64,000 bases of DNA, from NCBI GenBank assembly GCA_930367205.1, contig OV884014.1:75867104-75931103 (forward strand), read 5' to 3'. A model generated the notes under the pieces. It did not search any database. It was given only the letters and a program-made list of their open reading frames with translations, and was not told the origin of the DNA. This DNA is from Acanthosoma haemorrhoidale. Lineage: Eukaryota > Arthropoda > Insecta > Hemiptera > Acanthosomatidae. Below, one piece after another: positions 1 through 64,000 of the stretch. Position 1 is the stretch's first letter, and every line of letters starts with the position of its first letter. The translations under genes were made by a program, and so were the position numbers.

Positions 1-735
1 AGCGACCTTCTCAAACAAAACCAAAACAGCTGAGGAGACTGAAAGGGGGGTATTGTCTTAGCGGTCGGGGGATCGTGTTTGTTTTCATCGTCTGAGGGCC
101 CGGGGGATGACCCTTTCTTTATAAGGATCTGTCTTAAATTCGGGAGTAATTTCAACTAAGTATCAAGAAAGAAACTCAATCAAGAATCAGATGGGTGAAA
201 AGAAATTCTGTCAAACAATGAAAAAAAAATTGAAAGGCAGCCTACTGGAAATAGAAGCACAAGATCGATTAAGTATTTGAGAAATAGATTTGGGTGTAAA
301 ACCAAGCTTATTTAGCATCTTCGGAGGAATGAAGCAGCTATACGAATAATAAAATAACAGATGAATAATAGCAGCACTGATTATGCTCATCAGCTGCAGA
401 GATAAGTGGCTACTGTCCATGGCGATTGTTAACATTTATGGAATACATCATACTGCAGTTTCCTGTGTGTTAACGGGTTGGGGCTCACCGTTATTTTGTG
501 GATAGATGCGGGTAATTAAGCATGGTGATGTCTCTACATCCTAAGATATGTCTTTAACTATAAATTTATTTAACGAAATGGTATTTTCAACATTTTTTTT
601 CTCAGAACCTTTGAGACACAAATTCCAGGTATAAATCCTCAGCCAGGAGCCGTCTGTCCTGCTAAAATATTCTAGTCACACAGATTTAATAGCTTCTACA
701 TATCAAGTATCAAAGCTATATGACATTTTATTCCC
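1..735. other. AT-rich flank, no gene seen
   Basis: This is non-coding-looking sequence on the 3' side of the minus-strand exon at 740-872. I see no second exon with both splice signals and an open frame. The GC-richer part near 40-120 has runs of G but no usable reading frame. If the gene model is right, this is the next intron of the same minus-strand gene. Confidence 0.5.
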
Positions 736-739
736 CTAC

Positions 740-872
740 CTGATGGAAAGAGCCGCTGGTTCTAGCGGTGGTGGGGATGGTGCGCTGGAGCCTGTGCTTC
801 CAGCTTCGTCGTCACCGGAGCCGGAGCAATCTTCCTCTTGAAGTCCTGCTGGAGCCTCTCCTTCTCCTTCCC
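740..872 (-). CDS. Candidate internal coding exon of an unidentified minus-strand gene
   Basis: On the minus strand this 133-nt GC-rich stretch is bounded by an acceptor (CCACAG before 872) and a good donor (CAG|GTAGGG after 740). One frame is open from end to end, entering in phase 1 and leaving in phase 2. It reads as an acidic, Gly/Ser- and Pro-rich linker that starts EGEGEAPAGLQEEDCSGSG, runs through a DDEAGSTGSSA stretch and ends near PPPLEPAALSI. The other two frames contain stops. Base composition differs sharply from the AT-rich flanks, as expected for an exon. Such low-complexity segments are common in transcription factors and in the stalks of surface proteins, and the SGSGDDE run also resembles a glycosaminoglycan attachment site. 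No domain is present, so I assign no function. The acceptor's pyrimidine tract is weak. Alternative: a regulatory block with a chance open frame. Confidence 0.5.
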
Positions 873-879
873 CTGTGGC

Positions 880-1987
880 ATAACATCAAAGCATCATAAG
901 CAGGTGCGCAACACCGTTGTATAGAAAAATAAAAGTAAAATAGCCTATTAAAGTAAGGAATCGCTAGAATCAGTGGTACCCCTAAACGTTAGATAATTGT
1001 CGATGCTGTTGGGGTATTTTAGAAGCTTTAAATAGGAATAGCAGCTCCGTTGGGGCCACTGCGTGGAATGGAACTCCTGTTCCAAGAAAAAGAAAGAACT
1101 CTTTCTCTAAAGTATATCGCGGCCCGATCAGAATTGGAACTAGTAAACGATCAAAGGGAAATGGTATTATTTTTAAGAGCTTTCCCTTAGATCCCAATCA
1201 TTATGATCTTACATTTGTCGTTGGCGGAAGGCCGCTTCGTCGTTTGGCAATCAATAGTTAAATTGGTGTCGTCTTCAGGAAACTGTCAAGGGAAGTTAGT
1301 TTAAGTGATATGATGGCTCTTTTACAGATTTTTTTTCTGTTTCTTTGTACCTAGTATGAAAGCTGGTGTAGGCTACAGCGTACTACCCCGAGGCGCAGCG
1401 TTCAATTTTGAATAGAGAACGACAAACTGCATAGGACGAGACAAAGGGAAAGCGGATACATGGAATTTACTATAGAGGTAGGATCCGATAATGAAAAGCC
1501 TGCTATAATGAGTTCAATATCCCAGTTGGATGGTGGTGTGGGGGAGGGAGCGGCCTGTAGTGGACAAATTGGCTACAGTTCTCTTCTCTCTTTGCCGTTG
1601 GCGTTGAGTCCGTTTGAGAGTGCAATATTATTTGTAAGTGACTCCGATTACAGCCCAGAGGATGTCAACTGCTTTATTAGCACGCTAATGGGAACCATTC
1701 GTACAATGTTCACAGGACGGAAAACTAACCAGTCCATTTCGACAATCAGAGTATGAATTGACAATGTTCAAAGAAAATATTTCGGCAGACCTCGTACTGG
1801 TCCGCATTATATCATATCCGGTTCGAATCAAATCAATGAAGTCAAATTTCCGCAATTTATATTCAAAAGCTTGAATTTATATTATATTTCGAACATTTAT
1901 ATTACTCCGATACCAAGATTCTCCAGCGGTACTTATTTCCTTGTCCACGGTATCATCACTATTGTAGGCTAAATAGTCTTCCCGAAT
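880..1987. other. Non-coding stretch before the satellite
   Basis: Mixed-composition sequence. A plus-strand open frame of about 98 codons at 1460-1756 has no recognisable domain, no composition shift and no splice or promoter context, so I treat it as chance. No repeat copies were recognised here. Confidence 0.45.
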
Positions 1988-4900
1988 CAGAAACCCTTAA
2001 ATTAATCTGGTTGTGGTTTATATTCTCTTTAACCAATAACCATCCAGAAACCCTTAAATTAATCTGGTTGTGGTTTATATTCTCTTTAACCAATAACCAT
2101 CCAGAAACCCTTAAATTAATCTGGTTGCGGTTTATATTCTCTTTAACCAATAACCATCCAGAAACCCTTAAATTAATCTGGTTGCGGTTTATATTCTCTT
2201 TAACCAATAACCATCCAGAAACCCTTAAATTAATCTGGTTGCGGTTTATATTCTCTTTAACCAATAACCATCCAGAAACCCTTAAATTAATCTGGTTGCG
2301 GTTTATATTCTCTTTAACCAATAACCATCCAGAAACCCTTAAATTAATCTGGTTGCGGTTTATATTCTCTTTAACCAATAACCATCCAGAAACCCTTAAA
2401 TTAATCTGGTTGCGGTTTATATTCTCTTTAACCAATAACCATCCAGAAACCCTTAAATTAATCTGGTTGCGGTTTATATTCTCTTTAACCAATAACCATC
2501 CAGAAACCCTTAAATTAATCTGGTTGCGGTTTATATTCTCTTTAACCAATAACCATCCAGAAACCCTTAAATTAATCTGGTTGCGGTTTATATTCTCTTT
2601 AACCAATAACCATCCAGAAACCCTTAAATTAATCTGGTTGCGGTTTATATTCTCTTTAACCAATAACCATCCAGAAACCCTTAAATTAATCTGGTTGCGG
2701 TTTATATTCTCTTTAACCAATAACCATCCAGAAACCCTTAAATTAATCTGGTTGCGGTTTATATTCTCTTTAACCAATAACCATCCAGAAACCCTTAAAT
2801 TAATCTGGTTGCGGTTTATATTCTCTTTAACCAATAACCATCCAGAAACCCTTAAATTAATCTGGTTGCGGTTTATATTCTCTTTAACCAATAACCATCC
2901 AGAAACCCTTAAATTAATCTGGTTGCGGTTTATATTCTCTTTAACCAATAACCATCCAGAAACCCTTAAATTAATCTGGTTGCGGTTTATATTCTCTTTA
3001 ACCAATAACCATCCAGAAACCCTTAAATTAATCTGGTTGCGGTTTATATTCTCTTTAACCAATAACCATCCAGAAACCCTTAAATTAATCTGGTTGCGGT
3101 TTATATTCTCTTTAACCAATAACCATCCAGAAACCCTTAAATTAATCTGGTTGCGGTTTATATTCTCTTTAACCAATAACCATCCAGAAACCCTTAAATT
3201 AATCTGGTTGCGGTTTATATTCTCTTTAACCAATAACCATCCAGAAACCCTTAAATTAATCTGGTTGCGGTTTATATTCTCTTTAACCAATAACCATCCA
3301 GAAACCCTTAAATTAATCTGGTTGCGGTTTATATTCTCTTTAACCAATAACCATCCAGAAACCCTTAAATTAATCTGGTTGCGGTTTATATTCTCTTTAA
3401 CCAATAACCATCCAGAAACCCTTAAATTAATCTGGTTGCGGTTTATATTCTCTTTAACCAATAACCATCCAGAAACCCTTAAATTAATCTGGTTGCGGTT
3501 TATATTCTCTTTAACCAATAACCATCCAGAAACCCTTAAATTAATCTGGTTGCGGTTTATATTCTCTTTAACCAATAACCATCCAGAAACCCTTAAATTA
3601 ATCTGGTTGCGGTTTATATTCTCTTTAACCAATAACCATCCAGAAACCCTTAAATTAATCTGGTTGCGGTTTATATTCTCTTTAACCAATAACCATCCAG
3701 AAACCCTTAAATTAATCTGGTTGCGGTTTATATTCTCTTTAACCAATAACCATCCAGAAACCCTTAAATTAATCTGGTTGCGGTTTATATTCTCTTTAAC
3801 CAATAACCATCCAGAAACCCTTAAATTAATCTGGTTGCGGTTTATATTCTCTTTAACCAATAACCATCCAGAAACCCTTAAATTAATCTGGTTGCGGTTT
3901 ATATTCTCTTTAACCAATAACCATCCAGAAACCCTTAAATTAATCTGGTTGCGGTTTATATTCTCTTTAACCAATAACCATCCAGAAACCCTTAAATTAA
4001 TCTGGTTGCGGTTTATATTCTCTTTAACCAATAACCATCCAGAAACCCTTAAATTAATCTGGTTGCGGTTTATATTCTCTTTAACCAATAACCATCCAGA
4101 AACCCTTAAATTAATCTGGTTGCGGTTTATATTCTCTTTAACCAATAACCATCCAGAAACCCTTAAATTAATCTGGTTGCGGTTTATATTCTCTTTAACC
4201 AATAACCATCCAGAAACCCTTAAATTAATCTGGTTGCGGTTTATATTCTCTTTAACCAATAACCATCCAGAAACCCTTAAATTAATCTGGTTGCGGTTTA
4301 TATTCTCTTTAACCAATAACCATCCAGAAACCCTTAAATTAATCTGGTTGCGGTTTATATTCTCTTTAACCAATAACCATCCAGAAACCCTTAAATTAAT
4401 CTGGTTGCGGTTTATATTCTCTTTAACCAATAACCATCCAGAAACCCTTAAATTAATCTGGTTGCGGTTTATATTCTCTTTAACCAATAACCATCCAGAA
4501 ACCCTTAAATTAATCTGGTTGCGGTTTATATTCTCTTTAACCAATAACCATCCAGAAACCCTTAAATTAATCTGGTTGCGGTTTATATTCTCTTTAACCA
4601 ATAACCATCCAGAAACCCTTAAATTAATCTGGTTGCGGTTTATATTCTCTTTAACCAATAACCATCCAGAAACCCTTAAATTAATCTGGTTGCGGTTTAT
4701 ATTCTCTTTAACCAATAACCATCCAGAAACCCTTAAATTAATCTGGTTGCGGTTTATATTCTCTTTAACCAATAACCATCCAGAAACCCTTAAATTAATC
4801 TGGTTGCGGTTTATATTCTCTTTAACCAATAACCATCCAGAAACCCTTAAATTAATCTGGTTGCGGTTTATATTCTCTTTAACCAATAACCATCCAGAAA

Positions 4901-5134
4901 CCCTTAAATTAATCTGGTTGCGGTTTATATTCTCTTTAACCAATAACCATCCAGAAACCCTTAAATTAATCTGGTTGCGGTTTATATTCTCTTTAACCAA
5001 TAACCATCCAGAAACCCTTAAATTAATCTGGTTGCGGTTTATATTCTCTTTAACCAATAACCATCCAGAAACCCTTAAATTAATCTGGTTGCGGTTTATA
5101 TTCTCTTTAACCAATAACCATCCAGAAACCCTTA
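1988..5134. repeat. 57-bp satellite array, 55 tandem copies
   Basis: The unit begins cagaaacccttaaattaatc and is 57 bp long. Positions 1988-5122 are 3135 bp, exactly 55 units, followed by a 12-bp partial copy (cagaaaccctta). Copies 3-55 look identical. Copies 1 and 2 share one C-to-T difference (ttgtgg for ttgcgg). Because 57 is 19 codons and neither strand has a stop in one frame, giant open frames run through the array on both strands (about 1060 and 1078 codons). These are by-products, not genes. Each unit contains an imperfect dyad (ctgg...ggtt / aacc...ccag) that could fold. The near-perfect homogeneity points to recent expansion. The true length could be longer if the assembly collapsed copies. 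Confidence 0.97.
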
Positions 5135-5429
5135 TGATTTGCACTAGTATTTGTTTAGTAGATCCTCCTGTAGTTTTTATTTGTTTGTTTCAGAACTGTT
5201 CAACCACGAGCACCATTGATACTCTCACATACTCGATCATTTCCTAATTTTTCGTTTCACAGCAGCGATTTTTAATTATATAATATTTGTTATTATTTTA
5301 CAGCGGTTGGAAATAGATATGTTAATGTGGTGTTGGTTTGTTTGTGGTGTATGTTTTCATTTTAAGGGCACGAGGTCTGATTGGCGTCCGTGGTTGCGGA
5401 ATATCTTACTGCGGTCCATTTAAAGACTT

Positions 5430-5790
5430 GGATTAATTGTAAATAAAGTTTAGACAGAGGTTTGTCTGTGAAGCTCCCCTTGAAAGCTGAAGCCTGATAG
5501 ATCCGAATCCATCAATTCCCACAGTAGCGTACCCGTCATTACATGAGATAAACAATTCAAGCCGAGAGATCGCATAACTAATTAATAAAGATGAGCCCGA
5601 TGTACATAAGGCCATTTTTTTTATTTGTCGAAACGGCCGCTTCCATTACTGCCCGGGGCCATCAGTCAAGCATCAGCCTCAGAGGCAGTAATTGACAGTT
5701 GACGACTGGGCTTGACGAAACCGTCTGAAAAAATGACGGTCTATTAACGGGGCGATTTCCCAGTCAGCTGTCAATGTTCTCTCTGTCTCT
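5430..5790. promoter_or_regulatory. Candidate cis-regulatory block with TALE and homeodomain words
   Basis: A GC-richer block directly right of the satellite. It contains taattaa-type homeodomain words near 5580, a TALE/Hth-like TTGACAG (5692-5698), an oppositely oriented CTGTCAA (5768-5774) and a short perfect hairpin ACCGTC/GACGGT (5720-5725 with 5735-5740). The open frame at 5433-5615 on the minus strand has no domain and I do not call it a gene. The regulatory role is inferred from motif content only. Confidence 0.3.
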
Positions 5791-5799
5791 TACAATATC

Positions 5800-6245
5800 C
5801 TCTACTCCTTGTCTCATTTTTTATCATAGGATATCGATTTGTGTTTTTTTTTTGTTGTTTTTTTAGATCTTTCAAGTTGTTGTTTTGCCTTTAATTTATT
5901 TTCTAACATATGACGTCGTGCGAGTGGTAGCGATCATTTATTTATTTATTTTTAAATATACGTCTGGCTTTTAATTGTGGCCACTAAATATAATAATTAC
6001 TCCGTATACATTTTTTTATTATCGATCTATAATCAAAACATAATTTTTTTTCATATATACTCTTTCTGCTTCTTCTATTTTCTATATAATTTTAAGGGCT
6101 GCCATTTTTAATAAAACCCGTATCTCGATCTGTTTCAGGTATTCCCTGAAAGTGTACAATGTATTTAAAAAGTTGTTTTGTTTTTTTTCAATGACCCTCA
6201 AAAATCTTAAACCTAAAGGATTGAAATTGACCTTTTTTTTTAAAG
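5800..6245. other. AT-rich sequence, nothing recognised
   Basis: Poly-T-rich and ATTT-rich sequence. No open frame of note, no RNA gene and no repeat relationship to other parts of the window were seen. Confidence 0.5.
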
Positions 6246-6247
6246 AA

Positions 6248-6400
6248 TGCAATAATGATTCTACATATATGAAACTATTTACAAAAGGTCATTATGTTTC
6301 CTGTAGCTTGGCTACGTTTTATACAATGTCTAATTATTTACATTACGATTTGCGCTTGTAATAAAAGTACAATGACGTACATTGTACATTAATTTTTTGA
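6248..6400 (+). repeat. Dispersed repeat family B, copy 1
   Basis: This shares the ordered blocks 'ctatttaca', 'gtcattat', 'cctgtagcttggctac', 'ttttata' and 'gatttg' with 38700-38850 (same strand) and with the reverse complement of 40530-40680. Divergence between copies is moderate. It is probably the 3' part of an interspersed element, type unknown. The 69-codon open frame over it is not considered a gene. Confidence 0.65.
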
Positions 6401-7584
6401 ACATATGATGTGGTGTAATGTGAAATAGGCTGCAGCACATCTTAAGCTTTATTGTAAATTATTTATTTTTTTTTTTTACTACAGTATGAAGCACAGTGAT
6501 ATTTGTTTTTACTTTAACTATAGAACAACATTACCAGAAAGTTCAAAAATTACAGAACTGATAGGGGAATGACAATAATTAAATAAAATCATTACAGTTC
6601 TAAATTAAAAAAAAAAAATGTATACATGAAAGAATCGTACAGATCTCAACTGCTTTTTCTTTTATCAAAGGACCGAAAATTTTGATCCCTGACTATCTTG
6701 AATTAAATACAACTACTTAATTGCTAATTGAAGGTATATTGTTTATTAGACTGTGAGTTCTTTGTCAGCCGTGAGAATACTAGTACTTAGTATAGTGAGT
6801 TAAAGCGTTTGTTGGAAGATAGGTCCGGTTTGATGAAAAAGGGCAATGCCCACCAAGTTTATTTTCGTTTCAACTATGTATGATTGCATAAGGTCCTAGT
6901 GAATTTATTTATTCAGAGGTCAGAATATTTTTTATTAAAGATAGTGATAAACGATGAAATAAAGCGATTTGAGGCATTAAAAAAATAAATGTTTCTTACC
7001 ACTGTCTATATCTAAATTGTTGAATCAAATCTAATCAAAGGGAATCCCATTTCGCCCATGATCGATACCCCGATCCCTTCAGTCGCGCCAGGACATCCCG
7101 AGCAGAAGAAGCATCACTGGTGCTGCCTCACCGAGCGGAGACAGTAGAAATGATAAATCCCCTGTGGCTATCAGTGACTGAGATAAAATTATTGGACACA
7201 GTTGGGAGGCACAGTTGTGTCCAGTCAGCTCCGAGGCCAGGTATCGGTAAATCAACCTCCTTTTTCGGCCCTCCGACATTTTTTCTTTCAGCTTCCTTCG
7301 CGATTTATGTTCCATCCTTACTTTTATCGTTCCAACTTCGGCCACTCTTTCGTCCAGGGAACTGATAAACTGTCCCCTTCTGATCGATACTGTGTACTCT
7401 CTTCTCTCCTCTTGTATTTAATCACAACATATTTAGGAAAGTCTTTTGTGGGATGGTTATGCTAATGACTCATTAGGTCTGTATGACTCTCCGGGAGAAA
7501 CGACATCATAAACGCATTGTGACTCCGTCCGAGGTCGGGTTCTGTCGAATCTGATAAAGTCAATTTTGCAGGGCTTATCTGTGG
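6401..7584. other. Non-coding stretch with a GC-richer island at ~7060-7360
   Basis: AT-rich to about 7000, then a GC-richer island with overlapping open frames on both strands that contradict one another and carry no domain. It may be regulatory. Nothing firmer can be supported. Confidence 0.35.
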
Positions 7585-7865
7585 GACATTATGGCCCTTA
7601 ACAACAAGCCTCTGACGGGCACCCATCACTGCTATCTGCTATATAGAGAGACTCTATGCTCAGCCTTCAGTGGACTCTCACCACTGCACCACAACATTTC
7701 CACCTCTACCGAGGCTTCCCACACTCCGTAATTCCCTCACTCCACCTTCAAAATGGTACTCCTAGTAAAAGGACCCGCTCACCCCAAATAAATTCCTTTA
7801 TTTTTCCCCTTATCCATAATCTTAAAAATTTGAGAGCTAAGAAAAAAAAAAGGAAATACAAAAAT
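7585..7865 (+). repeat. Dispersed repeat family C, copy 1
   Basis: About 270 bp that aligns by eye with the reverse complement of 58498-58790 along its whole length. Shared ordered blocks are aacaacaagcctct, gtggactctcaccactg, a Pro-rich-looking tract, 'cctagtaaaaggacc' and a 3' 'gagagctaagaaaaaaaaaa'. The plus-strand open frame at 7656-7874 lies inside the repeat and is not a gene. It may be the end of a non-LTR element or a non-autonomous element; no terminal repeats were seen. Confidence 0.75.
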
Positions 7866-8042
7866 AATTTGTAAATAGATTCGCCTGAGGATCTATAATT
7901 ATATATAATTATCTGTAAATTTAAAAGGGCTATGAAAGAAAAAAAAAAAAAAAATCAGTTTTAATCTGTTACAGTTTTGTTATTTTAGTCAGTGGTGCTT
8001 TGTTCTCTTGAAGACAGGTGAGTACTTTTAACTATTATAAAT

Positions 8043-8175
8043 GAGGCTTCCCCCTCCTTCGTTCATAGGTCCCTCTTAAGAAAACGATCCACTCATCACA
8101 AATAATTTCCATTTTATTTTTCCCTCATTCCTTGATTTTTCAAATTTGAGAGCTTTTTTAGGGGGAAAAATACAA
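8043..8175 (+). repeat. Dispersed repeat family C, copy 2 (3' part)
   Basis: This matches the right half of copy 1: gaggcttccc near the start, an 'aaatttgagagct' box, and the same 'aaatacaaaaat' word just past the end. It is in the same orientation, 190 bp downstream of copy 1. The left half is missing, so it is either truncated or has diverged beyond recognition. Confidence 0.65.
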
Positions 8176-8925
8176 AAATGAACCACTTTTCTGCCATTTA
8201 CTTACTGTATGTATTTGTGACTAAATCAATGTGATGAAGAAAAATAAATTCTTATTAAAAAGTAAGTGTTGCCTATAATGCCTATGGTCACAAGTAACTG
8301 AGTAAGTCACAAAAACAAATTTATAAATTTATAATTAATTATATTATTAATTAATTATATTACTTCTCTCAACAATTATTATGTCATCTCTTTTTGATAA
8401 TTCAAAAAAAAATTTAGTGTATTTGTCCAGTTTTTCAAGCATTGACTTAAATACAAATTTGTCTCTCTCCACAGGTGTTGATAAAACCCGTCAGTCAGAC
8501 ATCGCCAGGTAGCCAATCAGGCAAGTACTTAAGTTACCATTTCCTCGAACGCTTGAGGATGACGGCTTAGTTCGTCAAAAAAGTAAATAAATATGATAAT
8601 GATTTTGCTTCATAATATAAAATTCCACTGCTAAATTAATTAACGCTGAGTATTGCTGTTATGATGACGATCAGTAAGGACGGTTCGACGTTATTCGCTG
8701 GGAGAATATATTCCGTTAACGGTGAACCGTGTTCGCTACCAGTCATTACGTGCAGCAGACCAGGTTCCTCTCCGAAAACCTTAACATATATAAATATCTC
8801 CAAGCCGTTGGTAGCTGTAAATGTATAATTGCGGGACAACAGAGGAGCTCGAGCAAACAACAGACTGCTCAGTAAAGAGAGCCAGGTAGCAGTTTGTCTT
8901 AATTCGGGGGGATGAAGTGAGATAG
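8176..8925. other. AT-rich stretch, one strong isolated acceptor-like site
   Basis: The plus strand near 8465-8474 reads ctctctccacag, a strong acceptor. It is followed by gtgttg, a weak donor, and then by a possible CAG|GTAGCC donor 34 nt later. No coding context supports an exon. The 109-codon minus-strand frame at 8636-8965 has no domain. Confidence 0.3.
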
Positions 8926-8927
8926 AT

Positions 8928-8992
8928 GGGGGGGGGGCTGTAATTAAGGAGGCACCACTTAGCACCGGGTTACCGGCGATACCCCCCCCCCC
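8928..8992. repeat. G10 and C11 homopolymer pair
   Basis: A G10 run (8928-8937) and a C11 run (8982-8992) lie 44 bp apart and could pair in single-stranded DNA or RNA. No function is known from the sequence. Confidence 0.9.
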
Positions 8993-8999
8993 TGTCTCG

Positions 9000-10379
9000 C
9001 ATCAATCCAGAGCTTGCCGCCTCTAGTGGTGTCGTATCCTTCTAGGGTTTCATGGGACCATTGAGCATGTACAGACATTAGCAGTAGTAAACAAAAAAAG
9101 TCATATGATGACAGGCATGAGCGTCGAGGAATAATTTAAATTAAAGTTCCTAGGCTCAAATTGGGTCTGAAAAATCTAAACTTAAAGTATCTAACAAAGC
9201 CCTTCCCACTTTCTAAATTTGAAGTAACAAAGAAGCAATTAGCAACAATTCAAGGCGTGGTTCATTGATAACCAAAACAACATCATTCTTGAATTACTAA
9301 GATATCGACTATGCCTTTGTAGGGTTCGTTATTAATTGTCAAATAATATACAAGTAGAGTTATATCGTCGGAATTGAATTGAATCTTGCACTTCTTGGAA
9401 CACCTGAAACTCCATACCTTACTGAGGTTCAGGAAAAATCTTTTCTCTAGATAGGATTCAGACAAGAAGAATGATTTACATTTGCGAGTACCACTCAAAG
9501 ATTTATTAAGATTTGCACTGTACAAAAATAAAAATCCCCATACATAAATTCCCCAGTGAGTGATGGATAGAAATACATGCATACAAAATAGCATATTGAA
9601 ACCGGTATCATCCCGACAGAGCGGGACAAACGACGGATACAAATGAGCCCCCCAACCCCCACCTGAGCTGGAGTCGCGGAAGACAATCAAACCCCGGAGA
9701 GAGACCGCTCAAGCGACAAGAACAAATTCGTAAATATATTGACAATATTCCACTGATCGGTGTCAGGTGGGAGTGGAGGAAAATGGAGAGAGAGAGAGGA
9801 AGAGAGGGATAGGGAGTGGAAAATGAATAGAGGAGAGAAAAAATGGCTCCATTTGTCGTGCGTCATCTCTGCTATCAGTCAAGCGCCGAGCTTTGAATAT
9901 CTGATGCACTGATATTAATTGTGTATTCAGTCGCTGCTTAGGCTTGTTGAACACTAATCCGGGATCATCCCACGGCCGCAGTCTTTGCATCGTTTAGTGT
10001 AATGTCAGTATTTACTAACCGTGATAATATGATAATAATATAATGTTATAGGGATAGTGGTATTTTGATGATACCAATGCCAAACAAATGGGATTATTTT
10101 TTCGCTCAAATATTTTTTATCTGTGTTTAACGTGTCAATCCCAGTGAAAACATTGAAACATTCAATCGTAAATAACCTGTGGGCTCAGACTTGAAAAAAT
10201 TTAGAATATTTCCGAATACCTTTATCGGGTCAGAACCTTGGTCATTTCCATGAAAATTATCGAATTAGAGGCATGCTGGTTTATCTTCTCTGTTCATTGG
10301 TTTGCTTAGAAACCTTCCCTTTACCCCAGAGAGGGTGTACTTGAGAAGCTCGTGGCTTGCGTGAGCATTATCGCGGGAC
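9000..10379. other. Intergenic or intronic sequence, no gene supported
   Basis: The overlapping minus-strand open frames of 63-135 codons at 9283-9690 are mutually exclusive and have no domain. Apart from the purine tract, nothing was recognised. Confidence 0.45.
9778..9840. repeat. (GA)n-rich purine tract
   Basis: Interrupted gagagagaggaagagaggg sequence. In insects such tracts can bind GAGA-type factors; whether this one does is unknown. Confidence 0.7.
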
Positions 10380-10660
10380 TAAGAAGGTCTGTCCTTATGA
10401 TTTACGGTAGCGGCAGAAGGAATGGGGCCATGTGTGCTTTATAGCCATCAGCTGGTATGGCAGATGTCAGCACCGTCATCTTCACAGCCATCGATTTTTT
10501 AATGACAATCGACATGTGGTCGCGGGGATCATCGATGTACGCGCGGCGTTCTGTAGATTTATCGGCCCGATGGCCTATGATGACTGGGCAGTTCCAGCGC
10601 GGAGGAAGTCCCATTGTTGCCCCTCCGGCGTACTTCTAAAGCATATCCGAACGTGAAGTT
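10380..10660. promoter_or_regulatory. CpG-richer candidate regulatory block
   Basis: CpG content is high for the region (cgcgcggcgttc near 10540). Words resembling Sox (ccattgttg) and Caudal/posterior-Hox (ctttatagcc, atgatttac) sites are present. Open frames occur on both strands at once, which argues against coding. The regulatory role is inferred. Confidence 0.3.
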
Positions 10661-11369
10661 GATTAATACGCCGTAGAACAGAAGCTCAACAGATGGCCCA
10701 GGGAACCGGGCACCGCACAATGATGAGATAGTTTGTTTTGAAAAGTTGCTTCTTTTCTTCTTTTTTTTTGTTCTCCATCTGAGTATAGTTCAGAGGAAGT
10801 GAGACAAAATAAATTATAAATTTTTCTAACTGTGGTGTAAGAAATTGAATGCCATTCTGAGATTGGTTCCCAGGCTTTCATAGGTATCGCGGAAGTCAAA
10901 CATCATTTTGTATGTTGCCACAATAAATCAGATAAATATGGTATTATTAAAATAAAACTTATGTAAAAATAAAAGATCAACAACTTTTCCTGTTACGAGA
11001 ACAGCTTTTTGATAATTTCTCTATAATGACAATAATCGAACGAAGATTTTTGACAGAAAAATTATCACCCTTACATGAAGGGGGGGGAGGGATTAAGAGT
11101 AGGAAAGCCCTCAGGCGTCATCCAATAAATACGAAACAGTTACAAATACTATTTTTCTGTTAGTGAAATGGCATCCAGTCTCTTAATACGATTTAATTTT
11201 CAAACACTTAATCGTAAATTTATAAATTTCAAAAGTTGTAGAATAAATCCTGCATTAGTTTGCAAAGACTGGCCGCTTTTCCTTTATTTCTGGCACGAGT
11301 GGCCAACCCTTGTGACCGAGTTCAATACCTCATAGATGTACATTTAATCATATAGGATTACCATACGGC
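10661..11369. other. AT-rich sequence with one G8 run
   Basis: A G8 run lies at 11080-11087. No gene or repeat copy was recognised. The 78-codon minus-strand frame at 10663-10899 has no domain. Confidence 0.45.
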
Positions 11370-11720
11370 CGGAGAAACAACAGAAAGTTATACGGTAGCG
11401 AGCTGAGTGTTGCCCGACAAATGACTGACAAAAAAGCGAGCACAGCACAGACCCCTGCAGCGCCCCGCGGCTATCGGCTTATGGATGGGCCTTATTAGGG
11501 CCTGACGACCGAGCTTCAATCACTGCTCTAACTCATGACGTCATATGTCAGCTGTATTAATTGTCGTCAATACTCATTACGTCACCGAGAGGCAGGGCTA
11601 CTTCATTTGGTACGTCAGCGGCATATTAGCTGCCTGTCAGTGTAGGCGCTCTATTGACTGTATCATTTGTCAGCTACCGTTTGACCATCATATAATCCCT
11701 TTAAACTTTTCTATTATTAA
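11370..11720. promoter_or_regulatory. Candidate regulatory block with three CRE-type sites
   Basis: A full CRE palindrome TGACGTCA (11536-11543) is followed by TTACGTCAC (11577-11585) and TACGTCAGC (11611-11619), three CREB/ATF-type words in about 85 bp. A TGTCAGCTG-like TALE/E-box word overlaps the first. The block is GC-richer than its flanks. The short plus-strand frame here is considered chance. Confidence 0.4.
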
Positions 11721-12439
11721 TGTTTTCAAAATTTTAATGTATTCGATATTCACCAGCGAACGTATCGATGAATGAAATAGTTTGTTAATATATCGGCTTA
11801 TGTTGTCGAAAGGTAGATGCTAACTTTCCTCTTTTTCGTCGAGCGATATCTCGACAAAATTTACCACTAATGTATATATTCACAGCTTACAATTCCAGTA
11901 TTTTTCCAGGCTAAAATTTACTCACATCAGTCATTAATTGAACTGTACTTTTCAAAGTTATTCATCAATGAAATGAAGAATGTAGAAATGGAGTATTTTT
12001 CGAATACTTTATTTTGTCAACGAAAATGACTTTAGTGGAAACCATTTAAATTGACTTTATTAGCTATTAATGGATGTTAAAATGTCTTTTAATACATCTC
12101 TGAAGCGTCTACGAAAAGAAAAGTACAGGAAATTTTAAATAACTTCTGGTTTTTTCAGCATACTTTCCAATACTTCCAAATTAAAACACGGTGTCATCCA
12201 ATGTGTTGTTGAATATAACTTCTAAATTTTTGACTGAACTTTAGGGTACACAGTGGTGGGAACATGCATGCACTTGTAAATTTAGACGATTTCTCTGAAC
12301 AAGATTATAAAAGTATAGCCTCTCCCTACGATCACCGGCTTCTGAGATATGCATACTCGTCGATTTATTGTGTAATATCCTTTCTTTCGACTTGATCAGA
12401 TTTTGTTTTTGGATTTTTTTATTCGACTAACAGACAAAG
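11721..12439. other. AT-rich sequence, nothing recognised
   Basis: No open frame, repeat copy or RNA gene was seen. Confidence 0.5.
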
Positions 12440-12745
12440 ATAATTTAACGACAAATAAGCTGTAATGCGCACTGTCAGAATGAGATACGTCAGTGAGCGG
12501 TCCTGCGGTATAAGCCACACTCTGTTAACGTTTATAAGACCGTCGGAGAAGACCTCGGGCAGATAATAACTCCATCATGGCTTCGTCGGACAGCTTGACT
12601 CTTGATGGACACTTTGACTGGCAGCCTTCAGCCAGACGGGCGGGCAATCAAACATCGGGGGTCGCCCTTTGGAAATTATAATAACGCCGGCGTACCCCAA
12701 GCGGCCTCACTCAGTCCGGATATGCTCTCTTATATTCACACAAAG
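12440..12745. promoter_or_regulatory. GC-rich candidate regulatory block
   Basis: A sharply bounded GC-rich island, roughly 12470-12730, lies between AT-rich flanks. It contains aacgtttataag (posterior-Hox-like), tacgtcag (CRE half-site) and cagataataactcc. No frame stays open long enough to be an exon with proper splice ends. Confidence 0.3.
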
Positions 12746-12874
12746 TTTCTGGCCTAGCTCTTATCCGCTTCACTATGCTCAGCATAATCGTAACTATTTC
12801 AGCTTTGATTATTTACAACAATCGATTGCATAATTATATGGAGGCCTTATATATAACATAGAACCAACAAATGG

Positions 12875-12953
12875 TTGTCCTGTGGTATAGTCATCAGTGT
12901 GATTGGTACACGGTTTATGTATTGAGCCTGGGTTCAAATCCTAGTGAGGACAA
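12875..12953 (+). repeat. tRNA-like SINE head or tRNA pseudogene
   Basis: The ends TTGTCCT (12875-12881) and AGGACAA (12947-12953) are perfect 7-bp complements, like an acceptor stem. Inside is an A-box-like tggtatagtcatcagtg, and a T-arm with 5-bp stem (one G-T pair) around the loop TTCAAAT, a good B box. Two extra bases between the T stem and the acceptor arm, plus a poor anticodon arm, rule out a working tRNA. The AT-rich tail after 12953 fits a tRNA-derived SINE. Confidence 0.55.
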
Positions 12954-13339
12954 TGAATCACTTCTGTAAATAAAATTTTCGCATTCTTTCCTCGGTGGAA
13001 GTACTAAACGAGGTAAAACATTCCTTAATATATAATCCGAATGTTTGGAGGAAAGTTGAGATTTTATTGTGATTTACATTTTACGTGGTTTCATACCAAT
13101 CATGCATACAATTTTGTATTATTAATAATAATCTAGTACTCTACTAAATTAACTAACTTACTACAAAATTGAAGTCATTTAATGAAGTACATAGAATATT
13201 CAAATCCTCACGATAATGAGATATCATGGACTATTTCACCTCCATAGAAACTAAATTCAGAATTCAAAGTCAGAAAGGTAAGTTTTTCTGTATCCCAGGA
13301 ACAAACTTTAATAGTTTGTTAAAACATACTAATAATAAA

Positions 13340-13440
13340 ATATTGTTTATATTTTACGAAGGGAATGTTGTGAGTTCGAATCTCAGTCGAATGAGCAGAT
13401 TTTATTCAGTTAAGACTTCAAGGAATAAAGTAAGTCATTC
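13340..13440 (+). repeat. Possible second SINE-like fragment
   Basis: Contains a B-box-like gagttcgaatctcag (about 13372-13386) followed by an AT-rich tail resembling the one after 12953. No A box or acceptor stem is clear. Confidence 0.3.
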
Positions 13441-13490
13441 CCATTCTAGGCAAGAAAAGTGTGATAACTTTTAAGTAAGCCTAGAATGGG
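13440..13490. repeat. 51-bp perfect-arm hairpin
   Basis: Arms cccattctaggc (13440-13451) and gcctagaatggg (13479-13490) are perfect 12-bp complements. An inner AAAAGT/ACTTTT stem lies in the loop. It could be a small inverted-repeat element, or a structured RNA if transcribed. Confidence 0.75.
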
Positions 13491-15029
13491 TAGTAGTTAA
13501 ATCCCGATAATAACCAAAGAGTCTAACTTTTAGCCTACCGGTATAAAATTTAGAGGAGCTAAAATGTAAATTACTATGGAGAAGGGATGCAAATTTGCAC
13601 AAGAAAGTGGGTGTGAAATATTAGCGAGGATGGAGATGATTTGTTCCGATGGCTGACCGATGACGGACGGCCTTGCGATAAATTACTGGAATGGGCGGCG
13701 GGAGTTTCTCGGCAAATTTTAAGCTGCCCTCTCCCGTCATGAATAGTTAACGCATTCCTTAATTTCCATAGGGACATAAACCATTTTAATACTTAGTAAA
13801 TCACCTCGCGTATCCCTTGGAAACGCTCCAAAAACTATTCGTTAAAAAAACAAAACAAAATGGCGTAGTTATTTTTAACTGTATGTTCAAAAGATCATGT
13901 CTTTCCTGGCTTGACCTTTAATAGACTGTCCTTCGGAACTTTTGATTGCTAAGCCAATACTCGACACGTGTACTGATAAATAGCTCCAATTCTTCTTTTA
14001 TAATTGATTGGCGTACCACTAACAACTTAACAAAAGGACGTTTTGGCAGAGAAATAGTTTTTTCGCTACACATTACATGTATCTTTCCTAGACACAGTCG
14101 AGCACAAAATGAACCGTGTATTCTCTAGTTAAAATCGAACACACACCGGTGCATAAACAAACAGCTGATTAATTTAATCAGTACTCAACATATATTTTTT
14201 TAAACGTTAGCTTTCAACCAGGCTATTTATTCATTTGGACTAATGCACAAGAAGAGCTGATGAATATCTTAGCATACAATCAACAATCAAATTTTTTTAC
14301 AATTCTGGGCAAATCATAATTCATTATTTCTCCATTTGATATCATTGATAAGAGGACGCGGCATTCTCTCGCGAATAAAGGAAGATTCACGATAATATTG
14401 GATTTGGAAAAAGGTACCGAATTCGACATCGATTCTAACTACTCAATTGTTGAGTATGTTCGGATTGTCCGAAAGTACTTACGGAAATGAACAGGTCTAT
14501 GAGCTCAATGAGAGGGGTAAAAAAAAGTACGTACGTAGTAAAATATTACTCGCTAAAATTATACTGACAAGAGGACGAATTCATTGACCCAAATGACTAC
14601 AAAAAAAATACTGACTGAGTCAGAAGTAAACATTGCCCAACAATGACAAAGGGCTAAAAAATGCTTAAGGCTTAATTTTCTCTTGCATTACCGCTTTTTA
14701 GATATGAATTGTTACATGAAGTACATTTCCTGGATGAATAACTTAGATCCAAATAAAAGCCCTCAGTGCAGGGCTGCTCTATGTTTGAAAAAAAAAAGTT
14801 TCTCAGATTTGGTGGCGGTTTCGACGACTGATGTTTCGTATAAAGATTTTGAGTTAAAACACCCTATGAGGAAAGTGATATTTTTTTTTCATTAGCAGCT
14901 CAGTAAATTAGGCAATGGGTGGCTCCTTAACTACTCTTTAATGGGTACACGTAATGATTTAAAACTCCAACCATTTACAATTCAGTCTTGCTTAAGAATG
15001 CCTGACCATAGATTAGAAGGGAATAAATG
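13491..15029. other. AT-rich sequence, no gene seen
   Basis: Short open frames at 13574-13777 (minus), 13946-14128 (plus) and 14683-14895 (plus) show no domain, composition shift or splice context. Confidence 0.45.
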
Positions 15030-15490
15030 GATATTTGACTCGACGGGAGGAAGAACACCGAAGGCAGGCTTACATTGACAGATCACCATCGATACATCGA
15101 CATCCACAGCGCCGAAGACAGATTATCGATATTTGTCACCATCGAGTTGATAGACTATCGCTCAGAGCGACCTCTCGTCAGCCGGTAAGCGAGCCACCAT
15201 CAGTCAACTCCAGGGCCTTCCGTCTTCCTATCCTGCCCGATTCCAATTTGATGATAAGGCTGAGTTCGTCACCATTGTTTTTGAGGGGGTCTTTGTCATC
15301 TGGAGTGATAAAGAACTAAAGGGACCTTTGTGATTGGCCCTCGTGGGTTCTTCGCCTTAATTAAAACTGAGGTCGACGCCGTGTAGCTCCAGGAAGTCGG
15401 AGGAACGAGGAGTCAGATACCATTATTACGCAGGCTGCCTCTGCCCTTCCTGCAGATACGGAGGTTTCAAAGTCTGTGAAGTATTTAAGA
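15030..15490. promoter_or_regulatory. GC-richer block with repeated ATCGA words
   Basis: This includes TATCGATA (15124-15131) and ATCGATA (15088-15094), which resemble the insect DRE promoter word, plus ttgacag near 15077. The 94-codon plus-strand frame has no domain. It is listed as a possible enhancer or promoter only. Confidence 0.25.
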
Positions 15491-16235
15491 CGGAGGATCC
15501 TTTACATCGTTTTGAAGAGAATATTATATTGTGCTATAGTATCGACTCATTGTGAATGATTTCAATTGAATTTGTTGAGGAAAATATCATTCCGTTCCAC
15601 ATGAATTAATAAGAAATTCCTTAGAATAAATAGAAGTGGGTATTTTTTTGGAATATTGGTACTAGAATTATAAAAGATGACCACTTTTAAAAAGCCTCTT
15701 CAGATAACAGAAGTATTGCTAACTAAGCATATAATTAAAATTTAAAAGATGTTTAAGAAATAGGCATTAAAACTTAGAGTAGGGCTTTCAAGGTTAGTTT
15801 CGGGCCTTAGATGTCTTGAAAAGTAGTGATATGGGAAAAGATCGCTAAAACCAAAGAACTATTTGTGGGATAGTAAAACTAATACAAGTATATTAGTACA
15901 AAATAGCTTCCTATGTCAAATTGCGATCGACTAGAAATCAATGAAACTTTGTCAAGTAGTTTTTTGAAGCCATTTACTTTGAGGAACGAACAAATCGATC
16001 ATCTTTTGTCTTTTTTGCGTTCCATGATAGCTGTACTTAAAGGTATCATGTTGAACTGAATTTTCATAGGTATTTAAAAAATAAAACACATTGTGTTTTG
16101 GTTATCATAAGAGGGAGGATCTGCCTCCTATCTATTTTGTGCATTATTCATTAGCTATTTAAGATTTGGCTGAAAAGACGATTTTTAGTCTCCAAGATGC
16201 TATACAAAAAAATGGTCTTTTTTTTTTATAATAAT
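15491..16235. other. AT-rich sequence, nothing recognised
   Basis: No open frame, repeat copy or RNA gene was seen. Confidence 0.5.
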
Positions 16236-16410
16236 CTACGGAGAGTGGTGGACTTCCCAAGACCCCGCTTTCTCTTTCGCACCACGTGGATTTTGGAGGT
16301 ATCTGGGCTGTTTGTAACTTTGGTATGAATGAGAACATGTATCACAATTACTTATTCCCCAATAAGGCAGATTGTAATTTTATCACAATAAAGAAGTTTC
16401 TATACAATAA
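16236..16410 (+). mobile_element. 3' tail of a non-LTR retrotransposon, copy 1
   Basis: It matches 32643-32850 in order: 'ggacttccc', 'ccgctttctctt', 'gtggattt', 'tctgggctgt', 'gtatgaatgag', 'aattacttattgcc'-like, 'aggcagattgtaatttta' and 'cacaataaag'. The AATAAA-type signal near the right end and the 5' truncation are typical of LINE tails. No poly-A tail remains on this older copy. Confidence 0.75.
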
Positions 16411-17300
16411 TTTAATATCTATTTGTGAATCTCAGTAAAATAAATTTATTTCATCCTTTTATAATGTAAACAAAAATATTAAAAATAGAAAAGTGTCGAG
16501 GCAACAGATCCATGGATTATAACATGGAACACGTTCTTGGTATTAGTAATTAACGTTGTTACCATGTGCAGTACCGTCAGGATAATGGTACGGAGAAGCA
16601 ATTACCTTGAGAATTTATAAAGCGTAGAGGGCATCGAAGAGGAATGAAAAAGAAAGCACACTGAGACAAAAGAAGAAGAAGGATTCAGCGGAGAGAGAAA
16701 GAGAGAGAGAGAGTGAGACGGGAGTGGGGATACGGTAGCAAGTGGGGAAGGGTGCACTACCGGATTTGCATACAAGACGTTTAATGGTTGGCCAGGAAGG
16801 CACCATCTTGAGCAGTGGAGGGGGCACAAGCCGACCAATGAGCTGCCGTCCAGAGTGCAACTCTAATTGCATTGATTTATCATCCCATTGTGAGCCTCGT
16901 GACCGGTCGACTATTTCTCCTTCTTAGGGTCATTGAAGAATGTCGCCGTCGAGTGCTCTCGGGTCGCTGGATAGATAACGTGCGCCATTGTTGTGTGCAT
17001 CATATTGAGGCCCTTCACATCTTCTCTTCTAACAACCATTATTGCAATTCTATCATAACCATTCTACATAAAATGGGCATTCATGAAAACATTCTGTCAG
17101 GTCGAACATCTTCACGTCATATACCAGAAGGGAGAGGAGATGGCGTTCAAAGATTCTCCATAATGTGCCAAAAATTTATTATGAACTAAATCGTATCTTT
17201 GTAAATATTCAAAATAAAGAGTACAGAAATAAAACGAAATTTCATGAAAAATCAGGGTGCGGGCTAGGAACTTCATGCAAATTTATTTATTACATCATGT
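16411..17300. other. (GA)n tract and GC-richer block
   Basis: gagagaaagagagagagagag-like DNA lies at about 16690-16715. A GC-richer stretch follows to about 17010, with open frames on both strands and no domain. Possibly regulatory. Confidence 0.35.
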
Positions 17301-18990
17301 TTCAATATTACTTTATTTTATTACTAAAACCTTGATTGAAATTCGCATATTCAACCAACAGAAAAAGTCGTAAATAATTAAATTAACCGCATAAAACTAA
17401 CTACATCTGCTGGGAAGATAATATTTAGGTTTATTAGGTTTTAAAACTTTTATGTTTTATACGAGTCGAAGATTTAGAGCTTGGATTTATTTGTTGAAAA
17501 AGAAAGAGAAATATATTTCTATCAGCTCTGTCAGTTCGCTAAACATCTAAAAATCATCTCAAAACGTTTTATATAAGCAAACATGATGAAAAGACTTCGT
17601 AAATTTATACAGCGTATTAAGAGGTGTTATTTAATAAAACAGGAGAAAAATATTGCATGACCAGTTTAACTACTCCATTACTTCTGTTCGGTGTTGCCGA
17701 CGAAGTGTTCATTTATCATAATTAGTCGAAAATGAAATTTCTAAGGACTATTTTAAACATCGCAGTTGTCTCTGATGTTATTCAGAGCAGTTATGAGTTA
17801 TCTATTTCTGTGGAACGTGTTAGGCAGCTAATACAATCAGTCAGGTCACAAAGCTCCGAAGACAGACAGACCAACAGATGTAGGCAGCTGCTCAGTGCAT
17901 CTACTTCCCAACGGATGCTGGTTGCCAGGACAACAGGCCGTCCAGATCCGGATGGACAGTGTCGGCGTCGATTAGGTCGGCCGCGGGACAAATTAAAACT
18001 GCCCCAGGCCACTGGCAGAAAAATATCTCCGCCTTCTGTCACCAGTCCTTTCTTCTTCCGTCTTAAATATCACGTTTATTTTTACTACATCGTTCAAGAA
18101 TGTAGACGATCAGTGATAGCTGACAAACGCCAGGGATTGTCGAGGTTCACTAAAATCACTAAAATACCTCATAGTTCAAGCTTGCGATGACGTTCAAGTC
18201 GAATCCAGGTGACTCTGAGAGTCAGGCATGCCTTTGAAGAATGCCCTTCAGCGAGATTGAGAACATAATTGATAAGACTACTCAATTTAGCAAACACGTA
18301 GTTATTTTCAGCCTAATTTGAACATCTTCCAATTCTTTGTTTACAAAATTTTATTTACACAAAGGTATTTCATTTTAGGTTGTTAATTTATTTTATAATT
18401 TGTTTTCATAATCCTTGTACCAAATCTGTACCACCTGCGATTGCGAATAAACAAACATTATATATATATAACATCTATATACGATTTTTTACTGTTTAAA
18501 ATAACAAATATTTTATTTGTAAATCTTGCTAACAAATGCATTTTTTCATTTTTTTTTTTTTTGTCTGAGTTATCCACGATTAATATTGTTATTTATTTAG
18601 TGAAATGTATTTTTTTTTTGATGATGTGTACTTATTGGACTTTATTTAATTTTATTTTTTCTGACGAATTATTTCTTTTTCGTTAGCCAGAATTGACTCA
18701 ATATTTTTTTTTGGTTTTTGGCTAGTATGAGTTTATTCAATAAAAATAATGATAATATTTTTAAAAGTTTATTTCCTAACACTATCTTTTACCTTGTGAC
18801 TTAGTGCTCAACCTCAAGTAAATTATTATTTATTTCATAAAAAGTACCTTTAATTAGTGTTCAGTGCTATATAAAAAATAAAGTAATATTTCTCAAAAAT
18901 TTACTTATTATTCTGAGAATGAAGTTTTAAGTGTTTGCTATAGAATATTGTTACAGTAGCTCCTCAGACAAGCAGGTGGGTTAGTTCTAA
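17301..18990. other. AT-rich sequence, no gene supported
   Basis: A plus-strand frame of 152 codons at 17732-18190 overlaps a minus-strand frame. Its predicted product is compositionally odd (many R, Q and S) with no domain, so I do not call it. 18440-18900 is very T-rich. Confidence 0.4.
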
Positions 18991-18999
18991 TTTAAAAGT

Positions 19000-19570
19000 T
19001 CTATCCTAGAAGTGAGGCCCAACGAACATAGAAAAAGCTGCCGAAAAGTGAAACACCTGTGCCAGTGTGTGTGAGATATTTATGGAGCAAGGCCTAATGA
19101 GGGACGCGGATAGCCCGACCATAAATTCTGAGCCCCCCCCCCCACCTCCTGGTATACCCCCCAACCCTTTCTGGGGAATTAATGCGCTTGAGTCTTCTAA
19201 TGAGGCCCCGCGAGAGGAATCTTATATAGTCTTTTTATATTGACACTGTGAGCCGGAGCCTTATCTGATAAATGTGGGGGGGTACCTCATTGTTCAGAAG
19301 TAAGGCCCTTGTTATACTTACTGTTTTCTCAGCCAGTGCCAGGGCCTTCCAGTACAGTTCCAGGCAATACTTGAGGAAAATAAACATAGAGTATATTCGG
19401 TCCGAATGCCTCCTTTTAAAATATTCCAATGCACTGATGATTTCAGACATCTTCAAAGCTAATTAAAGTCAATTTTCCTCCAGCAGGAATGTCAAGCTAT
19501 GCATTACCTCACTCCAGCACAACTCCGTATTAATGTCTTATAGAGTCAAGAAGGGAGAAGGGAATCAGAC
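19000..19570. promoter_or_regulatory. GC-richer candidate regulatory block with C11 run
   Basis: The C11 run is at 19133-19143. Words such as gaccataaattc and taatgaggcc repeat in this part of the window. Mirror open frames on both strands at 19235-19466 are uninformative. Confidence 0.25.
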
Positions 19571-19839
19571 ATCCCACTACCCCCAAGCCGAACTGTACCT
19601 ATGCTCTATTTTTGCTCTTACATTGATAGAGAAATATTAGCATATCCAATAAAAAATATTTTTCTCACTTACTCTTGATTAATGCAGACCAGTATGAGAT
19701 ATAGCCAGTATTTTCGAGATGATTGGTAAAGAGCGCTATATCCCAGTAGCAGACTAGGCTACCAGTAGCAGAGGTTTCAACAGCTGCTCCCTGGAGAACT
19801 TATCGATAGCCTGGAAGGAGGTTTCTGGAACCCGGAGGA

Positions 19840-20110
19840 TGCCCACCCCGGTGCGGTACCGGCGATACGACAATGGCCACGTAACCTCCTACGTGTCCTC
19901 CGCCTTTTTCTCCTTTTCCCGCGGGATCAACAGGTGGGCCTCACCTTCTAATTGGCCAGAGTATTCGCGGGCCCGGGAGTCCGTCACGTCTGCGACCTAC
20001 GTGATCCGCCGGTGTCAGCCAAGCAGGGCACATCGCCAATTACCGGCAGACGTAGCGCTCAAATCGCCAGCACGTACATCAGCCAGTCATTTCACGTTTT
20101 AACTAAAACG
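19840..20110. promoter_or_regulatory. CpG-rich block
   Basis: Dense CpG (ccggtgcggtaccggcgatacg, tattcgcgggcccggg) in an otherwise AT-rich region. Three frames are open in parts on both strands, with no splice-bounded exon that I can defend. It may be an unmethylated regulatory island or an undetected exon. Confidence 0.3.
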
Positions 20111-21125
20111 CGGTCGACTTCTTCACCCGGTGTGTCTCGGTCCTTATTGTCGCCAGCTTGAAGAAATCTCACTGAGCAATTCCACGCTCTTACAAGGATC
20201 TTCAGTTGTTGTTTTTTTCTCTTTTTTTTCCATTTCCATCGGACCTTGTTCGTGTTTTTCACCGGTCCCAGTCCATAGTGCTCCCGAACCAGGCGACCTT
20301 GTATCAAGTAACTCCTTGTCCCTTTGTAACGGACTGCGGCACTGCGACACTAAACGGTACGTGTGTTCTTCTTGTGTCGCAAGAAGGAGGTTCTCCTTGG
20401 ATAAACGTGGGCATATACGTGATATACCTTAAAGAAAGTACTAGCATATTGGCTATAGTGCTTGGTCCCAACGTTCCATTTATATAGCAGTCCTACCATC
20501 CTAGTACAATGGAGTAGAAAACAGCACGCTTATCAACCTTATCACATTACACACCAGCACTACTATCGAAAAGTCCAAATACAAGTACAAGTACAAATAT
20601 GTAAATCTTTGTAGATGAATAAATGAGCACGGATAACTACAACTGATGAGCTGAAGGTACGGATCGTCCATTTATTTATACTGTCATGGAACAAAGTAGT
20701 TGGCCCTTGTGCAACGGGCGGAAGATAACAGGGTCCTAAAAAAGAAGTCATGAAGTTTTTGTAACTGGAAGCAGATTGTCGAATAAGCCATGTTGAACTA
20801 TTGATTCGACGAATTAATAATAATATTCCGCAGGTCCTTAAAAAGGTGGAGTGAATTCGTCGGGAATAGAAGAAATTGTGACCCAAAAAGCAGATGGTAT
20901 AATAAGAATCGGTTAGCTCCCGTTTTCCACAAGGTCTATCTGAATGGACGAATCCGGACAAAGTAGAAATTTATATTGATGCATCATTGGTGTAATAATG
21001 CCGCATAAGGCTCATGTTGAGGAAAATCTATTCTATTATTTGACAAAGATTTTCATGCGAACGCAGTATTTTCGCCGGATTAACCAATGAATTCTCACTT
21101 TATTTATTAAAGCTATTATTGATGA
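20111..21125. other. Mixed sequence, no gene supported
   Basis: Open frames on both strands at 20092-20487, and a 132-codon minus-strand frame at 20563-20961, lack domains. The last could be decayed mobile-element code but shows no diagnostic motif. Confidence 0.35.
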
Positions 21126-21570
21126 TAGCCACAACGCCGACAATATTGCCTGGATATCGTGCCAACGAGGAGATGGGACAGTATTTCGATCAGAGGACAA
21201 TCAATATTGACGCCATAAAGTGCCAATGTGTATTAAGAGAGAGGTGACTGATAGAGCAGAGGAGCCGTTGGACACAGGGTACTATATCACCAGTGATGGA
21301 CGCTCGGCAGGACATGGGACACGGACCAACACGGACATATTTCCCGCGCCCGCCAGATTTATTCCCGCCGGCGGTCGACGTTCTCCCGTTGTGTCCCTGT
21401 AAAAATGGAGGCCAATCCGTCATAATTTATCAATTAGCTGGCCGGGACACTGTGAGTGATGTGCTCAGTCCCCGGGCCTCGTCTCTCACTCACTCACTCA
21501 TGCAGGCATAGAGTTTTCGCATTTACACGTGGTCGGCCCTTGTCGGTATATTGTACGGATATTCGTCATG
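21126..21570. promoter_or_regulatory. GC-richer candidate regulatory block
   Basis: Holds GCCATAAA (21212-21219), an Abd-B-type word, several aatta homeodomain cores, CpG-rich cccgccggcggtcgacg near 21366, and a short (CTCA)n repeat near 21485-21500. No exon is supported. Confidence 0.3.
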
Positions 21571-24500
21571 TCGACCATTAACGATCACAAAAACTGCCCT
21601 ATATACACAATACGCCATATAAAATATTAATAACAACGAAGAGATAATTTATCGTTCAAGGCAGCGAGAAAAGTCAGGGGCTAAGTGTACTTTAAGTATA
21701 ACGAACTTGGTTATGTCCTTATACAATCGAGCTTCAACGAACTCAGACATAATTGCGAAAGTATCTGCTCATTAACCAACGGTGTTTTTATTACATGTCA
21801 AGCTGAACTTCTAAGCCAAAGTTTTTACTTGACAACGATAGCTTATCTACCCTGCTATGAAGCTAAACACATGAAGCACATACGAGTAGCTCCGCAAAAA
21901 AAGTAAAAAGTGTTCGAGTAGGATCTTGAGGTGAATCTCCAAGAAGAGGACAAGTCTGCGATTATAAAATTAAATATTAAAGTCTCGAAGACTCAAGTGA
22001 GTAGACGATTTACCTCGAACTAAGCGACTTCATCCCGGCCCATTTAAGCCCTTCAGGAAAAATCCTCCTCGACCCACGTGTCCTCTGCTCACGCTCCCAT
22101 CTCTTATTAATCCCCGCAGAAGGATCTAATGAACTGGACAAGTGAGACTGGAGTTAAATATGGAAACGGCAGTTAACACCACCAGTCCTCTCAAATAAAT
22201 ACCTCATCCCTATTAGTCAACCATTCCAGAGACTAGACAGAATATCCCTTATGTGATACTCAGTAATTTTCATACGTCTTCTGATGTACGACGAACCTTC
22301 TTACCTTGGAGTATTAATTATTGTTCAAGCGTAAATCATGATTCCCACCCATGAGGGAGAAACAGAGAGAGAAAGAGATAGACAGAGAGAGAGAGATGGG
22401 GAAACCAGTTTGAAAACGAGCGCTCGAGTCGCGTGACGCAGGACATTAATAATTACCAGTTTTCACTTCACGGGATCCGAAATGTGCAAGAAGGCTCGTG
22501 GGGTTAGAATCATCGTGATCTGTTTAACTTTTGCTTTAAAGGTTAAAGTTACATTTGCTACAGATTAATTTAACGATGACACATTCTCTGTAGGCTGGTA
22601 ATGTGAGAATATAAATATTTCTATATCTAACTTGACGATTATTGAAAGATATTTCTCCACAATAATAAGAATTAATATAATAGAGAAAAAATTATAATGG
22701 CATTTTTTTTTAATAATATACGTAGGCCTAGTTCAGCTAGTTGGGTTAGCACCAATACACTGTTAAGGAACAAAGATTGTATAAGGTAAGGAAAAAGGTA
22801 CAAAGTAGTAACTTGACTACAATATGAATGAAAAAAGAAAAAAAATGTATTTTGATGTTTCAATTACTACAATACTAAATAGTATTTTTTCGAAATACGT
22901 AAATGAAAGGAAGGTCATTTAAAATGAGTTAATAATATGCAGATATCTCTACTGTTTAAAAATATCAATGTTAAATAGCACATGTGCACAACTCAATTTT
23001 GTTTTTTAAATCATACTCCCCATTAAATTATTATTTAAAATAATTATAAATTATTGTCACTCTAATCCCAGATATATTTTAATATTTCTATTCATATGAC
23101 TTACATCGTCACGCTAACAAAGTAAGCTCATCTGAAGTAACGATCTGCATATGAGTAATTTCACGGAAGATATACCCAGAGAGAAACGTGGATATCTGTT
23201 CAGATTTGAGTTACTATCCCTCCTCTACTTAGTAAAGGCCTTTTCGTACACTATTTTAATTTTTAAGATTGAAAATAACAGAGGAAGCTCCAACAACCTG
23301 TGAAACAATCATCACAATCTTTCTGATCCTCAACATAAAAAAATAACATATAAGTTATATATAACTTGTTAAATAACCATTGCACTCCTTCCAGTAATTG
23401 ACAGTTTTCATAGTTTTTCAGTTGTAAAACGCGCATTTAAAATGTGCAACTGTTGCAATATCGTTATTGAAATTCTAATCACTTGTAATGTAAAATTCGT
23501 ATTGGGGATGAATAGTACGAGAAGATGTATGACAGACAAACAAGACAGAGAGAAAACAGAACTAAGAACAGAAGAGAATTAATGCCGACACGAGAGGCTA
23601 AGACTGCGCCAGTATCGATCTTGTGTGTCTGTCTCTCTCCTCTGACAGTGTGTCAGTCAAGCCGCGGTCTCCGCGACAATGCTAATTATTTCACACGTCT
23701 TCCTCTTGTCCGCCTGTCTGTCTCCTTGAGGACATCCTCCAACTGACGGAGGAGGATTCCGGGTTTAGAAGTGGATAACTAGATCCGGACAGATGGGACA
23801 AATTATAATAAAGTCAGCATCTAAATCGGTTTTTTACTTCGAAAACCCTTTGGTACAGGAACCTTCAAAAATGAGCCTTGAGGTAATCTACCCCAAAAAC
23901 CTGATACCCTAGCGGCACACCCGACCCACATAACCGATAGGCTGGGTCATATGTTCTGATAGCGAGGGCACGATGTGAATGTGTGTAGAAATCATCTTGT
24001 TTGCCAATAGTATTTTATGCATAAACCGTCCACGTACGTAGAAAATAATTTATATAAAATAGCTAGTTACAAAAGTTATAAAAATGAATAGAGTTCTTAT
24101 TAATGATGTGTAATATCCCTTAAGAGAAATGGTGGAACAGCAAATCCTGTTCTCATTTGAATGCTGGACCTAGATGTATGAAATTAGTTAAAACCTATCC
24201 ATCAGTCTGTTATTAATAGACGATTTAAAAGTTGTTTTATTAATTTGTTCATAGCACTTATACATCCTTATTAAAATTATAAAGTTTTTTTTTTAAATTG
24301 AATTGAAGTATATCTCTGTGATCCAACGAAGATTCTGACCTAGCACCAGCTCTGAGCTACAGAGAACACACGTGAGATGGAAGAAACTGTGAGATATGGC
24401 CGGTCTGACTGACAGCCTGCAATCACAGTGAAGATAGAGATCTCTATGTATTAGCATACGTGGGCAGGCCATGTCCGAGCCACGCTTGATTTAGGAGGAA

Positions 24501-24904
24501 CCCAGTCAGAAAGGATATCTTCGGCCGTGTACGGAGGATCTTGTGGCAAAAAGAGGACGCTGAGAAATCTTGAATAAAAAATAATTCTTCAATGATAATG
24601 CCAATAATGCAGATGACTGAAGTTAATGGCACAATAAAGAAATGGGTGAAAAATAATTTTAACGATATTTTAAAAAAATAACATTCAAGTGGAGCAGTAT
24701 TTAATGCATTTTTTTTTACTTCAGCTACATTTTTTTATTATTTAATTATGTAATTAATTTTTTTATTGATTAAGAGGTTTAACAAAAGAAGTTGTTTTTT
24801 TTTTTTGTCCAGAACGCAGTTGTAATGAACCAATAAACCCAACTGGGCCATTATTCGACATTGTCCCATAGTTCCAAAAAACATACTACTCCTTGTTACG
24901 ATTA
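21571..24904. other. Mostly AT-rich; one GA tract; no gene supported
   Basis: A (GA)n-rich tract lies at about 22358-22398. A GC-richer patch at 23600-23770 has a short open frame without a domain. Nothing else was recognised. Confidence 0.4.
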
Positions 24905-25350
24905 TTATTGAATAAATATTTTCAATCGATAACTATTATGTCTAGAATTTATTGTCATCTAGCATTTAATAATTATCCTCAATTGATAATCCACATACCA
25001 TCACTTCTAACTGGGTCACCCTGCATTATCATCAATTGATAATTTATATACTATCACCTTTTATTATGTCAAGAATTTATCATCATCTAGTATTTTCTAA
25101 ATATCCTTAATTTATATCTAACATAATACTACCTCTAATCATCACTAAATTCAATAAATATCCTTAATTGACAACTATTATACTATCACCTCTTATTATG
25201 TTTACCATGTATTTGATAAATATCCTCAATCGATAATTAACATACTACTACCCTTACTATGTCTAGTATTTTATTAATATCCTTAATTTATAACTTATAT
25301 ACTAACACCTTTTATTACGTGCAGAATTCATTACCATTTAGTATTTATAT
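24905..25350. repeat. Decayed minisatellite, about seven units of ~57 bp
   Basis: The anchor t(c/t)aat(t/c)(g/t)ata, usually preceded by atcc, recurs at 24922, 24979, 25032, 25107, 25164, 25226 and 25283. The spacings are 57, 53, 75, 57, 62 and 57. Between anchors, 'atactatcacct', 'ttattatgtc(t)ag' and 'tctagtattt' recur in the same order. It is heavily diverged compared with the 1988-5134 array. Confidence 0.6.
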
Positions 25351-25740
25351 TCTATTGTCCTATATATTTTTTTTTATATTACTTTCAAATATGCAATGTA
25401 GCTGGTTATTGAATTACCGATTATTACTGATTTTCAAAATTCTATGTACCATATCTTGATAGAAAATCACATGTAATTATTTAAAACATTCTGACAAAAC
25501 AGAAATGAGGTAATCTTCATTTGGTAGATTCTTCCACTAGGTTTCCCTTATTGGATCCGAAACAGTACATAGACAGAGAGTCGTCTCAAACTACTCAACG
25601 GTTATACAGAGAAGTAAAACTTTGAACCAACCTCATGGAAACAGCGGCCGAAATAAGAAAAACACTAATTAATTTAGTTCTGGGACAGCAATAGAGGTAG
25701 AGAGGGTACAAGGAAGGTAAAATAAGGGTAGCCCTAGAAG

Positions 25741-25945
25741 TTGGGTCGTTGTGAGAGCGGAGGAGTGGAGGATTTGTTAATTTCCCGAATGGGCTCCCGG
25801 GAGGAGAGGAAACTGCAAATTGGAGGGAAAAGAGAGCCAGAAAGAGGAGGGGTTGGCCGGGGGGGGGGGGGAGAAGAAGGAAGAAGAGAGAAAAGATTAA
25901 CAAAGAAAGAGAGAGAGCGAGGGAGAGAGAAAGAGAGAGGCGGTC
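25741..25945. repeat. Long purine tract with G13 run
   Basis: The plus strand is strongly purine-biased. G13 (25859-25871) is followed by more than 70 bp of nearly pure A/G (gaagaaggaagaagagag, gagagagagcgagggagag). Such tracts can form triplex or G-rich structures. A plus-strand open frame across it is low-complexity and not called. Confidence 0.75.
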
Positions 25946-26865
25946 ATCAAGACAGGGACAGGCGCTGATTAGCCTCAGGCCTGTGAAGGGAGATGACGCC
26001 TTGGCATACTAACCATCCCGACACACTCGACACAACAATGGGCCCACATCCTGCCCTGTGCAACGCCTAGTCTTTCATCTTATCCAATATAAATATTTAA
26101 ACAATATTAATAATTCGCGCATGAATGCTTCTTTTGTTAGTTACTTCTCAGGATAAATGAGGAGCAAACTATATTTCACCCTGAGAGTTATTTAACACAC
26201 ACAATGAGGTAATAATTATGAGATATTTTTGCATTATATTTTGGGTTTCAATCAGTACTGCAATATGTATTACGAAACACGAGCCATTATTTTATTGAAA
26301 TGTTACAGTAAATTATTAATTTAGCTCATAGTCTTCTCCCATCAGATTTATGATTTTTTTATCTTGAAACAATATATATACAAGCGAAATTAGGATTGTA
26401 AAAAAATGAATTAACTATACAGACAGATGTCATGGAAATGTACCGTAAAGTGAAAAACTAGTCAGTATTTTTTACCAAAAATATTTCGTTTTATTAATTA
26501 AACCATCTTAGTAACTAAAATTGTGTCGGTCACATTGGAAAATCTTCGTTATTTAATTAATGCTTTTTTTTTTTACCATGGGAGAAAATCTAAAAATATC
26601 TTTTGACCTGGTCCTCTAAAAGTCTTATGGCCGCTATCTAAAATACAGAAATAGACATGCTCTAATTCTGTTCGAAAGTAGAACCTTCCCCTTCAGCAAT
26701 TATTACGATGATATAGTGTACTATTGTTAACTTCGAAAAATGTTCATATAATGAAATTCGGAAACATTTTTTTCGACACTAATGAGGCATTTGACACTTG
26801 ACATTGGTTAATATTAATGCAACTTTCTCAATACAGAGCGCAAGTGAGAACTGTTGATAGCTAAG
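25946..26865. other. AT-rich sequence, nothing recognised
   Basis: No repeat copy, RNA gene or supported frame was seen. Confidence 0.45.
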
Positions 26866-27150
26866 GTTGTGTTTTAGCTTGCCGAGGCGGAAATGTGCCC
26901 TCGGGCAATGAGCCTTGCACATACGATGCGGCCAATGACTCGGAAGGCCATCCCAGGGAATGGACAGGGAGCCTACAGGAGGACATCAGAGCCTCAAATG
27001 TTTAATTATGTTTTATTGCCCGGAAAGTTTTATAGCTGAGGCCTTCATAAAGGAGAGGAGGGTCTGCCTCATGGGGGACTTGTGCGCCTGCCTCTACTTG
27101 CGGCGGAGCAGCAATGAAGTACCAACTTTCAACATACTGGATAATGGATA
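26866..27150. promoter_or_regulatory. GC-richer candidate regulatory block
   Basis: Holds ttttattgcc, gttttatagc and ttcataaagg, all resembling posterior-Hox or Caudal sites, within 60 bp near 27010-27055, plus cggccaatga. The 64-codon plus-strand frame has no domain. Confidence 0.3.
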
Positions 27151-27739
27151 TTAACCACCAATGAAGGTATAAAGTTCCAATTATCTATTGCAGAGCACTT
27201 CGTGATATGATGGGTCTGGGTGTAGATCCGTAGGTAAAAATAAGCCCCTTTAAGCACCAAAAACCGTTCATTAAAATGTTTGGATTAAAGGTGAATATCA
27301 ATCCTATTTTATTATTATTCTCGAATAACTAAATAAATAAATTCAAACAAGATTCATATCAGATACATTGAACCAATAATAAGATGATAGTGTCATTATT
27401 AACTTTAGTGATACTTAAAGAATATTTATTTTAACAAGAGATAAACCCTTACTATCTCAATATTGAGCGTAACAAGTCAGACAAATGCAATCATTAACAT
27501 TATGAGCCCTTGAGAACGACATTATATACTGCTGAAAGCGCTTATGAATAAAGAATAAATACTTTTAGTAAGAAAGAAATAGGGCGTTAATTACCTACCT
27601 CAGGTTATTAATTATTTTAGTTTTACAAGCATTGTAGTATAGTTTTCCATATTTTTTTTTTCTCACTCACTAGCATGTTTCAGGACTCTACAACCTCCCT
27701 AAAAAGCCAGCGTTTCTAAAATCAAGTACACTTAACCCT
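27151..27739. other. AT-rich sequence, nothing recognised
   Basis: No gene or repeat copy was seen. Confidence 0.45.
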
Positions 27740-28190
27740 TAAAGAGCCCTAATGAAGGATGCCGAGCGGGAGTAAGCGTTGGTTTAAAACAGCTGTGCAG
27801 TTGTGGGAGTTCTCTCACCGGATCCGGGATAAACGAGCCCATGGCCTCATGAAGTCGTAGATCATTAGAGTACGTCGGACGAATCAGCAACGAGCCAGAT
27901 ATAAATATACTTTTAATGTAGGGACACCGGTTGTGAGCCGGAGTGAATTAGTGTAATGGCGACTCCTAACCGGCCGTTCGAATGCGGGGCCGGTGTGATG
28001 CACGGCACTGCGCTCAGCCCTGCGTTTTATTTACTGTTTAAATGACCACCCTGCCTTCGCCATAGCTCATCACCATCTTCTTATTCTGAGGACGTCTGAG
28101 GCGAGGCGTGGCACCCGCTGGGTTGTGGCGTCTCCGTTATATATACATCATATATGCAATGGAATGAGGGTTAGTGGGGGGGGGGGGTTA
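27740..28190. promoter_or_regulatory. GC-rich candidate regulatory block with G12 run
   Basis: CpG-containing DNA from about 27750 to 28140, including ccggatccgggataaacg and aaccggccgttcgaatgcgg. It ends in a G12 run (28176-28187). The gttcgaatgc word resembles a tRNA B box but no tRNA fold is possible around it. Confidence 0.3.
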
Positions 28191-28329
28191 ATGGCAAAGC
28201 TAGTACGATAACTATCTTAACTTGGTGTGAAAGTCATTAAGGAAAGATCTCGAAAATAGCCTAATTTGGCTATATCATTGAACTCGATTTAAAATGTCAA
28301 AGTGTGTCTATACTATCTCACTATAGAAA

Positions 28330-28440
28330 TAACCATCAGTGATAGTCAACAAAAAATCATGTTTTGAGTAGAGAGGTTGTAAGTTCAGACAATCGCTCTA
28401 TTTATAATATCCAAATTGAGTAAAAGTATTCAATCCATCT
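28330..28440 (+). repeat. Possible decayed SINE head
   Basis: 'catcagtg', 'atgttttgag' and 'gttgtaagttcagacaatc' occur in the same order as the A-box, middle and B-box regions of 12875-12953. Divergence is high. Confidence 0.25.
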
Positions 28441-28856
28441 TCAGCTCAACAAGAGATAAATTCCACAGAAATGATCATCGTGGTACAGTAAACAAAACTA
28501 AATTCAAAGATGTAATAAGATTATTTATTTTAAGAAATTTTCAGATTTTAAAAATGTGTTACAGTCTTTAGGTTTTTTTTTTTCAATTTATCCACGATTA
28601 AAATTTAGTATAAAGTACTTCAATGAAGACTTTATTTATAATTATAATGACATTAGCTTTTTGTTTTTTAGAAGCATTGTAGATTATTTTCATTATATAA
28701 ATTTGAAAACTATAAAATCATAGATATAATTTCTGTAAAAGAAAAATGTTTTTGTTTGCCAGCCCACTCATACATGAATATTCGATTCGAGTTAAATTGC
28801 TGGAATTATACGAATTAGGGAGGTTGCACCCTCCTACGAGGTCACATACCCACGGA

Positions 28857-29165
28857 CCCCCCCCCCATTGAACATACAGACAGACACCCCAAGTGACAGA
28901 AGACAGAGCAGAGCCGAGATGCGGAGCACAGACAGTAAGGGACGATCTAAATTGGCCAGTGGGTCCGCATTGCGGGCTGTCCCATGTAAATAGCCCACTC
29001 CGGCTAATTATCTCATTTTCTCTTTCACGGCTTCGTCCTTCCCTCTTCCGTATTGTCTCTCCTTCTAATCCTTTGTCTGTCGTCTGGAGCCCGGCCAGTC
29101 GTCTCATTTCCAACAGCCGCTCTTAATCCGTCTCCTTTTCCCCTCTTCATTTTCTCTTTTTCTTT
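28857..29165. promoter_or_regulatory. GC-richer block after C10 run
   Basis: C10 at 28857-28866. Then comes a GC-richer stretch with atgtaaatagcc and ggctaattatc (octamer- and homeodomain-like), followed by a pyrimidine-rich stretch. Opposing open frames on both strands are uninformative. Confidence 0.25.
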
Positions 29166-30299
29166 TCTTTTTCTGTTAAAATATTTCGCAATCCTTAAGC
29201 GCGATAATGAGTAGCCCACAAAAAGTAACATTAAAACTGTGATATTAAAGAAAAAAAAAATTAATAAATGGTAAATCATGGTCGGTTCAGGCTCTCGGTA
29301 CTAAACTACCAGAAACTAATTTAATACTTTTAGAGTACGTATAATACCTGATTTCTTTATTTTCCTGAAGCAATGTTAGAAAATATCCAGAGGGTAAAAA
29401 GGTTTCAGTCGAAAGTTCTTAGATTAATGTGAATCTTCCTTGGTACGTATTCAATAAAAAATACACTACATACGGACTGCAGTTTACCTCGGCTTAGTGC
29501 AATCATTAAAACAATTTTCCAAAATTTTCAACAAAGACTGAACCAAAGAACAGACTCACTTAACCCTCCTACACATATCAAAAGAAAATGATCAAGCTCC
29601 TTTGAAACAAGTGTTTACTCCAGTTATGGCGTTTTAAAAATTGGTTTAAGTTGATGAATAATTGCTGACGGATTTGTGAATCGATGGGCTGCCTGTAACC
29701 AGCCAATAGAATTTCAAGGCAATTCATTAAATGTTTGCAAAATATCTTTTACTAACTATTTTAGGTTTATATAATGTTCTGATTTTATTCCCAATGGGTA
29801 AGGGTACAGTAGAAACGGTATCAAAGAATCAATGTCAGCGAAATTCTGAAAAATTCATTTATTTTGACCCCCAAGCATATGCAATCTGCAACAATCGGAT
29901 TTAGCGAATTCGATCTGTCTTTTTTGAATAGTCGATTTTCTGAGGAGACAGTAAGCACCTTGCATTTTATTTTGAAGCAATTAGGAGGGTTGAGTAGATT
30001 TGCACTTATGTTAACTCTTTGTTGAAAATGTGAAATTTGTTTAATGACTTTATTTCCGAGGACAGAATGTGATAGTCCGTTTGTAGTATTTCATTTTATA
30101 CGGACCAAGGAAACTAAAGCTTGAGACTTTTCACTCGCCTTTCGACTGGAGCTGTTGAACCCTGTGGAGATTCGAATGTTTAGCAGGATTGTTTTTGAAA
30201 TAATAATATAATTTGCGTGTTTTATATATTTATAGTCGTTTTCTATCGGTATTTTTACCTCCCCCCTACAGTAGTTTTACTTTAAACTTTTAAAATAAT
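29166..30299. other. AT-rich sequence, nothing recognised
   Basis: No gene or repeat copy was seen. Confidence 0.45.
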
Positions 30300-30327
30300 A
30301 ATAAATCGCCTCAACTGGCGATTTATT
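30300..30327. repeat. 11-bp perfect hairpin
   Basis: aataaatcgcc (30300-30310) and ggcgatttatt (30317-30327) are perfect complements around the loop tcaact. There is no T-run or gene context to suggest a terminator. Confidence 0.85.
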
Positions 30328-30628
30328 CTACATACATTTATCACAATGAATTATTCTAAAATAATTGATTTGTGGAATAAAATGCGATATTAGCGTGGCC
30401 ATTTCTAGGCTAACATCCCTCTCGACATTTTGATTTTTCTGCTATGGATTCACTCCTTTCTTAAGCAATCACCACTCGATCCATAGCACTCATTAAAAAG
30501 CCATCCTTTCTCCTACAATGGTGATGTTTCGCATTCAAAACAGCTCAAACGTCTGAATGTAAAAGGTCTAAGTTTAAAAAGCAACGTTTGAAAGTCCCGT
30601 GTTATGATAAATGTTATCGGGGAAAGGT

Positions 30629-31090
30629 GGGGGGGGGGGGTTGACGAAGCAGGAAGGGACTCGAACCCATCAGACAGACAGACAGACACAGGCACTAAGA
30701 AGAGAACTGGCGTCTGAGTGATGGCAGTATAATGGAGGTGTGCTATCTAATTTCAGCGGTTAGCACCTGAGACTGACGTGTGATGTTTTCTTCACCTCGT
30801 GATGATATGTCCGACGTAATTACACATCAGGCCGGCCTCATGAAACCCAAACCGTCACCGCGCGGGGGGGGGGTTCCCCTTTGCCCCCCCTCTCACAGTC
30901 ACTAGCACACACCCATACACACACACATATATGACAATTACAGAACATACGATCGTAGAGAGAGAGGCCTTTGTTCCACTGTAGAGATAAGACGCACATC
31001 CTTCGGAGCACATGACACTGACGAGGGAGTAACATTAATTTTTGTTCCGTCTCCCGCGCGCGCGAACGTGCCCCGCCTTTTAATTCGTTC
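30629..31090. promoter_or_regulatory. GC-rich block with G12, G10, (CAGA)n and a CpG run
   Basis: G12 at 30629-30640; cagacagacagacagacaca at 30671-30690; G10 at 30864-30873 with C7 at 30884-30890 (a possible short hairpin); cacacac near 30911-30925; and cgcgcgcgcg near 31054-31064. No exon is supported. It may be an open, unmethylated element. Confidence 0.3.
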
Positions 31091-31477
31091 GGATCAACGT
31101 CACAGCCCTGTGACGGACGTATTCTGTACTAGCTGACGAATTATATTACAATATCTCCTCTCCATTTCCTAACCAAGGTCTTATATTAGCACGCGCAAAC
31201 AAAAATATGAAAAAATCGTGTATTTATAGTAATTTAAAAAGTTTAAAATATGTTCATCAAACGTCAAGAAAATTATAATTTGTATATGTTTATGTTCTAG
31301 TGATAGAACAGACATCAATTATTAGAAATACCCCGCAATGTTGATTGATCATTCAAGTTCTGTTTCGTTTATGTATATTATTAACTAATGTCTTTAATCC
31401 CAATATAATAAAACATTTACGTATTTTCCTGTCGACTCCATAGTTCATCCAATTTTGAGTTGTTTTAATTTTCAGAA
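31091..31477. other. AT-rich sequence, nothing recognised
   Basis: No gene or repeat copy was seen. Confidence 0.45.
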
Positions 31478-31505
31478 ACTTACCTGCAAACAAAGAAAAA
31501 AACAC
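31478..31505 (-). promoter_or_regulatory. Ratchet-type recursive splice site (zero-length exon)
   Basis: On the minus strand, a T-rich tract (TTTTTTTC then TTTGTTTG, about 31503-31487) runs into CAG|GTAAGT. The acceptor AG ends at 31484 and the donor GT begins at 31483. The 3' and 5' splice sites are therefore fused with no exon between. This is the known insect ratchet-point layout: polypyrimidine tract, CAG, then GTAAGT. An A-rich branch region (attaat, atcaat) lies just upstream. The strand agrees with the exons at 50149 and 740-872. CAGGTAAGT occurs only here in my reading of both strands. Confidence 0.65.
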
Positions 31506-31689
31506 TATTAATTATTGATTAATAACGTTAAAGGAATACTGTGTAAGTAAATTCAAAAATACAATTTTTTTTTTTCATTGAACAAATAAACTACATAGAC
31601 TAATAAATTGTACAATTCAAATGTGATTGTTGTTTATAAAAATAAATACACCAATAGGCAGGACATATAAAGAATATACAAGGGCGGTG

Positions 31690-31830
31690 GCTATATAAGA
31701 AAGGTGAAGTGACAGGGCGGGAAATGGACGGCGGGAAAATATTTGGCGGGACAGTGGAAGACAGGCGGGTGTTGTTTAGGTGGCGATTCAAAATGGAGGA
31801 GGTGTCAGTCAAAGTCCTGCATCCACCTTC
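31690..31830 (+). promoter_or_regulatory. TATA box with three E2F-like sites
   Basis: TATATAAG (31692-31699) is followed by gggcgggaaat (31715-31725), ggcgggaaaat (31730-31740) and atttggcgggac (31741-31752). These are three matches to the E2F word TTTSSCGC/GGCGGGAAA in under 40 bp. The first ATG in a good context (ttcaaaATGG) is at 31793 and opens a 27-codon frame starting MEEVSVKVLHPPS, with stop TGA and no donor inside. It could be a small plus-strand transcript or a fortuitous cluster. Confidence 0.35.
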
Positions 31831-32606
31831 TATTATTGATCCTACTTCTCAGGGCCCTCGGCTGTCCTTCCTATGACCTCCCCTGCCCCCCCTTATTTAT
31901 ATTTTTATATCTTATTCCTGTGCTGTCGATGGAATTTGTTCGGCTGTAAAGCCCAGATTAAAGATCGTTGGGAGGTAGACCTCTAGTTAAAATAAAAAAA
32001 ATACGTTATACATTGTTATTTATATAAAGGTTCAATTCATTGAAAGACTAATGACCAGTATATAATTATCGGAATGGAGATTAAACTTGGATTAGGATTA
32101 AATTAAAACCGTATTCGGTCCTGTCGATCTGAAATTTTCAAGGGATATTCATCTTTAATCAAGACTACACTGATTTTTTTTTTTTTATTCAGAACATAAA
32201 AAAATAATAATAAATCCATGGCGCCATACCTTACGATGAGGTATAGGACGACCTAAGACTGTTAGCATAGTTGATAGGAGGCACCGATGCTAGTGTGATG
32301 ACCACTAGGCTGATTACTTCTTTACCTTGAATGCAATTTTCTTAATGAGATATTTGTTTTACAAGTAGCAGCTCATTTATCTTCACGAGGCTGAGTAAAC
32401 CCCGACTAGGTCTATCCCCCAAAGAAAACAAACCTCCGCAGATAGAATGCAGCATCCTAATCTCCAGAACACGGGGATGGTCTAGGCAGAGAAAGAACAA
32501 TATGTAGTAATGTATCATCGCTTGTGCTTCCATGATGTAATAATCATTTTTTACCAAAAGGAACACAGAACAATTGATGTTCACCGACCGTTTAATGGAA
32601 TGAACC
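31831..32606. other. AT-rich sequence, no gene supported
   Basis: Nothing recognised apart from short frames without domains. Confidence 0.45.
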
Positions 32607-32618
32607 AATAGTTCAATA

Positions 32619-32860
32619 TAGGCTAGTATCCGGTGACGCGGCTGACGGAGGAGCGTGGGGGACTTCCCGAGACTCCGCTTTCTCTTCGCGGTGGATTTGG
32701 GGGTCTCTGGGCTGTCTGTAAATATTGTATGAATGAGCGAGTGAATGATGAACTGTAAATATGGTATGAATGAGAGCATTTATCTTAATTACTTATTGCC
32801 TTATAAAAGGCAGATTGTAATTTTAGCACAATAAAGGAATTTAACTGAAAAAAAAAAAAA
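32619..32860 (+). mobile_element. 5'-truncated LINE tail with poly-A and target-site duplication
   Basis: Second copy of the element at 16236-16410. It ends cacaataaaggaatttaactg plus a run of about 13 A. The 12-bp word aatagttcaata stands on both sides (32607-32618 and 32859-32870; the first two A of the right copy could belong to the tail). This is the hallmark of target-primed reverse transcription. The copy has an internal ~40-bp duplication of the 'ctgtaaatattgtatgaatgag' region. The minus-strand 145-codon open frame over it is not a gene. Confidence 0.85.
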
Positions 32861-32870
32861 TAGTTCAATA

Positions 32871-34099
32871 AAAGAGATCTTTCTCCGATTGTCTATTTGT
32901 TTTGGCAGTAACGCGAGCAATCATTAACCAATTGTTGAAATTTACAAAAAGGAGATTTGCCGAGGGGGGAGGTGAAGAAATGTCCAAACCACCAAGCAGG
33001 GTGGGGGGTAGGACACGACGTCAGGAACAAGATCCTTTGTCCTGCCACATACAAATTAGTATTTTATTTATTTTTTGCTCCCTGAGGAGCTCTTGTGAAA
33101 AGGAGAGTCCTGTCAGAGAGCGCGCCCCCTCGCTCGCAGGAATTGTAATTCGTGGGGAAGCCCCCCCTTCCAACGAAATCCCCCCTTTTACTCAGCGATG
33201 AATTAAGATATGGCAGATATTTCTTTGTAGATCCTACCGCGGCAGTCAGGTAAATCCGAGTCCTTTCTTCTCCTCCCGTGAAAGCAAGAGCATTAACTCT
33301 TCTTGTCCCTTTCTTTGTTCGTTTGTTCTGTAAAGATAATTTGATACGTATGGATGTTGAAGGAAATGGTTACAACTCTCGTTTATTTCAAAAGTAATTG
33401 AATGCCGAGAAATGCAAAAAGCGATATCAGCGTTTTGTTCTTTCTATGAGACATTTTAAACTTTGAAAAGAACTAACATAAGCAGAAAGACTGGCAATTA
33501 TGAAAGTACTGCTGGTAGAAGAATGATGACTAAAAAATAAATCACAGTTTAGGGAAACCTCCGCATAATCAGTTAACATTTCACTGATATTCAACTGCTA
33601 AAAAAAAAATTCAACTCTCGGTACAAAGTACTTGAAAAATTAAAAAATATCACATAATAAAAATATAATAGTTATATTGGTTTAAAAGTAACATTACTAC
33701 TCCACGCTAGAGGGTTACAACAGGAAGAGACTACTCTTCAACAATTTTTTTGTAATAGGAAAAGCCACTTTTCAGCAAGGGTAATACTACTCATGGTTTT
33801 ACAAAATATCAAGTAGTACTTAACAATAGTTCAAGTAATATATAACAAGATATCTTTGCTGTAGAAAATATCACTGGTATTGCAGTATCACAGTTGGAAT
33901 CATCAAAATAATCGGCAGTAACTAGTGTCAGTCAGTACTAATCATCTTGGTTTTAAAAAGTGCGGTTTTCTCAGTTTATTTTCTCCTTTTAAAAATACAG
34001 CAAACAGATTTGTTTTCATGATTGAGTGAATTCTTTAGCCCTGAAGAACTTTCTTTTTTAACAATTAACTACATATCTTTGTGAGTTTGTGAACGCAGA
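32871..34099. other. Mixed sequence; GC-richer patch at 32960-33270
   Basis: Contains a C7 run (33161-33167) and gagagcgcgccccctcgctcg. The 99-codon plus-strand frame has no domain. 33540-33960 is AT-rich with loosely recurring 'agtact/tcac' words but no clear period. Confidence 0.35.
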
Positions 34100-36660
34100 A
34101 CGCATCGGTTTGGCTACTCATTGATAACCAAGACATGCACTATTTAGGTTCAGAGGATATGCATTAGGACAACATCGCTCCCGAGGGGATCCAGCTGCCT
34201 GGGTTTTTTTCCTTGTCCAGGCGGCATACTGTTCTGGAGAGGTTTGTTTTGGTCGGCGGTGCCTGGACAAACAACGGCGCACCTGTCTTCTAGGGCACTC
34301 TACCAAACAAACTAAAGCAACAGGAGTGATAAACAGAGCATTCTGTTCTTCTACCTGTAGTGAGGAAATTTTTTAAAGAAAATTGTCATTTTTCCGTCTA
34401 TTAAAGACAGGTTTTCAAGCAAGAATAGAACTTTCAAATGGTTATTTGCTGGTTATTGTACAACTAGAAGTGTCATCAAACATAGGTATATCCTTATGAA
34501 ACTAGAATTCTTTTCAACATAATTAGTTTGAATCTTCTATCATTTTCCAACAATGGATTTTCATTATTTGAAGAATCTGGCCCAAAACAGGAATTCGGAG
34601 CCACGTTCGGAGAAGGAAGTCTTGAATCGTGAGGCATGTAGAAATATTTCATAAGTGTCAATAAGATAACGCTCTACATCATAGTGCATGAATCAAAAAT
34701 AAATAGATAAAAATATAAATTACAAATTACTCGAATAACATGCTAACAACAAATACAATATAACAGCAAAATGTCTGTTCTCAAAGAATGAAAGATTGTG
34801 ATTGAGGGTAAGCTCTGAATTTATCCTTTCCCAGACTATTGTCCATCGGATTTATCATAAAGATTAGAAATATTGAAGGGTAATTTTTTTTTTATGAAAG
34901 CTGTTTGAATGAAAACGTTTCTAAGACTTGTATGGGTAACCCGTCAACGGAGCGAAATCGCTTGAAGATAGATTTAGTTAGCGACAATCATTCGATATAA
35001 ATATTTATAGGAAATCACCTTTGACAGGCGGAGAAAGGAGATCATCGGGGTCAGACGTGGGACACCAAAGAGCGCTCTCAATAAGCAACGCATAGACACC
35101 TGATACTACATTAGCGATCACATGACACGGCGATCGACAGGGATACATATACGCGGGTCTAGTTCGGATGCAGGCATTGATCGTTCCATTACAGCTGTCA
35201 GTGCTCATGTATGACGTTTGCCATTAAAAAAATTCCCTTTATGCCTGCAATATTATTTACATAATGATATGTAGATGCCGTTTGTGGGAGCAAGGACTAT
35301 GCACAAAGCGGATCTGTGTAGCTACACCGACGACAAGGAAGCCTCCTCATGCGGTATGGCCGCTACCTGATAATGCTACACCGCTCTAATGGAGTTGTCA
35401 TGTTTGTCAGAGAGGCTTGAGCTTCTCAGGTCGGCGACAACTGGCGCAGAAAAATCGTCCAACTAACCAGGAAGCAACCCGGAAAACAGCAGCGAGGAGG
35501 ATGGAAAACATTAATAATACCAACAACGGTTCATGTCTTACATGAATTGGACTGAAAAAGCACTTCAACTTAAATCACTGCCACAAATTAAAGCACACCT
35601 TGAAAACGCAAGACGTACTCTTATATTTACATGTTGAACCGAAATTTCCAGATCAGCCAAAAAAGTCAGGTAGTGAATATCTGGAACTACAGCTTTTTTG
35701 AATTAAATCATTCGGTCATTAAGAAAATTTCAATGGTTTCTCCTGTGCGATGAGACCGGGAGATGGGGAGAGAACTTGGAAACTTTGAAACACTATGAAT
35801 GATTGCCAATCCTCAGAGCAAGTCCACGAAAATCTAGGAATTCCTTCCTTGAATGGGTATCAATAGGAGTAATGGTCGGTTTTCAGGAACATTGGACCAT
35901 CTTGGAGAAATAGATCAAACAATGGGACATTGAAAAACCAAAATGTAGAATATTTCTTGTCAAAAAATAAAATATTACTTTTAAGACGGATCGGGATGCA
36001 TGCACTTTAGTTATCTATTGACAGGACTCTGGCAGTTATTATTAATAATGTTGGGAATATCCCATAGATAGAAGGATGACCAAGGTGCTGACATATTGGA
36101 CATGCGGACCCCTTCCTTGGACCGGACAAGAGGTGCAAGACACCGACACCGCGGTGATTTATAACGAGGAACTTTAACGCTGGAGCGAGCGCATATGTCA
36201 GTTCTCAAGAAGAGGTCTAATATCTGCAAGAGATGGAGCCGTCCAAGAAGGATGAATGCGCGCTATTGGAGTCTGCGAGGTCCTGTGAAATTGCTTGAGG
36301 GTCCTGCCCGCACCGAAATTAATGTCCTGTCGCACGACGGACATTGTTACCTGCCTCAGCACCATTTATAACTAACGCAGTCATAAATTTTTCACTTTCG
36401 GCAGCCGGTCAATGGCTGACTGATGCCTCTGCTTAATTCTCCCCTTGTATCCTCCATCTGCCCCTGTTTATGGCATTTTTTCCCTACAGTTCTGCTATTG
36501 TCCTGCTTCATGCACTCGCTACATATCGCAACATGCCTTTTGATTAATTCGTGCCATAATTCTATCGTCTGACAGCACTTTCCTCCTGCCTCCTGCAAAC
36601 TGTAGGGGAACCCCGGTTTCCATAAGTCAATAATACACCCGATAACTTTTACGAAGTTTC
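34100..36660. promoter_or_regulatory. Series of short GC-richer patches
   Basis: Patches at about 34140-34300, 35010-35210, 35280-35480 and 36010-36660 stand out from AT-rich DNA. The last includes gaaattaatgtcctgtcg, cggacattgttacc (Sox-like), atttataac, agtcataaa and TTTATGGC (36467-36474). A 95-codon minus-strand frame at 36392-36679 has no domain. The regulatory role is inferred. Confidence 0.25.
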
Positions 36661-38041
36661 CCAGTAGATAATGTTTCATTTTTGTTACTCAAACCTAAAA
36701 ATAAATGTTACCATTGAATAAATTAGATATTTTACTTTGTTTTTCAAGCAGATGTCTTGTTTTATTTCATTTATATTGTATTTTTTTTTACATTTATTTT
36801 ATTTTATACTTTTAATTATTGATAAATAAGTATATTTTATACATATTTTTATTATATATATTTTCTTTCTTTGGACATTGCCAAATTTAACAGGGTATTG
36901 ATAGTCCAGAACTCACCATATGATATTGAAATGTTTTTTTCTTCAGGGACATAGTCCTAGGATAGTATCAATATTATTTATTCATTTGTTGGCTTTCTCA
37001 ATTTATTGAATCCATAATTTCTGGGATTCTTTCAGTTTATTTTTCTTACTCTCAACGATGACTCTCTAAAATGTAATTTTTTTTTTATTTCAAATAAAGC
37101 TTTTCTATTAGTTATTTCTTAACAAATTTTATTTTTGCGGGGTCTCAAGAACTAATAGAGCTTTTATGATAAAGGTCGACTGTTGACTGACTGTGATAAT
37201 ATTTATTTCAAAAGCAATATTATTGCATAAATAAAATATCCGTTTAATACCTTTTTTTAAACACTGAGTAATTTAAGGAATATTTAAAAATATGGACACA
37301 ATAAGTTTTGTCATATTTAATGATCCTCCAACCGTTTTCAAGTACTATTACCTTCATATTGATCTGATGACACATTGTTGTCACACATGGTTTTCCCCAT
37401 ACAAAGCGCAACCCGTTTTTCACACAAGGTATTCCTTTCGTGCTTTAATGTATAAATACAATACCTAATGTTTGTACTGAACATATCAATATAAAAATAA
37501 AGAATAATTTATACTATGTTATCGGAACCGGATGTTGGCTATAAGTCTTTGAAAAGTTGCTAATTTTAGTGCACCAGGACAGGATTATCGAAACTAATAA
37601 TAAAATACGGCAAGAAAATACTACACCACTTCAAAGGCCAGAAGGAGGGAGGGAGATGTTTAGAAGTTGTGCCTGGATAAAACACTTAGCATAGAGGTTT
37701 ATCGGGGCCCTTCAAAGCGGAGACTCAACAACTTTCTACCGTCTTATATCACATTCATTTCTACGAGTCGGCATGCATTTTTTAAATTGTTTACCCGTTG
37801 AAAAAAGAGAGAGACAACCAGAAACAAATGAGGACGTTAGGCGGTTATATTTAGTTTCGTCTTTGTGGGTTATTTTTTGACAGACGGTATTTTGTTCCAA
37901 ATCTGTGTCCGGTAGAGTTAGCTTAGAGAGCGAGAGAGGTGATAGGGTAGAGCATGTGTCCCATCCCAATCTATCAAAATCCCAGTCTTTATTCCCGTTC
38001 CTAGATTCTAGATATAGAATAAACTCGAGTACGTGCCATAC
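36661..38041. other. Very AT-rich sequence
   Basis: 36740-36880 is almost pure A/T. No gene or repeat copy was recognised up to 38041. Confidence 0.45.
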
Positions 38042-38158
38042 TATTTTAAACAAACATATCATCCCTTCATATGCAAGTGGTATTTTAAACAAACATATCA
38101 TCCCTTCATATGCAAGTGGTATTTTAAACAAACATATCATCCCTTCATATGCAAGTGG
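38042..38158. repeat. 39-bp minisatellite, three perfect copies
   Basis: Unit 39 bp, starting tattttaaacaaacatatca, at 38042, 38081 and 38120. The copies look identical and are followed by a short 'tattttt' start of a fourth. Since 39 is 13 codons, open frames persist on both strands; they are not genes. Confidence 0.95.
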
Positions 38159-38699
38159 TATTTTTTTCAGAGAACATTCTCTTGTGAAATACACCACACG
38201 ATAAGGATAGTCAAACATATTTATCAACCAAGGCTGGTTTACGATTAAGCACCCACTCTAAAAAATCAATTCTCAGTTTGAAACAGAGAAATGGCTATAA
38301 GAACAAATGAATTACCATCCTCAACAAAATAATTGATGTAATTATTGTAATGAAAGTATCCTCGTAATTACTAGTAAACGGCATTTTGACATACTAGGCA
38401 TGTTTGATTCAGTTTCAGTTAATAAGAAATAATATTAAATGTGTCAAAAACGTGTAATTGACATGAGGTAAGCATGTAAATAAGTACTAGTTTATAAAAG
38501 AACGCGTGTATGGAATATTTTAGTGTCACTACTACATCGAAATAATTGTTGTTTAATTCTTTTTATTTTTGGTAATCTTATTATTCTTTTTATCTTATCT
38601 TATATTTCTTTGTACGTAAATTTATGTATTTTGAAAATTGGCATCCCAAGGATCTATGTCGACTGTCGATGTAGATATATATATTTTTCCCCATATTAT
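38159..38699. other. AT-rich sequence, nothing recognised
   Basis: No gene or repeat copy was seen. Confidence 0.45.
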
Positions 38700-38850
38700 T
38701 AAAAATTCAGATTCTATATAAATGAATCTATTTACAATAGCTCAATATTATATGCCCTGTAGCTTGGCTACATTTTATAAAATATTTAACTGTTTTACAC
38801 TGTGATTTGCGATGTACATTATACATCCATTGTCTATACGTGTTTAAAAT
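38700..38850 (+). repeat. Dispersed repeat family B, copy 2
   Basis: Shares 'atgaatctatttaca', 'cctgtagcttggctac', 'attttata' and 'cactgtgatttg' with the other two copies. It is closest to the inverted copy at 40530-40680. Confidence 0.7.
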
Positions 38851-38892
38851 GTTATTTGTGAAATGATATTTTGGGTAAGACTTTAAAAACTA

Positions 38893-39090
38893 TTTTTTTT
38901 TTCCCAAAGCTCTCACATTTGAGAAATCAAGGAATGAGGGAAAAATAAAACGAAATTATTTGGGATAATTGGATCCTTTTACTAGGAGAGACCTATTTGA
39001 AGGTCGGGTGAAGGAATTGAGGAGTATGGGAGACCTCAGGTGAGGTGTAGCTGATTTCGGCACAGTGGTGAGAGTCCACTGGAGGTTGTA
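38893..39090 (-). repeat. Dispersed repeat family C, copy 3
   Basis: Inverted relative to copies 1 and 2. Ordered blocks are a T-run, aaagctctcacatttgag, ggaatgagggaaaaataaa, 'ccttttactagga', gaaggtcgggtgaag and cagtggtgagagtccactgg. The left (distal) third seen in copies 1 and 4 is absent. Confidence 0.75.
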
Positions 39091-40529
39091 AACTAAATTT
39101 TAAAACTAATTGTGTGAATGAAATAATACTCAGAAATGTATATGGTATAACAAAGGGGCCTAACAGATATGAATCCACATACTCAGGTATGATATGATAT
39201 CAACATAAGCAGATTCCCAATCAAACAATCCCAGCAACCAATACACGCCATATTTTATTTTGGTTAATAATACTGCAAAAATAATAAAAAAAAAAAAAAA
39301 AATGATTTTGATAAAATCGTCATTTCTGATTTCATGAGTTAGTGTATTCCAAGTAGGAAAAAAGGTGGTTGTGTTCGTTTCAAGCAACGAAATTCCCCTT
39401 TTAAAACGATTACTCTTTTTTCAAAAAATATTTCTTGGTCATTATAGCCCGACTGCATGCTTCCTGTAGCTAACCTCACTATTACTCAGACCAACGAAGC
39501 AAACGAAAGACAACTAATGGGAGATTACGGGACAATATCGGACCATCAAAAGCCAGGAAACCGATTCTCTCGATAATTTTTCCCTCTTTTATTCCCCGTA
39601 GAGGGGAGCAGGATTGTTTTCTTCAATTTTTTTTCCCACCCATTAATTATTAAAACGCCCATTTCCTGACTGTCCTTAATTTTCGAATTATCCTTGCCGT
39701 GACCTGAAGCAACTCGACCGTAGGCAGGAAGCCGTTCGTAGATTATTAAATCGATTCTTCACAGCGCCATTGTAGAGTCGATTCTGATTTTCATTCTGTT
39801 ATCATCTCTTTGTGCGACGACTTGTTGAGTTTATTTCAGCTGTACCAAAGAAATGACCAATGTACAAATCTGCATAATACTATGAAAATATACCGCATAT
39901 AATGAATATACCATAATACGAAAAAAAAACACTAACATCGGAATATGAAAAGGGGAAATTTCACAACCAAATAATTCATAACCGATAATTGGAAATGCCA
40001 AGTGAAATTGATAGGTGATGAAGAATCACGCACGATGTCTGACAAGGCCATTGTTGTCGACTCCTGCATATCAGCCACATGCATAAAACTCGTACACACA
40101 TATGATTTATCAGAGCTGACTTTGATCGAAATATTATTCCTCTGATATTATATATTATATTAATACACACGTATAAGGATAAATTGAAACATGGGAAATG
40201 ATGTTCGGATAATGATTTTTAATCATGAGCAGAGGAAATAAATTAAATGCTCTCGAGGCATGGTTATTCAGTTGAAATTATACACAAAAAAAACACGTTG
40301 GTAGACGATGAAATATTAAATAAATACTATAAAGCCCGTGTAACTTATAATAATTACTATTATAATAAATTGTCTTCTAATATATTAAATTTTAGACTGC
40401 AAAACTGATTTTTTGCATTGGAAATCCTCACCACCCTCCCTACAACAGACTGTCGGGAAAAGTTATGATTATTTTGTTAGATGTAAGTTTAAGCCTACGA
40501 TTCATGAGATGATCCCCATCCCTTTTAAA
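39091..40529. other. Mixed sequence; GC-richer patch ~39480-39790
   Basis: The patch holds cagaccaacgaagc and cgattctctcgataat words. Otherwise AT-rich, with no gene or RNA. Confidence 0.4.
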
Positions 40530-40680
40530 CGTGTGTAGACAATGAATGTATGCTATATTTTTGTAACAATCACAAATCACAGTGTAAAATTATTAAAAAT
40601 TGTATAAAATGTAGCCAAGTTACAGGACATATAATGACCTACTGTAAATAGATTCATTTATGTAGAACTGATTTCCATAA
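40530..40680 (-). repeat. Dispersed repeat family B, copy 3
   Basis: Inverted copy. Read on the minus strand it gives ataaatgaatctatttacag, then gtcattatatgtcctgtaac, ttggctacattttatacaat and cactgtgatttgtgatt. Copies 2 and 3 face each other about 1.7 kb apart. Confidence 0.7.
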
Positions 40681-40779
40681 TTTATAATAACAAACGGATA
40701 TGAAGAAAATAAAATTATCTCAAAGGACTGACTAACGTACAGCACAGACCTATGCAATGCCTATGGCATATCATATTTG

Positions 40780-40880
40780 CTGGACAAATGAGGAATTGAT
40801 AACTGTGAAGGTTCTTGGTCCGATTCCCTAAGCGGAGAGTGAATTTTGTAAAAAATGTAAAGCAGTTCATGTTCTCCGAG
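40780..40880 (+). repeat. Possible SINE-like fragment
   Basis: A B-box-like ggttcttggtccgattccct is followed by a 'gtgaattttgtaaaaaatg' tail like the one after the 12875-12953 head. No A box is clear. Confidence 0.25.
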
Positions 40881-43259
40881 AAGCCAAGTTCCAAATTTTT
40901 ACTATTTGCTTATATTTTTTCAGGTGAGATAACTTTGACTGCACAATACAGATAGTGAAATAGTTCGCCATTAGTTAGAGAATTATAGGATATCACAAAC
41001 TATGGCTTGTTTCTGGCTGGTATTCCATTTTAAAAAGATTCCCAACATAATAGTCATTTTAGTAAAGATGTATCGTTCCTCGTGGCGAAATAAATTTGTG
41101 TTGCACAGAAATTCTGAGTAGTGCTTTAGTTTGAAATTGTTCGAAGAATATCTTTGTTTGGCTGCTCTATTGAAACGGTGCAACCTTGCTCAATCAAGCT
41201 TGAGCCGCTACAAGCAGCAGTGGATGACTGTTGACTGCTGAGAGGTGAGAGAAAACTATTGTGCACTTCAGCACCGGCAGAGAAGCCGGCTTTTGGCAGG
41301 ACCGAGCTCAAGCAACTTGAAAAGGATTTTTTCCTGCCGGAGCTAGTTTCGATTAATCTTGGCCCGTTGAAAAGCCTCTCTGACGTTTCAAGTCATTTAA
41401 TGACCTAAAAAGGTCCTTTTACCTGACTGCCGTCAGTCAGACCTGCCTGGAGGGACGAGGAGGGGATAGGCTCTCTGGGGCAGCAGCACCCCCCCCCCGT
41501 AATTAAAAACTTAAATGGAAACCTGAAACGTAATCAGGGTCCTTCCGTTTTGACTGGATTTTATTTTCCGTCTGACTTGGCTGTCACAATCTTGACTGAT
41601 TGTCACGGGCCCGCGCTCACTCGAAACAGAATAGCCGCTTTTTTACCCACAACTTTTATTTTTGTTTCCGTTTTTTATATTCGTTTTGTTTTCGCTTCTT
41701 TTTTGTTCTTTTTTTTAGCCGGCGGATTCATACTGTGATGACCGATAAACTTTACACTTGGGCAATTTTTTTTTCTCGTTATATTTATCTGATACCATTT
41801 TGTAATTATAATCGAGTAATTAGCATTCATGCTCCAATATTATCAACCTCAATACACGACAAAAAAGACTGATCACCAAAAATAGCTAAATAAATTTAGA
41901 CTAACTGCAGACACAAATAGTGACTGAGAAAGTTGCAGTTCCAACAAAAATTTATTTTCTTTTATGTAGAAAGGAGGATATATTATTTTACATAGCTATG
42001 AGGTGATTATAATTCTCCTATATATCTTAATGTAGTTAAAATTATTCAACCTATATGAAATGAATAAGGTTTACGTAACACCTTGTAAGGTATATGTCAA
42101 GAAAGGTAAGTATGTGACAAAACTCAAACACGTTAAAAATTTAACACAGAAACCCAAAATGTTACATGAAATCAAGTTTTAAGAGATATTAATATCAATG
42201 GTGTATTTGTTTCTATGTTGTTTTTTATGAGAATATTGCAGCTTCTTTATTTTTAAGAAAATCGAGACGTCTCGTGATTGACCGAGATTTATTTTGTCTC
42301 TGTCGTTCATTTCATTTAAATACATATCTATAAATACTATTAAGGTCATCATTCCTATGGTATACTGATTATAGATTTATATAAACAATATCGAGGCCAC
42401 TAATCCACGTATCAACTGTTTTTGCAACTAATTTCCAAATTGGAGTTACTCTAAATTGAGAACATGGTTTTTTGTTTTTCAGACCACCAACGATGCAAAA
42501 CTCTGCTTCCATGAACTCTTATAGTGGCGTGCCCACAAATTAAAATACATTTTTTCTTGACGAATCGCAAACAACCTCACAGCGAACATGATAACTATCC
42601 CATAATTCACACAAGTTACAATTACAATATTTCATGACGTATGTGAAAATTATAGGCAGTAACCCTGAGGTTGTGTGGATGATGTAAATATCAGTGAGCC
42701 TGTGATTCATTCATGTTGATCTTTAGCTGTGCGAGTATTGTCAAGGCAACGACACAACTATGATTTATATTTAACAATCTTTTTACCGGCTTGATTTATA
42801 TTCCCTGCCGTGGGAGGCTGTAATTGGTTTTATTTAAAGTATTGTAAAAGAGCACTATTGGTGTGTGTGAGTGAGTGTGCATACTACAATGAAACGCAAT
42901 ATTTTGTACCAATCGATTCCAAATGTTTCGTTTCTACATCTCGCCGACAGCCGAATAAATTTCGGCGGGCAAAGCGAACCGATGAGCTCGTAAAGAAGTG
43001 AAAAAAGAGGTCTCGGAGCTGTTCCTTGAGGAATGCCATCCGAGGCATCTCTTGAGCCCCGAAGCCTGGGAATTGTGAGGCATTTCGTGCATATCTCAGA
43101 TCGCTTCGTGTATTTCATTTATATCTTTTCAAATGTAATGTCCTTTCCTCTTCAATGTGGCGTTTATTACCGCCTTATTATTTTATGTTTACATACTACA
43201 GACGGTGACTAATGGCACAGTGTGTAGTCAAGAATATCAATTAAGATTGACCACTGCCC
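40881..43259. other. Mixed sequence; GC-richer patch ~41280-41640 with C10 run
   Basis: C10 at 41489-41498, tgaccta and ctgactgccgtcagtcag words near it (a small dyad). A smaller GC-richer patch lies at 42940-43100. Open frames here are short and domain-free. Confidence 0.35.
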
Positions 43260-43640
43260 GGCCCATTTAAAACCATTAACCTACCTTCTATTAATACAAT
43301 AATACTTTATAATTAAAAAGTTAAAGGACGAGTTGGTCGATCGGCGACAAGGAAGCGCTAAGCCGCCAAGAGATTACACAAGAGAAGCCCCAGCAGAGGA
43401 TCCTGCGGGACGCCAGGAAACAGCTGCTCTTGTGTCAGCTGATAACAGAGCACTGCCTCCTTTATAAGCCGTTATAAATAACCTGCGCTTTATGGCCTCT
43501 TCTGTTTCCTTTTTGTTTCTCTTTTCCGTTTTCTTTCTCTTTTCCGCTTTCTGATATCCCCCCACCTCCCTCGTCCGTGTCCACCGCCCTACATGCAAAC
43601 AACCTGATATTTTATGGCTCTGGGTAGTTTTCTCCCCTTC
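43260..43640. promoter_or_regulatory. Candidate regulatory block with two TTTATGGC words
   Basis: TTTATGGC occurs at 43489-43496 and 43611-43618. Nearby are tttataagcc, gttataaat and tgtgtcagctgataac (TALE/E-box). A plus-strand stretch of about 47 codons (near 43325-43470) is open but has no start, splice ends or domain. It is best read as an enhancer-like block. Confidence 0.35.
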
Positions 43641-45168
43641 GGCAACTTCATAGCTTGATAAGTGTTCTAGGATATGATCTTCAGTTGAAAAAATTGTCCG
43701 CATTACTTTAAATTAATTTCATATTTATATTTGTTAGTATTACATTGCATTTTATTATATAGAATTGCTCGATTTTTTTTTTAAAATGCCATTCTTGTGG
43801 TCCCATGTTTAACCTACGAACAATAAATATCCCAAATAGATTCCATTAGATGGGTCCGGAGACCCAAAAACAATGCGTCTTAATTAAAACCATCAAAATC
43901 TTGCCGATAAGAGGACTAGAAAAAAACAACATATGAATGGAAGTTCAAGTTGTTTTTGCAAAGACACTAAAGATATCTCCGTGATAAGTAGTATCCACTT
44001 TATAAGATAGTGGGGTTCATTTTATGTTATTGTTTTTTAAAAAAAACTTTGTTTAAAAAAATGAAATAAACAGTGTTACAAACATTTAGGTATAACGGCT
44101 TAGAAATGTCCCTTTTTCCGTATTTGAAACAGTTTTTAACAGCTTTAAGCGTTAGTTATTTTACTGACCGGAGAAATCATTAAGAAATTGATGACTAAAC
44201 GTTCCTACCGTCACAATAACGAACATTTTCTGAGCTGACGATTTATTTGTTTAAAGTTGAATTAAATGCAGCCTAAAAATAAGGTATGATTGGCCTGATA
44301 AACTACATGTAAAAAATATAAACGTACATGAGAGTAATAATTTTCGGAATTGGAATTTTGTCTTGGATGGTGCAGTACTCAAACCCATGAAGGAAAGGGT
44401 TTAGCTTGGATACCTGAACATATTACATTCTCACAAAAACGGCCATCTCTCAGAAGAATTATCATAAGTCGGAGATAGGGACAGGAGTTTTATATATCAA
44501 GCAACAATCAAATGGATTTTTCTTATTTACACCGGTCGGAGAATGAATCCTAAATAATTGAGGGTAATAAAACTGAATTAGTAGACCATAAAGCAGAGCT
44601 CTCCAGTCCCACAAAAAAAGGAATAAACCCGAGGACGGGGAAGGAGGAGAGAGAGAGGACCCGAAAGATGTGAGGAATAAACAAGGAGATATCAGGAATT
44701 AAAATGTCAAGGAGGGAGGATATAACTACTTTTTAATGGCTGATGGACTGGCAGGTCCTGAGCCCTGACACGTTATATCTCTTAGAGGGCCAGGATATGG
44801 CGTCCTTTGTGTCCTTTCTAGCGACTTTAATGCTCCTGAGTGGTCGCATTAAGGCCGAATGTCAACTCCAGGTTTCCCTCTCGTATAAATACTATAAAAA
44901 TGAGACGGATTTCAACTGAATGAAGCGATTATTGCTCATTTCCATAGGCCAAAGAGCTAAACTTTGATTTCTTCCAGTAATAAGCATGTTATGGAATGCG
45001 TTTTCTAGTATATTACTCTAACACAGCACTTCGGCGACCGACTTGTGTATGGTTTGGTTCAAGTTAAAATCCACCGGTTAAACTCTTCATAAGTCAGAAC
45101 TTATAACCTTTCTCAAGATTACTCAAAAGCTATTTCTTAATGATCTAGCTTTAGCAGCTAGTTCACAA
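43641..45168. other. Mixed sequence, no gene supported
   Basis: A GC-richer patch lies at about 44590-44880. Nothing else was recognised. Confidence 0.4.
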
Positions 45169-45193
45169 CCCCCCCCCCCTCTCTCTCTCTCTT
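45169..45193. repeat. C11 followed by (CT)n
   Basis: C11 (45169-45179) runs directly into ctctctctctctct. Confidence 0.95.
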
Positions 45194-45839
45194 TTGAAAA
45201 CGCATTAATGGCATTAAAATATGATAATTCAAAGATATTTAAAAAATTTAAGTTGTGTCACCTAACAATAGCAATCCAGTACACAATCCGTGCAAAGCCA
45301 GATTTCCAAGGATGTAAGTTAATTTAATTTTTATGATGTCAATATTAAATAACATGTTATTTCAATAACTATTTATGAACCTAACGAGTCTTGTTTCATT
45401 TTCTGTACTCATTATTTTGTGAATATATAACTTCAAAAAATAATCTAAGCAAATGTCATGTTATAAATAAATAATCCAATTGTGTTTGCAGTAATTATTT
45501 TTTCTTTATTTTATGTTGTATCTATGTCAGTATTTTAATTCTTAGGGCAGTTTTAAATGTATCTGGATTATATTTATAACGAATCGTGTTTTTAGATTGT
45601 GAATATGGGGGGAGGCAAGCAGCCCACTATTTATTAATGAATTACGTCTGGATTCAGAAATAGATACCTTGCCGTATTATAAAACTGTATAATATATACA
45701 TAAATGTGTGTATATATATTATAAATAGTATTACAGCTGTGTAAGGGACAGAAATGATGCAGGCAATGGTGTATATATAAAAGAAACCGATAGGGCATGG
45801 AGCCGCTGCAGACCCTCGGAGTGATGATTGATGGCTCCA

Positions 45840-45935
45840 AGTTAACCGGCCGGCCATCATCACATACACACAAGCACACACGGGCTCATATACACGCATT
45901 GACGCACACACACGCGCGTGAGCACTCACAAATGT
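45840..45935. repeat. Imperfect (CA)n tract with CpG interruptions
   Basis: cacatacacacaagcacaca and cgcacacacacgcgcgtg within about 75 bp. The overlapping frames on both strands are low-complexity. Confidence 0.85.
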
Positions 45936-46294
45936 GCCCTGGCCACTCAGACCGCCCATTTATTCGGTGCATTACCGCGCAGCGGGGGGTCCGGCTGCTT
46001 GCTGTTTTCTAGGCTGTATACCACTTGGCCCTATATTTCACATATGCTGTATGTATTTCTTTTATGCGACATCTGACCAGCAGGGAGAGACAGCTCTGTA
46101 ATATTACGGATACAAACACCAACCACATCAATAATAAATTCAGCATAGCAATATTTCATCTAATAATAATAATATTATTGAAGATAAGGCTATATTTTGT
46201 TAATTGAATTTTGAAGTACATTTAAAAATTCTCGAAATCGATATATTTTATGTTAAAATGGTAAAAGAGCGTGGAAGTCATTAAAAAAAACCCT

Positions 46295-46405
46295 AAAACG
46301 CCAGATGATATTTCAATAAATCAAGGTGTGCTACAAGGCTACCTCCTTTCACCGCTTCTGATCATTATACCTCTCAAAATCGAGGCTGGGAGAGTTTTAT
46401 TATAA
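46295..46405 (+). pseudogene. Reverse-transcriptase fragment of a non-LTR element
   Basis: The plus-strand frame from 46295 reads KTPDDISINQGVLQGYLLSP and continues LLIII before a stop at 46403. INQGVLQGxxLSPLL is the conserved reverse-transcriptase block found in L1/RTE/Jockey-type elements, where the x after QG is normally D; here it is Y. No other RT block, including the YADD catalytic box, is visible nearby, so only a decayed scrap remains. It cannot be linked to the LINE tails at 16.2 and 32.6 kb. Confidence 0.6.
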
Positions 46406-46765
46406 CGCTGTCATATTCCTACTATGTTCAATATGTATGTAGAACAAACATGAAACCAGCTAGCTACATATATTATAACGCACCCGGAGAGTATTCATTG
46501 ATGAAATAGCAAAAGAATAATAAGTAATAATAATTATTTTATTGAACCTGTCATTTTCTTTTTATAAGATTTTATAATGTATTCGCAGATTTACAGCTAA
46601 ATTTTCCTTGTTTTTGTTTTTGTCACAACAGACATCTTTTTTAATATTAAAATGATAATGTTTTTTCTAGAAATAAAAAAATAAATATTATGTACAATAA
46701 ATATAATATAAAAAATAAATAGACAAAGAGAGAGGACGTTACGGGAGACGGCAGTCCCATAGTGT

Positions 46766-46784
46766 GCTGCCACCTTGCGGCCAT
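46766..46784 (-). promoter_or_regulatory. CTCF-like site
   Basis: The minus strand reads atggccgcaaggtggcagc. Against the published core CCGCGNGGNGGCAG it has one mismatch (A for G at the fifth position). The site sits in a short GC-rich island between AT-rich flanks. Confidence 0.4.
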
Positions 46785-47079
46785 AGCTGGAACTAATCTG
46801 ACAGCAGCAGGTAATAATTCGTCGTTTTTAATATTTTTATGTTTTGTAAGTTCACTCCATAAATAGACAGGTTTGAAAACAAATTTTCAGAGCATGTATA
46901 TATTCTTTTTAAGAAATGTCACTATTTATTTATACGTACGTGCGAAATAATTCTATTCAAACTGTGAATATTCCACATTAAAATATGCAGAATGTCACGA
47001 AACTTAATAAATGCTACGATGTTAGATATTTTAGGAGAATAGCGTACCATTATGGATGCGCAGTTGTGAAAAAAAAAAA

Positions 47080-47560
47080 TGGAGACAGTTAAGGGGCCAG
47101 GGGTTTGGCAGCACAAAAGCTCCGATATAAAATATAGCTTATAACATTTCTCAAATATCCGAAAGGCTGAGGCAATACACAAATGTAAATCTTCCGAATA
47201 AATAAGACCCGTCTGTATTTAAAAGAGGGGCGGTCGTGTGAGAGAGTCATAAAGAAATATGACGGACAGAGATGAAGGCACGGCCATAAAGTTGAGTAGA
47301 ATCCAAAAGGAGATAACCGAATTCCGACTCGAGACATTGTGGCGAGGATGTATTTATGGGTTCGCCTTCGAAATAATGCCCTGTCAAAGAGATCCTGAGG
47401 ACGGACGGCCCCTCTCTAAAGAGATCCCCGGCCCAGGAGAGGACATATGTCTTCAGCCCCTTCCGCCTTCTGCCTCTTCCTGACGGCAGCCATTGTCTCT
47501 GCTTTCTTCAAAGCGTCTCCAATCTATTCAATATTTGCGTCACAGCATCAGTCTACGTGC
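47080..47560. promoter_or_regulatory. Candidate regulatory block with posterior-Hox-like and Sox-like words
   Basis: Contains GCCATAAA (47283-47290), agtcataaag, gtatttatggg, cttataac, gccattgtctc (Sox-like) and catatgtc. Opposing frames of 60-86 codons on both strands are uninformative. Confidence 0.35.
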
Positions 47561-49369
47561 AAGATGATACGTGCAAATTTTGGAGATAAAGCTCTCAACC
47601 CGGCAATATTTTCAGACTGTAAGATGTTTCATCATCTTAACCATATACAATTAATCAACACGTTTACCCGAACACAAGAGCATAATTTATAATGATGAAA
47701 TGAAGACAGTGGAGTGAAACCGATTAAGACTGAGATTTACACCATCTTGTGTTTTTAGACTAGACGAACTGCAAATTAGCATACGTTTATTTTTTATTTA
47801 AGTATTTGAAAAAAATTGATTTAAATTATGAATTTTTGTTCGAAATCGTCTTGGGTTTATGAGAAAGAAAACATACATAGACGTTATGTTGTAACTTGGA
47901 ATTCTATACTGATAACTCAATATTGTTACAAAATGTTAGCGGTTTTTAAAACAACGGAACGTGGATTTTGAAGAAATTGCTATTTTTTTTTTTTTTTGAA
48001 GAATTGTTTGCTTCCAAATACGGTATAACACGTTTTGTAAAATCCGACGGATCATCACAATATGATATAAACGTTGAATGTTAGAGTTATTTTATGTTTC
48101 ATTGATGAGAGAAGTCACCTCTGTATAACGTATATGTTGTATTAAATTAAGAATATAAATCTAATAATAATAGCAGAATGTTAATATTAAAACGCAGTTG
48201 TTTGAAGTAAAGGTTGGTCGGTCGACCAAAAAACAAAAAATATATTACAGAACAGAATACAGATATTTTTGAAAGGCAATGTTTCTTCGTTGACGGCCAC
48301 TTCATTAATTATTTCCACATTTTCACTTTTGTGTTTCGACCTGGACACTTTCTAGACACAGTCAAGGTTAGAGGAAACATTCAGGTAAGAGATTTCGAAC
48401 TGATCTGTCAATCCGTCATACGTCTGTCAGACAGAGCCTGCAAAGAACACTTACAGGGGGCCATTCCATATCTGACAATTTGTGATTTTAGGACATTCTA
48501 CAAAAATATTATTGCTTCCTAAACGAGAAAGTAAGGTAGAGTGGTTTGGGGCTGAGTCAGCTTCGACGTCACGGAATAACTCCTACCTGTTGACTCATAA
48601 ATCTTTCTAGTCCCCCCACTTATTATTTTTATTTCCCCCTTTTAAACTTAATCAGAAAGTTTATTAAAAAAAAAACACCGCGAAGTAGAAAACTTTTTGT
48701 GTAGGGGCATCTTTAAATTATAATTGCCCTCAATTATGGCCACTACCGCACAAAACAGCCTTGTCATTAAGCGTGGAAATGTGAATACTTTTAAATGTTA
48801 GAGAATCAATTATATTATTAAAAATATTAATTATTTCAAATACTGGCATAATGACATACAAAAGCATTTGAACCCTTAAGTGAAATAATGTGATAACGGT
48901 TTAGTGAATAATTATAAACATGCAGACATCATGCTTTTTAAAATATCCATTGTATACTGGTCATATAGACTAAATATTTAGAATATAAAAAACTAGGCTA
49001 ATCCAAAAAGAAAAAAATAATCCCATCACCCTATTTGACGAAGCACAATTGGAAACCCTAGAAAGGTCTCAGAGAACCTTTGACAGGAGTGGAGTAGATT
49101 GTATTAATGAAGGGTTGTCAGGTATCCCTAAGGGATGACTGGTCCTGTCAACAGTTTTAAAGGGTAACCGTCCCGGGAGGTTACACTAATATCACTCGTT
49201 TGTATATTGATATAATAAATATTGTAAGGAAAAAGGGTTTTAAGTAAGTTATCGCGTCAGTATTGGTGGGTTGAGATTACATACTATTGTAAATTTATAC
49301 TATTGCTTTATTGCATGCTGTAATAATTTAGCACTCATTATAAAGTATAACGAACAAAAAACACTACAC
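47561..49369. other. AT-rich sequence, no gene supported
   Basis: A 102-codon plus-strand frame at 48214-48522 contains a CAG|GTAAGA donor-like word but no domain. A GC-richer patch lies at 49050-49180 (ttgacag and ctgtcaa words). Nothing firmer. Confidence 0.35.
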
Positions 49370-50140
49370 AGAACTGGACAAAAAACCAGTATAGATTAGG
49401 CTATTGTTGAAAGTGTTATGAATACGGGGGAATGGTAGAGTCGAATACACTGTTACGTAAGCGACATAACTTATTTTATATCTACTACAAAAGAACCATA
49501 ACAGCTTAGGATAAATAAATCAAATCATTATAGGTCACTTTTGTGTCGGAAGTGTTAGGATTACGGACATCTGAGATAAGGTACTGCGGTAGTGTCGGCT
49601 TTACTGTGTATTCTAAGTAACGAACCTAGCTAGACATCTACGAAACACGGAACTAATGCACTACATATAACTACTGTATCAAACATCACGTAAGTCATTT
49701 ATGTGTTGTAATTTTCAAAAAATACGGATAACGGCGATTAGGTATTGGTCTATGTCAATGGTATCAGTTACTTTCACTGAGTTATGTGAGCGAGGTAGGC
49801 TCACTGAATATCGAGTAGGAATAAATCGGCACACTATTGATAACTGTAGCTAATTTTATGAAGTTAAGCCATTATCTACATAAAAGGTGTTAAGAATTAT
49901 ATCATCTGTGAGTAGTTAGTGGGTTATAGCCCTTTATATTCTAATGTGTATGTAACATAGCTCACTGGGTAACGAAACTGCAGCACAATTGATATAATGA
50001 GAAAATGTCTGTGTGTCAAATGCGTTAAAAATACGGAGATCTGTGATAAGATGCTGCCCTGGGGTCGGCAATGAATTCTGTAAGTAACATACCTCACTGG
50101 TTATCCACTAAGACCTGACTAGACACTACAGATAACTGTA
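49370..50140. repeat. Decayed tandem repeat, about five units of 135-185 bp
   Basis: The word (g/a)(t/c)gtta or tgttgtaa followed by atacgg recurs at about 49413, 49552, 49703, 49887 and 50022. Each is followed in order by atctg(t/a)gata-like, gtcgg, attct(a)agtaac and ctcactgg(g)taac-like words, and by actacagataactgta-like words. It lies just inside the putative intron, next to the first-exon candidate. Confidence 0.45.
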
Positions 50141-50148
50141 AAACTCAC

Positions 50149-50191
50149 CGAAGTATCGGAGGGAGGCGGAGAGCAGGTGAAACTGAGCCAT
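50149..50191 (-). CDS. Candidate first coding segment of the minus-strand gene
   Basis: On the minus strand an ATG at 50191 opens MAQFHLLSASLRYF, then meets a strong donor: TTCG|GTGAGT, exon end 50149, intron first base 50148. Upstream in the same frame there is a stop (TAG) about 150 nt before, with no other ATG between, so this is the first in-frame start of the transcript as drawn. The exon leaves in phase 1. The exon at 872-740 is open only when entered in phase 1, so joining gives an uninterrupted frame. The start context is not ideal (T at -3). No protein family is recognised. Alternatives: a wholly untranslated exon or an unrelated regulatory island. Confidence 0.3.
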
Positions 50192-50620
50192 CAACAGGGC
50201 GTCTCCCGCCAGCGCCGATACAACACCTAGAGAAGCCACACTGACTGAATTACTATAGCTCGCAGACAGAGAGATTCGAGAGAGAGGCAGCGACGATCCT
50301 CTTGCGGCTGAGGTTCGTCGGGTACTGGGGGGTTGGAACCACCCCTAGCGCCCCCCACCCCTGCCGCCGGCGGTGGTGGGGGTGCGTGGGCCACGTGCCG
50401 GCCTTTCGGTCGGTCTGTTGGCTCGCTTCTTCAAGTGGCTCCTCTAGGCCTTGTGCTCTATCCAGCCACTTCCACTCTCTCTCTCGGATGACACGGCTAA
50501 TTAATAGAGTGTGCTGCTTAGGGGATCGATATGAATTCTTAACGGCTCTCTTCGGCAACGATCTAGGCCTGAAGGAAAGCACCTCAAAGAAAAAGTAGTC
50601 GTATAACTCTCTAATAGAAC
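50192..50620 (-). promoter_or_regulatory. GC-rich 5'-UTR and promoter candidate
   Basis: Dense CpG and G/C (ccgccggcggtggtgggggtg; ccacgtg E-box near 50391), ctctctctctcgg, and TCAGTCAGT initiator-like words near 50236-50246 on the minus strand. The 125-codon minus-strand and 98-codon plus-strand frames overlap and have no domain. Composition and the GTGAGT donor at its end make it the best transcription-start candidate in the window. Confidence 0.35.
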
Positions 50621-53600
50621 TTATCTCCACAGAAACATTTTATAGGTTAATAAAAAGTACTGTCGACGAGAGAAAAAAAATTTGCTCCGCTTACTTGGTG
50701 AGTTGTCAAAAAGTGAGAGTGAGAAAAAATAACGAAATTCACAAGCAGTTGGAAAGTTATGGGTTAATTAATAATTTAATGGGTTTACATATAGTTTAGT
50801 GGTCAGTGTAATTTGATATAAAACTCCATATAGGATATTGACCGTATGTAATAAGACCGCATATAAAAAACACATTAAAAATGTACAAATATGTATTAGA
50901 TGAAAAATCAGTTAATTATTGAAAGGAACCCTATTGCTGCCTGCTAATGATATTTTCTAATTCTAGCAGTATTTTCTACTAATTGTTGTTGGGTCAGGTG
51001 GTTTCATACTAACTGTCCGGAGGAGCACTAGTGTAATAAATATCACTAACTCACTATTCACGATCAGCAGTAACTTATCGTGCGAAAAAAATGTCTGGAT
51101 ACACAAAACCAATTGAGGTTCCTTTAACCTGTACATTTTTCCAAACCAACAATAATAATATAAGTTGCACGACATATCTAAGGCTGATTATATTATATAT
51201 GCATTCGTTAGCCACAAAATTTATAGATAAATGTAAACAAATCAGGAATCTTTTTTAAGACATGTAATGTATTATGAAGAAATATTTTTCTGTAAACAAC
51301 TAGTTTTCAAGATTACATTTATTGTGTAAATATTATTGGATTTTGTATTTATTGAAAATATATTGATTTAAAAAATAATGAAGTAAATCCGTTAAACATA
51401 TATATGATCCGTGAGGATTATGTATCGGTTAGAAAAGTTGTAACGGGAAATATGTAAAAAACAAATCAACCGAGAAAAAAATCACTATATTTTAAGATTT
51501 CTATTTCAAATCTGGTTGGTGTAGGACACTTTAAAGATGATAATTGAGGAATGGTTTGTTCAATATTTTAGTTATTTAAAACCTTTATTATTATTATTAT
51601 AAACGCGATTTTCAGAAACCGATTTGGCACTAGTAGTTTTTCTCATTAGTTCAAAAACTATTATAGCATCTATCTATGGCTAACCTTCCTCTACTTGAAA
51701 TAAAACAAATTTTGGACTGTATTGAATTACGAGAGTTGAAGCGGCTTAAATACTTACTACCGCAAGCTCTCCGCTAAGATGTGACGTGCCGCTTGCCGGA
51801 CTACAAAAAAACAGAAGAGGCGGTATATTTGAACTGTAAGCGTGCAAACAAAAGCTGACCCGGCTACAAACAGTCAGAAATATTGCTTCCTCCTCCAACG
51901 AGTTCCCAGGACCGAAGGATGTTTACACCAGAAACAGTCTCTCTGCTATCTGCTAATGTCCTGGCCACACATTCGTGTGTTTGCACCACAGCCCTATCGC
52001 AGGGGCTAATAACGCCTAGGAGTCAATCAGGGGCCGTTTTTATATTTCCATGCCTGTGTAGGGATTTGTGTATATGTAAATTGTCGGGGCCCTTTGAACT
52101 TTCACGGGTCTGTGTGTTTTTGTTGGGGGATTCCGTGCTTGTTTGTGGAGTTGTTCCCTCGTAAGGCGAGGTAAACCTTGGAACTGCAACCGGAAACTAT
52201 CAATAAATTTGATATAATCATACTGGGACACTGATGGTGGGCATTCATTTTCAAGAGAGAAATCACAAAATAACAACACTACGAGCCCATTGACTCAAAA
52301 GAACAAACATATCTATGGATTAAAGGTAACCAACAATTATTTTATCTCGCGAAATAGTAACTTTGTTATTTATGTCAATTATGAACTAAATTGTATTTAT
52401 GAATTATATACGAGACAAACAACCATGAAGAGAAGGCCAGTATGAGATTGCCTTGACCAAAAAAAAAACATTGTTTATTTTAAAAACACTTTTGTTTATA
52501 TATGCCCTCACCAGACTTTGCTTGTTTCATTTACATAAGAATATATTCTGAAGAAAACTTACGGTGAATCATGCTCATTTAAGACATTTCTAGAAACAAA
52601 AATCGTCGAAATACAAAAGCGTTTTGGTTCAAACGTTTCATTACTGGAAGGAATAACAAATTTTCAAGAGGCGCCTTGATCAGATCGCCTTTCGGTTGTC
52701 GATTATGACGAATTTCTCTTGAGTGCAAACCAGGAATCGAATGTGAATACTCGAGGATTGGTGGGTTTAATAGGTGTTTCAAATGCCAATCGCCTTCTCG
52801 ACAAATTAAAAAACTAAAACATTGCTTGTAAAAGAACCTTTCATTCTGTAAAATTTCCCTTCACACGCTTACATTTTCCATTTATTACATAAACTTTGTC
52901 CTTCACTAAAGAATGGCTTTAGCTCACAATTTCACTCATCCACGCCACACAATTTTAATTAGTCTATAACTTCTGTGTGGAAAATGGCGTTTGTTTTGTT
53001 CTGAATGCGAAAACCAAAATTACATAGTGTCAAATGTATTTTTACTACTTTGGGAGTGTAAGGCACGAGACACAGGAAGACCACACAGGCACTACCCTTC
53101 CTAAGATCAATATATGAAGAAGACTAGAAGAGACGGAGGGTGGCCCAAAGACAACATGAAAGGTAGCGACAGAGTGGCGCTCCAGCCACTTGTGGCATGA
53201 CACTTGTCTACTGCCCGGCAGGCCTAGTCGGCATCCCCCTACATCGCTTGCGACTAGCTATATCTTGAAAATAAATGCAGCTATGATGGAGTACAAGGAG
53301 CCATATTTATTTTAATTTTATATTTCTATAAATTTTAACTAGGGGTTCAGAATATAATATTTTTAATTGACAGGATGAACCAAATATACAAGATACTTTT
53401 TTCACCAATTATGAACCGAATTGGATTTAATGTATAATTATATTTTACCGTTATCATATCGCAAACACTATTACATAGTATATATATAAGTTATGGCTCA
53501 TGGTATGGCAATGTTAGGCCTAATACACGTAGCCCCATGTACACAAAGGCTGTAAATATATATAGAGGCTTAGAAGCGGAATAAAGACAGTTTAAACCTA

Positions 53601-56285
53601 GCCGTTGTTCAGGCATCAGTTCCTTTTACTCTCGTTCTCTTTGTTTTTATCGTCTAAAGCCGATAGACGATAACTTATATATATAGATAATTTAACGTTA
53701 AAATTTAATTAGTTTTATTAGAATTGAGCTAATTTGAATGAAGCAGCTTTTCTTTTCAAATAATATGCATGCCAATAGTATTTTGGATTTCTCAATATAA
53801 AACCAGGTACAAAGTGAGCTGCCGAAAAAACCAGATAGGTAGGTTGGGGAATGAAGTGGAGCTACCAATACTGTAGCTAGTTCTGGAGAGAAGGGGCCAT
53901 TAGTTCATTCAGTTGAGCGCAGCGGGGCAGTTCGGTTCATTCATGCATCTGTTAGAACAGAGAATATACCAGTGAGTATACCAAGCCATCCTTCAACAAA
54001 GAAGAATGCAACATGTATACATATCATTGTTTATTTCAAGTGACTATTAAATAAATTATTATGGTCAATTGTGTTAATATTGGAAATTGTGCCCTAGAAC
54101 CATATATGTAGAACCTGGTCATATTAAATGAAGTGTCATAAAATAAAATATTATTCCTTATGAACTTTATATAGACGTCCTTAGGGGCCATTCCACAAAA
54201 AAGGTCCTATTGGTGTTCCGGTCTGATTTCATGCTGACTAGGGTAAACAATTGTTTTTATTGCAGCTTCCAGCTAGTTTTGATAGGGATCTATGTTTCAA
54301 TTACTAAATTTGAGTTTATTATGTATTAAAAACATTTTTCAGTAGTAAATATGGTCATTTGTACTGTTTCCGGAAATGACGTTTTTTTCAGGTGTATTAT
54401 TGAGTTTCAGCAATTGTAATCAAACATTTATTGATCAATTTTAAACAGGAAAATCCTGTTGAAAAGGTATTTACAGACGATTACCTAGAATAGTTTTAAG
54501 CTCTTGCCGCTGACCTAGAGCATGTAGGGACGAACCTTTAACGTTATTACGTCATCTTTGAACAAGTAAACCACTTGGGAGGAATACAGTTGGCCTAGAG
54601 GCGTTTAAAGTGCCGATATCCACTGTGGTGCGTGTGCGAGTTTTAATTGATATCAACTTTTCACCAGCCTGTACCAGTAAGTAATTCCAAGTTTTTTGTT
54701 TAACATAATCTAACGTAATTTATTATGTTATGGTTGATGAAAATGTAGTATTTTTGTCACAACAGTTCGAAAGCAATAAAAAGTAATAATTCGAAACCAC
54801 GATCTTGTCATTACTTCACCCAAAAACATTTCAAGAGAGTGTGAGATATTAACGACATAGAAACATATCTTGATGCGTTTTCAAGAAAAATGAGATGAGT
54901 CAAACTTTTTTAAAATTGAAGCCTCTTCATTATATCCTAAGACTGAATCAATCATTCCACAAAACATTTATGGCTTCAAGCTTAGCTTAGCTGCTTCACA
55001 TGTTCACGTGACTGCGAGGATCACAAAATGGGTTCCCACAATACCTCCGAAGAGATGGAATTCGAGTGCTTTAAAGATGAACTTGTGGTTAGTAAATTCA
55101 ATTTTCTGACAACATTTAAATCTACTATTTATATTAATAGTTTCATATTTAAATGTAAAGACTTCATCTACAATATGATCGTTAGCTACTGACTCGACGG
55201 TTTCATGAGGAATGCAATGTAGAACACTCATGAATTTTTTCATGATTTTCCAATCACTTTACACGAATAAAAATAAATAAAGTTGAAACGGACCTTTTTG
55301 GTGGACTATGTTTTAATAAGAAAATACAATTTTAACAAAGACGAATTATCGTTCTGATATAAAGTATAATTGCAAGAGTGGAGTGAACATTCCGGGAAGT
55401 CTTTGAGGGAGAATTTCTCACCACAACGGGAATTAATAACAAACTTTGCAGAAGTCGGAAAGAACACAGGGAATCCTTTCCTGCACTAATCAGTCTTCAT
55501 TAAGCCCCAGAACCATCCAGGAGGACCAAGGAAGAGACTTCAGGACTGCTAAAGCCACAGATACACCAAAGCCCGCTTAGGCAGAATACCAGCCTTTGAG
55601 TTTCTATAAAGAGTAAATATTTTTATTTAGCACGTAATACAACTATGTCAAACAATTAAAAATAAAAGATTTTGGCAATGTCCTCATTTTCCTATTATTT
55701 AATGAGCCCACAAGTAAGTGATGTTATGGTTAATTGGATAAATATTGAATCCAGTCATTAGAATTAACAGTCAATGTTGATGTGCATCATATTAAAAAAA
55801 ATAGGCTAATTATCCCTTCATCAAACTACAACCATTACCCCTATAGTATACATGCGAAATAAATGTTAGAGTGCTTCTCCTGTAAGTGTCTTAAATACTA
55901 ACTGATATTACCCTTTAATAAAACTAATTCGCGTACTGAAAATTGCTTACATATTTTGAAATTTCAGATTGATTGACCGACTAGAGGAGAAACGCATTAT
56001 GGTCCGGGTGAATTTCTGATCGATGAACGATTGAGAAACAACTTTGTACTTGGTATTTTCGGTCAAAGCCAATTTATTTTTTTGAGCCATCTTGGTCAGT
56101 AAAAATCGCATTTTCAACAAATATAACAAACGATATAGTAATCGCACAGACCGATAAAATATCCTTGAATTTCTTTTTGGGTCGCCATGTAATAATATAT
56201 TTACTTTAAACTAGAAATATGTCGGATTCATAGCTGATACATCTCAAATACATACAGCTTAATCCGCGATTGTATATACACGTGA
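50621..56285. other. Long AT-rich stretch, no gene supported
   Basis: Apart from GC-richer patches at 51760-52170 and 53050-53240, it is AT-rich with short domain-free frames. No member of repeat families B or C and no tRNA was seen. Confidence 0.45.
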
Positions 56286-56700
56286 AAGTAGATCCTCTCC
56301 CATCGGTCTCGGGGTTCGTTATACCCTCGATGTAAGGAAAGGACGATATCGATGACTCGGAGAGACCGCGGGCACATTACATGAAGCTATAACCTGTGAG
56401 GCAGTAGCGATCCGACGGGACAATAAACCTTCCTCAGCCCGCTACCGCTGCTGCGGCGGATGATGGAATGTCCGAAGACACACACACGAAGAGGCAACAA
56501 CTGCTGTTGAGTAAACATCGCAACCCAGCCGGAGGAATGTCCCGCAAGCACGCAGGCACCTATGTCGCTACAGTGCAGTCTATATCAGCTGTGTTGTTTC
56601 TTCGCGGTTTATGCCTGTCTCATGCTGCGCAATAGTGCACAGCATCTGCGCTTATATTGCGTGCAAGCTAGATCACACGGCGCATCGTCAGTATTATACG
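56286..56700. promoter_or_regulatory. CpG-rich block
   Basis: Contains ccgctaccgctgctgcgg, cggtctc/gagaccg arms about 60 nt apart (near 56303 and 56364), gacaataaacc and a run of cacacacac. It may be another promoter or enhancer. Confidence 0.3.
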
Positions 56701-58497
56701 GGCTCTTTATAATGTAATATCTTTCTCCAGACCTTTAGCCGTACTTAACAAAGATGATAAAATCTTTATAAATACCTTTTAAGCTGTTGTCAATGTTTAG
56801 CACTAACGGAAAATTAAAAGGAATTTATAAGCCAAAATGTCATGCCTCTAACACAATCAAAGGATATTAGGTGTTTTATCAACTCTAAAGCCCCATAAAA
56901 TGTTTATGATAGTATTACTTTAGTAGGAAGAGCCTATACCTTCTACTATTCCGTCGAAGAACCTATACATTGCTAAATAAACATTAACAAGCAAAATACA
57001 TAATTCACAATGGAATTTATTTATTCTTCCTCACTGTTTCATCCATCAAACAGTACCACAAACATTAATAAAACAATCCACTCAAGAACAAATCGTCCCA
57101 AACTTACCAAGGCGATATCCGCAGCTGAATCTCGAACTGATGGACTGTCGGCAAAAATCTAAGCGGGCCGGGAAGAAAAGGCAAAGGACCCCTGAAAGGA
57201 TTTATAGCCAGGATTCAATCTTTATTTTATTTTGTATATCCTGACCGGTTGAAATATCGGCAGCCAGGACATCTTCATCTCGAACCATCTGATAAAACCT
57301 ACGACTATCCCTCACTGTCTTTACGTAGTTACAGAAAGCAACCTATCCGGTTATCATTAGGACGTATCTGTGAATCGTTATATTTATAAGTCGAATGAGA
57401 TAAACTATAGGACTCATTAGTTAAAAATAATATATCATAATGTCATCATGGTCCAGAATAATGTTGTTAAGCTATGTAGTAATTCGAAAATTGTGCACTT
57501 GTGAGTCTTTTAGTTAGTTCTATTCAAGTACAAGGTAAAAATCAAGATTTAGTAAAAATATTTTAAAAAAGCCTCTTCTAGAGGGTTTCGGAGACGCTGT
57601 TTTGCATTTGGTCTAAACCATAATCACTTTATCTGTTAGGGTTCATTAAAGATGGTTCAGACTTACTAGGTTCAACTTATTGTATGACCTTGAGCCTATT
57701 GGGATTATAATGTTGACGGTATGCAGAAGACATCATCTATATTATATCTGTATCCTTCACATCCCCTGGACACCAGCCAACTCTCCTATATCGAACATAG
57801 CCTACGGCAGTTGAGCCTCTGTCTCCGCTGGGTATCTATTCCCCTGGTAGAGGACAAGATCAGAAAACGGTACAGCAGCCCCGATAAGAAGAAGAAAATG
57901 AACAATGGGTATCACTCAGGACAGATAGAAGCGCCTGTAGACTGTAGAAAGGCCGGTAATGGCGAGCAGCTGCGCCATTCTCAATGGAAAAAATGGCCGT
58001 GACGCCGGTGGCAGATGTGACATAACTCAGTCAACTCTGACAGGCTACAGCCTCGGGCCATTAACGTTATTAATTACCTCCAGCCCTCTTTATATATAGT
58101 GTCCTCGCTGGCGGTGGATATCGATACGGCATTCGATACTCTTTGGCGGCTCTCTTCTCGCTCATAGCCGAGGCTGAAACATTTAGTCCGTGTGTCCGGT
58201 CTGTCCTTCATGTCCCGTCTAAGGCCGCCGACCATAAGTCATGCAATGGAAAGTTTTTGACTGAAATAGTTGACTCACTTATTATACCTTCATACCTTGC
58301 ACGCTTCGGGTAAGATGGGACACAAAAGAGAAGCGAGACCTATGTGATCTAATAGGTGTTAATAGGTGGAAACACTATCGCCCAACCATTTTCCCCCCAA
58401 CACAAAAAAAAATATGACAATTCGCAATCATAGCTAAATGATAGAGAGCTTCTTATGAACTGTCAATTCAAAATAAAACACATAAATTGTTAATACA
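56701..58497. other. Mixed sequence; GC-richer patch ~57720-58260
   Basis: The patch contains TATCGATA (58119-58126) and tatatatag, with a 93-codon plus-strand frame lacking any domain. The remainder is AT-rich. Confidence 0.35.
57108..57158 (-). other. Possible 51-nt exon
   Basis: On the minus strand a pyrimidine-rich tract ending cggcccgcttag gives an acceptor before 57158. TTG|GTAAGT gives a donor after 57108. The 51 nt between are open in all three frames, so coding status cannot be judged; one frame reads FLPTVHQFEIQLRISP. It lies upstream of the 50149 exon on the same strand, so it could be a 5'-UTR or alternative exon. Confidence 0.25.
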
Positions 58498-58790
58498 TTT
58501 TTTTTTTTTTCTAAGCTCTCTAGTTAGAATTTGAGGACGAGGGATAAATATAAAATATTTAGGGTGATAGGATCCTTGTACTAGGAGGACCTGCTTGAAG
58601 GTGGTGTAAGAGGAGTAAGGAGTGTGGGAATCCTCGGTGGAGGTTGATTGTTACGGTACAGTGGTGAGAGTCCACTGGTGGCTGGGCCTAGAGTCTTCTC
58701 TAGGCATGTAGTGCAGTCGTAGTTAGTCTGATATCAGTGAGGGTGCCCCTTAGAGGCTTGTTGTTGGTGGGCCAAGCGCCGTGATGGTAA
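58498..58790 (-). repeat. Dispersed repeat family C, copy 4 (longest)
   Basis: Starts with T13 and aagctctctagttagaattt and ends in aagcgccgtgatggtaat. In inverted order it matches all of copy 1, including gtggactctcaccactg and aacaacaagcctct read on the minus strand. This is the best guide to the family's extent. Confidence 0.8.
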
Positions 58791-60420
58791 TAAAATTGTC
58801 TCTAACAGAGGTATTTAAAAAGAATGTCAAACTGTGATAAGACATCGCTTGGGCAATCATTTCCGATTCAGGTAATTAATTTCGGTTGTTAATATTCGTG
58901 ATAAAATTGTTAAAACGACAAGCAATAAAGTTAGATCGAAGTATAGCTAACAAGCTATGCATATGGGCCGTTCCTAGCCCTATCAGATAAAAGCGATGCT
59001 GGGAGATACGAGAAGATCCCTTGCGGACTCACAGAGCAAATATACGACTGACTTAGCAGCTCGGCCCACTCCGTCGGAGAGGCCTGGGCCCCTAATGGAT
59101 TTTATATACCCGTAAAGCTTTATGTCGAATGGACAACACCTAACAGAGACACAGTACAGCCGGATAGTGGGCATAAAGCGACTTCCATCCGACGAATAAA
59201 AGAGAAAAGAAAAAAAAAAGAGTAGAAGAAGCGGGAGGAAATGGACCAATAAAGAAGGAGGAGGACACGAGAGGAGGTTAGTATTCACCCGCCAGCGAGG
59301 TATAAAAGTTTATTGGTCTCATAGCTCTGTGGCTCACGGCATGCTAATGCCCTTCACTACTGATTCGTTCATTATCTGTCTACCGTTCTATGGGCCGCGG
59401 GATCTTCTCTTCTTCCATTTTATCTTTTTTCATTTATTTATTTATACTCTACAGCGGCTCTTTAGTGACCGGTGCTAGCTCACAGAGGCCCACTCTCCAG
59501 GGGGACATTATAGAACGAGATGTCGCTATTGAAGAATACTGCGTGTTGGACAGAAAATACTCCTTGCAAGATGATTAGATAACCACATGGACTATACACC
59601 TGCCAAAGAGGAGAAATACTTCTCATAATTACTTTATAAGCATTAAATGCAGTAAATGTTACTTAGAAACAATTGTAATAGGTAAATGAATTGAATCGAT
59701 TCCCACTAAAGAAATATTTTTTAATGTAAAAACGCAGAGGAAGTAACCTTGCTTTTATGAACAAAGAAATACTTCATTGATTTTTAAAGTGTACGATATA
59801 ATGTGTCTATATTCTTAAACCATTTCCTACCTAACATTTTCTCTTCCTTTGAACTACGGCGAAATCAATTTTAGCCCGAATATATTAACAAGTTCGTTGC
59901 ACACACCACATTTCATGGGATTAAAAATGGTACTTGATTAGACTCAGACTAAACTCGGAGATATTCAAGTAGACATTTTGAACCTGGACTTCAACTGTAG
60001 TAGGCATTCAACCAAGTTAACCATGCTCTTTCATTTTGAGCTAGGCCGTCGTCATCAAGGGTCATTCTCAATCCGACCGTTGCTCGATCGGCATTCGTAT
60101 TACTGGTGGTTTAGTGGCGTGTACATTAACAAGCTTACATCTAGATAAATTTTAAGAAATTGTACAGGAGAGACAAAAACAACCCCAATATTGTTGACGA
60201 TGAAAATAATCATGGACACGGGTTATTTGCAAACGCACCAAAACTATGTACCAAAATACAAACGCCTCGATTGGAGTTGTTTTTTCTCTATCCAGCAAAA
60301 TTATATGTATCTTTCATGTAACATAATGACTAAGCTCAAATTTAAATGTTCAGCATTTAAATTTGAGATACAACTACACATTTTTTTTGGAAAATCTCCT
60401 ACAGTAAACTACGAAATTTC
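58791..60420. other. GC-richer patch ~58980-59520, then AT-rich
   Basis: The plus strand near 59300 reads gtataaaagtttattgg, TATA-like, but no downstream exon can be supported. 59580-60400 has nothing recognised. Confidence 0.35.
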
Positions 60421-60970
60421 ATTTTGTCAACCCGTATGTGGGATGGATGCTGCTGAGAAACGAGCAGCTATAAAGAGGGCATTGACCACTGAATACAAAC
60501 ATGGCCGAATAAACCCAACGGAGAAAGAGGATTCATAAGAGACGGGCCGAGAAGGACACCTAAGCCGAGTGACAAAAAGGATTAAGGACCCGAAGCCGGG
60601 AGCTGAAGCCGTGAAAAAATATTTGATAGCATGGCAGGAGAGAGAGAAGTATGGCTGCCGGAGGGGTAGCAGGGTTATAATATGCCCCATGGTCTGATTT
60701 ATTGGCCTATAAAGTATTATAATTAAAGGAGGGTGTCACTCGGCTGCCATATCTATAAATCTAGGCTCCTTGCCGACCCTACTAAATCAACTAGCCACCA
60801 CCTCGTGTAGCAGCACTCCGGGCCCTTCTTTCATCTCTGGGGGGTGATCTGCCCTAGTGCGCTGTAGGGTATGCTCCGTTTGCGCAGCGTCTGGAGGGAC
60901 CTATCCGCGAGCTGAGTCATTCATGAACCGGCCGGAGTCATTGTCAATGATAGATAAGAACCATTCTGTC
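60421..60970. promoter_or_regulatory. Candidate regulatory block
   Basis: A GC-richer block containing gatttattggcctataaag, ttataattaaagg, gctgccatatctataaat and gagtcattgtcaatgatag (Sox- and TALE-like words). Opposing short frames lack domains. Confidence 0.3.
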
Positions 60971-63900
60971 AGAAAAACTGTAACTGAAGACACAACTTTC
61001 GCAAAACCAATTTTTCGCTTAGGTGGTAGTCTCAATAAGTGTGATGCTTGAAATGGACTAATGGAAAACATAGCGTCTACAAGATATATCTAGTTAGAAA
61101 AAAAAATAATATCGATTCCTACCTACGTGCCACAGGAAATATCGTTTGTCATAGTCACATCCTCCTGGACATCCAATGTCTTTGAATTTGTTTTGAGTGA
61201 AGGTGTTTCAAGGTATTCTAAGATACTTAAACAGAAACATTAATAGACGATTATTTGTAACGAGCCTTTGAATTTTTGGTTGAAGGGTTTCTTGATACTC
61301 TGCTGGTTGTCGTGTTCAACGCCACCTACAAGTGGGTGTTCATGAAATCAGATTTGGTCTAAAATTCATGAAAGATGTACCCTCCGTCACCCATTCATTA
61401 CGGCGCATTATGACACACTTTACCACGATGTTTTTTTTAACTAGGGCGTACTTAGAAGGTAATTCGAAATAGTTTATAATGATTTATGAAATCAATACCA
61501 ATTGTTGATCAATGTTTTTTTTATGTAATATATCTTAATACTTCTACTTCACGTTTTGTCTAGATTCATTAATGTACAATATGTAGTTACAATATTCTAA
61601 GAAAAATGGCAACAAAAATGATTACAGCTACTGATTACCCTTCAAACCTTCCAACAAATGAGGGGATATTGGGAAGAGAAGTTTTAAGATTACCTACTGG
61701 GGGTGTAGAGAAGGGGTTGCAGTATTTAGTATTTGCTAGGGTGACCAGCGGCAACTGCTGGTGACTTCAAAGAGCTCCTATCAAAAGGCACAAGTCTTGT
61801 GTCCAAGTGTTAATAAGTAATTGCCTCAGAGGTGGGGGAGGGCAGCCATCAAAGTTGGATCGGACCCCCCCCCCCCACCCTTTAGTAATACCTAAGGCCA
61901 ATCTCACTAACTCTAATATCTGATCGGCCACTAGTTCTTGCCTGTATAGGTGGCTTTACCTTCAGCAGCCGGTGGTCATTCCCAACTTGAGGATTAGGAT
62001 CTCAAATGCGTTATTCAGGATAAAAAAAAGTAGGACAAAGTTTCAAGAAAATTACTGAAATAAACATTCAAATAAAAAAAATGATGAATCCAATGAGAGC
62101 AATCCAAGAGAGAAACCTCATTATATTGCATAGCGCTGCAAATCCGATCTCCATTTGAATGCCAGGTGCCTAATGAGATAAAATTTGCATAGGTTAGGCG
62201 TCCGTGAAACTTTAAGCTTTCGAAATCTTATTTGTTCTGGAATTGATAAAATGTTTCAACGTTTATTATCTTCATATAGCTATAGTCACCGACATGAAAT
62301 TAGACACTTGGGATGAAGGGGCTACTTTGCGCGGGGGACTAATCACTAATTTGCTCATTGCTTAATGGTTGACATTATCGAAGTAAAGAGATCACGTGGC
62401 TAGAAGAGAAGTAGTGCACAGAACGGCAACAGGGCTTGCCATGTACTGCGGGTCTCAAGCTTCTAAATTCGTGATCGCAACTATAGTTGCTGCCTAGGTA
62501 TTACAGAAAGTAAAAACTTTTTTTAAACATATTAAAAATAGTCTTTTTTTTTGTTTTAACAATATCTTTCTACGGCCACAGGAAAAATGCAGACTAAATT
62601 GGGCCAAATTAAATTTAATTTCCTTGTTCTTCAGACAGATGCTTCGGTTCTAGGTCATTTTGGCTAGAGGTTAGAAACAACATGTGCCATGCGACTTAGA
62701 GTTTGAGTCTTTGAGGTAAGCCTATCTCTACATTTAATCACTCTTAAATAGTACATATGAAGAGAAAGGAAAGAGAAGACAATTTAAATGAGGTAACAAA
62801 GCGGTGACAGACAGGACACAGACAAAGGATAATTGTAGCGGAGGAAGAGATAGAAACAGCGGGGAGGTGGAGGGGTCAGTCAGCACTGAATATGCAATGA
62901 GACAGTAATACAGGCTAGGCCGAAGGAGTGGGGAAGCCCTTGTCCAAATAATCCTGGATCTTGGATATTGCCGATGGTTCTGCAACCAGGAAATGAACTC
63001 CGCTTATCAACTCTTGGACGTCTTGGATCTGGACCCTCGCTTTCCCTCCTCTAATTCCTCCTAATCCCTAATCTTCTCCCTGGATCCGCTCCTTCATTCC
63101 ATTTCCATGCTCACGGCTCTGCCATTCGCTATGCGATATTGTCTAGCTCTAGGATTGAATAATTATGAAATAGTTTTATGTAGGCACATAACAGGTGTTT
63201 GTTATGAGATACTTTTGGTTCTATAACTTGGAGTTGTGCCTTAAAATATCCACTTTCTCTACCCTAAAGAAAGAGAAAAAAAATCAAGCCAAAATATACG
63301 AACATGGACCAATCAGCAATTGATTATTTGAAAATGTGAACAAATTAAAACACGTGAATACTCAACTTTTTCCTTGGCAAAGCCTTTGTAAACAATCTAA
63401 TTACTATGCATTCACACAAGGCAAGTAAACTAAACCCACAAGGAGGTACTGGTCAACCGAAGCTTGTTGCCATAGTCGGTATCAGGAACTGAGATGTTAG
63501 TCTGATCAGCATTAGCGTTAACCTAAACCAAAAATGTTTGTAATCGGATCCACAACTTTTTAACTATATTTTATAATATGTAATATGTGTTTGTAGTTAA
63601 GTGGACTATACTATCATTGTATCAAAGTGTATACAAATCCTCTGTTTTGCTTTGGGGTTACTTATCATAAAATTGTAAAGAAAGAATCAATAAATAAATT
63701 ACATTTAAGTGTTACTAATTTAAAAAACAAAACATTCCCTGTCATATTGAGAATGGAATCAAATTAAAGAGTTTAATGTGTTAGAAGTTTGATAATGCGT
63801 TTCTGGTACATTTGACTAAATCACTTATCCAGAATAATAAGGATTACTTGACTTCTTTTGAGATGGATTTGATGACTTTTGAGAGTAGAGTTCCAATGTA

Positions 63901-64000
63901 AAACGAATTCACCATAAAACTATAAAAAAAAAGCATAAAGCACATAATGAAACCACTAACTATCGGAGGGGCGGTATGAGAGTTATGGCAGGCAGAGGCA
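60971..64000. other. Mixed AT-rich sequence, no gene supported
   Basis: A C12 run lies at 61865-61876. A short dyad accagc/gctggt lies near 61745-61762. Purine-rich DNA lies at 62760-62880. No repeat copies or RNA genes were recognised to the window end. Confidence 0.45.

What the first reader, a model, noticed from the sequence alone, without database searches (positions are those of the whole stretch)
31478..31505. Perfect ratchet-point sequence for recursive splicing on the minus strand
A T-rich pyrimidine tract leads straight into CAG|GTAAGT, an ideal acceptor fused to an ideal donor with no exon between. This is the form established for recursive splicing in long insect introns. With the composition seen by eye, the 9-mer CAGGTAAGT alone is expected about 0.4 times on both strands; one preceded by a clean pyrimidine tract is far rarer. 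It is on the same strand as the two best exon candidates and sits between them, dividing the putative intron into about 18.7 kb and 30.6 kb.
Basis: partly seen in the sequence, partly recalled or inferred. Interest (0 to 1): 0.8.

Follow-up and report, generated by a model that had tools for sequence, protein, structure and literature searches.

The report
Candidate recursive-splicing point, long intron
A near-perfect splice acceptor fused directly to a near-perfect splice donor sits in what looks like a very long intron of an insect-like gene, and is most likely a stepping stone for removing that intron in pieces, a mechanism known from fruit flies but untested for this gene.

Summary
On the minus strand a T-rich tract leads into CAG|GTAAGT, junction 31484|31483. 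The 9-mer alone is ordinary (0.45 expected), but the 26-nt acceptor-plus-donor scores 87% of maximum, best of either strand, with a Markov expectation of 0.001-0.002 per window. Independently, the top internal-exon candidate of the window lies on the same strand at 872-740 (3 of 300 shuffles reach its score), and the proposed upstream exon ending at 50149 has a matching phase. Best reading: an intronic ratchet point of the Drosophila kind in an intron of about 49 kb or less. Weak points: no gene or taxon could be named; no relative or surrounding genome was reachable; the donor of a possible cryptic exon downstream is poor; no RNA data. The plus strand holds two weaker look-alikes where about 0.3 are expected, so the Markov odds flatter the site somewhat. 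Known kind of element; new candidate member; modest interest.

The parts
31484..31505 (-). acceptor half of the candidate ratchet point: T-rich tract and CAG; last acceptor base 31484
   Evidence: acceptor 11.25 bits; 3 acceptors >= 11.2 on this strand
31478..31483 (-). donor half GTAAGT; first base of the regenerated 5' splice site is 31483
   Evidence: 13.31 bits, best donor on the minus strand, next 10.66
31507..31531 (-). stretch with three branch-point-like YTNAY words, A at -25, -36 and -45 from the junction (31508, 31519, 31528)
   Evidence: consensus match only; positions worked out
31421..31483 (-). hypothetical cryptic RS-exon of 63 nt ending at a weak donor TAC|GTAAAT (1.96 bits); entered in phase 1 it has no stop
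   Evidence: donor no better than background
740..872 (-). best internal-exon candidate of the window, 133 nt, enters in phase 1, leaves in phase 2, acidic Ser-Gly-rich peptide EGEGEAPAGLQEEDCSGSGDDEAGSTGSSAPSPPPLEPAALSI
   Evidence: 3 of 300 shuffles reach its score; acceptor only 5.8 bits; no protein relative found
50149..50344 (-). proposed upstream exon: frame open back to 50344, ATG at 50191, 14 codons plus 1 base, donor TCG|GTGAGT (9.7 bits)
   Evidence: 5' end not defined; not among the 25 best internal-exon candidates, a scan that cannot see first exons
15198..15299 (-). possible further 102-nt exon, phase 1-1; if real, the intron with the site is 34.8 kb and the site lies near its middle
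   Evidence: second-ranked exon candidate (23.0); 104 of 300 shuffles have a top score of 23.0 or more, so not significant alone

Best explanation
The site is an intronic ratchet point of a minus-strand gene. Shown: the composite motif, its rarity, and its position between two same-strand exon candidates of compatible phase. Inferred: after transcription passes 31484, the donor of the upstream exon (50148) is spliced to 31484, removing about 18.7 kb. The junction recreates ...G|GTAAGT, a strong donor at 31483, which is then spliced to the next acceptor (873, or 15300 if the 102-nt exon is real). No base of the site remains in the mRNA. A poor donor 63 nt downstream may briefly define a cryptic exon that loses to the much stronger ratchet donor.
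For: Best composite site in the window on either strand, 87% of maximum; expected 0.001-0.002 per window by Markov models. The best donor of its strand coincides with one of its three best acceptors. Branch-like words at -25, -36, -45. The top exon candidate of the window is on the same strand, and exon phases agree. Only short matches elsewhere in the window, so it is not an obvious repeat. In flies 63% of introns over 40 kb have a high-confidence recursive site and 7% more a medium-confidence one (PMC6110457, passages). RP-sites are enriched in >50 kb introns over the opposite strand 21.7-fold in fly, 8.0 in beetle, 4.0 in bee (PMC2773006, passages).
Against: No good donor for a cryptic RS-exon: the best within 20-300 nt is 4.0 bits, and 72% of 2000 random 280-nt stretches have one as good. 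No Pfam domain in the minus frames and no protein relative of the main exon, so the gene is unproven. The acceptor of exon 872-740 is weak (5.8 bits), and a first scan on splice scores alone (sum over 16) listed neither proposed exon. Strand skew is too small to prove minus-strand transcription (T-A skew 0.014 between 5200 and 50148). Two look-alikes of 16 bits or more on the plus strand, where about 0.3 are expected, show that such sites arise here more often than the model says. Pieces of 18.7 and 30.6 (or 16.2) kb exceed the 9-15 kb typical in flies (PMC6110457, passages). Conservation untested.
Confidence: 0.65

Rival explanations
1. Chance juxtaposition: an unused acceptor-donor look-alike in non-coding DNA, picked out because a reader looked for striking words.
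For: The 9-mer alone is expected 0.45 times; real complementary-strand DNA of fly, bee and beetle introns has 0.10-0.12 RP-sites per 100 kb (PMC2773006, passages), more than my Markov models predict; the plus strand has look-alikes at 40924 and 8018, two where about 0.3 are expected.
Against: The full composite is far rarer than the 9-mer and lies on the strand of the best exon candidate.
Confidence: 0.21
2. An expressed RS-exon or ordinary small exon: the acceptor at 31484 leads into a 63-nt exon (31483-31421) that is kept in some mRNAs, as with the 51-nt microexons of Ubx.
For: 63 nt is a multiple of three; entered in phase 1, as the 50149 exon would require, it is stop-free (KFLKIKTTQNWMNYGVDRKI) and leaves in phase 1, which fits the 872-740 exon.
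Against: Its donor is very weak (1.96 bits against 13.3 for the ratchet donor); so short a frame often stays open by chance; Drosophila has fewer than 50 expressed against more than 500 intronic sites (PMC8605326, section 0 part 1 of 6).
Confidence: 0.09
3. A splice site of a different minus-strand transcript (non-coding or antisense RNA, or an unseen gene), used only as acceptor or only as donor.
For: Gene identity and intron borders are inferred only; acceptor-like sites exist upstream, first exon bases 31538 and 31690.
Against: By reading, the exon 31538-31484 would carry stops in all three frames and contain the T tract itself; both halves of the site are near-optimal, which single use does not ask for.
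Confidence: 0.05

Closest known systems
Drosophila intronic ratchet points (zero-nucleotide recursive splice sites; Ubx, kuz, Bx and several hundred others)
   Same: Tract + CAG|GTAAGT with no exon between, matching the published consensus (y)nncag|gtaagt (PMC2773006, passages); apparently a single strong site in a very long intron.
   Different: Use, conservation and host gene are not shown here; no convincing downstream RS-exon donor; organism unknown.
Ubx m1/m2 type expressed RS-exons
   Same: Acceptor followed at once by a donor, with a possible short in-frame exon (63 nt here, 51 nt in Ubx; PMC8605326).
   Different: The exon's own donor is very weak here; inclusion unknown.
RP-sites predicted in bee, beetle and mosquito introns over 50 kb (PMC2773006)
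   Same: Same computational class of site in non-drosophilid insects.
   Different: Those were strand-enrichment counts over annotated introns; this intron is not annotated.

Membership tests
intronic ratchet point (recursive splice site) | juxtaposed strong 3' and 5' splice motifs around AG|GT | tested here: met
intronic ratchet point (recursive splice site) | branch-point-like sequence and pyrimidine tract upstream | tested here: met
   (consensus only)
intronic ratchet point (recursive splice site) | lies on the sense strand of a very long intron (flies: most introns > 40 kb have one) | tested here: inconclusive
   same-strand exon candidates at 50149 and 872, matching phase; gene not identified
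intronic ratchet point (recursive splice site) | position near the middle of the intron when single | tested here: inconclusive
   38% from the 5' end if the intron is 50148-873; 54% if the unproven 15299-15198 exon is real (arithmetic)
intronic ratchet point (recursive splice site) | downstream cryptic RS-exon donor weaker than the ratchet donor | tested here: inconclusive
   weak donors at 63 nt (1.96 bits) and 152 nt (4.03 bits), not above background; an intron-definition route without such an exon has also been proposed for flies (PMC6110457, passages)
intronic ratchet point (recursive splice site) | core conserved in related species | not testable with these tools
   no eukaryote DNA collection offered; the genome search did not complete (16 tries, last)
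intronic ratchet point (recursive splice site) | splicing intermediates: ratchet junction reads, saw-tooth, lariats | not testable with these tools
   no RNA data
expressed RS-exon (Ubx m1 type) | downstream donor able to compete and exon included in mRNA | tested here: inconclusive
   63-nt in-frame candidate with a 1.96-bit donor; inclusion not testable

The most novel reading that the evidence does not exclude
The ratchet point carries a regulated, in-frame 63-nt RS-exon that adds 21 residues just upstream of an acidic Ser-Gly-rich segment in some transcripts, so one site serves both stepwise removal of a roughly 49-kb intron and a choice of protein form, as in Ubx but in a different gene.
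Probability: 0.08. Interest if true: 0.5.

Novelty: new member of a known kind. Interest (0 to 1): 0.33.

Why it matters
Among the papers seen here, insect ratchet points are mapped experimentally in Drosophila; for other insects I saw only a strand-enrichment count in bee, beetle and mosquito (PMC2773006, passages). A single strong, predictable site in an apparently long intron gives an easy test (one RT-PCR across 50149|31483) of whether recursive splicing is used in this lineage. If true it adds one example to a known mechanism; it changes no principle.

Tried and rejected
Searching for the gene by domain: the three minus frames of the window, in stretches with X at stops, gave no Pfam family; I ran no positive control for that way of searching. 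The plus strand was scanned only at 59000-64000 and in 6 chosen ORFs, given together with 4 minus ORFs (two matches below the curated cut-offs, taken as chance). Protein relatives of exon 872-740: 52 candidates sharing words, none with E <= 10. Relatives of plus ORF 1412-1756: 7 candidates, none with E <= 1. That database may hold few eukaryotes, so these blanks say little. No Rfam match at gathering thresholds, no tRNA (ARAGORN used the bacterial code).

From memory I considered a heparan-sulphate proteoglycan (glypican or syndecan) for the Ser-Gly acidic exon; no call supports it, and I drop it as an identification. One paper search for 'recursive splic' with dally, syndecan and glypican (at least two of the four) found 1,912 papers; in the 8 listed, 'recursive splic' occurs 0 times.

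Plus-strand sites 40924 and 8018 were not taken as equal rivals, because each alone is within what the models give (0.16-0.33 per window at those scores); together they are a mild excess, which I count against the Markov control. On re-checking I lowered the main reading from 0.68 to 0.65 and raised chance from 0.18 to 0.21 for that reason. A first exon scan by splice scores alone (sum over 16) did not list the two proposed exons; the second scan, with a coding term, put 872-740 first. Strand skew and AATAAA counts did not decide the strand. The splice weights were written from general knowledge, not trained on this organism.

Full report
What is there. On the minus strand the sequence TAATTAATAGTGTTTTTTTCTTTGTTTGCAG is followed directly by GTAAGTTTCTG; the junction lies between 31484 and 31483. 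This is the only CAGGTAAGT in the window. The 9-mer alone proves nothing: shuffles give 0.45 on average and 36 of 100 hold at least one.

How unusual it is. I scored every position on both strands with a 26-nt composite of a generic insect acceptor (20 nt) and donor (6 nt). The site gets 20.6 bits, 87% of the maximum. The next are 40924 (71%) and 8018 (68%), both on the plus strand; the next on the minus strand is 59599 with 54%. In 318 Mb of simulated sequence for each of three Markov orders, 2, 2 and 5 sites were as good, which is 0.0008-0.002 per 64-kb window counting both strands; smaller runs gave none. Cautions: the weights are generic and recalled. At 16.1 bits or more the models expect 0.26-0.33 sites, yet the window has two besides this one, so real DNA makes more such sites than the models do. 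Published complementary-strand counts say the same: 0.10-0.12 per 100 kb in fly, bee and beetle introns (0.000 in mosquito), at an 80% threshold with another matrix (PMC2773006, passages). The same paper gives, for sense strands of introns over 50 kb, 2.2 (fly), 1.03 (mosquito), 0.81 (beetle) and 0.48 (bee) per 100 kb.

Taken apart, the site has the best donor of the minus strand (13.3 bits, next 10.66) and one of three acceptors of at least 11.2 bits on that strand. Branch-like YTNAY words have their A at -25, -36 and -45. Against the rest of the window, the surrounding kilobase has only short matches.

Is there an intron around it? A first scan on splice scores alone listed neither proposed exon. 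I then searched both strands for internal exons (60-900 nt) by acceptor, donor and coding likelihood against local composition. It encodes an acidic Ser-Gly-rich segment; no relative was found, in a database that may hold few eukaryotes. The other proposed exon ends at 50149 with donor TCG|GTGAGT (9.7 bits); a scan for internal exons cannot judge a first exon, and it is not among the 25 listed. Its frame that leaves one base over is open back to 50344 and has an ATG at 50191 (position read), which fits the phase-1 entry of exon 872-740; such agreement happens by chance one time in three. A 102-nt candidate at 15299-15198 ranks second and is phase 1-1, but is within the null (104 of 300 shuffles have a top score of 23.0 or more). 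With it the intron would be 34.8 kb and the site near its middle; without it 49.3 kb with the site at 38%. Flies place single sites near the middle and cut introns into pieces of typically 9-15 kb (PMC6110457, passages); both versions here give larger pieces.

What argues against. Work in Drosophila says that intronic ratchet points need a cryptic exon of about 50 nt, whose donor is generally weaker than the ratchet donor (PMC8605326, section 0 part 1 of 6), although an intron-definition route has also been proposed for flies (PMC6110457, passages). Here the candidates are a 63-nt exon with a 1.96-bit donor and a 152-nt one with a 4.03-bit donor; 72% of random stretches offer as much as the better. 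This neither supports nor excludes. The 63-nt version keeps frame and is stop-free in the phase that the upstream exon would impose, which is the basis of the novel case, at low probability. No domain was found in the minus strand, strand skews are tiny, and the whole-genome tool did not complete, so neither the genome around the window nor relatives could be read.

Verdict. I put a working ratchet point at 0.65, chance at 0.21, an expressed small exon at 0.09 and another transcript's splice site at 0.05. It is a new candidate of a known kind. That the organism is an insect is my inference from low GC (0.34-0.41 in 4-kb steps), mild CpG depletion (0.85) and large non-coding spans; no call establishes it.

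Noticed in passing
1988-5134: Tandem array of a 57-bp unit, 55.2 copies, 99% matches; since 57 = 3 x 19 it is open on both strands (1135 and 1076 codons with flanks). Looks like a recent minisatellite, not a gene.
   Followed up: partly
986-1261 and 1412-1756, plus strand: Two neighbouring ORFs with protein-like composition (by eye); no Pfam match for either, and no protein relative for the second (the first was not searched). Possibly remains of a gene or mobile element.
   Followed up: partly
40924 and 8018, plus strand: Two weaker acceptor-donor juxtapositions (TTTTTTCAG|GTGAGA, 71%; GAAGACAG|GTGAGT, 68%); together a mild excess over the 0.26-0.33 expected. The second could be an ordinary donor, or either could mark plus-strand transcription.
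   Followed up: partly
7600-7851 / 58501-58765 / 38893-39088; 6259-6369 / 38704-38849 / 40523-40674; 16240-16399 / 32650-32842: Three dispersed repeat families, 73-84% alike, in mixed orientation: probably old mobile-element copies.
   Followed up: no
38042-38164: 39-bp unit, 3.2 copies, 100% identical.
   Followed up: no
50149-50550, minus strand: GC-rich stretch before the proposed upstream exon's donor, with TCAGTC/TCAGTG initiator-like words near 50246; could be a promoter and first exon (by eye; motif recalled).
   Followed up: no
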